Source: Burkholderiaceae bacterium
Lineage (GTDB): Bacteria > Pseudomonadota > Gammaproteobacteria > Burkholderiales > Burkholderiaceae_C
Length of the DNA stretch: 43,865 nucleotides
Assembly: GCA_031277295.1 (NCBI GenBank)
Contig: JAITMV010000074.1
Coordinates: 1-43,865 of the forward strand
Direction: 5' to 3'
Below the pieces are notes generated by a model that did no database searches, was not told the origin of the DNA, and saw only the letters and a list, made by a program, of their open reading frames with translations. Position numbers and translations under genes: made by a program. Of this stretch, positions 1-43,865 are shown in pieces. Positions within the stretch are counted from its first letter, which is position 1. Every line of letters starts with the position of its first letter.

Positions 1-759
1 TCGCTGAAAACGCGCGCCCGGCGCGAGGGCGGGCATTACGTCATCAACGGCGGCAAGGCGTTCATCAGCGGCGCGGGCAGCACCGACGTGCTGGTGCTGA
101 TGGCGCGCACGGGCGACGCCGAATCGGGCGCGGGCGGCATCTCGGCCTTTGCCGTGCCGGCGCACACCGACGGCATCCACTACGGCCAGAAAGAACAGAA
201 GATGGGTTGGAACAGCCAGCCCACGCGCCAGATCAGCTTCGACAACGTGCGCATCCCCGCCGACCACCTGCTGGGGCGCGAGGGCGAGGGCTTCAAGATC
301 GCCATGAAAGGGCTGGATGGCGGGCGCATCAACATCGCCACCTGCTCGGTCGGCGCGGCGCAGGGCGCGTTCAACCACGCGCGCCGTTATATGCACGAGC
401 GCAAACAGTTCGGCCAGCCGCTGGCCGGTTTTCAGGCGCTGCAATTCAAGCTGGCCGACATGGCCACCGATCTGGTCGCCGCGCGCCAGATGGTGCGGCT
501 GGCCGCCAGCAAACTGGACGCTGGCGCTTCGCAAGCCAGCACCTATTGCGCCATGGCCAAGCGCTTTGCCACCGACGCCGGCTTTGGCGTCATCAACGAC
601 GCGCTGCAACTGCACGGCGGCTACGGCTACATCCGCGCCTACCCGCTGGAACGCCTGCTGCGCGACGCCCGCGTGCACCAGATTCTGGAAGGGACGAATG
701 AGGTGATGCGGGTCATCATTGCGCGCCGATTACTGCAAAACGACGCTTTGGATTTATGA
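1..759 (+). CDS. Acyl-CoA dehydrogenase, isobutyryl-CoA dehydrogenase-like (5' partial)
   Basis: Flavoprotein that would oxidise isobutyryl-CoA to methacrylyl-CoA in valine breakdown, passing electrons to ETF. The reading frame is open from base 1, so the N-terminal part lies outside the window. Visible family signatures are the middle beta-domain (VINGGKAFISGAG), the C-terminal helical domain with LDGGRINIATCSVGAAQGA, the RKQFGQPLAGFQALQFKLAD segment, and the C-terminal LEGTNEVMRVIIARRLL, whose Glu in EGT is the expected catalytic base of short-chain acyl-CoA dehydrogenases. The TGA overlaps the next ATG (ATGA), so it is translationally coupled to a 3-hydroxyisobutyryl-CoA hydrolase. That neighbour and the next gene point to isobutyryl-CoA as substrate, which is inference from context. 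The general family call is secure. Confidence 0.92.
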   Translation, partial: SLKTRARREGGHYVINGGKAFISGAGSTDVLVLMARTGDAESGAGGISAFAVPAHTDGIHYGQKEQKMGWNSQPTRQISFDNVRIPADHLLGREGEGFKIAMKGLDGGRINIATCSVGAAQGAFNHARRYMHERKQFGQPLAGFQALQFKLADMATDLVAARQMVRLAASKLDAGASQASTYCAMAKRFATDAGFGVINDALQLHGGYGYIRAYPLERLLRDARVHQILEGTNEVMRVIIARRLLQNDALDL

Positions 760-1904
760 CACCGCAACCGCCCGTCCTGTTCGACACTTTGCCCACCGCC
801 AGCGGCCACGCCTTCGGCCGCGCCACGCTCAACGTCCCGGCCAGTCTGAACGCGCTGTCGCTGGCGATGGTCGATCTGCTCGACGCGCAACTCAAAGCAT
901 GGGCTGCCGACGCGCGCATTGCCGGCGTGGTGCTGGACGCGGCGGGCGACAAGGCGTTTTGCGCCGGCGGCGACGTGGTCGCCATCGCGCAGGAAATCCA
1001 CCGCCTGCACCAAAGTCAGCCGGGTGCCGTGCCCCAGGCGGCGTCGGATTTTTTCGAGCACGAATACCGGCTCGACCACCGCATCCACACCTACCCCAAG
1101 CCGCTGCTGGTGTGGGGGCACGGCATCGTCATGGGCGGCGGCATCGGGCTGATGTGCGGCGCGTCGCACCGCGTCGTCACGCCCAAAACCCGGCTGGCGA
1201 TGCCGGAGATCACCATCGGCCTGTATCCCGACGTGGCCGGTAGCTGGTTTTTGCCGCGTCTGCCGGGTAGGGCAGGGGCATTTCTGGCGTTGACCGGCGC
1301 GCCGGTCAACGCCGCCGACGCGCTGTACGCCGGCATGGCCGATTTCGCGTTGCCCTTTGAGCAGCACGGCGCGCTGCTGCAAGCCATTGGCCGCGCGCGC
1401 TGGCAGGGCGAGGCGGAGGCTGACGGCGCGCGGCTGGCGCACCTGATCGAGTCGCTGGCCCATTCCAGTGATGCAGGCGGCGTGCCGCTGCCCGCGTCGC
1501 CTTTGCAAACGCACCGCGCGCGCATCGACGCCGCCATCGGCCACGACCAACTGTGCGACATCGCCCCGCGCCTTGCCGCGCTGGCCGGCGACGCCGACCC
1601 CTGGCTGGCGCAGGCCGGTGCGACCTTCGCCAAAGGTTCGCCAACCTCAGCCGCGCTCGGGCTGGAAATGCAGCGCCGCTGCCGCCACGCCTCGCTGGCC
1701 GAGGCGCTGCGGCTGGAATATCAAGCTTCGGTCGGCTGCTGCGCCCACGGCGACTTTGCTGAAGGGGTGCGCGCGCTGCTGATCGACAAGGACAAAACCC
1801 CGCGCTGGACGCCCGCCCGTCTGGACGATGTGACACCGGGGTGGATCGAGGCGCACCTGAAACCCCGCTTTGACGGCGCGCATCCGCTGGCGGATTTGAC
1901 GTGA
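756..1904 (+). CDS. 3-hydroxyisobutyryl-CoA hydrolase (enoyl-CoA hydratase/isomerase family)
   Basis: A 382-residue crotonase-fold protein predicted to hydrolyse 3-hydroxyisobutyryl-CoA to free 3-hydroxyisobutyrate, the step that lets carbon leave the CoA track in valine catabolism. Crotonase landmarks are NALSLAMVDLLDAQL near residue 31, the oxyanion-hole segment KAFCAGGDV (about residues 65-73) and GGGIGLMCGASHRV. MPEITIGLYPDV (about 150-161) matches the hydrolase subgroup and carries the expected catalytic Glu. The length (about 350-390) fits hydrolases and is longer than simple enoyl-CoA hydratases (about 260). The start overlaps the stop of the preceding acyl-CoA dehydrogenase gene, and a 3-hydroxyisobutyrate dehydrogenase follows, so the three enzymes act consecutively apart from the missing hydratase. 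Confidence 0.9.
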   Translation: MTPQPPVLFDTLPTASGHAFGRATLNVPASLNALSLAMVDLLDAQLKAWAADARIAGVVLDAAGDKAFCAGGDVVAIAQEIHRLHQSQPGAVPQAASDFFEHEYRLDHRIHTYPKPLLVWGHGIVMGGGIGLMCGASHRVVTPKTRLAMPEITIGLYPDVAGSWFLPRLPGRAGAFLALTGAPVNAADALYAGMADFALPFEQHGALLQAIGRARWQGEAEADGARLAHLIESLAHSSDAGGVPLPASPLQTHRARIDAAIGHDQLCDIAPRLAALAGDADPWLAQAGATFAKGSPTSAALGLEMQRRCRHASLAEALRLEYQASVGCCAHGDFAEGVRALLIDKDKTPRWTPARLDDVTPGWIEAHLKPRFDGAHPLADLT

Positions 1905-1940
1905 TCTGGCTTACATCACAGCAAACCAAGGAGATACCTC

Positions 1941-2849
1941 ATGAGCACACTACCTGCCATCGCCTTCATCGGCCTGGGCAACATGGGCGGCCCGATGGCG
2001 GCCAACCTGGTGCGTGCCGGCCATGCAGTACACGCTTTCGATTTGAGCGCCAGCGCCTGTGATGGCGCGCGTCAGGCCGGAGTCAATATCGCGGCGTCGG
2101 CGGCGGATGCGGTCAAGGGCGCGGCGGTCGTCATCTCCATGCTGCCGGCCAGCCGCCACGTCGAATCGCTGTACCTGGGGCAGGGCGGGGCGGATGCGGG
2201 CCTGCTGGTCGCCATTGATGCCGGCGCGCTGGTGATTGATTGCAGCACCATCGCCCCGGCGTCGGCGCAGAAAGTCGCGCAGGCGGCAAGCGCTAAAGGG
2301 CTGGCGATGATCGACGCACCGGTTTCCGGCGGCGTGGCCGGCGCGGCGGCGGGCACGCTGACCTTCATCGTTGGCGGCGAGTCGGCGGCACTGGAACGCG
2401 CCCGGCCCGTGCTGCAAGTCATGGGCAAAAACATCTTCCACATGGGCGCGGCGGGCGCGGGACAGGTCGGCAAGCTGTGCAACAACATGGCGCTGGGCGT
2501 CATCATGGCCGTCACCGGCGAGGCCATCGCTCTGGGCGTGGCGCACGGGCTGGAGCCCAAAACGCTGTCGCAGATGATGGCCGTCAGCACCAGCCGAAGC
2601 TGGGCCACCGAAGTCTGCAACCCCTGGCCCGGCGTACTTGAAAACGCCCCCGCCTCGCGCGGCTACACAGGCGGCTTCGGCAACGACCTGATGCTCAAAG
2701 ACCTGGGCCTGGCCGTCGAGGCGGCAATGGGCATGGGCTGCACCATCCCCCTGGGTGAACTGGCGCGCAACCTCTACGCCATGAACAAACAGGCTGGGCG
2801 TGGTGGGCTGGATTTTTCGAGTGTGGTCAAGCTGGTGACCAAGGGATGA
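1941..2849 (+). CDS. mmsB: 3-hydroxyisobutyrate dehydrogenase
   Basis: Oxidises 3-hydroxyisobutyrate to methylmalonate semialdehyde with NAD+. The 302-residue protein opens with the Rossmann motif IGLGNMGGPMAANL. It has the substrate-binding signature DAPVSGGVAGAAAGTLTF at about residues 122-139, and GQVGKLCNNMALG with the expected catalytic Lys near residue 171. The length equals the family norm. A strong Shine-Dalgarno (AAGGAG) sits 6-7 bases before the ATG. It is the last gene of the valine-degradation run; mmsA would be expected upstream, outside the window. It is followed by an insertion-sequence remnant and a hairpin. Confidence 0.95.
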   Translation: MSTLPAIAFIGLGNMGGPMAANLVRAGHAVHAFDLSASACDGARQAGVNIAASAADAVKGAAVVISMLPASRHVESLYLGQGGADAGLLVAIDAGALVIDCSTIAPASAQKVAQAASAKGLAMIDAPVSGGVAGAAAGTLTFIVGGESAALERARPVLQVMGKNIFHMGAAGAGQVGKLCNNMALGVIMAVTGEAIALGVAHGLEPKTLSQMMAVSTSRSWATEVCNPWPGVLENAPASRGYTGGFGNDLMLKDLGLAVEAAMGMGCTIPLGELARNLYAMNKQAGRGGLDFSSVVKLVTKG

Positions 2850-2876
2850 AGCGCAGCGTCGGCGAATTCATCAATC

Positions 2877-2991
2877 TGACCTTGCCCCCGAAAAACGTAT
2901 CCCATAACCGAGGCCATTATGCGGCTCGCTTCTCCTGGGCAGCAAGCCAAGCCCGTTCAAACTGCATCGGGCTGACGTAGCCCAGCGCGGC
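2877..2991 (-). mobile_element. IS3-family transposase tail with one terminal end (remnant)
   Basis: On the minus strand, 2988-2917 encodes LGYVSPMQFERAWLAAQE followed by KRAA and a stop. This is the recognisable C-terminus of an IS3-family OrfB (DDE) transposase. About 40 bases downstream of the stop, reading from the outer edge at 2877, TGACCTTGCCCCCGAAAAA looks like an IS3-type terminal inverted repeat beginning with TG. Everything 5' of the last 24 or so codons is missing, and the break falls at the start of the hairpin repeat at 2992. This is a dead fragment, not a mobile unit. Confidence 0.8.
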
Positions 2992-3067
2992 AGGCTGGGA
3001 TGGAGTGAAACGTAATCCCAGCTTCAGGCGGTGGATGCTGGGATTACGCTACGCTTCATCCCAGCCT
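2992..3067. repeat. Long imperfect inverted repeat (hairpin)
   Basis: Two arms of 31 bases (2992-3022 and 3037-3067) are inverted copies with about four mismatches, around a 14-base loop. Each arm begins or ends with AGGCTGGGATG...AATCCCAGC. It lies between convergent genes (mmsB and the endonuclease-like gene) and its last bases overlap the stop codon of the latter. It could form a strong stem-loop and terminate or stabilise both transcripts. It abuts the IS3 remnant exactly, so it may have been the break point. Confidence 0.85.
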
Positions 3068-4385
3068 ACCGCGCTGGCTTTTCTGGAGCAGGAACTTCTA
3101 CAGTGACCGCGATGCCGTCATGATCGCTCAAGTTATTGTCTTCTCCTCGCACAAAGGGAGAATCACCTTGCACAGACTTGGGCGTTTTGGCCACGACTTC
3201 ACCGTTCGTGAAAATGTAATCAAGTCTGCGGTCGTGGCCTTTCTTCGAGGTTGGACCGGCATTGCCGGCATCGGTATACCCGTGTACATCGATGTAATCG
3301 CTCAGCGCGCGGCCAGCCTGGTCGTTGTTCTCGCCAGGGTCGATGGAGAGATTGAAATCGCCAGCGATGATCACGGGGCGCCCTCCCGCGCCTTTCTCGG
3401 CGAATTCCCTCAGTTTTTCAATTTGCTCCGCCCTAGCGCCCGGATCCATTTCTTCTTCGTTATCGATGTGCGCGGTAGTGAAGTCGACTTCAGCTCCATC
3501 CGTAGTAGTCACGCGAACTTTGACGGCCATGCGTCCGTCGGAGCCATCGTCGCCTTTTCTATCCAGCTTGCCTTCTTTTTGGCCATCTTCGTTTTTTCCG
3601 TCGCCGATTCGTCGGGATTGGGCTACGTTGCCTTTGCTTCCACCATCGGACTCGCGAACCGCGATAAGGTTGCCGTAACTCTCATTGTAGCTGTAACCCG
3701 CCCTGGGGATAGGGGGGCCGTAAGGGTCGGCGGGGACGCCAGGAGTCGGTTCGGCGTCGGCGTCGCAACGCGTCTTTTCGGATGCCTCTTCATAATACAA
3801 AGTCCAATTGCTGCCATCATCGGCCGCTTCCAGCGCGCTCTCCAGGTCCTCAACATCCTCCTGCCAGACTTCCTGAAGCATTGCCACATCGGCCTTCTGG
3901 TTGGTGATCCTTTCCGCCAGTCCATCCACGTCCTCAGAATCCATGCCATCTCCGCTACAGTTCAGGTTGTCAGCGCCACCGCCGACATTAAGCGTCATCA
4001 CCCGCAGGCTGTTCGTGCCTGGCGGCGGTTTGTCATCAGCGCTGTCCGAGCCAGAGGCCAACTGATTGGCGGCGTACTGCGCCATCGCGCGGGATATGTT
4101 GGCGTTCACCATTTGGGTCTCCATATCCTGGCCTTTCAGGGCGTTAACGGATTTGTCGTTGTTAGCGGACTTGTCGTTGGCCGGTTTGCTGCTGCCGGAT
4201 TTGTCGTTGGCGGGCTGGCTGCTAGCGGACTTGTCCTTGGCGCTGGCCGCCAGGCTTCTTTGCTCCGTGCTCTGACCAGAGGCTGCGTCCGGCTTGTCGG
4301 CGTGGTCAGCGGTTTGGGGCTTCTTCGGGGAAACATCCAAGTGCGCGATCTTGGGCAGGCTTCTGCCAATGCTGCTAATACTCAT
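3066..4385 (-). CDS. Endonuclease/exonuclease/phosphatase-family protein with disordered N-terminus
   Basis: A 439-residue protein. Residues about 1-120 are low-complexity (Ser, Lys, Asp and Asn rich) with imperfect repeats of the type PANDKSGSSK. From about residue 127 the metal-dependent EEP fold is clear: LRVMTLNVGGG, VAMLQEVW, TTAHIDNEEE, IIAGDFNLS, RLDYIFTNG and LSDHDGIAVTV. These supply the expected Asn, Glu, Asp, Asn and terminal Asp-His residues. A long acidic and glycine-rich insert (about residues 235-275) interrupts the domain. No signal peptide or membrane segment is visible. The family includes DNases, CdtB, sphingomyelinases and inositol phosphatases, so the substrate cannot be named. 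A GGAG Shine-Dalgarno lies about 7 bases before ATG. It stands alone in a patch with AT-richer flanks, suggesting transfer. A secreted or effector role is speculation. Confidence 0.85.
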   Translation of the reverse strand: MSISSIGRSLPKIAHLDVSPKKPQTADHADKPDAASGQSTEQRSLAASAKDKSASSQPANDKSGSSKPANDKSANNDKSVNALKGQDMETQMVNANISRAMAQYAANQLASGSDSADDKPPPGTNSLRVMTLNVGGGADNLNCSGDGMDSEDVDGLAERITNQKADVAMLQEVWQEDVEDLESALEAADDGSNWTLYYEEASEKTRCDADAEPTPGVPADPYGPPIPRAGYSYNESYGNLIAVRESDGGSKGNVAQSRRIGDGKNEDGQKEGKLDRKGDDGSDGRMAVKVRVTTTDGAEVDFTTAHIDNEEEMDPGARAEQIEKLREFAEKGAGGRPVIIAGDFNLSIDPGENNDQAGRALSDYIDVHGYTDAGNAGPTSKKGHDRRLDYIFTNGEVVAKTPKSVQGDSPFVRGEDNNLSDHDGIAVTVEVPAPEKPAR

Positions 4386-4763
4386 GATGATGGCTCCAGT
4401 TTGTCAAAAAAGGTTGATGAAAAAACATTTGCCAGCAACCGGCCACCTGCTGCAAACAATTAGGCAACCGATGCATAGTGACTAATCACATTGATTGGCA
4501 GGGCGATTAGAACACAGAATGGAGCAAAAACGCATAGGGAAACTACTTAATGGTAATTACCCTGGGTAAATGTGTCTGTTTGTTATTATCGCTATTTATT
4601 CTATAGCGCATGACCTGCTACAGCCAGGGATTTCTATCGGTTCAATAAAAGTCAAACGTAAGCGTGTTTGAGTGCGGGTTATTCATAAAATGAAATGCTA
4701 TCCCGTAGAGATGAAAAATTATCCTGGCCCGTCTTTCTCAACTGGGCACGTAGTTCTTCTCTA
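4386..4763. other. AT-rich intergenic region without a convincing gene
   Basis: This stretch is clearly AT-richer than its surroundings and must contain the promoter of the divergently placed endonuclease-like gene. The only structure I see is a perfect 10-base palindrome, GGTAATTACC, at 4552-4561. A short minus-strand reading frame near 4679-4760 is too weak to call. Confidence 0.5.
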
Positions 4764-4927
4764 AGAACGTGTTCACGATCCCGGCGCGGGCGTGCGGGCG
4801 CGGGCTTGGGCGGTCTGCGGCGTTGCAATCCTTGCCAATGACACCGGCCATTGGCTGCGGATTGCGCCTTGCAGCCCATCCCAATCCGCATCCCGCACAC
4901 CTCACGCCGAGATCGCAAACACGTTCT
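4764..4927 (-). repeat. MITE-like repeat element, copy 1
   Basis: A 164-base GC-rich element bounded by inverted ends: AGAACGTGTTCACGATC on the left and its near-inverse GATCGCAAACACGTTCT on the right. The interior carries sub-palindromes (GCCAATG...CATTGGC). Position 37082-37255 holds a second copy in the opposite orientation, with the same ends and similar interior. No coding potential is needed to explain it. It lies just downstream of the small coiled-coil gene ending at 4944. Confidence 0.85.
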
Positions 4928-4943
4928 AAGCCGAACCTCCGGC

Positions 4944-5132
4944 TCAGCGCCTGCCGGTGGCAACCTGCATCTGGATCAACGTCTTGAGTTGGCCGCGCAA
5001 CTCGGCCAGTTCTTTTTGCTGCGTCAGGACAAGGGCGCGCATCTCCCGCTGCTGGCTGATGAGTTCGCTGATCTGTGCGCGCAGGGTGGTGATGTCGGTC
5101 AGGCGATCCAATATGTCGGTCAGCACGCTCAT
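4944..5132 (-). CDS. Small coiled-coil protein, hypothetical
   Basis: A 62-residue protein with heptad-like spacing of Leu and Ile throughout (LTDILDRLTDITTLRAQISE onward, then KELAELRGQLKTLIQ), predicting one long amphipathic helix. There is no signal peptide. Its ATG overlaps the stop of the preceding ribbon-helix-helix-like gene (ATGA), so the two are translationally coupled and probably act together. I do not recognise a family. The C-terminal codon is 16 bases from the repeat element at 4764-4927. Confidence 0.6.
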   Translation of the reverse strand: MSVLTDILDRLTDITTLRAQISELISQQREMRALVLTQQKELAELRGQLKTLIQMQVATGRR

Positions 5133-5413
5133 GACACGGAGGCCTTGCGTAATTTTGCGATCTGTCGCATGAAAGCGGTATGCTCGGCGGCGTTAGTCTG
5201 CAACTCGGTCAGCATGGCCTTCAATTCATTCTGAACGCGACGCGTGCCTTCGTCGAGCACGCGCAAGTCGTCGGTGGTGACGCCAGCGATGGCGGCGTCC
5301 ACCGCTTCGCGCATCAACTCCGACACCTTGCGACCAGACTGCCGCGCCTGCGCGGTCAGCGCCTTTTTCTGCTGCGGTTCCAGGTAAGTTTGGGTGAGAA
5401 TCATTGATGTCAC
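5129..5413 (-). CDS. Ribbon-helix-helix-like small protein
   Basis: The N-terminal 35-40 residues (ILTQTYLEPQQKKALTAQAR followed by QSGRKVSELMREAVDAAI) resemble a CopG/Arc-type ribbon-helix-helix DNA-binding domain. The rest (VLDEGTRRVQNELKAMLTEL...) is probably helical. The best start is GTG at 5413, because AAGGAG lies 6 bases upstream; an ATG three codons further in (5404) is the alternative. The gene is coupled by an ATGA overlap to the coiled-coil gene downstream. Such pairs occur as antitoxin-like or plasmid/ICE accessory genes, but no toxin fold is visible in the partner, so the function is left open. Confidence 0.65.
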   Translation of the reverse strand: MTSMILTQTYLEPQQKKALTAQARQSGRKVSELMREAVDAAIAGVTTDDLRVLDEGTRRVQNELKAMLTELQTNAAEHTAFMRQIAKLRKASVS

Positions 5414-5556
5414 GAGTAGCTCCTTGTTGCCAAGCCATGTGGCGAACACATGACAATATATATCATCATGCAAGCGATCATGCAACCGCCGGGTTCCATC
5501 ACCCAGTGATTCAGGGTGGCGCCATGCCGATTGCGATTTATCCCGTGAGCTGATTC

Positions 5557-6204
5557 ATGTACCACCCACCGCATTTTGCCGGCCAGGATCCGCGGATCGC
5601 CGCCCGGCTGATGCGCGAGCATCCGCTGGCCAGCCTGATCACGGTGGATGAAGAAGGGCTGCCCTTCGTCAGTCACTTGCCGCTGCATCTGATGGAGGAG
5701 GGCGGCGTGTTCGTTTTGCTGGGCCACATGGCGCGCTCCAACCCGCAGTGGAGGCATCTGGCGGCGCGACCGCGCGCGACGGTGACGTTTCTGGGGCCGC
5801 ATGCCTATCTGCCTGCGCGCGTGTATCCTGATCTGGCGCGGGTGCCGACCTGGAACTATCTGGCCGTGCATTGCCGCGTGACGGCACGGTTGCTGGCGCA
5901 GGACGACACAACGGGCAAGGACCGCTTGCTGAAAGCCCTGATCGGCGACCACGAACCGGCCTATGCCCAACAATGGCGAGATCTGGGCGCGGAATTCCAG
6001 CGCAAGATGCTGGCTGGCATCGCGGCGTTCGAGTTGGCGGTGGAAGGCTGGCAGTGCAAGCTCAAGCTCAATCAACACCGCAAGGAATCGCACGCAACCC
6101 AGTACGCCGCCTATGTCGCCGGCACGCCAAACGAGCGCGCGCTGGCCGGCTGGATGCGAACGCTGGGCATGACGCCCGCGCCCGTCACATCAAACAAGGA
6201 ATGA
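5557..6204 (+). CDS. PaiB-like FMN-binding negative regulator family protein
   Basis: A 215-residue protein matching the PaiB/FMN-binding split-barrel family: it starts MYHPPHFAGQDP, then has PLASLITVDEEGLPFVSHLP, the segment HMARSNPQWR, and FLGPHAYLPARVY, all characteristic. Family members are cytosolic flavin-binding proteins; Bacillus PaiB is linked to repression of sporulation and degradative enzymes. The role in proteobacteria is mostly unassigned, so only the family is claimed. The length is normal. The next small membrane-protein gene starts four bases after this stop and uses a Shine-Dalgarno inside this gene's end (AAGGA), which suggests co-transcription. Confidence 0.88.
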   Translation: MYHPPHFAGQDPRIAARLMREHPLASLITVDEEGLPFVSHLPLHLMEEGGVFVLLGHMARSNPQWRHLAARPRATVTFLGPHAYLPARVYPDLARVPTWNYLAVHCRVTARLLAQDDTTGKDRLLKALIGDHEPAYAQQWRDLGAEFQRKMLAGIAAFELAVEGWQCKLKLNQHRKESHATQYAAYVAGTPNERALAGWMRTLGMTPAPVTSNKE

Positions 6205-6208
6205 AATC

Positions 6209-6433
6209 ATGCGCAACTTTGGGTTGATCGCGCTGCTGGTGGTGCTGTTAATCGTCGCGTGGCTGTCCACCCGCCAGGTCGCCTTCGTACAAGAGCCGCT
6301 GTCGCCCACTGTCACAACGGGCACGGCGTCCGCGCCTACCAATGTAGGCAAGCAAATTCAGCGGCAACTCGGGCAGAAGATCGACCAGACGATAGAGCAG
6401 TCCAAGCAACACATGCCAGACGACGCCAAGTGA
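6209..6433 (+). CDS. Small single-pass membrane protein, hypothetical
   Basis: A 74-residue protein with one N-terminal hydrophobic segment (LIALLVVLLIVAWL, residues about 5-18) and then a polar Thr/Gln-rich tail ending KQHMPDDAK. This suggests a membrane anchor with a soluble periplasmic or cytoplasmic tail. AAGGA lies 8 bases before ATG, within the end of the PaiB-like gene. No family recognised. It is convergent with tcdA, whose stop is 46 bases away. Confidence 0.65.
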   Translation: MRNFGLIALLVVLLIVAWLSTRQVAFVQEPLSPTVTTGTASAPTNVGKQIQRQLGQKIDQTIEQSKQHMPDDAK

Positions 6434-6478
6434 ATCGCGTTTTGCCAGCTCGCCTGCTGGCGGTTTGGTTCGGCGTGT

Positions 6479-7285
6479 TCAACCGCGATCAACCACATCT
6501 GAAACAAGCTGCTCAAGCGTCCAGCCCGCGGCGCACAGGCCGAAGGTCGCGGTAACCGCAACACTGGAGCCGTAGCCGTGGCAGTTGAGGCTGCCGTCCA
6601 TGCCGTCGGACATGGCGCATGCTTCGGGCATTCGCACATTCTCGCGGCTGAAAACTGCCGTCACACCGATGCGCTGGCCGCCCGTCGAGGCGCCATGATG
6701 ACGCCGCAGGCGATAGCGCAATTGCGCGATCAGCGGATCGTGGGTGACATGGGCAACATCGGCAATCTCCACTCGTTCACCGTGCCGCTTGCCGCCTGCC
6801 GCGCCGACGGTAACGAAGACCACGCCGCTTTGCATCGCCCACGCCGCCATTGCTGTTTTGGCGGCGATTTGATCGCAGGCATCGATGACGGCATCGACAG
6901 GTGCGGGCAGCAAGCCGGGCCAGTGGGCCGGCTCGACAAAGGCATCCACCGCGTGTACCGCGCAGCCAGGGTGGATTTGCGCGATGCGCTGGCGCATAGC
7001 CTCGACCTTGGCAACGCCCAGCGTATCAGTCAGCGCATGGACCTGCCGGTTGACGTTGGATTCGGCGACGTGATCCAGATCAATCAACGTCAGCGCGGCG
7101 ACGCCGCTACGCGCCAGCGCCTCCGCCGCCCAGGAGCCGACGCCGCCGACGCCGATGACTGCGACGTGCGCCGCGCGGATGCGCCGCGCGCCCTCGTCGC
7201 CGTACAGCCGCGCCAGTGCGCCGAAGCGGCGTTCGGCATCGAACGCCGCTTCGGCGGCAAGCCGTGGGGTGTCAGGCGGCGGCAT
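6479..7285 (-). CDS. tcdA: tRNA threonylcarbamoyladenosine dehydratase
   Basis: An E1-like (ThiF/MoeB family) ATP-dependent enzyme that cyclises t6A37 to ct6A in ANN-decoding tRNAs. The 268-residue protein has the nucleotide-binding motif VIGVGGVGSWAAEALARSG (about residues 38-56), then LIDLDHVAESNVNRQ, which contains the Asn-Arg pair typical of TcdA/CsdL, and VIDACDQIAAK. The C-terminal half (REN..., SLNCHGYGSS) also fits TcdA. The ATG at 7285 was chosen because the conserved protein begins there; the open frame upstream is antisense to valS. It is divergent from valS, with about 105 bases between starts. Confidence 0.92.
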   Translation of the reverse strand: MPPPDTPRLAAEAAFDAERRFGALARLYGDEGARRIRAAHVAVIGVGGVGSWAAEALARSGVAALTLIDLDHVAESNVNRQVHALTDTLGVAKVEAMRQRIAQIHPGCAVHAVDAFVEPAHWPGLLPAPVDAVIDACDQIAAKTAMAAWAMQSGVVFVTVGAAGGKRHGERVEIADVAHVTHDPLIAQLRYRLRRHHGASTGGQRIGVTAVFSRENVRMPEACAMSDGMDGSLNCHGYGSSVAVTATFGLCAAGWTLEQLVSDVVDRG

Positions 7286-7390
7286 GGCGGCGATTTTATG
7301 GAGGAGCACTAGTATGGCGCGCCACACTAAAATCCCCCGCTCACCGCTCACCGCGCTTGTCTCTACTACAGCATCGCCCGTCTCTTGTCT

Positions 7391-10324
<2,934 letters not shown>

Positions 10325-10371
10325 GGCAAACTCAACCATCGTGAACACATGCCTGTGATACCGTCGCCCGC

Positions 10372-11910
10372 ATGAAAGAACTCGCCATGAATACGCTGGT
10401 CGACCGGTTGGCCGCGCTGACGCCCGAGCGGCTGCGCGGCATTCGCCGCGGTATAGAAAAAGAAAGCCTGCGCGCGCTGCCCGACGGGCAACTGGCCCTG
10501 ACGCCGCACCCAGCGGCGCTGGGTTCGCCGCTGACGCACCCGCGCATCACCACCGACTTCAGCGAATCGCAGCTCGAACTGATTACCGGCGCGCACCCCA
10601 GCGTCGATGCCGTGCTGGGCGAGTTGACCGAAATCCACCAAATCGTCTACCGCGAACTTGCCGCGCTCGGCGACGAGATGCTGTGGGTATCCAGCATGCC
10701 GTGCCGCCTGCCCACCGACGAGACCATTCCGTTGGGTCGCTACGGCAGCAGCAACGTCGGTCGCGCCAAAAGCGTTTACCGCATGGGCTTGGGGCATCGC
10801 TATGGGCGGCGCATGCAGACCATATCGGGCATCCACTACAACTGGTCGCTGCCCGGCGCTGGCAGCGACGACTACTTCGGCCTGATCCGCAACTTCCGCC
10901 GTAACGCGGTGGTGCTGCTGTACCTGTTTGGCGCCTCGCCAGCGGTATGTTCCAGCTTCGTCGCCGGGCGCGAGCACGAGCTTGAGCCGCTGGGCAAGCA
11001 CGCCATGTACCTGCCACACGCCACCTCGCTGCGCATGGGCCGGCTGGGCTACCAGAGCGACGCCCAGGCCCAACTGGCGGTCAGCTACAACAGCCTGGAC
11101 AGCTACGCCGCCTCGCTGGAAGAAGCGCTCACCTGTCCCTATCCGCCGTATGAGGCGATAGGTATCCAGAACCCCGGCGGCGACTACAACCAACTGGCCA
11201 CCACACTGCTGCAAATCGAAAACGAGTTCTACGGCACCATGCGGCCCAAGCGCGTCATTGCGCCCGACGAGCGTCCGCTGCACGCGCTGCGCCAGCGCGG
11301 CGTCGAATATGTCGAAGTGCGTCTGATGGACCTGGACCCGTTCGAGCCCATCGGCATCAGCGCGGGCACGGCGCGCTTTCTCGATTTGTTTCTGCTGCAC
11401 TGTCTGCTCGCCGACAGTCCGCCCGACACGCAGCAAGAAATCGCCGCCCTCAAGGCCAACCAGCACTTGACCGCCGCGCGTGGCCGCGAACCGGGCCTGA
11501 GCCTGCGCCGCCACGGCAGCGACGTGACCCTGGCCAACTGGACAGGCGAGCTACTTGTCGAACTGGCTCCCATCGCTACCGTCATGGACGCCGCCCACGG
11601 AGGCGGCGCTTACGTCGAAGCGCTGGCCAAAGCGCAAGCAATGCTGGCCGCCCCCGAAACCCTGCCTTCGGCGCGCGTGCTGCAAACCATGCGGCGCGAG
11701 CACAGCAACAGTTTCATCGCCTTCGCGCGCCAGCGCTCGCTGCAAGCCCGCGCCGCCTTGTCGGCCATACCGCCGACGTCCGCACTGCAAACCCGTTTCG
11801 ATCAGTTGGCTGCCCAATCCGTGGCCGAACAAACGCGCATCGAGGCGACGGACCGCATGTCGTTCGAAGACTACCGGCTCGAATACACCTCGCCCGCGCG
11901 CCTGGGCTGA
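10372..11910 (+). CDS. gshA: Glutamate--cysteine ligase
   Basis: Makes gamma-glutamylcysteine from Glu, Cys and ATP, the first step of glutathione synthesis. The 512-residue protein matches the proteobacterial GshA type: GIEKESLRALPDGQLALTPH, TTDFSESQLELIT (metal and substrate-binding Glu residues), MPCRLP, TISGIHYNWSLP, and YVEVRLMDLDPFEP. The length is normal. ATG at 10372 is used; ATG at 10387 is possible. It lies 47 bases after valS and may be read through from it. No gshB is adjacent. Confidence 0.94.
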   Translation: MKELAMNTLVDRLAALTPERLRGIRRGIEKESLRALPDGQLALTPHPAALGSPLTHPRITTDFSESQLELITGAHPSVDAVLGELTEIHQIVYRELAALGDEMLWVSSMPCRLPTDETIPLGRYGSSNVGRAKSVYRMGLGHRYGRRMQTISGIHYNWSLPGAGSDDYFGLIRNFRRNAVVLLYLFGASPAVCSSFVAGREHELEPLGKHAMYLPHATSLRMGRLGYQSDAQAQLAVSYNSLDSYAASLEEALTCPYPPYEAIGIQNPGGDYNQLATTLLQIENEFYGTMRPKRVIAPDERPLHALRQRGVEYVEVRLMDLDPFEPIGISAGTARFLDLFLLHCLLADSPPDTQQEIAALKANQHLTAARGREPGLSLRRHGSDVTLANWTGELLVELAPIATVMDAAHGGGAYVEALAKAQAMLAAPETLPSARVLQTMRREHSNSFIAFARQRSLQARAALSAIPPTSALQTRFDQLAAQSVAEQTRIEATDRMSFEDYRLEYTSPARLG

Positions 11911-12043
11911 GAGCCCGTGAATGAATTCAGCGCGTCCGAGCAGCTCGCCTGCAACGTGTCTGATCTAGGCGCAAAGCGCAGCAATACCTCAAGACGTGCC
12001 GGCGCACGGGAACTTATTGCCTCATGCCCTAAACTTAGTTTCC

Positions 12044-14578
12044 ATGCGTCCCGTTTTATCGACGATAGCCTCCGACGGCGTCGGCGGCGTTTCGGTGCCT
12101 GGGCGGCATCGCCTGTCCTGGTTCAGACAGGATCGTTTTGTGCACCTGGTGCCGTTGGCGACGGTACTGCTTTTTTTGGCGGTAGTCATTTCCGCGTTCT
12201 GGTACCTGCGCTTGGAGGAAGTTCGTCGCGAGCAAGAGGCCGTCAAGCGCGACGTCGAATACGGCCAGCAGCGTCTGCGCTTGCGCCTGCTGGAGCGCCA
12301 GGAGCAATTGATGCGCTTGGCGCGCGATATTGCCAATCACGACATCGATCCGCTGCGATTCGGCTTCCACGCCGAGTCGCTGGCGATGCAGTATCCCGAA
12401 TTGCTGGTGCTGAGCTGGATTGGTAAACACGGCCAGGTCATTATCGTGCGAACCTCACCCAGCATCAACGCGCCACGCGATTGGATGACCGACGGCGCGC
12501 TAAAAGCCGGCGAAACCAAAACCAACTACGACTTGGCGCGCGATCTGTTGCAGCCGGTTTATTCGCAGCCGGTAGCCGTGGGCGATGGCGTACCCGTGCT
12601 GCAACTGCACATACCCTTTACCTTTGACGGTCGGTTCGCGGGCGAATTGCTGGCCGAGTATTCCATTGACGCTTTACTACGTTATGGCGTGCCTTCGGAA
12701 ATTTTGGCCAAGTACGCCGCCGCACTGCTTGACAGTAAGGGGCAGATACTGGCTGGACAAAGCATCCCGGATCGGTCGGACATTTCTGATCAATTGCCCT
12801 GGGCAGCCAAGGTCAATGAGTTCGAGACCCCGGTTTCGCCGGTCGGCAATGGTCTGATCCTGCGCATCCAAGCTTGGCGCACCTCGCAAAGCGTGCTGGG
12901 CAACGCGCTGTTTTGGTTGGCAGCGACGCTATCGGTTCTGACAGTATGGATGCTGCTGTACAACTGGCATCAGACGCGTCGGCGCCAGCAGGCACAAGCG
13001 GCGCTGCAAACGGAAACCGGCTTTCGCCGGGCGATGGAAAACTCCATGCTCACCGGTATGCGGGCGCTGGACTTGCAAGGCCGCATCAGCTACGTCAACC
13101 CGGCTTTCTGTCAAATGACCGGTTGGAGCGAGAGTGAACTGATCGGTCAGTCCGAGCCTTTTTCATACTGGCCCGAAGCGGACCGCGAAACGCTGACCAT
13201 GCGGCTGGCCGAGGAACTGAGCGGCACCGCCGACACGGCAGGCTTTCAGATGCGCGTCAAGCGCAAAGACGGCTCCCTGTTCGACGCCCGTCTGTACGTG
13301 TCGCCGCTGATCGACGCTGCCGGCAAGCAGACCGGTTGGATGGCGTCGATGACTGACATTACCGAGCCGAATCGCGTGCGCCAGCAATTGGCAGCGTCCT
13401 ACCAACGCTTCACCACGGTGCTGGAAGCACTGGACGCCTCGGTGTCGGTGGCGCCGCTGGGCAGCAAGGAACTGCTGTTTGCCAACAAGCTGTACCGGCA
13501 GTGGTTTGGCGATACCTCGTCCGGTCACATGAAGCTGGTAATGCGCGCCAGCACACTGCCGCGGCACGACGCCAGTGAAAGCCTGGACGCGGTCGACACA
13601 CTGGCCGGCTTGCCGTTGGACAGTCTGGCCGCCTCGCCCGCCGCCGAACAAGACGAGGTGTACATCGAGCGTCTGGACAAATGGCTGGAAGTGCGCTCGC
13701 GCTACCTCCACTGGGTAGACGGACGGCTGGCGCAACTGGTCATCGCCACCGACATCACCGCCCGTCGCCGCGCCGAGGAGCAGGCCGCCGCTCAGGCCGA
13801 CCGCGCACAAACCGCCAGCCGCCTGATCATCATGGGCGAAATGGCCTCCAGCGTAGCGCACGAGCTGAACCAGCCGCTGACGGCGATCAGCAATTACTGC
13901 ACCGGCATGATCTCGCGCGTGCGCGGCGGCGGCATCGGTTCAGAGGACTTGTTAACCACGCTCGAAAAAACGGCTTGGCAGGCGCAACGCGCCGGTCAAG
14001 TGGTGCAGCACATTCGCAACTTCGTCAAACGCAGCGAGCCGCAGCGCCAATGGTCAGAGGTTCCGGCGATGATCGAACAGGTGGTGGAGTTGGCGGAAAT
14101 CGAACTGCGCCGCCGCCAAGTCCGGCTCACTCACCACGTCGACGCCAACCTGCCGGCGCTGTTTGTCGACCCGATCCTGATTGAGCAGGTATTGATCAAT
14201 CTGATCAAGAACGGCGCCGAATCGGTTGAAGCCGCACAACGCTCGCCGAACAACCGCGTAGTTGACTTGCGGGTCACGCAGCGCGGCGTGGCCGGCATGG
14301 CGGCTGTGCAATTCGTAGTTGCCGACACCGGCAGCGGACTGGCGCCAGAGGTGCTCGACCACCTGTATGAGGCGTTTTTCTCCACCAAGAACAAAGGACT
14401 GGGAATCGGACTCAACCTGTGCCGCTCGATCATCGAATCCCACCAGGGCCGGATCGCGACCGACAACCTCTACAATGCGGGCCAGATAGCGGGTTGCCGC
14501 TTCATCTTTTGGGTTCCGGTCAGCCCGTCGCTGGGCACGTCCGCCTTGCCCAGTCACAGCAACAAAGTAGTCGTATGA
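12044..14578 (+). CDS. PAS-domain sensor histidine kinase, DctS-like
   Basis: Membrane sensor kinase of 844 residues. It has one transmembrane helix near residues 34-54, a periplasmic sensing region of about 230 residues, and a second helix (ALFWLAATLSVLTVWMLLY). A PAS domain follows (ISYVNPAFCQMTGWSESELI), then a second PAS-like region. The HisKA box is SSVAHELNQPLTAISNY with the phospho-acceptor His at about 606, and the HATPase has the N box (NLIKNGAES), DTGSGLAPE and KGLGIGLNLC. The architecture and the coupled FixJ-type regulator resemble DctS/DctR, which controls C4-dicarboxylate TRAP uptake in Rhodobacter. The ligand here is unknown. An upstream GTG at 11996 in the same frame is an alternative start. 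The stop overlaps the regulator's ATG. Confidence 0.88.
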   Translation: MRPVLSTIASDGVGGVSVPGRHRLSWFRQDRFVHLVPLATVLLFLAVVISAFWYLRLEEVRREQEAVKRDVEYGQQRLRLRLLERQEQLMRLARDIANHDIDPLRFGFHAESLAMQYPELLVLSWIGKHGQVIIVRTSPSINAPRDWMTDGALKAGETKTNYDLARDLLQPVYSQPVAVGDGVPVLQLHIPFTFDGRFAGELLAEYSIDALLRYGVPSEILAKYAAALLDSKGQILAGQSIPDRSDISDQLPWAAKVNEFETPVSPVGNGLILRIQAWRTSQSVLGNALFWLAATLSVLTVWMLLYNWHQTRRRQQAQAALQTETGFRRAMENSMLTGMRALDLQGRISYVNPAFCQMTGWSESELIGQSEPFSYWPEADRETLTMRLAEELSGTADTAGFQMRVKRKDGSLFDARLYVSPLIDAAGKQTGWMASMTDITEPNRVRQQLAASYQRFTTVLEALDASVSVAPLGSKELLFANKLYRQWFGDTSSGHMKLVMRASTLPRHDASESLDAVDTLAGLPLDSLAASPAAEQDEVYIERLDKWLEVRSRYLHWVDGRLAQLVIATDITARRRAEEQAAAQADRAQTASRLIIMGEMASSVAHELNQPLTAISNYCTGMISRVRGGGIGSEDLLTTLEKTAWQAQRAGQVVQHIRNFVKRSEPQRQWSEVPAMIEQVVELAEIELRRRQVRLTHHVDANLPALFVDPILIEQVLINLIKNGAESVEAAQRSPNNRVVDLRVTQRGVAGMAAVQFVVADTGSGLAPEVLDHLYEAFFSTKNKGLGIGLNLCRSIIESHQGRIATDNLYNAGQIAGCRFIFWVPVSPSLGTSALPSHSNKVVV

Positions 14579-15183
14579 GCCTGATTCCCAAGCGTGGCAC
14601 GGTGTATGTCATCGATGACGATGAGGCTGTTCGGGATTCGGTGCAATGGCTGCTCGAAGGCCAGGACTTCCAGACACGCTGCTTCGAATCAGCCGAGGCT
14701 TTTTTGGCCCGTTACGATCCGAGCGAGGTGGCCTGCGCGCTCATTGACATCCGTATGGACGGCATGAGCGGGCTGGAATTGCAAGACCGGTTGATTGAGC
14801 GTCATTCACTGCTGCCGATTGCCTTCATCACCGGCCACGGCGACGTTCCGCTAGCGGTCGACACAATGAAAAAAGGCGCGCTGGATTTCGTCCAGAAACC
14901 GTTCAAGCAAGATCAGCTTGTACTCTTGGTCGAGCGCTTACTGGAACAAGCGCGCGTCAATTACGCCAAACATCAGCAGGTCACCAACCGCAACGCGCTG
15001 CTGGCCAGATTGACCGGCCGCGAATCGCAAGTGCTTGAGCGCATCGTCGCCGGACGGCTGAACAAACAGATGGCCGACGATCTGGGCATCAGCATCAAAA
15101 CGGTGGAAGCGCACCGCGCCAACATCATGGAAAAACTCGGCATCAGCACCGTGGCCGACCTATTGAAGATTGCCCTCGGCTAA
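14575..15183 (+). CDS. FixJ/NarL-type response regulator, DctR-like
   Basis: A 202-residue regulator. The receiver domain has the acidic pocket VIDDDEAVRD, the phospho-acceptor Asp58 in ALIDIRMDGMSG, a conserved Thr in FITGHGDVP, and Lys in FVQKPFK. The C-terminal LuxR-type helix-turn-helix is LTGRESQVLERIVAGRLNKQ then ISIKTVEAHRANIMEKL. It should activate transcription when phosphorylated by the upstream kinase, to which it is coupled by ATGA overlap. The DctR label rests on the kinase pairing and receiver type. No target transporter is adjacent; a lone TRAP binding-protein gene lies about 22 kb away. Confidence 0.92.
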   Translation: MSLIPKRGTVYVIDDDEAVRDSVQWLLEGQDFQTRCFESAEAFLARYDPSEVACALIDIRMDGMSGLELQDRLIERHSLLPIAFITGHGDVPLAVDTMKKGALDFVQKPFKQDQLVLLVERLLEQARVNYAKHQQVTNRNALLARLTGRESQVLERIVAGRLNKQMADDLGISIKTVEAHRANIMEKLGISTVADLLKIALG

Positions 15184-15259
15184 AGCCGGTGATGCGTTTG
15201 GCGTGCAATATTGCCGATGGCCTGCCGCCGCTCATACTTTCACATGAAACCGCGCCCTG

Positions 15260-15330
15260 AGAGCCTGTGAAAAAAACCGCCTAAAGCCCGCTCATGCCTT
15301 CAAAACACGCCGGGTTTTTTCACAGGCTCT
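15260..15330. repeat. Short palindromic element with AGAGCCTGT ends
   Basis: Two 20-base arms (15260-15279 and 15311-15330) are inverted copies with one mismatch: AGAGCCTGTGAAAAAAACCG and the inverse of AGAGCCTGTGAAAAAACCCG. The loop is 31 bases. The A/T runs mean each strand ends a stem with a T-rich tract, so it could act as a bidirectional terminator between the response regulator and folD. A second element with the same nine-base ends is at 29632-29707. Confidence 0.8.
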
Positions 15331-15407
15331 GACTCTAAGACACTCGAGTCTGGCGCTCCGCCACGTCGCGGTTCATGCCAGACGCCAGACTTTCAACGAT
15401 ATTAGCC

Positions 15408-16271
15408 ATGACCGCACAACTCATCGACGGCAACGCCCTGGCACGCCAGGTACGCACTGAAGTAGCTGGGCGCGTGGCCGCCCTCAAGCAGCGCGGCATC
15501 ACGCCGCATCTGAGCGTGATTCTGGTCGGTGACAACCCGGCCAGCATGGTCTACGTGCGCAACAAGGTAGCCGACAGCGAACAAACCGGCCTGAAGGCAA
15601 CGTTGGAGCGATACCCGGCGGCGTTCGCGCAAGCCGAACTGCTGGCGCGCATTCGCGCGCTGAACGTCGATCCTGATGTTCATGGCATCCTGGTACAACT
15701 GCCGCTACCGCCGCACATGGACGCGCAAGCCGTCATCGAAACCATCGCGCCGGAAAAGGACGTGGACGGTTTTCACGTCGCCAGTGCCGGCGCGCTGATG
15801 ATCGGCCGGCCCGGTTTTCGCCCTTGCACGCCCTATGGCTGCATGCGCATGCTCGACAGCATCGGCTATAGCCTCAAGGCCAAGCACGCGGTCGTCATTG
15901 GCCGCAGCAACATCGTTGGCAAACCGATGGCGTTAATGCTTTTGGCCCAAAACGCCACCGTCACCATCTGCCACAGCGCCACGCTCGATCTGGCGCATCA
16001 CACGCGCGATGCCGACGTTGTCGTCGCCGCCGTCGGCAAGCGTAACGTGCTTACCGCCGACATGGTCAAGCCCGGCGCGGTCGTCATCGACGTGGGAATG
16101 AACCGCGACGATCACGGCAAGCTCTGTGGCGACGTCGACTTCGCTGGCGTCAGTCAGGTCGCCGGTTGGATCACCCCCGTGCCCGGTGGTGTCGGCCCCA
16201 TGACCCGAGCCATGCTGCTGGTCAACACCATCGAAGCGGCGCAAACCGCCCACCAGACCGGTAGTAAATAG
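15408..16271 (+). CDS. folD: Bifunctional methylenetetrahydrofolate dehydrogenase/methenyl-THF cyclohydrolase
   Basis: Interconverts 5,10-methylene-, methenyl- and 10-formyl-tetrahydrofolate using NADP+. The 287-residue protein has the FolD signatures [18 protein letters not shown] (substrate Tyr and catalytic Lys), [46 protein letters not shown] and the C-terminal [18 protein letters not shown] at 15408 gives the normal length; an in-frame ATG at 15375 would add 11 unconserved residues. A 9-base inverted repeat (AGTCTGGCG / CGCCAGACT, 15347-15391) lies in its leader. Confidence 0.96.
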
Positions 16272-16451
16272 CTTCATCCGCTTGCCGCAAAACAGAACCA
16301 TCCGCAGCGGGCGGCACAGCCGCTTAGGCGCTAACTTAAAGCCCCTTCCCCCAATGGAGGAAGGAGCAAAATCAGATTCAATGACACAATCGAGCGCGTT
16401 TTCATCACGATCCGCTTCGCCGCGGATGATTTTTCATAGAAAGGGATTGCC

Positions 16452-17096
16452 ATGCCAATGAAGAGCTTCATCACTCAAACCGCCGTCGTCAGCTTGGGCG
16501 CGGCGGCTATTTTGCTTGGCGGCTGCGCCGGCATGACTGAAACGCAGCGCAATACGGCTATCGGCGCCGGTGTTGGCGCGGTGGCTGGTGGACTCATCGG
16601 CGACGGACGCGGCGCGCTCATAGGCGCCGGCGTCGGCGCATTAGGCGGCTACGCCTGGTCGCAATACATGATCAACAAAAAAGCTGAAATGGAGCGCGCC
16701 ACCGCCGGTACCGGCATCCAAATCACGCAGACAGCGGACAACCGGTTACAGGTAAACGCGCCAAGCGACATTTCGTTTGCGGTCAACAGTGCGGAAATCC
16801 AGCCACGGTTGCGCCCGGTGCTCAATCAATTCGCCAACGGTCTGGGTGAGCAACAAGGCGTTGAAATCAGCATTGTCGGCCACACCGATTCCACCGGCAC
16901 TGATGCCATTAACGACCCGCTGTCGCTGAATCGAGCCAACAGTGTGCGCAATTACCTGGCAAGTAGGGGTATTGATCCTCGCCAAATCGTCATTCAGGGG
17001 CAAGGTTCCCACCAACCGATTGCCAGCAATGGCACCGTAGAGGGCAGGGCGCGAAATCGCCGGGTCGAAATTTATCTGGGGCAGCGCATCGGCTGA
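16452..17096 (+). CDS. OmpA-family outer-membrane lipoprotein with glycine zipper
   Basis: A 214-residue protein. The signal peptide ends in a lipobox (LLGGC, Cys at about 25), so it should be lipidated. A glycine-zipper segment follows (AIGAGVGAVAGGLIGDG and GALIGAGVGALGGYAW, about residues 36-70). The C-terminal OmpA-like peptidoglycan-binding domain (about 100-212) has VGHTDSTG, SLNRANSVRNYLASRGI and GRARNRRVEIYL, which carry the Asp and Arg that bind diaminopimelate. It is similar to YfiB/YiaD-type proteins, and probably anchors the outer membrane to the wall. AAAGGGA lies 6 bases before ATG; ATG at 16458 is also possible. Confidence 0.9.
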   Translation: MPMKSFITQTAVVSLGAAAILLGGCAGMTETQRNTAIGAGVGAVAGGLIGDGRGALIGAGVGALGGYAWSQYMINKKAEMERATAGTGIQITQTADNRLQVNAPSDISFAVNSAEIQPRLRPVLNQFANGLGEQQGVEISIVGHTDSTGTDAINDPLSLNRANSVRNYLASRGIDPRQIVIQGQGSHQPIASNGTVEGRARNRRVEIYLGQRIG

Positions 17097-17403
17097 GGCA
17101 CCGCCCTCGGGTCACCGAAAACAAAGCACTGGCGAGTCCCCCGCGGACTGCCGGTATATGCGTGTTTGCGATTCGCTCCTTCAGCCGCGAAACCGTACCC
17201 CTAATCCCGGATACGCTTTCCATACCTTGTAAAACCGCGCAAGCGTTCGTCCGGCTTGGCCCATCTTTTTTGGATTGACGCAACGCTAGCCCCATTGCTT
17301 GACTGGAGCGTGGCCGCCCATGCCAGCTCCTCGCCTACAATATACCCAGGCCTGGATACAAAGTGAGGCTTTGGTAGTTTGTCATTCAAACTGAATACCG
17401 ACA
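17097..17403. other. Intergenic region without recognised gene
   Basis: About 307 bases between two lipoprotein genes. I see no RNA gene or conserved reading frame. A possible sigma-70 -10 box (TACAAT, about 17335-17340) lies about 65 bases before the next start, but no good -35 is spaced from it. Confidence 0.4.
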
Positions 17404-17931
17404 ATGTGGCTTATACACCTTCGTTGCGCAATCACGGTTTCAGCCCTCAGTGCATGTGTGAGCGGTTGTAATTCGCTGTATTCAGAGGGAGTAACCACTG
17501 GCGCAGGAATTGCTGGCGCCGCAATCGCTGGCAAAGTGACCGATAACGCGGCTGCGGCAACGGGTATCGGTTTGGGCGTGGTAGCCGCGGCGAAAGCCGG
17601 CGTGCAATACACCCAACGGGTTGTGCACCAGCAAACCCAGGACTCGATTGCGGCGGCCGCTGCCGCCTTGAGCCTGGGCGAAGTCGCGAACTGGAGCGTT
17701 TCTCATACGATGCCGATTGAAGAAGACGAGCAGGGCCGGGTTACGGTCAGCCGCACAATCAGCAAGGGCCAATTGGAATGCAAGGAAATCGTTTTTTCAG
17801 TTGACGTCGCCGCAACCGCAAAAACGCCCGCCTCTAGCGCCTTTTATGTAGGCGCGATTTGCAGAGACGGCGATAAATGGAAATGGGCGTCGGCGGAACC
17901 TGCCACCGAACGCTGGGGATCGCTGCAATGA
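17404..17931 (+). CDS. Lipoprotein with 17-kDa surface-antigen-like C-terminus (paralogue A)
   Basis: A 175-residue protein with a short signal peptide and a likely lipobox (CVSGC, Cys22), then an Ala/Gly-rich hydrophobic stretch (GAGIAGAAIAGKV...GIGLGVVAAA) like a glycine zipper. The C-terminal half has two conserved Cys (LECKEIVFS and GAICRDG) and ends WKWASAEPATERWGSLQ. The spacing CKE...AxC..xxxW resembles the rickettsial 17-kDa surface-antigen domain, an inference from pattern only. It is directly followed by, and overlaps (ATGA) with, a paralogue that shares the same C-terminus. Probably an outer-membrane lipoprotein of unknown role. Confidence 0.75.
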   Translation: MWLIHLRCAITVSALSACVSGCNSLYSEGVTTGAGIAGAAIAGKVTDNAAAATGIGLGVVAAAKAGVQYTQRVVHQQTQDSIAAAAAALSLGEVANWSVSHTMPIEEDEQGRVTVSRTISKGQLECKEIVFSVDVAATAKTPASSAFYVGAICRDGDKWKWASAEPATERWGSLQ

Positions 17932-18431
17932 GTCTGCACCGGACACTAGCGCTGCTTGCGTGCACAAGCGCTATCGGCCTGAGCGCCGGGTGTGCGCCCA
18001 TAGGCGCCGCTGGTGGCGCCATCGCGGGAATTACCTCGGGAGCGGCAACAACCAACCCGGCGGTCGGTATCGGCGTGGGCATTGCGGTTCAAGCGGCGAT
18101 TGATGAAACGCTCAACTACTACATGCGTGGTTTGCGCCAAGACCAGCAAGACGCGATCGCGCAACTGGCTGGAAACATGCTGGTGGGCGAGTCCATGCCC
18201 TGGCGGGTAAAACACAAACTGCCGCTTGACAACGGTCATGGTGAAGTCCGCGTGACGCGCATGTTCGATACAGCGCTGGCGCAATGCAAGGAGTTTGTGT
18301 TTTCCCTGGTTGATGGCGAGCAGCCGGATGCCAAGGCCGCGTGGTTTGTTGCTACTGCCTGCCAGCAAACCCAGGGCTGGAAGTGGGCCTCGGTGGAGCC
18401 TGCGGTAGAGCGCTGGGGAACGCTGCAATAA
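17928..18431 (+). CDS. Lipoprotein with 17-kDa surface-antigen-like C-terminus (paralogue B)
   Basis: A 167-residue protein. Its signal peptide ends LSAGC (lipobox Cys22), followed by a Gly/Ala zipper-like segment (IGAAGGAIAGITSGAATT). The C-terminal domain aligns with the preceding gene product: PWRVKHKLPL vs NWSVSHTMPI, AQCKEFVFS vs LECKEIVFS, and WKWASVEPAVERWGTLQ vs the near-identical end. Both Cys are kept and might form a disulfide. ATG at 17928 overlaps the previous stop and is preferred to an ATG 51 bases upstream. The pair looks like an old tandem duplication under shared translation. Confidence 0.75.
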   Translation: MSLHRTLALLACTSAIGLSAGCAPIGAAGGAIAGITSGAATTNPAVGIGVGIAVQAAIDETLNYYMRGLRQDQQDAIAQLAGNMLVGESMPWRVKHKLPLDNGHGEVRVTRMFDTALAQCKEFVFSLVDGEQPDAKAAWFVATACQQTQGWKWASVEPAVERWGTLQ

Positions 18432-18506
18432 AGCCGCGATACCCTGACCGTACCATTGATTACCGCATTCCATGACCAAGGCCAGAAAAGAGAAAAACCC
18501 AAAACC

Positions 18507-18526
18507 CGCCTCGCTCTCATGAGGCG
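18507..18526 (+). terminator. Stem-loop, possible terminator after the lipoprotein pair
   Basis: CGCCTC (18507-18512) pairs with GAGGCG (18521-18526) around an 8-base loop, followed by a short GG and TTT. It lies 75 bases after the paralogue B stop and ends about 12 bases before the glycosyltransferase ATG, so it could instead fold the leader of that gene. Confidence 0.4.
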
Positions 18527-18537
18527 GCGGTTTATCC

Positions 18538-19632
18538 ATGACCGCATTGCACAATACCGCGGCTGGTGCCATCCAGCTTCGAGACCTCGATGCCGTGGCC
18601 GCCAACTTGCATCGGCGCTATACCGGGGTCACCTCGACGGTGAATGCACTCGTTGCCTGCCAATGCACCGAAATGCGCATTGCGGCAATGGGTTGGGCGT
18701 TGGCGCCCTCAATTGCCCGTGTTCCTTTGCGACAGCTTTTCACCCAGGGATGGTCAAAGCCGCCGACTTTCGGCAAACGCATCTGGCACGCCCGGCGCAA
18801 CGATGAAATGATCGTCGGCATCCTCCTGCGCCACATTTTGCGCCAGCCGTGGAAGCTTGTCTTCACCAGCGCAGCGCAACGCAGCCACACCGCGTTCACA
18901 CGGTTTCTATTGCGTCGCATGGACGCCGTTATCGCCACTACCACGCAAGCAGCGGGCTATCTGAATGTTCCTTCACGTGTGATTAACCACGGTGTGGACC
19001 TGCAACGTTTCGCGCCCGCCGCCGACCGTGAAAATGCTTGGCGCGAAACCGGCCTGCCCGGACGGTATGGCATTGGCACATTCGGCCGCATCCGCAAGGA
19101 AAAGGGCACGGATATTTTTGTGCAATCGATGATTGAACTACTGCCGCGTCATCCCGATTGGACCGCCGTGATTTCCGGTTGGTGCGCGCCGAAAGATCAG
19201 CCATTTTTGGAACAACTCCGGCAAAAAATTGCTGCTGCCGGGCTGGAAAAGAGGATTGTTTTTCTGGGCCTGCTGCCAACGCAAGAGGTGCCCGCCTGGT
19301 TTCGACGCGTGACAATCTACGTCGCCCCCATGCGTTGGGAGGGTTTTGGTTTGACGCCTCTTGAAGCAATGGCCTCAGCCGCCGCCGTGGTTGCCACACG
19401 CACAGGCGCGGCCGAGATACTGGTTGAGCACGACGTCACGGGTTTTATCGTCGAGCCTGGAAATTTTCAGGCTGTTACACAAGCGGTCGAACGCTTGATG
19501 ATCCACCCGCAACGCGCCATGCAAATGGGAATCGCCGGACGCCAAAAAGCGCAAAGCGCGCACGATCTGCTACAGGAAGCGCGCGCCATCAACGCAGTTT
19601 ATCGTGAAGTTGGCGGCGCGCGCGGCACTTGA
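18538..19632 (+). CDS. GT4-family glycosyltransferase
   Basis: A 364-residue GT-B fold enzyme. The C-terminal nucleotide-sugar domain has GTFGRIRKEKGTDIFVQSM, the region around VFLGLLPTQEVPAWF, and the EX7E motif in EGFGLTPLEAMA (about residues 266-277), typical of retaining GT4 enzymes. The N-terminal part (VAANLHRRYTGVTSTVNALV) resembles LPS core or envelope mannosyl/glucosyltransferases. No transmembrane helix. No other polysaccharide genes are adjacent, so the sugar and acceptor cannot be given; cell-envelope glycan synthesis is the likely role. Confidence 0.85.
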   Translation: MTALHNTAAGAIQLRDLDAVAANLHRRYTGVTSTVNALVACQCTEMRIAAMGWALAPSIARVPLRQLFTQGWSKPPTFGKRIWHARRNDEMIVGILLRHILRQPWKLVFTSAAQRSHTAFTRFLLRRMDAVIATTTQAAGYLNVPSRVINHGVDLQRFAPAADRENAWRETGLPGRYGIGTFGRIRKEKGTDIFVQSMIELLPRHPDWTAVISGWCAPKDQPFLEQLRQKIAAAGLEKRIVFLGLLPTQEVPAWFRRVTIYVAPMRWEGFGLTPLEAMASAAAVVATRTGAAEILVEHDVTGFIVEPGNFQAVTQAVERLMIHPQRAMQMGIAGRQKAQSAHDLLQEARAINAVYREVGGARGT

Positions 19633-19750
19633 TCGAGAAAACCGGGCGCGGCGGCGACGGCTTGGCGCGTTGTCGGCGACGTTCTGCCATGCCAGATCAA
19701 AGGGCCGGCCCCGGCGGTGATGGAAGAGCAACCGTCATTGCCGCCCCAGT

Positions 19751-20974
19751 TCACACTCGCTCGATCTGATCTGCCGTGCTCGACTTCTCTTCGTCTGCCC
19801 GCGCATCCGCAGCCTGCAATTGGTTTTCTATATCCTTCAGACCGCTCTGAACAAGGCTGATGATTATTACCCATGCAATGAAGCCGAGCGTGAAATGCCA
19901 CCACCAGCTTACGTTCCCGAGAGAATTCCACGTGAAATGAAGGAGTACCGGAGCCGCAAATAATTTCAGGAATTCCGCAGAGGTGAGCGCTTCAAAAGCC
20001 GAACCATGCTTGCGCCTTGCAGCCCAATAAGCGGCGCTGGTGATTGCGGTCCACGCGATATGACACAACGGGGTGAACACCGCTCGGGTGATGGTGACAA
20101 TCATCATTCGTTCCAGGTTGATAGCGCCCTTTTCCTGAAATCCATATAGGAGCACATAGCCGATGGACTCAAAGGCCGCGAACCCTGTTCCAACCGCAGC
20201 GCCAAGCAATAAGGCATTCAACCGATAGGGATAGTAATTTACCGGGAGTAAAGCCAGCAAAAATATGACCGTGGCAAGCTTGGCAGACTCCTCAAGTATA
20301 CCCGCTGCACCGCTGCCAAGAATAGAATACAAATCCGTCGTTGCATTCAGTATCAGCGTTAATAACAGTGAAACTGTTCCGCCGGCAAGTACGAATGAAA
20401 AAACACGATAGATTGACACGTTTCTCGGTGTATTCAGTTCAAAAAACAATAGCAATGTCACCAGTGGCATCGTGAATGAACCAAGGATCATGGCTCCCGG
20501 AAGAAGTTTTATGTTCTGGGTTGTATAAACCATCGCGGAAAACAGAACAAACAACAGTAGACCGGCTATGAATACGCGAAAAAACACCCACGGAGTAGGA
20601 AATTTTTTCATTTCATCATTTAAAGCCGGCGTTGTCATGCTGGAACCCACTGAGAAAATATTCTCAATTTCTTCCGGCTGATGTCTGGTAAATGTTTCTG
20701 AAAACAGGTGGGACAGCGAGAATTGCTCGATCCGCTCCAGCCCTAGACGCGTGGTGATGAAATCCAAAAGCGGATTGCTCGGCGCGGATGCAGAGCCTGG
20801 CGGAGAACTGTCCCGTGGCGGTGAAGCGGCTTGTTGTCCAGAGGCTGTGCGTCCCTGCGGCGGAGCCTGCAAAAGGCGCGATTTTTCCGCGTTGAACTCT
20901 TCTTCCGTGATAGCGCCTGAAGCCCGCAACTCGGCTAGCTTTTCAAGCAGATGGAGGGTATTGATGTTTGGCAT
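19751..20974 (-). CDS. PrsW-family intramembrane metalloprotease with N-terminal SHOCT domain
   Basis: A 407-residue protein. Residues 6-35 (LHLLEKLAELRASGAITEEE) form a SHOCT short helical domain, followed by a Pro/Ser linker. From about residue 125 there are some eight transmembrane helices. PrsW-type motifs are visible: EESAKLATV, FAAFESIGYVL, and His residues in PLCHIAWT and LLHFTWN, which in this family bind metal in the membrane. PrsW of Bacillus cleaves an anti-sigma factor; the substrate here is unknown. It starts 9 bases after the stop of the DUF805-SHOCT gene, with its Shine-Dalgarno (GAGG) overlapping that stop, so the two form an operon. Base composition is AT-richer than neighbours. 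Confidence 0.82.
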   Translation of the reverse strand: MPNINTLHLLEKLAELRASGAITEEEFNAEKSRLLQAPPQGRTASGQQAASPPRDSSPPGSASAPSNPLLDFITTRLGLERIEQFSLSHLFSETFTRHQPEEIENIFSVGSSMTTPALNDEMKKFPTPWVFFRVFIAGLLLFVLFSAMVYTTQNIKLLPGAMILGSFTMPLVTLLLFFELNTPRNVSIYRVFSFVLAGGTVSLLLTLILNATTDLYSILGSGAAGILEESAKLATVIFLLALLPVNYYPYRLNALLLGAAVGTGFAAFESIGYVLLYGFQEKGAINLERMMIVTITRAVFTPLCHIAWTAITSAAYWAARRKHGSAFEALTSAEFLKLFAAPVLLHFTWNSLGNVSWWWHFTLGFIAWVIIISLVQSGLKDIENQLQAADARADEEKSSTADQIERV

Positions 20975-20983
20975 TTGGGCGCC

Positions 20984-21496
20984 TCAGGATGATTTGGTGG
21001 CACTCAAAGTGATGGCCTTCTGTTGTGCGAATTCCTCATCGGTCAATATGCCTTTGGCATGGAGTTGAGCAAGGCGAATGAGCACTTCAATTTGATCTTC
21101 CGGGGTGGAGTGTTGTAGTGAAATCAGAGGATCAGGGCCAAAGTGATTATCACCTCGTGTACCTCTGAGGAACAGCATGGCCAGGGCCATCGGCGGAAAC
21201 AATAGCCACCTGGCCGAACAATTACAATCATGCAGCCGTCGCACCCATATGGAAAGAGAGGGTATGAATGTAACTATATATACGGCTGCGCTTAAAATAT
21301 GTATTGGAAGTATCTGTCTAGGATTCAAATTGACGATCAGATTGATAATCAAATTGAATCTCACATCCAGCACGAGAGCCACAAACCAAAATATTGCTAT
21401 GAACAGATAAAAATTCCAAAACTCACTACGGCTTGCGCGCCCTCTCCACTGGAAATAGCGACGAAATCCAGACTTTATTGCAGAAAAAAAATTCAT
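20984..21496 (-). CDS. DUF805 membrane protein with C-terminal SHOCT domain
   Basis: A 170-residue protein. DUF805 signatures are the start (FFSAIKSGFRRYFQWRGRAS then RSEFW), several transmembrane helices, and SIWVRRLHDCNCSARWLL, where RRLHD is typical. The C-terminus (EDQIEVLIRLAQLHAKGILT then DEEF) is a SHOCT domain like the one at the N-terminus of the next gene product. DUF805 proteins are inner-membrane proteins of unknown function. Sharing a SHOCT domain with its operon partner suggests they assemble, which is inference. AT-rich for this genome. Confidence 0.85.
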   Translation of the reverse strand: MNFFSAIKSGFRRYFQWRGRASRSEFWNFYLFIAIFWFVALVLDVRFNLIINLIVNLNPRQILPIHILSAAVYIVTFIPSLSIWVRRLHDCNCSARWLLFPPMALAMLFLRGTRGDNHFGPDPLISLQHSTPEDQIEVLIRLAQLHAKGILTDEEFAQQKAITLSATKSS

Positions 21497-21969
21497 GAGA
21501 CGCCACCATGAATTCTAGTAGCATGTTTTTTCATTTTATACCCTTTTGGATTTTTCCCCATTCCCATCCAATCCTTCCCTTGAAAGGAGTGTGGGATGGG
21601 GCAACGAGCATTGCATTGCACAAGCCACGAACAGGAACCTTTTCTTCCGTTCGTAGAGTTATAACATATTGATTCAATTTTCGAGATTTTCGTTATTGAA
21701 TCCCGTAGCGCGAACAAAGGTAACAACGCCAATCCTGACGCTCGTGATTCACACCAATGCCAAACATCGCTTGCGTACAGTCCGAGCTTGCGGGTAGCGG
21801 GGCCTACGTACAGCGCTAGAGCGGTGCCAACAATAACACACTTTTGAGTGCAGACAAAGGATTCAGGAGAAAATGCCGGATTTTTACATTTTGCAACAGA
21901 TATGCGCATTTTTTTCATTTCGGCTTTGAAGCCCTTTCTGTCGCGCGCCTCACGGTTTTCTATCGTCAT
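21493..21969 (-). CDS. Doubtful 158-residue reading frame
   Basis: An open frame of 158 codons with many Cys and no recognised domain. Its 5' end runs into the ATTCCCGCG repeat and its 3' third (CPIPHSFQGKDWMGMGKN) reads through a palindromic CCATCC/GGATGG segment. It overlaps the start of the DUF805 gene by four bases. No Shine-Dalgarno is evident. It may be chance or a decayed gene, listed only because the region otherwise has no gene. Confidence 0.25.
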   Translation of the reverse strand: MTIENREARDRKGFKAEMKKMRISVAKCKNPAFSPESFVCTQKCVIVGTALALYVGPATRKLGLYASDVWHWCESRASGLALLPLFALRDSITKISKIESICYNSTNGRKGSCSWLVQCNARCPIPHSFQGKDWMGMGKNPKGYKMKKHATRIHGGVS

Positions 21970-22029
21970 TCCCGCGAAGGCGCATGGGTGCTAACCTAAG
22001 CTCAGTCATTCCCGCCTTCGCGGAAATGA
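21966..22029. repeat. ATTCCCGCG-type inverted repeat
   Basis: TCATTCCCGCGAAGGCG (21966-21982) and its inverse (22013-22029, one mismatch) flank about 30 bases. This is the widespread short palindromic repeat type built on CATTCCCGCGAAGGCGGGAA. It lies in the gene-poor stretch upstream of rbfA. Confidence 0.7.
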
Positions 22030-22467
22030 TGGCGGTATATGTGAATCGCCATATGAAACCTTTGTCTTATTCGGGTTCCTGGGGGAGGCATGGGTAGGGG
22101 GCAGCGGCCTCGAAAGCACGCACGCGGCACATGTTTGATGTGCTGGCGACTCCCATTGCGGCCTTCCCCAAAAGATACAAGGGGTCAATTCAAGCGCACA
22201 TCACTTTGAACCTAGAAATGGTAGTTGACCGCTTGTTACCCTCTAGAAAGCCGTATGGTATGAATACTGACTTTCGGGCCTTCGATCACTTTTACCGCTT
22301 GGGTGAGCGCGCTACGCACCCGATCAGGCCGCCCTCGGGCGCGTCCAACTACCGTTTCTAGGTTGAATCGTACCCCACCCTCAGGACTGCATGAAGTGTC
22401 GCCTACAATGTAAGGTTTTGCAGGACTCTTGCGTCCTGTGACGGCGTCTTTTAAAGCGCCAGCGCTC
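22030..22467. other. Gene-poor stretch upstream of rbfA with an inverted repeat
   Basis: No convincing gene. Arms at 22206-22230 and 22343-22367 are inverted copies (about 21 of 25 match; core AACCTAGAAA...GGTAGTTG), separated by about 112 bases. A TACAAT (22404-22409) in GCCTACAATGTAAGG could be the -10 box of a promoter for rbfA, needed because infB does not precede it here. I see no well-spaced -35. Confidence 0.5.
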
Positions 22468-22848
22468 ATGCCCGCCAAACGATCCGCCACACCCAACCGC
22501 GGTTTCCGCATCGCCGACCAGATACAACGCGATCTGGCCGAGTTGATCGCGCGCGAGTTGAAGGACCCGCGTGTCGGCATGCTCACGCTGCAAAGCGTGG
22601 AAGTCTCGCCCGACTACGCGCACGCCAAGGTGTATTTCAGCCTGCTGGCGGGCGATCCCCAGCAAACCGAAGAGGCGCTGAACCACGCCGCCGGCCACCT
22701 GCGGGCCGGGCTGTTCAAGCGCCTGCGCATCCACACCGTGCCAACGTTGCATTTCGTCTTTGATCCCACGACCGAGCGCGCCGCTGATATGAACGCGCTG
22801 ATCGCCAAGGCCGTGGCTTCGCGCTCCAGAAACGAAGAATCGACGTGA
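22468..22848 (+). CDS. rbfA: Ribosome-binding factor A
   Basis: A 126-residue KH-like 30S maturation factor that binds near the 16S 5' helix. Signatures are [50 protein letters not shown], and [23 protein letters not shown] at 22468 gives the normal length and removes an unconserved extension from a TTG at 22429. The stop overlaps the GTG of truB. In related genomes infB normally precedes rbfA; here a repeat-rich, gene-poor stretch does. Confidence 0.94.
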
Positions 22849-23993
22849 GCGCTGCGACTCGTGCACGGGTGCAGCGCCGCCCCGTGCATGGGGTGCTGCT
22901 ACTCGACAAACCGCTGGGACTGTCCAGCAACCAGGCACTGCAAAAAGCCAAATGGCTGCTGCGCGCCGAAAAAGCCGGACACACCGGCACGCTCGACCCA
23001 CTGGCCAGCGGCGTGCTGCCTCTATGTTTTGGCGCGGCGGCCAAGTTCAGCCAAACTCAACTGGAGGCCGATAAAACCTACGAGGCCACGATTGCGCTGG
23101 GCGTGACCACCACCACCGGTGACGCCGAAGGCGAGGTGGTTGAGCAGCGCCCCGTGCCGCCCATTACCGCCGTCCAACTGCAAGCCGTGCGCCAGCGTTT
23201 CACGGGCCGCATCACGCAACTGCCGCCGATGTACAGCGCGTTGAAGAAAGACGGCAAGGCGCTGTATGAATATGCGCGTGATGGAGTGAAGGTGGAACGC
23301 GCGCCGCGCGAGGTGATGGTGTTCAGGCTGGATGTCTTTTCCCCTCGCCCCCTTGGGGGAGGGGCAGAGGGGGTGCGCCACGCGAGCGATGTTTGCGGCA
23401 TAAACGCCGCTGGCCCCCATCCCAACCTTCCCCCAGAGGGGGAAGGAACGATATTCCCTCCCTCTTTTGGGGAGAGGGAGCAATCCCGTTTTACGGCTAC
23501 CGCCCAAGGGGAAAATAAGCCATCTCTCCACATCACCGCCACGGTCAGCAAAGGCACCTACATCCGCACGCTGGGCGAGGACATCAGCGCGGCACTGGGC
23601 TGCGGCGGGCATTTGAGCCGGCTACGCCGCATCGCTACCGGGCCGTTCGGCATCGGCCAATGCGTCACGCTCGACGCGCTGGAGGCCATGACCGAAAACC
23701 AGCGGCTGGCCTGTCTGCTGCCGGTCGAATCGCTGGCGGCAGGCCACGTGCGCGTGGTGCTGGACGAGCAGGACGCGGGGCGTTTTCTCTCCGGCCTACG
23801 CCGGCGCGGCGCTTGGCCCGATGCGCCAGCGGTCGCGGTTTTCGGGCCGCCTTTGAGCGGGGCAGGGCAGGGGGGGGCCGTTTTTCTCGGCACGGCGCAC
23901 ATTCAAGCCGGTGAACTGATTCCGGCGCGCCTGCTTAATCCGCTTGAAATTCAGCAAATCCTGCAACAGCATTTTTCATTGTCAACACCATGA
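22845..23993 (+). CDS. truB: tRNA pseudouridine(55) synthase, with an in-frame repeat insert
   Basis: Makes pseudouridine 55 in the T loop of tRNAs. The catalytic Asp lies in [20 protein letters not shown] (about residues 42-61). [41 protein letters not shown] and the C-terminal segment also match the family. The start is GTG, overlapping the rbfA stop (GTGA). At 382 residues it is about 65 longer than usual. The excess is a single insert (about residues 164-225) between VFRLDVF and [12 protein letters not shown], encoded by repeat-like DNA. The insert falls in a loop before a conserved strand, so activity may be kept. Confidence 0.93.
23336..23520 (+). repeat. GC-rich repeat array inserted in frame in truB
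   Basis: About 185 bases containing three short hairpins: around CTCGCCCCCTTGGGGGAG, around CCTTCCCCCAGAGGGGGAAG, and around CCCTCTTTTGGGGAGAGGG. The middle one reads [11 protein letters not shown], a translation often produced by such intergenic repeats. The frame stays open through all of it. Flanking TruB sequence is conserved on both sides. Confidence 0.75.
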
Positions 23994-25819
23994 GCAAGCA
24001 AATCCGCAACATCGCCATCATCGCCCACGTCGATCACGGCAAGACCACGCTGGTCGATCAACTGCTGCGCCAAAGCGGAACGTTCCGTGCCCACGAGAAG
24101 GTCGATGAGCGCGTGATGGACAGCAACGTGATCGAAAAAGAGCGCGGCATCACCATCCTGGCCAAGAACTGCGCCGTCAACTGGCAAGGCACGCACATCA
24201 ACATCGTCGATACGCCTGGCCACGCCGACTTTGGCGGCGAGGTCGAGCGCGCGCTGTCAATGGTTGATGGCGTATTGCTGCTGATCGACGCGCAAGAAGG
24301 CCCGATGCCGCAGACGCGCTTCGTCACCAAGAAGGCGCTGGCCCTCGGCCTGAAGCCTATCGTCGTCGTCAACAAGGTGGACAAGCCCGGCGCGCGGCCC
24401 GACTACGTGGTCAACGCCGCGTTCGATTTATTCGACAAACTCGGCGCCAACGAAGAACAACTGGATTTTCCGGTCGTTTATGCCTCGGGCCTGAACGGCT
24501 GGAGCGCGCTGGAGCAGGGCGAGCCGGGCGAGCAATGGGGCGACGACTTGAGCGCGCTGTTCCAGACCATCTTGCAACACGTGCCCGCGCACCGGGGCGA
24601 CCCGGCGGCGCCGTTGCAGTTGCAGATCAGCTCGCTCGACTATTCCAGCTTCGTCGGCCGCATTGGGGTAGGGCGCATCAATGCCGGCACGCTGAGGCCC
24701 GGCATGGACGTGCTGGTGATGGAAGGCGAGGGCGGCAAGCAAACCAAGGGCCGCGTTAATCAGGTGCTGAAGTTCGAGGGGCTGGAGCGCGCGCCCGCCA
24801 GCGAGGCCGGGCCGGGCGACATCGTGCTGGTCAACGGCGTTGATGCCATCGGCATCGGCGTTACTTTGACCGACCCCACCAACCCGCAACCGCTGCCCAT
24901 GCTGCAAGTGGACGAGCCGACGCTGACCATGAATTTCTGCGTCAACACCAGCCCGCTGGCCGGACGCGAAGGCAAGTTCGTCACCAGCCGCCAGGTGTGG
25001 GATCGGCTGCAACGCGAGCTGCAAGGCAACGTCGCCTTGCGCGTGCAGGAAACCGCCGAGGACGGCGTGTTCGAGGTCTCGGGCCGCGGCGAGTTGCACT
25101 TGACTATTCTGCTGGAGAACATGCGCCGCGAAGGCTACGAACTGGCCGTCGGCAAACCGCGCGTGGTGCTGCGCGAGGTGAACGGCGAGCGACATGAACC
25201 CATCGAATTGCTGACGGTGGATGTCGAAGAGCAGCACCAAGGCGGCGTCATGCAGGCGCTGGGCGAGCGCAAGGGCGAGCTTACCCACATGGAGCCTGAT
25301 GGACGCGGCCGCGTGCGGCTGGAATACCGCATTCCGGCGCGCGGCTTGATCGGCTTTCAAAACGAGTTCCTCAACTTGACACGCGGCACGGGCCTTGCCA
25401 GTAACATCTTCGATGGCTACGAGGCGTTTCGCGGCGACATCGCCAGCCGCAAAAACGGCGTGCTGGTCAGCCAGGACGACGGCGAGGTGGTGACCTACGC
25501 GCTCGGCAAGCTCGACGACCGGGGCCGCATGTTCGTCAAGCCGGGCGACCCGGTGTACGAGGGCATGATCGTTGGCATCCACAGCCGCGACAACGACATC
25601 GTCGTCAACCCCGTGCGCACCAAACAGTTGACCAACTTCCGCGTTAGCGGCAAGGAAGACGCCATCAAGATTACCCCGCCGATTTTGCTGACGCTGGAGT
25701 ACGCGGTCGAGTTCATTGAGGACGACGAGCTGGTCGAAATCACCCCCAAAAGCATCCGCCTGCGCAAGCGCCACCTAAAGGAGCACGAGCGTAAGCGGGC
25801 CAGCAGGGAGGCGGGGTGA
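23990..25819 (+). CDS. typA: Ribosome-associated GTPase TypA/BipA
   Basis: A 609-residue translational GTPase involved in 50S assembly and stress adaptation. G1 is [15 protein letters not shown] (residues about 12-26), the switch region is [10 protein letters not shown]3 is [16 protein letters not shown] and G4 is [10 protein letters not shown]. The C-terminal part ([20 protein letters not shown], then [16 protein letters not shown]) matches BipA. ATG overlaps the truB stop (ATGA), so rbfA-truB-typA is one translationally coupled operon. Confidence 0.96.
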
Positions 25820-25833
25820 GCGTTGGGTAAGTA

Positions 25834-26145
25834 TCAGGTGCGCGGATTTCGGTGCGCCTCGACATACGAGCGCAACACCGCATTGATGCGGGTCTGGTAC
25901 CGGCTTCCGGTGTGACGGAAGAAGTCCAGCACGTCCTGATCGATGCGCAGTGTGATTTGCTTCTTGGTGTGCGGGAAATCGACTGCCTTGACCCAGCCGG
26001 TATCCGGTAACGGCGGAATGTCGCTGAAGTCGATCTGGTCATCGGGCATCGCAGTCAATGCGGCCAGCCGCGCCTTCTGTTCATCGGTTATGACGGGCGG
26101 ATTGTTGAGGTCAATGATTCGCGTCACGATATTGCTTTTGCTCAT
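25834..26145 (-). CDS. brnA: BrnA-family antitoxin
   Basis: A 103-residue protein. The C-terminal ribbon-helix-helix region (KKQITLRIDQDVLDFFRHTG, then YQTRINAVLRSYVEAH) is diagnostic of BrnA, which binds DNA and the BrnT RNase. The N-terminal part (DDQIDFSDIPPLPDTG) also fits. BrnA usually neutralises BrnT and represses the operon. Here its start lies inside the reading frame of a truncated brnT, the normal gene order, so the antitoxin survives beside a broken toxin. Confidence 0.88.
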   Translation of the reverse strand: MSKSNIVTRIIDLNNPPVITDEQKARLAALTAMPDDQIDFSDIPPLPDTGWVKAVDFPHTKKQITLRIDQDVLDFFRHTGSRYQTRINAVLRSYVEAHRNPRT

Positions 26146-26278
26146 GGGGGGCGGCCTTTCGTGCAGAAATGATGCGGATGGTTTCTTCTTGCCGGATGGT
26201 GTATGTCACGGACAGTAGCGTCGGCCAGACAAGCCCGATGGTGGCCCACCGATCCTCGCCGTAGTCATCTATTAACAT
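26111..26278 (-). pseudogene. brnT: Truncated BrnT toxin remnant
   Basis: On the minus strand this frame reads DDYGEDRWATIGLVWPTLLS, then VTYTIRQEETIRIISARKA, the conserved C-terminal half of BrnT RNase toxins including the IISARKA motif. Family members are about 90-100 residues and begin with a segment like FDPxKxxxNxxKHG; that N-terminal half is absent, with unrelated AT-rich sequence upstream of about 26278. A chance ATG at 26278 would give 55 residues. The frame runs past the brnA start as usual. Probably non-toxic. Confidence 0.8.
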
Positions 26279-26344
26279 AATATGGATTGTATGAAGTGAT
26301 ATACGCTGTGTATGCGCGGGTGTCGCGGATTGAGGTACAGGTTC

Positions 26345-27316
26345 TCAGTGCAGCAAGTGTCCCCACAGCACCAAGGCTTCGCGTCCTTCGATCAATAGAT
26401 CGACTTTCGCGCCCACCGGCAGCAATACCTTGGTGGATACGTGGCCGAACGGTAGCTTGGTCAGCACCGGCGTCTTGAGTTTGCCGCGCAGCCAATCGAC
26501 CGCTTTGCCGAGCGAATAGCCGCGGTCGTGCGGCGTCAATCGATAGTCGTTAAATGACCCGAGCAAAATCGCCTTTTGCCGCGCCAGCACGCCAGCGTAC
26601 AGCAGTTGCGCCAGTAAACGCTCGATGCGGTAAGGATGCTCGCCCACGTCTTCCAGAAACAGCACGCCCTCGTTTACCTCCGGCCACCACGGTGTGCCCA
26701 GCAGCGATGCCAGCATCGACAGATTGCCGCCCCATAAGGTCGCCTGATGCGCCAGATGACGCCGGCTCGCCAGCGCGGTGACATCGGCAGCCGGCAGACG
26801 CCAGCCGGTGCCTTCGGTGCGGCCACTTACCAGGTCGTCAAAGCAGGCCAGCATGATCTCGTCCGGCCCAGATGGGACAGACGCGTCGCCGGGGCCTTCG
26901 GGCAAATCATCGCCACTGCGAGCGCCGAATCCTTCGCACAAAGCCGGCCCGGCCCAGGTCACGCCACCGGTGCTGGCCAGCAGCGCCAATTGAAGCGCCG
27001 TGAAGTCAGAAAAGCCGACGAATCGGGTGCCTCGGTCGATGGCGCGAGTAATGGTTTTATATGACAGCGTCGGCAGCAGGCGCGTCAGGCCGTAGCCGCC
27101 GCGCGTGGTCAGCGCCACGTCGGCGCCGCTGGCGACAGCACGGGCAATGGCGGCCAGGCGCGTGGCGTCGTCGCCAGCAAAGCGCTGCCAATGGGCGAGC
27201 GCGGCGGGATCGATCTCGACGTCATGTCCCAGGGTGCGCAAGCACCGCACGCCGCGGCGAAAGGCGGCGCGGTCGCGCACCGCACCGGAAGGTGAATAAA
27301 CGTAGATGTGAGCCAT
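26345..27316 (-). CDS. ldcA: Muramoyltetrapeptide (LD-) carboxypeptidase
   Basis: Serine peptidase of family S66 that removes the terminal D-Ala from tetrapeptides during cytoplasmic murein recycling. The 323-residue protein shows TRGGYGLTRLLP near residue 70, the nucleophile region GFSDFTALQLAL (about 100-111), then LFLEDVGEHPYRIERLLAQL with the catalytic Glu, and the late His in LPFGHVST. The length is normal. ATG at 27316 was chosen because the family N-terminus (MAHIYVYSPSG) begins there. It starts 10 bases after the TadA-hydrolase gene and is probably co-transcribed. Confidence 0.92.
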   Translation of the reverse strand: MAHIYVYSPSGAVRDRAAFRRGVRCLRTLGHDVEIDPAALAHWQRFAGDDATRLAAIARAVASGADVALTTRGGYGLTRLLPTLSYKTITRAIDRGTRFVGFSDFTALQLALLASTGGVTWAGPALCEGFGARSGDDLPEGPGDASVPSGPDEIMLACFDDLVSGRTEGTGWRLPAADVTALASRRHLAHQATLWGGNLSMLASLLGTPWWPEVNEGVLFLEDVGEHPYRIERLLAQLLYAGVLARQKAILLGSFNDYRLTPHDRGYSLGKAVDWLRGKLKTPVLTKLPFGHVSTKVLLPVGAKVDLLIEGREALVLWGHLLH

Positions 27317-27326
27317 GAGATGGTGT

Positions 27327-28733
27327 TTATAGACAAAAATGCGCCAGCGCGCGTTCGGCGATCTGGCGCCCATCACGCTCGGGCGTGAAATGACCGGTTT
27401 GTGGCAACACCCACAATGGCGGGCAGCCCCGGATGTTGGCGTGCAGCGCACGCATCGCCTTCTCGCCCAGCGCCGTGTCTTGCGCGCCGACGGCCAGCAG
27501 GCTTTGGCCGTTCCATTGCTCGCGCCAGAATCGGCGCGCGGCGCGCGATAACACCGCGCCTTCGTCATCGAGACGCTGCGCAACCATTGCGGGAAAGGCG
27601 CGCGTGGCGACGCGGTGGCCAGCGTCGGGAAACGGCGCCGTGTAAGCCGCGCATTCTGCGGGCGAGATTTGCGGGTTGTCGCGCGCCAGCAGCCGGGCGA
27701 TGTCGAACGCGGGTTTGCGGACGCACATTTCGCGCCAGGCGAGAAAGCCTGCCGGCAGTGGCTGTTCACCCGTGGCCAACAGGGTGTTCATCGCCAGCAG
27801 GCCGTGATAGCGCGTGGGCGCGACCATTGGCAGCGTCAGCCCAAGCAGGCCGCCCCCGCCCTGCACCACCAGCACGACGCGGCGCAGGTCGAGTCGCTCA
27901 ATCAGTTGCAGCAACACGTCGCGGTGCCAGCCGAAGCGATGCGCCCTCCTCTTCTTGGGCTTGTCGCTTTTGCCAAAGCCAATCAGGTCAGGCGCGATCA
28001 CGCGATGGCCGGCGGCGGCCAACACCGGGATCAGGTGGCGGTACAGGTAGCTCCAGGTGGGGTTGCCGTGCAGGCATAGCCAGCTCAGCGGCGCGTCTGG
28101 GGCGCCCTCGTCGAGATAGTGCAGCCGCAATCCATCCAGTGCTGGCAGGTCGCTGACGTAATGCGGCGACCAGGGGTAGCCGGGCAGGTCATCGAAGGTG
28201 CTGTCGGGCGTGCGTAACGCGTCCTCGCGCAACGGACTTGAATTGCCCCGGCGCGATTGAAAAAAATTGCGTAACAGCGCGGCGCATTCGCCGGCCAGCA
28301 CGCCGCCTTGTACCAGGGTGCGGTGGTTCAGGCGCGGTTCGGCAAACAGGTTGGTCACACCGCCGGCCGCGCCGGTTTTCGGATCGGGCGCTGCGTATAC
28401 CACGCGATCAAGCCGTGCGTGCAGCATGGCGCCGGCACACATCGCGCACGGCTCCAGAGTGACGTAGAGCGTGCAACCTTCCAACCGGTAATTGCCCAAG
28501 CGCGCGGCGGCGGCGCGCAGCGCGGTCACTTCAGCATGCGCGGTCGGGTCGTGCGCGGCAATGGACGCGTTACGCCCGGTGGCGATGATGCAACCGCCCC
28601 GCACTATCACCGCGCCCACTGGCACCTCGCCTACGGCGGCGGCGGCATGAGCCTCGGCCAAAGCCAACTGCATGGCGTGGTTGTCGTTGGCGACAACCTG
28701 GCCGATCAGCGCGTTATCCGCTTTCAAATTCAT
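27327..28733 (-). CDS. tadA: tRNA adenosine(34) deaminase fused to a dehalogenase-like alpha/beta hydrolase
   Basis: A 468-residue two-domain protein. Residues about 18-165 are TadA, which converts A34 to inosine in tRNA-Arg(ACG): zinc and proton-shuttle motifs TAHAEVTAL and LEPCAMCAGAMLHARLD are intact. After a linker (about 166-190) comes an alpha/beta hydrolase like haloalkane dehalogenases: WLCLHGNPTWSYLYRHLIPV, IAPDLIGFGKSDKP, and the late His in TGHFTPE. At the nucleophile elbow the usual VVQDWGGLLGL reads VVQGGGGLLGL, so the catalytic Asp (Gly at 292) and the halide-binding Trp (Gly at 293) are both missing. The second domain is therefore probably not a dehalogenase. The start has no clear Shine-Dalgarno. 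Confidence 0.85.
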   Translation of the reverse strand: MNLKADNALIGQVVANDNHAMQLALAEAHAAAAVGEVPVGAVIVRGGCIIATGRNASIAAHDPTAHAEVTALRAAAARLGNYRLEGCTLYVTLEPCAMCAGAMLHARLDRVVYAAPDPKTGAAGGVTNLFAEPRLNHRTLVQGGVLAGECAALLRNFFQSRRGNSSPLREDALRTPDSTFDDLPGYPWSPHYVSDLPALDGLRLHYLDEGAPDAPLSWLCLHGNPTWSYLYRHLIPVLAAAGHRVIAPDLIGFGKSDKPKKRRAHRFGWHRDVLLQLIERLDLRRVVLVVQGGGGLLGLTLPMVAPTRYHGLLAMNTLLATGEQPLPAGFLAWREMCVRKPAFDIARLLARDNPQISPAECAAYTAPFPDAGHRVATRAFPAMVAQRLDDEGAVLSRAARRFWREQWNGQSLLAVGAQDTALGEKAMRALHANIRGCPPLWVLPQTGHFTPERDGRQIAERALAHFCL

Positions 28734-28814
28734 AGCAGATTACGCTTGGTAAAAATCAGTTGTGAGCGAGATCCAATTCAAATTGCTTGATTGATTACTC
28801 GCCTCGCTGACGGC

Positions 28815-29405
28815 TTACAACTGAATCGGTGTGATCTTGGCCGCGCCCACCGATGCGCCGGCTTCCAAGCCGATATTGGTCAGAATGAAGCTGGCTATCG
28901 GCTGCTGGATGGTCTGCGTATCGATGGAACCGTTGGCGCCCATATGACCAACCGCCACGGTAGCATCTACACCGGCGGTCCAGCCGTTGCTGGACTTGAA
29001 CTTGTCCAGTGCATCCTTGGTGTTGAAGACGTAGATGATCGCTTTCGACTGACCGCCCGCCTGCCAGCCGATTGAGCCTGCGGTGGTGCTGTAGTAGCCG
29101 GTGATCTGGCCGCCCCCCTCACGCAGTGCGCCGCGGCCATATTCGGCGCCGACCACGAACGAACCACCGATCACGGACGGAAACACCAGCACTGCGGCTG
29201 AGCGCGACACCAGTTCGCCCGAACCGGGCACGACGGTGTATAGGCGCGTTAACGTCGCTTCGACGTCGCGATCCATTGTCGAGCGGGCTGAAGCGCTGGG
29301 AGCCTCGGAGCGGTTCAATGTGGTGGTGCAACCGGCCAAGGCGCCGCCCAAGCCCACGACGACGGCCAAAGCTGCGGAGCAAAAATTGAGATTGAGTTTG
29401 TGCAT
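28815..29405 (-). CDS. SYLF/YSC84-domain lipoprotein
   Basis: A 196-residue protein with a signal peptide ending LAGC (lipobox Cys26). The body matches the SYLF/Ysc84 lipid-binding family: AAVLVFPSVIGGSFVVGAEY, GYYSTTAGSIGWQAGGQSKA, IIYVFNTKDALDKFKSSNGW and GVDATVAVGHMG. In bacteria these are periplasmic or outer-membrane-linked proteins of unclear role; the eukaryotic domain binds phosphoinositides. AAAGGA lies about 8 bases before ATG. Monocistronic by position. Confidence 0.88.
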   Translation of the reverse strand: MHKLNLNFCSAALAVVVGLGGALAGCTTTLNRSEAPSASARSTMDRDVEATLTRLYTVVPGSGELVSRSAAVLVFPSVIGGSFVVGAEYGRGALREGGGQITGYYSTTAGSIGWQAGGQSKAIIYVFNTKDALDKFKSSNGWTAGVDATVAVGHMGANGSIDTQTIQQPIASFILTNIGLEAGASVGAAKITPIQL

Positions 29406-29480
29406 GAGGATGTCCTTTCTCTAAGGCGACGCCTCGCCCAGTCCCCGCAGATCAGCGTGTCTTCGGCTTGGGATCGTCCG

Positions 29481-29527
29481 CGAGGCGCAAAGCTTGAGCA
29501 TACCGGGTGGGTATCGCGAGTATTTGC
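29481..29527. repeat. Dispersed repeat core shared with the uvrC insert
   Basis: The 47 bases starting CGAGGCGCAAAGCTTGAGC and ending TATCGCGAGTATTTGC match 41231-41276 inside uvrC almost base for base, apart from the small loop. It can fold as a short stem (GCATACC / GGTATCGC). It lies in the leader of the SYLF lipoprotein gene (start 29405). Confidence 0.8.
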
Positions 29528-29631
29528 TTTCCAAGCAGGCCGTTTCACGAGCGAGGACACCTTTCGCCGCATGGGGCCGGATGAGGCGCTACCCCGATAC
29601 TACTGCGTTACTTGACATCCTCTCCTGTCCA

Positions 29632-29707
29632 AGAGCCTGTTCACGGTTTTTTCGAGGCCGCGCAGATGTCTTTTCGGCGGCCGCCGAAAAGACGGCGGAC
29701 AGGCTCT
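29632..29707. repeat. Palindromic element with AGAGCCTGT ends
   Basis: The nine-base ends AGAGCCTGT (29632-29640) and ACAGGCTCT (29699-29707) are inverted, like those at 15260-15330. Inside, 29668-29693 is a perfect 26-base palindrome (half-site GTCTTTTCGGCGG). It sits 20 bases from the 3' end of tRNA-Val and could serve as its terminator. Confidence 0.8.
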
Positions 29708-29726
29708 AAAGGAAGGAGATTCCAGA

Positions 29727-29801
29727 TGGTGGGTGATACATGGATCGAACATGTGACCCCTGCCGTGTGAAGGCAGTGCTCTACCGCTGAGCTAATCACC
29801 C
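29727..29801 (-). tRNA. tRNA-Val (CAC)
   Basis: The minus strand folds as a complete cloverleaf. The acceptor stem pairs GGGTGAT with ATCACCC, the D arm contains AGCTCAGCGGTAGAGC, the anticodon stem CTGCC/GGCAG encloses the loop TTCACAC with anticodon CAC, and the T arm has GTTCGATCC. CCA is encoded at 29729-29727. It decodes GUG. It lies 32 bases after the dnaQ stop and may be processed from the isc-dnaQ transcript. Confidence 0.95.
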
Positions 29802-29833
29802 GTTTCGCGCGGAGGGCGAAACTGTTAAGTGTA

Positions 29834-30550
29834 TCAGGAACGCGGTATGGCGGCTTGCCGCCATACAGTTTTGCCGCCGCTGTCTTTGTCAATCTGGGTC
29901 AGGCTTTGTTCGTGCGCGGCTTGTTCATCATCGTCGGCGTGGAGTACCGGCAGATCGAAACTGCCGAGGTCGACTTGTGCGCCCGCAAGGTTGATTGGAC
30001 CAACGTCGCCGAGGTCGATCAACAGCGTCTCCTGGCCGCGAGTGAGGTTGATATAGACATCAGCCAACAACTCGGCGTCAAGCAGCGCGCCGTGCAGAGT
30101 ACGGCCGGAGTTGTCTACGCCGAGACGGGTGCATAGGGCGTCCAGGCTGTTGCGTTTGCCGGGATAAAGCGCCTTGGCGATGCTTAGAGTGTCGGTGATT
30201 TTTTCGACGCAGTCGGTAATGGGCGGCTTGCCCAGGCGCTCAAGCTCGCGGTCCAGAAATCCAACGTCGAAGGCGGCGTTGTGGATGATGATTTCCGCGC
30301 CTTCAAGGTAGCGCAGGATGTCGTCGGCCAGTTCAGCGAACTTCGGCTTGTCGCGCAGAAAGTCGTTGCTGATGCCATGTACCCGGATGGCTTCTTCATC
30401 GCTGTCGCGCTCGGGGTTGAAGTACAGGTGCAGGTTGTTGCCGGTGAGTTTGCGCTCGATCAGCTCGACGCAGCCCAGTTCGATGATGCGGTCACCGGCC
30501 TCGGCGGACAGGCCGGTGGTTTCGGTGTCGAGGACGATTTGGCGGGTCAT
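29834..30550 (-). CDS. dnaQ: DNA polymerase III epsilon subunit (3'-5' proofreading exonuclease)
   Basis: A 238-residue DEDDh exonuclease. Exo I is VLDTETTGL (residues 6-14), Exo II is IIHNAAFDVGFLDREL (about 87-102) and Exo III is LHGALLDAELLADVY with the catalytic His. The C-terminal tail, which in E. coli binds the alpha subunit, is present but poorly conserved. ATG overlaps the fdx stop (ATGA), so replication proofreading is translationally tied to the iron-sulfur operon. It is followed by tRNA-Val. Confidence 0.95.
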   Translation of the reverse strand: MTRQIVLDTETTGLSAEAGDRIIELGCVELIERKLTGNNLHLYFNPERDSDEEAIRVHGISNDFLRDKPKFAELADDILRYLEGAEIIIHNAAFDVGFLDRELERLGKPPITDCVEKITDTLSIAKALYPGKRNSLDALCTRLGVDNSGRTLHGALLDAELLADVYINLTRGQETLLIDLGDVGPINLAGAQVDLGSFDLPVLHADDDEQAAHEQSLTQIDKDSGGKTVWRQAAIPRS

Positions 30551-30888
30551 GCGTGTTTTTCTTTCGCGTGGTTGATCGAGTAGCGTGGGATTTCAATGAT
30601 GAGATCTGCCTTGCCCACGATGGCCTGGCACGACAAGCGCGATTGCGGCTGCAAGCCCCAGGCGCGGTCAAGCAGGTCTTCTTCGTCTTCGTCCGGTGCG
30701 TCTAACGTTTCGTAGCCCTGGCGCACGATGACGTGGCAGGTGGTGCAGGCGCAACTCATTTCGCAGGCGTGTTCGATGGAGATGCCGTGTTCCAGAAGCG
30801 CCTCACAGATCGAGTCGCCGACGTCGGCCTGGATTTCGGCGCCAGCAGGAGCGTATTCAGGATGGGGCAAGATTTTGATGGTGGGCAT
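30547..30888 (-). CDS. fdx: ISC-system [2Fe-2S] ferredoxin
   Basis: A 113-residue adrenodoxin-type ferredoxin that supplies electrons to IscU/IscS during cluster assembly. The ligands fit the pattern CX5CX2C in HACEMSCACTTCHV plus a fourth Cys in SRLSCQAIVG. DEDEEDLLDRAWGL is the usual acidic partner-binding helix. ATG at 30888, just after the hscA stop, gives the family N-terminus MPTIKILPH; an ATG at 30903 is possible. The stop overlaps the dnaQ start. Confidence 0.94.
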   Translation of the reverse strand: MPTIKILPHPEYAPAGAEIQADVGDSICEALLEHGISIEHACEMSCACTTCHVIVRQGYETLDAPDEDEEDLLDRAWGLQPQSRLSCQAIVGKADLIIEIPRYSINHAKEKHA

Positions 30889-30892
30889 TTTG

Positions 30893-32776
30893 TCATTTGT
30901 CATATCGAAAATCGTCCACGCGCTGGCCGGCCAATGCTTTTTGAATGCTGGCATTCATGCGCGCGGCGGCGAAAGCTTCGGCACCTTCGGCCAGAGCTTT
31001 GGTGGCGGCTTCGATGGTGGCGGCATCGGCGTCGTTGGTGATGCTGGCGCGCAGCGACTGCATCAGCGTGTCGATGGCGGCGCGCTCGGACGCGGTGAGC
31101 AGTGCGCCGTCGACGTTAAGCGCGCTTTGGGTGGCCAGCAGAAGACGATCAGCGTCCACGCGGGCCTCGATCAAGGCACGCGCCTGGGCATCGGCGGCGG
31201 CGGTGGCGAAGGAGTCTTGCAACATGTGGGCGATTTGTTCATCGCTCAGGCCGTAACTGGGTTTCACGTCGATGTGGGCTTCGACGCCGCTGGTCTGCTC
31301 GCGCGCGCTGACGCCCAGCAGGCCGTCGGCATCAACGGTGAAGGTGACGCGAATACGCGCCGCGCCAGCGGCCATCGGCGGAATACCGCGCAGCGTGAAT
31401 CGCGCCAAGCTGCGGCAGTCCCGCACCTGATCGCGTTCGCCTTGCACGACGTGCAGGGCCAACGCAGTTTGACCGTCCTGATAGGTGGTGAAGTCTTGCG
31501 CCATGGCGACTGGGATGGTCTGGTTGCGCGGTACGATGCGTTCGACCAGGCCGCCCATGGTTTCTAGCCCAAGCGACAGCGGCGTCACGTCGAGCAGCAG
31601 CAGGTCGCCAGTACCAGCATTGCTAGCGCCGTTGCCGGCCAGTTGATCGGCTTGCACGGCGGCGCCCAAGGCCACCACTTCGTCGGGGTTGAGGTTGGTA
31701 AGCGGCTGGCATCCGAACAGGCCGGCCACTGCGCGCCGGATGACCGGCATCCGGGTGGAACCACCGACCAGTACCACGCCTTTGACGTCGGATGGCGCGA
31801 GCCGCGCATCGCGCAAGACGTCGCGCACGGTCGTCATGCAGCGCGCGGTGAGCGCGGCGGTGGCGGCTTCGAAGTCGGCTGCCTGCAAATCGAATTTGAC
31901 GTCCGCGCCTGCGAGGCAGACATTGAAGACGACTGAATTGCCGACGCTCAATGCCTCTTTCGCGGCGCGCGCTGCCGTGTGCAACGCGGCTTTGTCGGTG
32001 GCGTTTTGCGCTTGCGCGCCGGTTCGTTCCAGCAACCAGTCGGCCAGCGCGCGGTCGTAGTCGTCGCCGCCCAGGGCGGAGTCGCCACCAGTGGCGATGA
32101 CCTCGAACACGCCTTGCGTCAAACGCAGGATTGATACGTCGAAGGTGCCACCACCCAAATCAAACACCGCGTACACCCCTTCAGCGGCGTTGTCCAGCCC
32201 ATAGGCGATGGCTGCCGCCGTGGGTTCGCTGATGAGGCGCAGCACGTGCAGGCCGGCCAGCCCGGCGGCGTCTTTGGTGGCCTGACGCTGCGCGTCGTCG
32301 AAGTATGCCGGCACGGTGATGACGGCACCGTACAGGTCTTGATCCAAAGTGTCCTCGGCGCGCTGGCGTAGCGTGGCCAAAATTTCGGCGCTGATTTCGA
32401 CCGGTGATTTGCCGCCCTGTACGGTGCTCACCACCGCCATGCCGGGGCGCTCGAGCAGTGTGTAAGGCAGCTTGTCGCGCGCCGTGATGTCGCTCACCGC
32501 GCGTCCCATCAGCCGCTTGGCCGAAGCGATGGTGTTGCCGGCATCGCCGCAGGCATGGGCTAGCGCATCGTGGCCGATCTGCCGCCCTCCTCCTTGCAGA
32601 TAGCGCACCACCGAAGGCAGCAGCACGCGGCCTTGTGCATCGGGCAGGCATTCGGCCACGCCGTGGCGCAGCGCGGCAACCAGCGAATGGGTAGTGCCCA
32701 GATCGATGCCGACTGCCACGCGCCGCTGGTGCGGATCGGGCGTCTGGCCGGGTTCGGAGATTTGCAATAGGGCCAT
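30893..32776 (-). CDS. hscA: Fe-S cluster assembly chaperone HscA
   Basis: A 627-residue Hsp70 specialised for releasing clusters from IscU with HscB. The ATPase domain has [17 protein letters not shown], then [34 protein letters not shown] and [17 protein letters not shown]. The substrate-binding domain includes [23 protein letters not shown] at 32776 ([10 protein letters not shown]) matches the family start better than a TTG 18 bases upstream. Its length and position between hscB and fdx are as expected. Confidence 0.95.
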
Positions 32777-32797
32777 GTGAGGTCGAGCGTTCAATGC

Positions 32798-33316
32798 TCA
32801 GCGTTCGAGTGTCGCACGCTTGCTTTCGATCTCATGGCTCAGCCGGTCGAAAAACATCAGTGCGCGCACCGACTGGGCGGCGGCGGGCCAGTCGGCTTCG
32901 ATGTCGATCTGGCGCTCCAACTTCAATAGCAACTCGTGCCGCAGCGATTCGGATTGGCGCTTGATCGACAACATGCCGACGGTGCTTTCGGCGTCCTGAA
33001 GCGCCTCGCGCAACATCATTTGCTGTGTCAGAAACTCTGGCGGCATGACGGTGTTGCGCTCGGCATCGATGGCCGTGCCGTGCAGTTCACACAAATAGGC
33101 GGCGCGCGCCAACGGGTCGCTCAGGCGCTGGCGGGCCTGATTGATGCGCGCCGACCACTGCATCGCCACGCGTTGCGCCGCCGCGCCTTGGGTGGCGAAA
33201 CGGTCTGGGTGTGCTTGACGTTGCAATGTTTTCCAGCGCGCGTCGATTTGCGTCGCGTCCTGCGCAAAGCGGACGGGCAGATCAAATAACTCGAAATCGG
33301 TGGATTGCAGGTTCAT
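32798..33316 (-). CDS. hscB: Fe-S assembly co-chaperone HscB
   Basis: A 172-residue J-domain protein that delivers IscU to HscA and stimulates its ATPase. The N-terminal J domain has the HPD motif in LQRQAHPDRFATQGAAAQ, and the C-terminal three-helix domain holds the IscU-binding surface (LTQQMMLREALQDAEST). ATG at 33316 (MNLQSTDFELFDLP) gives the usual length and N-terminus. Confidence 0.94.
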   Translation of the reverse strand: MNLQSTDFELFDLPVRFAQDATQIDARWKTLQRQAHPDRFATQGAAAQRVAMQWSARINQARQRLSDPLARAAYLCELHGTAIDAERNTVMPPEFLTQQMMLREALQDAESTVGMLSIKRQSESLRHELLLKLERQIDIEADWPAAAQSVRALMFFDRLSHEIESKRATLER

Positions 33317-33428
33317 GCATTTGGCGTTGAGCGTCCCTATCGTTGAGCGTTGAGCATTGGGCGTGAAGTTCTCTTTAACAGGCAACGCCTCACCTCAAAA
33401 TGAATCACGCTAAACGCTCAACCTCCCT

Positions 33429-33752
33429 TCAAACCCGGAACGATTCGCCGCAACCGCAACGGTCGCGCTCGTTCGGGTTGTTGAACTTGAAGCCTTCGTT
33501 CAGGCCCTCGCGCACATAGTCCAACTCGGTGCCGTCAATGTAGGCCAGACTCTTGGGATCGGCCATCAGCTTGACGCCGTGTTGCTCGAACAGCGCGTCC
33601 TCGGGCGCGGCCTCGTCTACATATTCCAGCTTGTAGGCCAAACCCGAGCAACCGGTGGTCTTGACGCCCAGACGCACACCCACGCCCTTGCCTCGTTTGG
33701 CAAGGTACTTGCTGATATGCCGTGCGGCGGCTTCGGTAAGGGTTATGGCCAT
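33429..33752 (-). CDS. iscA: A-type iron-sulfur carrier IscA
   Basis: A 107-residue A-type carrier with the three conserved Cys: one in [16 protein letters not shown] and two in the C-terminal [28 protein letters not shown] is the typical N-terminus. Its ATG at 33752 shares a base with the stop of an upstream secreted-protein gene (TAATG), so translation is coupled to that gene and not directly to iscU. Confidence 0.95.
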
Positions 33753-34141
33753 TATTTTTTCAGCAAGGAATAATGCTCGATCCGGCAAGGCGCGGGGTGG
33801 CCGCCGTTCTTGCAAATGCCGTCCAAATGACGGTAGCGTAGCCACGCTATCCGGCCGCGTTTGGGCCACTGGCGCCGCGGCAGCGTGCGTTGGTAGTCCA
33901 GGCTTTCGGCTACGAAGTTAAGTCTCTGCCCCGCGCGTAATGCGCACCCTGCCCTGCCTTGCGCCACGACGTTCAGCACCGTGGCTTGCACGGCGTCGTT
34001 GCGATGGCCGGTGACTTTGATGCGCACATCGCACACCACCCAGTTGGCGGCGGACGCGGCGGCGGGCAGCGCGGCAACAAGCGCGGCAACAAGCGCGGCA
34101 AGCAAGGCGGCGATGCTCCGCAATGTCAGAGTTACTGGCAT
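33752..34141 (-). CDS. Small secreted protein within the isc operon, hypothetical
   Basis: A 129-residue protein starting [20 protein letters not shown] with a clear Sec signal peptide (hydrophobic residues about 8-24, cleavage likely after ASA near residue 30). The mature part has four Cys ([32 protein letters not shown]) and is basic, and it would be periplasmic. I do not recognise a domain. It sits between iscU and iscA and its TAA shares a base with the iscA ATG, so it is part of the operon rather than a chance frame. The signal peptide is encoded by a small tandem repeat (GCAACAAGCGCG-like units). Confidence 0.7.
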
Positions 34142-34224
34142 GGCTTTAGCTGCTCGGTTTTGAAAATACTGGGCCACGGCGAAATATCCAGGCTGGTTGG
34201 GCATGAGGTCGCGCCACGACGGTG

Positions 34225-34611
34225 TCAAGCCTGGTGCTTCTTGCGGTAGTCCTGCACCGCCGCTTTGATTGCGTCTTCGGCAAGAATCGAGCAGTGAATC
34301 TTGACCGGCGGCAGCGCCAGTTCTTCGGCGATTTGGCTGTTTTTCAGCGCGCCGGCCTGATCCAGCGTCTTGCCTTTGACCCACTCGGTCACCAGCGAAC
34401 TGGAAGCGATGGCCGAACCGCAACCATAAGTTTTGAAGCGCGCGTCCTCGATGACGCCGGTATCCGGATTGACTTTGATTTGCAGCTTCATTACGTCGCC
34501 ACAGGCCGGCGCGCCAACCATGCCGGTGCCCACGCTGTCATCACTTTTGTCGAAGCTGCCGACGTTGCGTGGATTTTCGTAGTGGTCGATGACTTTGTCG
34601 GAATAAGCCAT
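34225..34611 (-). CDS. iscU: Iron-sulfur cluster scaffold IscU
   Basis: The 128-residue scaffold on which IscS-derived sulfur and iron form a [2Fe-2S] cluster. Conserved ligands are Cys in GAPACGDVMKLQI, the Asp beside it, Cys in TYGCGSAIASSS, and Cys in VKIHCSILAEDAI. The LPPVK motif bound by HscA is present (ALPPVKIHC). The length is normal. It follows iscS after 89 bases. Confidence 0.96.
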   Translation of the reverse strand: MAYSDKVIDHYENPRNVGSFDKSDDSVGTGMVGAPACGDVMKLQIKVNPDTGVIEDARFKTYGCGSAIASSSLVTEWVKGKTLDQAGALKNSQIAEELALPPVKIHCSILAEDAIKAAVQDYRKKHQA

Positions 34612-34700
34612 GATGAACTCCTTCGTTTAGCGTTTGCGTGATCCGTTTTGAGGTGAAGCGTCGCCCATTAAAGAAGAGGTATTCACGCAAAACGATGCAT

Positions 34701-35921
34701 TCAATGCGCTGCCCACTGCACCGCGGACATATCGACGCCTTCTTGATGCATCTCCCACAGCGGCGACAACTCACGCAGCCGAACCACGGTCTGACGAATC
34801 GACGCTATGGCGTGGTCGATGTCTTGCTCGGTGCTAAAGCGCCCGATGGTGATGCGCAGCGAGGAATGCGCCAACTCGTCACTCCGGCCCAAGGCGCGCA
34901 GCACGTAACTTGGCTCCAGGCTGGCCGAGGTGCAGGCCGAACCGCTGGATACGGCCAGCCCCTTCAAGCCCATGATGAGTGACTCGCCCTCCACGTAGTT
35001 GAAGCTCATGTTCACGTTCTGCGGCACGCGTCGCTCGGGGTGGCCGTTGAGGAACACCTCGTCGATTTGCATTAGCCCCCGCACCAGCCGGCGGTGCAAT
35101 GCCCAAGCGCGCTCGTTGTCGCGCTCCATCTCGTCTTTGGCGATACGGAAAGCCTCGCCCATGCCGACGATCTGGTGTGTGGGCAGCGTGCCCGAGCGCA
35201 TCCCACGCTCGTGGCCGCCGCCGTGCATCTGCGCCTCGATGCGCACCCGTGGCTTGCGACGCACGTACAGCGCGCCGATACCCTTGGGGCCATAGGTCTT
35301 GTGGCTGGCCAGGCTCATCAGGTCGATAGGCTGGCGGCTTAAGTCGATGCACACCTTGCCGGTGGCCTGCGCCGCGTCCACATGGAAGATCACCCCGCGC
35401 TCGCGGCAGATCGCGCCAATCGCATCCACGTCCTGCACCACGCCGATCTCGTTGTTGACCAGCATCACGCTGGCGAGGGTGGTGTCAGGGCGCAGCGCGG
35501 CCTTGAATTGATTCAGGTCAAGCAGGCCGTCTTCGCCCACGTCAAGGTAACTCACCTCAAAGCCTTGGCGCTCCAACTCGCGCATCACGTCCAGCACCGC
35601 CTTGTGCTCGGTCTTGACGGTGATCAGGTGCTTGCCCTTGCCCTGATAAAAATGCGCCGCGCCCTTGATCGCCAGATTATCGGATTCGGTCGCGCCGCTG
35701 GTCCAAACGATCTCGCGCGCGTCGGCGCCGATCAAATCGGCCACCTGCTGGCGCGCCTTCTCAACCGCTGCTTCAGCCTCCCAGCCCCAGGCGTGGCTGC
35801 GGCTGGCGGGGTTGCCGAAGTGCTCGCGCAGCCAGGGGATCATGGCATCAGCCACGCGCGGGTCAACCGGCGTGGTGGCGGCGTAGTCCATGTAGATAGG
35901 AAAGTGTGGCGTCTGACTCAT
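34701..35921 (-). CDS. iscS: Cysteine desulfurase IscS
   Basis: A PLP enzyme of 406 residues taking sulfur from cysteine for Fe-S clusters and thio-t[16 protein letters not shown] is the family start. [14 protein letters not shown] lies around the cofactor, the PLP Lys is in [19 protein letters not shown], and the active-site Cys is in [17 protein letters not shown], a group I desulfurase loop. The C-terminus ends near QWAAH, close to the usual EWAHH-type tail. It follows iscR by 71 bases. Confidence 0.97.
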
Positions 35922-35992
35922 GGCAGGATTTTTGGGCGTTTTCGTCTATGGCACTTGCGAAACAAGCACCGGCAGCCGTGGATTTTTCAGCG

Positions 35993-36526
35993 TTACTTGT
36001 TTGTCAGGCTGCCCAGCGCAAACACCGAATTGGGTGCGTTCACCCGCACAGGCTTGACCACTGGCGTATTGGAAATAGCCCGTTTGACAGCCGGTTTGCC
36101 GTCAATTTCGACGCCCTTGGCGTGCTGATCGTCCACTAACTTCTGCAACGTGACAGATTCCAGAAAATTCAGCATCAGCGTGTTCAACCCCGACCACAGG
36201 TCATGCGTCATGCAGCGGCCGCCTTCGCCGTGACAATTGCCTCTGCCGCCGCAGTGGGTGGCGTCCAACGGCTCGTCCACCGACACGATGATGTCGGCTA
36301 CCGTGATCTCGCTGGCCTTGCGTCCCAATGAATAACCGCCTCCGGGGCCGCGGGTGGACTCCACCAGATCGTTGCGGCGTAGCTTGCCGAACAACTGCTC
36401 CAGATACGACAGCGAAATATCCTGCCGCTGGCTGATCGCCGCCAGCGTGACCGGCCCGCCATCTTGGCGTAGCGCGAGATCGATCATGGCAGTGACCGCG
36501 AATCGTCCTTTGGTGGTGAGGCGCAT
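35993..36526 (-). CDS. iscR: Fe-S cluster-responsive transcriptional regulator IscR
   Basis: A 177-residue Rrf2-family regulator. The winged helix is MRLTTKGRFAVTAMIDLALR, then ISLSYLEQLFGKLRRNDLV. The three cluster-binding Cys are in CGGRGNCHGEGGRC (spacing as in E. coli IscR), followed by a His. It represses the isc operon when it holds a [2Fe-2S] cluster. AGGAG lies 7 bases before ATG, and a probable IscR box is 32-57 bases upstream. Confidence 0.96.
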   Translation of the reverse strand: MRLTTKGRFAVTAMIDLALRQDGGPVTLAAISQRQDISLSYLEQLFGKLRRNDLVESTRGPGGGYSLGRKASEITVADIIVSVDEPLDATHCGGRGNCHGEGGRCMTHDLWSGLNTLMLNFLESVTLQKLVDDQHAKGVEIDGKPAVKRAISNTPVVKPVRVNAPNSVFALGSLTNK

Positions 36527-36557
36527 GGGGTACTCCTGTATTCCTGTAGTCGTTTCG

Positions 36558-36583
36558 ATTTCCGAGTTATTTAATCAAGTATA
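36558..36583 (-). promoter_or_regulatory. Probable type-1 IscR-binding site in the isc promoter
   Basis: Read on the minus strand the site begins TATACTTGATTAAATA and continues ACTCGGAAAT. This resembles the type-1 IscR consensus (ATA-C-YTGAC-type half-site, A/T centre, TCRRSTAT-like second half). Its position just upstream of iscR fits feedback repression of the operon by holo-IscR. Confidence 0.7.
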
Positions 36584-36744
36584 CACCAAGCCCCAGCGTC
36601 GCGTAGGGGTTTGCTGCGCCGCGGAAAAACCAGCACGGCACGCTTTCTTGGAAAACTTCAGTTCACCAACTCCTATGCGCATCAGCGGTTCTTCGTGGTT
36701 TCCCAGGCTGATCCTCTACCGATCAACCCACCACTCTCCGCGTG

Positions 36745-36999
36745 TCAATAGTGCTGCCGACACTGCATCACATGGACCACGCCGTCTTGAACGATGTAGA
36801 TCAAACGGTCTTCCTTTGTAATGCGCCGCGACCAGAAGCCCGACAAGTCGCCTTTCAGGGGTTCCGGCTTACCTGTCCCCCGGAAAGCATCTCGGGCTAT
36901 CTCCTGGATGAGTCCGTTGATCTCACCCACGATGCTCGGGTCAGTGGTCTGCCAGTACAGGTAGTCATCCCAAGCATGGGAGGAAAAGGCAAGCTTGCA
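36745..36999 (-). pseudogene. yoeB: Orphan YoeB-family toxin with a frameshifted start
   Basis: The frame encodes KLAFSSHAWDDYLYWQTTD, then GKPEPLKGDLSGFWSRRI, DRLIYIVQDG and the terminal CRQHY, an almost complete YoeB ribosome-dependent RNase (84 codons, same as E. coli). Where the initiator should be, the DNA reads ATG-C-AAG-CTT: the ATG at 37000-36998 is one base out of frame with the toxin. No in-frame ATG, GTG or TTG lies nearby; the nearest is inside the repeat upstream. No yefM antitoxin precedes it. Probably inactive, unless the extra base is a sequencing or assembly error. Confidence 0.8.
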
Positions 37000-37081
37000 T
37001 TTACGCGTGACGGCGACCTTGTTTTTTGACGGGGGGCGAGAACAACTTTTTGCAACAGCCTTCCTGACGGCAGAGGCTCTT

Positions 37082-37255
37082 AGAACGTGTTCACGATCTC
37101 GGCGTGAGGTGTGTGCGGGTGCGGCATTGGGATGGGCTGCCGGGGCGACAAGCCACAGCCAATAGGCCCGTGTCATTGGCAAGGATTGCTTGCGCCGCAG
37201 CGCTTCCTGAGCACGCGCCCGCTCTAAGCCCGCGCCGGGATCGCAAACACGTTCT
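37082..37255 (+). repeat. MITE-like repeat element, copy 2
   Basis: A 174-base element with ends AGAACGTGTTCACGATC and GATCGCAAACACGTTCT, opposite in orientation to copy 1 at 4764-4927. Shared interior blocks include ATTGGGATGGGCTGC and TGTCATTGGCAAGGATTGC. Its right end supplies two bases of the stop codon of the TRAP binding-protein gene, and its left part lies where a yoeB antitoxin gene would be expected. Confidence 0.85.
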
Positions 37256-38334
37256 TACAGCTTCTGCTGCTGCATGAAGCGATCAAACAGTCCCTCCGAG
37301 TAGCGGAACCACGAGTTGGTATCGGCCAGGAATTTGGCGTAGTCAGGATAGATTTTTTTCCACTCCGGGTTGCTGCTGTTGAGTTCGCCGTAGATTTGCT
37401 GAGCCGACTTGAAAGCCGCGCTCATGATTTCGTTGCTAAACGGACGCAGCTTGGTGCCTAAGCCGACCAACTCCTTGAGCGCGGCCGGGTTGCGGGCGTC
37501 GTATCTGGCCGTCATGGTGATGTTGGTGCGTGCAGCGGCGGACTCGACAATGGCTTTGTACTCCGCCGACAACCCATCCCACGCCTTGGTGTTGATGTAA
37601 AAGTCCAACCCTGGACCACCTTCCCACCAGCCGGGGTAGTAGTAGTACGGCGCGACCTTGTTGAAGCCGAGCTTCAGATCGTCGTAGGGACCGACCCATT
37701 CCAGCGCATCCAGCGTCCCCTTTTCCAGCGCCGGATACAAATCGGCCCCAGGGATGTTTTGCGGCACGACGCCGAATGGCTCCAACACCTTACCGGCGAA
37801 CGGATTGGTGCGGAACTTCAGGCCCTTCAAATCGGCGACTGTCTTGATCTCTTTGCGGAACCATCCCCCCATTTGCACACCGGTATTGCCGCCGGGAAAG
37901 TTGACGATGTTGTATTTGGCGTAGAACTCGCGCAGCAGCTTCAGACCATTGCCCTCATACAGCCAAGCGTTCATCTGGCGCGCGTTCATGCCGAAAGGCA
38001 CCGCGCAGGCTAGACAAAAGGTGGGGTCTTTACCGTAAAAGTAATAAGGCGCGGTATAGGCCATTTCGACCGAACCGTCTTGCACACCATCCACCACGCC
38101 GAACGCCGGAATAATTTCACCGCCAGCATGCACTGATATCTGGAACTTGCCTCCAGTAGCATCGCCCACCGCTTTGGCGAACAATTCAGCCGAACCGAAC
38201 AAGGTGTCCAGCGACTTCGGGAAGCTGGTCGCCAAACGCCAACGAATGGCCGCCTGCGCGTGCGCCGCCGGCGCGACGCCAGCGGCCAAAACCCCGGCAA
38301 TTCCTGCGTGTTTGATAAGGGAACGGCGATCCAT
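37255..38334 (-). CDS. TRAP transporter substrate-binding protein (DctP/TakP family)
   Basis: A 359-residue periplasmic binding protein. The signal peptide begins MDRRSLIKHAGIAGVLAAG, with a twin-arginine-like RRSLIK, and ends AHAQ. The body has IRWRLATSFPKSLDTLFGSA, MAYTAPYYFYGKDPTFCL, and GLKFRTNPFAGKVLEPFGVV, where the Arg is the usual carboxylate-binding residue. The closest recognisable type is TakP, which binds alpha-keto acids. No membrane subunits (DctQ/DctM) are adjacent on either side, so it is an orphan here. The last codon and stop abut the repeat at 37082-37255. Confidence 0.88.
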   Translation of the reverse strand: MDRRSLIKHAGIAGVLAAGVAPAAHAQAAIRWRLATSFPKSLDTLFGSAELFAKAVGDATGGKFQISVHAGGEIIPAFGVVDGVQDGSVEMAYTAPYYFYGKDPTFCLACAVPFGMNARQMNAWLYEGNGLKLLREFYAKYNIVNFPGGNTGVQMGGWFRKEIKTVADLKGLKFRTNPFAGKVLEPFGVVPQNIPGADLYPALEKGTLDALEWVGPYDDLKLGFNKVAPYYYYPGWWEGGPGLDFYINTKAWDGLSAEYKAIVESAAARTNITMTARYDARNPAALKELVGLGTKLRPFSNEIMSAAFKSAQQIYGELNSSNPEWKKIYPDYAKFLADTNSWFRYSEGLFDRFMQQQKL

Positions 38335-38535
38335 GATGCAAGTGCTCCTCTGGAAGTTCAGGGCGAAAAATTCAAGTGTAACTGTTTGTGCGCGTATCGC
38401 CTTAAAGGGGGAGGTGAAACCAATGCCTGGGTTGATCCGATCAAAACCTGGGAGTTTTTGCCACCCATGACGACCCCGAAACGCTAGCGTTCATGCGGGG
38501 TAGAGAGATTTTTCAGGGCTGCCCAGAAACGCAAC

Positions 38536-39612
38536 TCATCGCTTCGTCGCCACGAAGCGCAGTAGTTGCGTGACCAACTCCTCTTGCCCCCACAGCCGCT
38601 GGCGTGCTGCTCGCACGCAGGCGCGCCATTCGGGCAGGTCGAGCGCGGGCAATGCGCCCGTGTCGATGCCGTTCCAGACGCGGTGAAAGCGGCGCAGCGA
38701 GGCGGGAGCGTCCAGCCAATACAAGAAGGCGTTGAGCTTGGCGTGGTGCGCGCCATCGTGCTGCGGGTAGATTTGCCACACGAACGGCTGGCCGGCCCAC
38801 AAGGCGCGCACCAACGAATCCTCGCCGCGCACGAAATTCAGCTCGCACGTCCACAGCAGGTGGTCGTAGTCGGTCTGGGTCAAGTACGGCAGATACGCAA
38901 TCGCTAGTGGGCCGCGCCGCTCGCCAAGCACTCGCCGCACGGCGGCGCTGGCTCGACCGGCGGTGACGAGCAGGCGCGTGGGCGTCGCGACAGCGCTCAA
39001 GTGTTCAAGCCATTGCGCCAGCGCCGGTGGCTCGTAACAGAACAGCGACAGCCGCTGTTCCTCGCGCACGAGCAACCCCTGAGCGCGCAGCCACGCGGCG
39101 CGCTCGAACGCGGCCTGGCGCTCTGGCAGATCAGGTTCACGCAGCAGACCGCCGGTGCGCGGGGTGAAGCCGGGGTAATAGAACCACTTGGTCCAGCCCG
39201 CCGCCGGGCCGTGCAACACGGGCGAAGGCAGACCGTGCTGGCGCTCGGCGTAAGACTCGGCGCTCAGGTATTCGAGATTGATCCAGACCGGTGGCGTTTG
39301 CACATGGTTTGCACCGGCGGCGATGAATTCAGGAGCGATTTCACAGCCAAAGGCTTCCACCCACACGTCGGCGCGCGGCAGCGCGGCCAGCACGTTGGAG
39401 GTAATAGGCTGTGTCCACGGCAGCACGCGCAGGCCGGATAGGGCATCGGCGTCGGGAGCCATCCAACGTAGGGCGCGCGTATCGTCCACCCACAGCCGCA
39501 CGGTGTGCCCGCGCGCCGCCAGTTGGCGCGACAGCCGCCAGCACACGCCCAAGTCGCCGTGGTTGTCGATGACTCGGCAGAAAATATCCCAGGTAAGCAG
39601 CGGTTTGGACAC
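38536..39612 (-). CDS. earP: Elongation factor P arginine rhamnosyltransferase
   Basis: Transfers rhamnose from dTDP-rhamnose to Arg32 of EF-P, which relieves ribosome stalling at proline runs. The 358-residue protein starts with the diagnostic [20 protein letters not shown], contains the catalytic Asp region (DNHGD), and has [13 protein letters not shown], and the late [20 protein letters not shown] then [12 protein letters not shown], all typical of EarP. GTG at 39612 gives the family N-terminus; a TTG at 39630 is possible. EarP genes are usually next to efp, but here efp is not adjacent. Divergent from uvrC. Confidence 0.93.
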
Positions 39613-39665
39613 GCGAGCGATTGTGCCCAAGCCGCGCCGTTCAATTCGCCTCGAAACGTGCCATC

Positions 39666-41786
39666 ATGACCGATCCCGCCCCCGCGCACAGCCCCGAATT
39701 GCTGGCCCAGGTCGCCGCCCTGCCCGCGCTACCGGGCGTGTATCGCTACTTTGACCGCGACGGCCAAGTGCTGTACGTGGGCAAGGCGCGCCATCTGAAA
39801 AAGCGCGTATCGAGCTACTTTCACAAGAACCACGGCGGCACGCGCATCGGCCACATGGTGAGCAAGATCGCGCGGCTGGAGACAACCGTGGTGCGCTCAG
39901 AGGCCGAGGCGCTGATTCTGGAAAACAACCTCATCAAGCAGCTTGCGCCGCGCTACAACATTCTTTTCCGCGACGACAAGAGTTATCCCTACCTCAAGCT
40001 CACCGGCAGCGGCAAGCCGGTGTCCGACCCCGGCGGCGCGCCCAATCCACAAGCCTATGCCCGCATGGCCTATTACCGCGGCGCGACTGATCGGCGGCAC
40101 CGCTACTTCGGCCCCTATCCGGGCGCGTGGGCGGTCAAGGAAACGATCCAGTTGTTGCAAAAGGTGTTTCGCCTGCGCACCTGCGAGGACACGGTGTTTG
40201 CCCACCGCACGCGGCCTTGTCTGCTGTACCAGATCAAACGCTGCTCCGGCCCGTGCGTGCGCCTGATCGACGCCGCTGGCTACGCCGCCGACGTGGCCCA
40301 TGCCGAACAATTCCTGCACGGCGAAACGCAAACCCTGCTGCAAGAGCTGGAGCGTCGCATGATGGCGCACGCCGAGGCGCTGGAGTTCGAGCAGGCCGCC
40401 GAGCTGCGCAACCAGATCGAGGCGCTGGCGCGCGTGCTGCACCAGCAAGCGGTGGAGGTGGGCGGCAGCGCCGACGCGGACATCCTGGCCGTCAAGGTGC
40501 AAGGCGGCCGCGCCTGCGTCAACCTGGCGATGGTGCGCGGCGGGCGGCACCTGGGCGACCGCGCATACTTCCCCAGCCACGTCGAAGACGCGCAAGCGTT
40601 GGTTTTCAACGATGGCGAGGCCGACGTCGAGTTGCCCACCATCGAAGCGCGCGTGCTCGACGCCTTCATCGCCCAGCACTACCTGAATGCGCCCGTGCCA
40701 GCGCAGCTCATCACCACCGAGCCGGTGTCGTCATCCCTGCTGCGCGCGTTGTCGGGCAAGGAAGAAAGGCGCATCGCCGCCACCCACGCGCCGCGTGGCC
40801 AGCGCCGCGTGTGGCTTGACATGGCGCGCCAGAACGCCGCCTTGCAACTGGCCCGCCTGCTGGCAGAAGAAGGCTCGCAACAGGCCCGCACCCGCGCGCT
40901 GGCCGAGGCGCTCGATCTGCCCGTACAGGCGCTGGACGAGTTGCGCATCGAATGCTTCGACATCAGCCACAGCGCTGGCGAGGCGACGCAAGCCAGTTGC
41001 GTCGTGTTCCAGCACCACCGCATGACCAGCGGCGAATACCGGCGCTACAAGATTGAAGGGATCACCCAGGGCGATGACTACGCCGCCATGCGCCAAGTGC
41101 TGGAACGCCGGTATGGAAAAATCGCCGAGGCACTGCGCGAACAAGGCGGCGGCGAGCCATTCACCCGCGCCGCGCCGGAACCTCTGCGCAAATCCGCGCG
41201 AGCGGGCACGCCCGGATTCGGGATGGGATGCGAGGCGCAAAGCTTGAGCGTACCTGAAGGTATCGCGAGCATTTGCAACGACGTAGACCGCCCGAATGCG
41301 GGATGCGCCAGCCGCGACGGATTTGGGCAGAGGCTCCGAATGCCCGATCTGGTGCTGATCGACGGCGGCAAGGGCCAGGTCGGTGTGGCGCGCGAGGTGT
41401 TCGAGCAACTCGGCCTGGACGTGGCGCTGATCGTCGGCGTCGAAAAAGGCGAAGGCCGCAAGGTCGGGCTGGAAGAACTGGTGTTCGCCGACGGGCGTGA
41501 AAAGGTCGCGCTCGGAAAGGACAGCGCCGCGCTGATGCTGATCGCCCAGATTCGCGACGAGGCGCACCGCTTCGCCATCACCGGCATGAGAGCGCAGCGC
41601 GCCCGCGTGCGCGTGGGCGGCAGCCGCCTGGAAGAAATCCCCGGCATCGGCGCCAAGAAACGCGCCGCCCTGCTGCAACGCTTCGGCGGCGTGCGCGGCG
41701 TCGAAGCCGCCAGCGTGGACGATCTGGCCACCGTGCCCGGCATCTCACGCACCCTGGCCGAGGAGATTTACCGCGCCTTACATTGA
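39666..41786 (+). CDS. uvrC: Excinuclease ABC subunit C, with an in-frame repeat insert
   Basis: The nucleotide-excision-repair nuclease that cuts both sides of a lesion. The 706-residue protein has the GIY-YIG domain ([20 protein letters not shown], residues about 23-42), the UVR helical motif ([17 protein letters not shown]), the RNase H-like C-terminal nuclease ([16 protein letters not shown] and [20 protein letters not shown]) and tandem helix-hairpin-helix motifs at the end ([18 protein letters not shown]). ATG at 39666 is the family start. About residues 511-558, inside the nuclease domain, are foreign to the family and encoded by repeat DNA related to elements elsewhere in the window. 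Confidence 0.95.
41196..41337 (+). repeat. Repeat element inserted in frame in uvrC
   Basis: About 140 bases between the conserved codons for [12 protein letters not shown] and [10 protein letters not shown]. The core at 41231-41276 matches 29481-29527. The flanks (GATTCGGGATGGGATGCGAGGCGCAA and TTGCAACGACGTAGACCGCCC, given approximately) resemble the interior of the MITE-like element at 4764-4927 read on the minus strand. The frame remains open. Confidence 0.8.
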
Positions 41787-41809
41787 TTGCAGGGTATCTA
41801 GTGTCCTGG

Positions 41810-42097
41810 CTACCCCCTGGATTCCAGCCACGCTGTCACCACCAACGCCAGCGGCGCGACGCCGATGAACACCTGGACGATGCGCCGAAACAGTGGCGTG
41901 GCCTGGGCGATTTCAAGGTAGTGCTCGGTGACCAGGCTCGCTTTGCACGTCACTAGCGCGGCAATCAGCCAGCCAATCCAGGGCAGCACGCCGCGTTCGG
42001 CGACAGCGATGGCCGCGGTCGCGGCGGTGATCGCCACCAACAGCAGCCAGGCCTGGGTAGCGTTGCGCGGGCGCAGGGCGTGCAAGAACCTGTTCAT
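41810..42097 (-). CDS. Small membrane protein, NorF/cytochrome oxidase subunit IV-like
   Basis: A 95-residue protein with three hydrophobic helices (AWLLLVAITAATAAIAVAE, LPWIGWLIAALVTCKASLV, IVQVFIGVAPLALVVTAWL). The size, the helix pattern and the Lys/His in the second helix region (CKASLVTEHYLEI) resemble NorF or caa3-type subunit IV-like proteins. Its ATG shares a base with the stop of the NorE-like gene (TAATG). In denitrifiers norE and norF assist maturation or activity of nitric oxide reductase. Assigned by partner and topology. Confidence 0.65.
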   Translation of the reverse strand: MNRFLHALRPRNATQAWLLLVAITAATAAIAVAERGVLPWIGWLIAALVTCKASLVTEHYLEIAQATPLFRRIVQVFIGVAPLALVVTAWLESRG

Positions 42098-42696
42098 TAG
42101 ACAAAAGCGTAAAACAGCGAAAACAGCATCAACCACACCAAGTCGGTGGCGTGCCAGTAGATGGCCATCGACTCCACGCCCTTGAGCTGGCCGGGCCGGT
42201 AGGCGCCCTGCCATACGCGCAGCAGCACCCAGGCCATGCCCAGAATGCCCCAGGCCGAGTGCACCAAATGGTTGATAGTCAGGTAGTAGTAGACGCTGAA
42301 AAAGGCGTTGCCGCCGGCCACCACGCCGTGGCTGAAATTCCACTGGATTTCCAGGTATTTCAGCAGCGGGTAGCCCAGCGCCACCACGAATGCGGCGCTT
42401 ATCCAGACGCGCGCGGCGCGCTGGTCATCGCGCCGTGCCGCCTGCACCGTGCGTAGCAGCAAGTAGCCGCTGCTCAGCATGACCAGGGTGATGAGCAGGC
42501 CGCCGAGCGTCCACAGCTTGGGCGCGCTGGCACGAAAAACGGCGGGGTAGCTCCAGCGCGCGGCGAAATAGACGACGAAAAACACCGTGAACTCGAACAG
42601 CTCGGCGGTGATGCCGACCCACATGCCGGTATAGCCCGGCACCCTGTCATCGGCGATGCTCCGGGGTTCGGCGATGGCGGCGGCTGTAAGCGGCAT
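42097..42696 (-). CDS. NorE-like heme-copper oxidase subunit III family protein
   Basis: A 199-residue protein with five predicted transmembrane helices. MWVGITAELFEFTVFFVVYF, then YYYLTINHLVHSAWGILGMA, and the C-terminal ESMAIYWHATDLVWLMLFSL are characteristic of the subunit III/NorE superfamily. It lacks the first two helices of full COX III, as NorE does. The stop is coupled to the next gene's start. No norCB, norQ or norD is in the window, so a link to nitric oxide reduction is probable but unproven. A stand-alone oxidase subunit III is the alternative. Confidence 0.75.
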   Translation of the reverse strand: MPLTAAAIAEPRSIADDRVPGYTGMWVGITAELFEFTVFFVVYFAARWSYPAVFRASAPKLWTLGGLLITLVMLSSGYLLLRTVQAARRDDQRAARVWISAAFVVALGYPLLKYLEIQWNFSHGVVAGGNAFFSVYYYLTINHLVHSAWGILGMAWVLLRVWQGAYRPGQLKGVESMAIYWHATDLVWLMLFSLFYAFV

Positions 42697-42835
42697 GGGG
42701 CGATGGCGAAAAATGTCCTGTCATCATCTCCCGGCGATCCAAGTTCCGTCCTTGAAGCAGGATAACGCCGGAGCGTCCTTGCTGTTCTGGGCTGACACAC
42801 GGCAAGCCACTAAACGCTCAACCTAAAATGCCGCC

Positions 42836-43396
42836 ATGTCCGCGCTCCCCTTGCTCAAGCCGGCGACTTATGAAGACCTGTGCGCCCTGCCGCCCCATAG
42901 GGTAGGCGAGATTGTGCGGGGCGTTCTGTACAGCCATCCCAGGCCGGCTTCAAAACATGCGCGTTCAAGCTCGATGCTCGGCATCAAATTGGGCCCCCGC
43001 TTCGACGAAGGCGATGGCGGCCCAGGCGGTTGGTGGATCATTTTCGAGCCTGAGCTGCATCTGGATGACGACGTGCTGGTGCCTGATTTGGCGGGCTGGC
43101 GGCGCGAGCGGATGCCGGTGTTCCCGGACGTGGCCTGGTTCGATCTGGCGCCGGACTGGATTTGCGAGGTTCTTTCGCCCAGCACCGCGCGGCTCGACCG
43201 GACGCAGAAGATGCCGATCTACGCCGCCAACGGGGTGCGGCATTTGTGGCTGCTCGATCCGGTGCTGCGCACCCTCGAAGCCTATGAAAACCAGCAAGGC
43301 CGCTGGACACTGATCGCCACCCACGCTGACCAGGAGCAAGTGCGCGTGGCGCCGTTCGACGCGGCGGCGCTTGATCTCGGCGGGTTGTGGACATGA
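42836..43396 (+). CDS. Uma2-family (DUF820) putative endonuclease, copy 1
   Basis: A 186-residue PD-(D/E)XK-like protein. The family features are the N-terminal TYEDLCALP...GEIVRGVLY, the central DDDVLVPDLAGWRRERMP with the acidic residues, and WICEVLSPSTARLDRTQKMP then GVRHLWLLDP with Glu and Lys of the presumed active site. Uma2 proteins are common in Cyanobacteria and some Proteobacteria, and their biological role is unknown. A near-identical second copy follows 102 bases downstream, so this is a recent tandem duplication. Confidence 0.88.
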   Translation: MSALPLLKPATYEDLCALPPHRVGEIVRGVLYSHPRPASKHARSSSMLGIKLGPRFDEGDGGPGGWWIIFEPELHLDDDVLVPDLAGWRRERMPVFPDVAWFDLAPDWICEVLSPSTARLDRTQKMPIYAANGVRHLWLLDPVLRTLEAYENQQGRWTLIATHADQEQVRVAPFDAAALDLGGLWT

Positions 43397-43498
43397 GGCG
43401 TTGAGCATGAAAGTGTCTTTTGGCGCTGCCGCATCGCCACCGCACAACCCACGCCAGACACCCACGCCAGACGCTCGAGCCAAGAATAAAATGTCGGC

Positions 43499-43865
43499 AT
43501 GTCTGCGCTTCCCCTGCTCAAGCCGGCGACTTATGAAGACTTGTGCGCCCTGCCGCCCAATCGGGTGGGCGAGATCGTGCGGGGCGTTCTGTACAGTCAT
43601 CCCAGGCCGGCTTCAAGACACGCGCGTTCGAGTTCCGTGCTGGGAGGAAAGCTGTACCCCCGCTTCGACGAAGGCGATGGCGGCCCAGGCGGTTGGTGGA
43701 TTCTGGACGAGCCGGAGTTGCATCTTGGTGACGACGTGCTGGTGCCCGACTTGGGTGGCTGGCGGCGCGAGCGGATGCCGGTGTTCCCGGACGTGGCCTG
43801 GTTCGATCTGGCGCCGGACTGGATTTGCGAGGTTCTTTCGCCCAGCACCGCGCGGCTCGACCGGA
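43499..43865 (+). CDS. Uma2-family (DUF820) putative endonuclease, copy 2 (3' partial)
   Basis: The frame opens at ATG 43499 with MSALPLLKPATYEDLCALPP and runs open to the end of the window (about 122 codons). It is nearly identical to the gene at 42836. Differences cluster around GGKLYPRFDEGD and WWILDEPELHLGDD. The C-terminal third lies outside the window. The upstream 25 bases (AAAATGTCGGCATG) resemble those before copy 1 (AAAATGCCGCCATG), so the duplicated unit includes the leader. Confidence 0.85.
   Translation, partial: MSALPLLKPATYEDLCALPPNRVGEIVRGVLYSHPRPASRHARSSSVLGGKLYPRFDEGDGGPGGWWILDEPELHLGDDVLVPDLGGWRRERMPVFPDVAWFDLAPDWICEVLSPSTARLDR

Follow-up and report, generated by a model that had tools for sequence, protein, structure and literature searches.

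A 161-bp MITE-like repeat read in frame within uvrC of a Burkholderiaceae bacterium

Rickettsia offers the best-documented case of selfish DNA that has spread in frame through housekeeping proteins. The palindromic elements of this genus (RPE) are described in a 2024 review as repeats of ~150 bp that occur in frame in unrelated genes, encode a conserved peptide and are found outside genes as well, and in-frame spread in other prokaryotes is called conceivable there (PMC10969869). The enterobacterial RU elements are small mobile repeats with open frames that are fused to genes; the discussion of that report places the fusions in C-terminal regions and knows of none that interrupts a conserved domain of a large family (PMC2759123). 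The repeat considered here lies in a window (the whole stretch of DNA that was analysed, 43,865 nucleotides) from a Burkholderiaceae bacterium, for which the original prediction had placed repeat DNA in frame within UvrC at 41196-41337. The in-frame repeat is confirmed, but these bounds are too narrow and miss the left repeat; the element covers 41177-41337. The features of the locus are:

39666..41786, plus strand: uvrC (excinuclease ABC subunit C), 706 aa, with the frame open through the insert; assigned by profile matches
41177..41337, plus strand: putative MITE copy of 161 bp read in frame 1, supported by genomic copies, inverted repeats and the empty site in relatives
41177..41196, plus strand: left terminal inverted repeat, GGAACCTCTGCGCAAATCCG
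41318..41337, minus strand: right terminal inverted repeat, GGAGCCTCTGCCCAAATCCG on the minus strand
41230..41276, plus strand: 47-base core common to several element families, GCGAGGCGCAAAGC...GCGAGCATTTGC

The uvrC gene is a single open frame from the ATG at 39666 to the stop at 41786, and its product scores above the curated cut-offs of TIGR00194 and NF001824 in a profile search. The Pfam RNase H domain is lengthened by the extra residues, extending over residues 426-638 against 149 model positions. The linker, taken as the residues from DDY to DGG, was compared in 30 loci, i.e. in the genome under study (G000) and 29 fetched relatives. It measures 95 residues in G000, 92 in one relative (G001) and 33-53 in the other 28 of the 29, such that the segment is not shared protein sequence among relatives. 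Compared with the best-matching linkers of relatives (41 residues, e.g. TRAARMP), the gain in G000 is 54 residues, one codon below the 55 expected. The insert is placed between the RRY helix and the strand DLVLIDGG, which holds a catalytic aspartate, and the segments that flank it are two residues apart or touching in the three solved UvrC structures that were aligned. In G001, a different in-frame insert is found in the same linker (locus L051, about 3040-3180), with the peptide ...SPSPVYGRGAGERA...PLPQAGEEE.... The DNA of this insert has 81 matches within G001, counting the insert, and the majority span 25-60 bases; it is a dispersed repeat, unrelated to the 161-bp element, that entered the same loop. 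That congeneric species have each received a different, unrelated repeat in this one UvrC linker suggests that some loops tolerate foreign peptide.

The element in uvrC reads GGAACCTCTGCGCAAATCCG...CGGATTTGGGCAGAGGCTCC at its ends, and its terminal inverted repeats are imperfect and about 20 bp long. The original prediction had also called for a genome search of the segment. With 40 of 152 first-look candidates scored, a query of 170 bases (41176-41345) found at least 43 matches in the 2.9-Mb genome, one of them its own position, at E-values from 1.9e-84 to 2.2e-4, and the segment is clearly one of many copies. The next best match is 89% identical over 161 bp, and the closest full-length copies elsewhere share 86-89% identity with the query. 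At the DNA level, the element is matched in 21 of the 60 genomes searched; these include the own genome and belong mostly to its genus. A profile of the element peptide as read in UvrC found 83 matches in the own genome and was matched in 19 of 29 genomes of the genus, again including the own, at E 1e-4. Among the best 80 of 89 loci from a scan of named genomes are the Burkholderiaceae MAGs JAITWT (Xx448_bin5), SSC6 and Fux382_bin24 (matching G001 in its LigA insert), the Alcaligenaceae isolate CAII-56 and a few others. Related elements were also seen in MAGs labelled Methylobacillus, Azonexus and Azoarcus (L198, L199, L175, L213 and L158), some of which share a sample with the Burkholderiaceae bin Xx448, a pattern that could reflect transfer between lineages or a binning error. 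The genomes analysed are mostly MAGs. A misassembly would, on the other hand, hardly rejoin the two halves of uvrC in order and in frame.

The copies have the anatomy of a transposable element. Inverted repeats 40-230 bp apart with up to four mismatches an end were searched for in the fetched loci, which were chosen by similarity to the element, such that the copies are related. This gave 97 distinct pairs, 57 of them exactly 161 bp long. In CAII-56 (G062), 19 of the 27 pairs within 300 bp have exactly this length, which is kept across genera although the interiors diverge. Exact 4-bp flanking duplications are present at 34 of the 96 pairs with both flanks, against a mean of 5.5 when the right flanks were shuffled 10,000 times; none of the shuffles reached 34. 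The flanks are mostly YTAR-like on both sides. A 4-bp YTAR target duplication is typical of the IS5 group, and the composition of the flanks fits this preference. The element is short, multicopy and, at 161 bp, too small for a transposase gene, and we interpret the segment in uvrC as a copy of a non-autonomous MITE of about 161 bp. The uvrC copy is itself flanked by CGCC and GAAT, i.e. a target duplication matching at 0/4 positions, and the copy in the DNA ligase gene of G001 likewise scores 0/4. These two copies are therefore old, or arrived otherwise, and canonical transposition is invisible at both sites.

The window holds further elements of this kind:

29425..29593, plus strand: related 169-bp element with the same core, outside uvrC, with the ends GGCGACGCCTCGCCCAGTCC / GGTAGCGCCTCATCCGG
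4765..4926, no strand assigned: MITE of another family, 162 bp, with GAACGTGTTCACGATC ends
37083..37254, no strand assigned: 172-bp element, the other window copy of the GAACGTGTTCACGATC family
15262..15328, no strand assigned: short element whose ends are those of the AGCCTGTGAA family, a family that is read in frame in an EptA-like gene
11912..11990, plus strand: left part of a AGCCTGTGAA-family element with the shared core; the right part is missing and the right bound approximate

The 47-base core that had been noted as common to uvrC and 29481-29527 is real and is a stretch inside the 169-bp element. The likeness proposed between the flanks of the uvrC segment and 4764-4927 is weaker, and the element there belongs to a different family with GAACGTGTTCACGATC ends and TNA-type flanks. 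Both window copies of this family have such flanks, and the family has no fixed frame-neutral length. The AGCCTGTGAA family is represented in the EptA-like gene by an insert with the ends AGCCTGTGAA...TTCACAGGCT. Its 157 bp and a 5-bp CTCAG duplication make 162 bp or 54 codons, which is the gain observed, and the reading frame of its core agrees with that of the uvrC element (EAQSAAIPGGIASICNE). Two other repeats were seen in the window. The 300-base stretches 42824-43123 and 43487-43786 are 87% identical, the former lying within the open frame 42836-43396 and the latter reaching the right end of the window, and likely represent a tandem gene duplication. A long inverted repeat at 2982-3077 (44-nt arms, 86% complementary, 8-nt spacer) is not obviously related to the uvrC element.

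A parent was sought among transposase genes. DDE_Tnp_1 was searched for in seven genomes, the own and six others, and the ends of 32 fetched loci out of 41 hits were scanned. None of these 32 of 41 loci holds an autonomous element with GGAACCTCTGAACAAATC (GGAACC) ends. In SSC6 (L355, 1481-2325), a DDE_Tnp_1 element of ~845 bp carries the ends of a sister MITE family, GAACGTGTTTACGATC (GAAC), which resemble those of the window family at 4765-4926 and 37083-37254; judging by these ends, it is likely to be the parent of the sister family. A pattern search for GGAACC ends in G062 gave pairs spanning 56-235 bp and none of 300-3000 bp. For the RAYT-like Y1_Tnp, one weak match was found in the own genome (L100, G000:C177:4085-4408), which at 21.4 bits is below the cut-off of 23 bits and has an open frame of 217 residues. 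A REP/RAYT origin was set aside because the copies of the element show target duplications.

That a dispersed element enters housekeeping genes without breaking the frame, as the original prediction suggested, is supported by another four clean hosts whose relatives lack the insert. We scanned in six frames 176 distinct copies in the fetched loci, a number that includes partial copies and possibly some counted twice under different bounds. A copy is spanned by 118 frames, of which 14 pass a filter on codon-position GC; the rest were judged by sequence. Clean internal insertions are seen in UvrC, in the NAD-dependent DNA ligase LigA of G001, in a phosphoethanolamine transferase resembling EptA (C125, own genome), in a conserved uncharacterised protein (C258) and in the alanine racemase of JAITWT, with net gains measured between fixed anchors. 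In LigA, the insert adds 57 residues between the OB fold and the zinc finger and is missing from all five LigA sequences aligned, including that of the own genome. The EptA-like protein gains 54 residues (insert missing in 4/4 aligned relatives) and the C258 protein 55 (missing in 3/3); the latter has no match in Pfam or NCBIfam, and for this reason an earlier GNAT label was dropped. The alanine racemase gains 65 residues, i.e. 55 plus a longer loop, from a copy with a perfect TTAG duplication, and the insert is absent in 20 of 20 aligned sequences (found in the 22 loci given; 19 of the 20 were measured for length). Codon-position GC is coding-like on both sides in UvrC, LigA and the EptA-like protein (0.19-0.23) and weaker in C258 (0.10). 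The score of the alanine racemase is below the threshold of 0.08, and this case rests on the alignment of relatives and on family matches.

Other candidates fall short of an internal insertion. In PdxA, a solute-binding protein and a LysM protein, the element is in frame 1 near the start codon, and these are probable N-terminal cases. QueG, thiolase, MetH and RNase G were rejected as internal cases on inspection by eye, the element lying upstream of the likely start. UDG was not accepted as a clean case because the copy sits in a linker that is variable among relatives, and an outer-membrane efflux protein (L297) was not counted as internal because of a contig edge. The other eight frames passing the filter are L216, L222 and L038 (the same gene in two genomes), L090, L173, L040, L146 and L141. 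A Pfam search of seven of these (L038 was omitted as the twin of L222) and of L297 found none in which domains above cut-off flank the element to the left and to the right; L090, L173, L040, L146 and L297 have such a domain downstream of it. For L216, L173, L040 and L141, in which the minus orientation is read, no gene is seen on both sides. By eye, the copies in L082, L097, L146 and L297 are in frame directly before a signal-peptide-like gene start, in L146 in frame 0.

The structure of the element suggests why the frame is kept. Together with its duplication, it adds 161+4=165 bp, which is 55 codons. On entry from YTAR, frame 0 runs into the TAR stop and frame 2 into a TGA that the inverted repeat supplies within CTCTGA, which leaves frame 1 stop-free: [xYT][ARG][GAA][CCT][CTG].... 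With the flanks included, frame 1 is open in 39 of 56 copies of 161 bp on the plus strand and in 51 of 56 on the minus strand, frame 0 in 9/56 and 7/56, and frame 2 in 0/56 and 2/56, respectively. When the interiors were shuffled, frame 1 was open in 36% (plus) and 49% (minus). Real interiors are accordingly more open in frame 1 than their own composition gives, in copies that are related rather than independent. The clean and probable hosts all use the plus strand in frame 1, although the minus strand is open more often. L146 is a possible exception to this rule: here a D-Ala-D-Ala carboxypeptidase (S13) with a signal-like start is preceded by an element whose open frame is frame 0; its frame 0 is free of the TAR stop because the flanks are TTTA rather than YTAR.

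We consider it very probable that the segment in uvrC is a copy of the ~161-bp MITE that transposed into the gene and is read as a 54-residue loop, and that the frame is kept for a structural reason. The element would have been moved by a transposase of the IS5 type. At the point of entry, the YTAR target would put a TAR stop in one frame and the CTCTGA of the inverted repeat a TGA in a second, and the third would be open on both strands in most of the copies examined. Because of the 165 bp and the two blocked frames, a typical copy surviving in a gene would be read in one frame and leave it in phase, and insertions that fall in a linker or a surface loop, such as the one in UvrC, would pass selection.

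A separate question is whether the arithmetic itself has any meaning. We are inclined to think that the length of 161 bp derives from the mechanics of transposition or of the hairpin and that 161+4=165 is a coincidence, which is compatible with the reading of the uvrC segment as a translated MITE copy. A one-in-three chance calls for no explanation, the GAACGTGTTCACGATC family lacks a fixed frame-neutral length, and the pairs of 156-174 bp other than 161 keep the frame in 5 of 27 cases against 9 expected by chance. What speaks against coincidence is that the AGCCTGTGAA family with its CTCAG duplication also arrives at a multiple of three with the core in the same frame in the EptA-like gene, that the length is constant across genera with divergent interiors, and that the interiors, albeit of related copies, exceed their shuffled counterparts in openness. 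A rather doubtful possibility is that the transposon family evolved frame transparency through the combination of target preference, stop in the repeat, length plus duplication and open interior. If so, frame transparency would let an element persist in genes in either orientation and seed protein loops, and at least two families with different ends would have it together with the same core reading frame.

It is improbable, in our estimate, that uvrC is inactivated or only partly active and that the insertion is a drifting lesion whose open frame is a by-product of length and composition. The open frame alone is no proof of function, given that frame 1 is open in most copies regardless. The uvrC copy has, however, accumulated 17 differences over 161 sites from its nearest genomic relative without a stop or a frame-changing indel, and no second uvrC is among the matches listed for the own genome. 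The ligase of G001 is interrupted in the same manner, with no second ligase gene among the 6 of 7 matches listed. LigA is normally essential. Substitutions in the uvrC copy show no clear signal by codon position, neither against a 19-copy consensus (10/8/8) nor against two single copies (4/4/9 and 8/8/8). Because the frame is preserved and no other uvrC is among these matches, we infer that UvrC is made with the loop and is working.

Removal or skipping of the insert, by ribosome bypass of a hairpin or by RNA or protein splicing, such that mature UvrC lacks it, is very unlikely: the transcript of the insert is predicted to fold as one long, strong hairpin within the uvrC message (-101 kcal/mol, z -9.2), recalling ribosomal bypass hairpins, but an open, frame-neutral insert is not needed if it is skipped, and there is no sign of an intein or a group I/II intron, as Pfam finds no intein domain in UvrC and a tRNA is the one Rfam family that reaches its gathering score in the window.

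In conclusion, the 161-bp element behaves like an RPE and is built like a MITE, and selfish DNA has here apparently been turned into extra loops of working proteins. No published description of the family was found in the literature searched, as judged by titles and the beginnings of abstracts. The in-frame cases seen here in Burkholderiaceae are internal, and they come with inverted repeats, duplicated targets and empty sites. As all three can be seen, the route into genes becomes testable with respect to the mode of entry, the frame required and the protein sites that tolerate it. Among known systems, REP/REPIN sequences moved by RAYT are likewise multicopy palindromic repeats but differ from the present element, with its 161 bp and target duplications. 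RU elements are fused at C-terminal regions, whereas the clean cases described here lie inside housekeeping enzymes, either between their domains or within one. MITEs derived from the IS5 family share the terminal inverted repeats, the absence of an own gene and the YTAR-type 4-bp duplications; the difference is the lack of an autonomous GGAACCTCTGAACAAATC-ended element in the 32 of 41 DDE_Tnp_1 loci looked at. The element also resembles the RPE, as already proposed in the original prediction and upheld here, in that a palindromic repeat of ~150 bp is read in frame inside unrelated genes; it is a likeness of layout and behaviour as these are described for RPE. The present element differs in its occurrence in Burkholderiaceae and relatives and in that the terminal inverted repeats, the preferred length of 161 bp and the 4-bp duplications, i.e. 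the anatomy of a MITE, are visible here.
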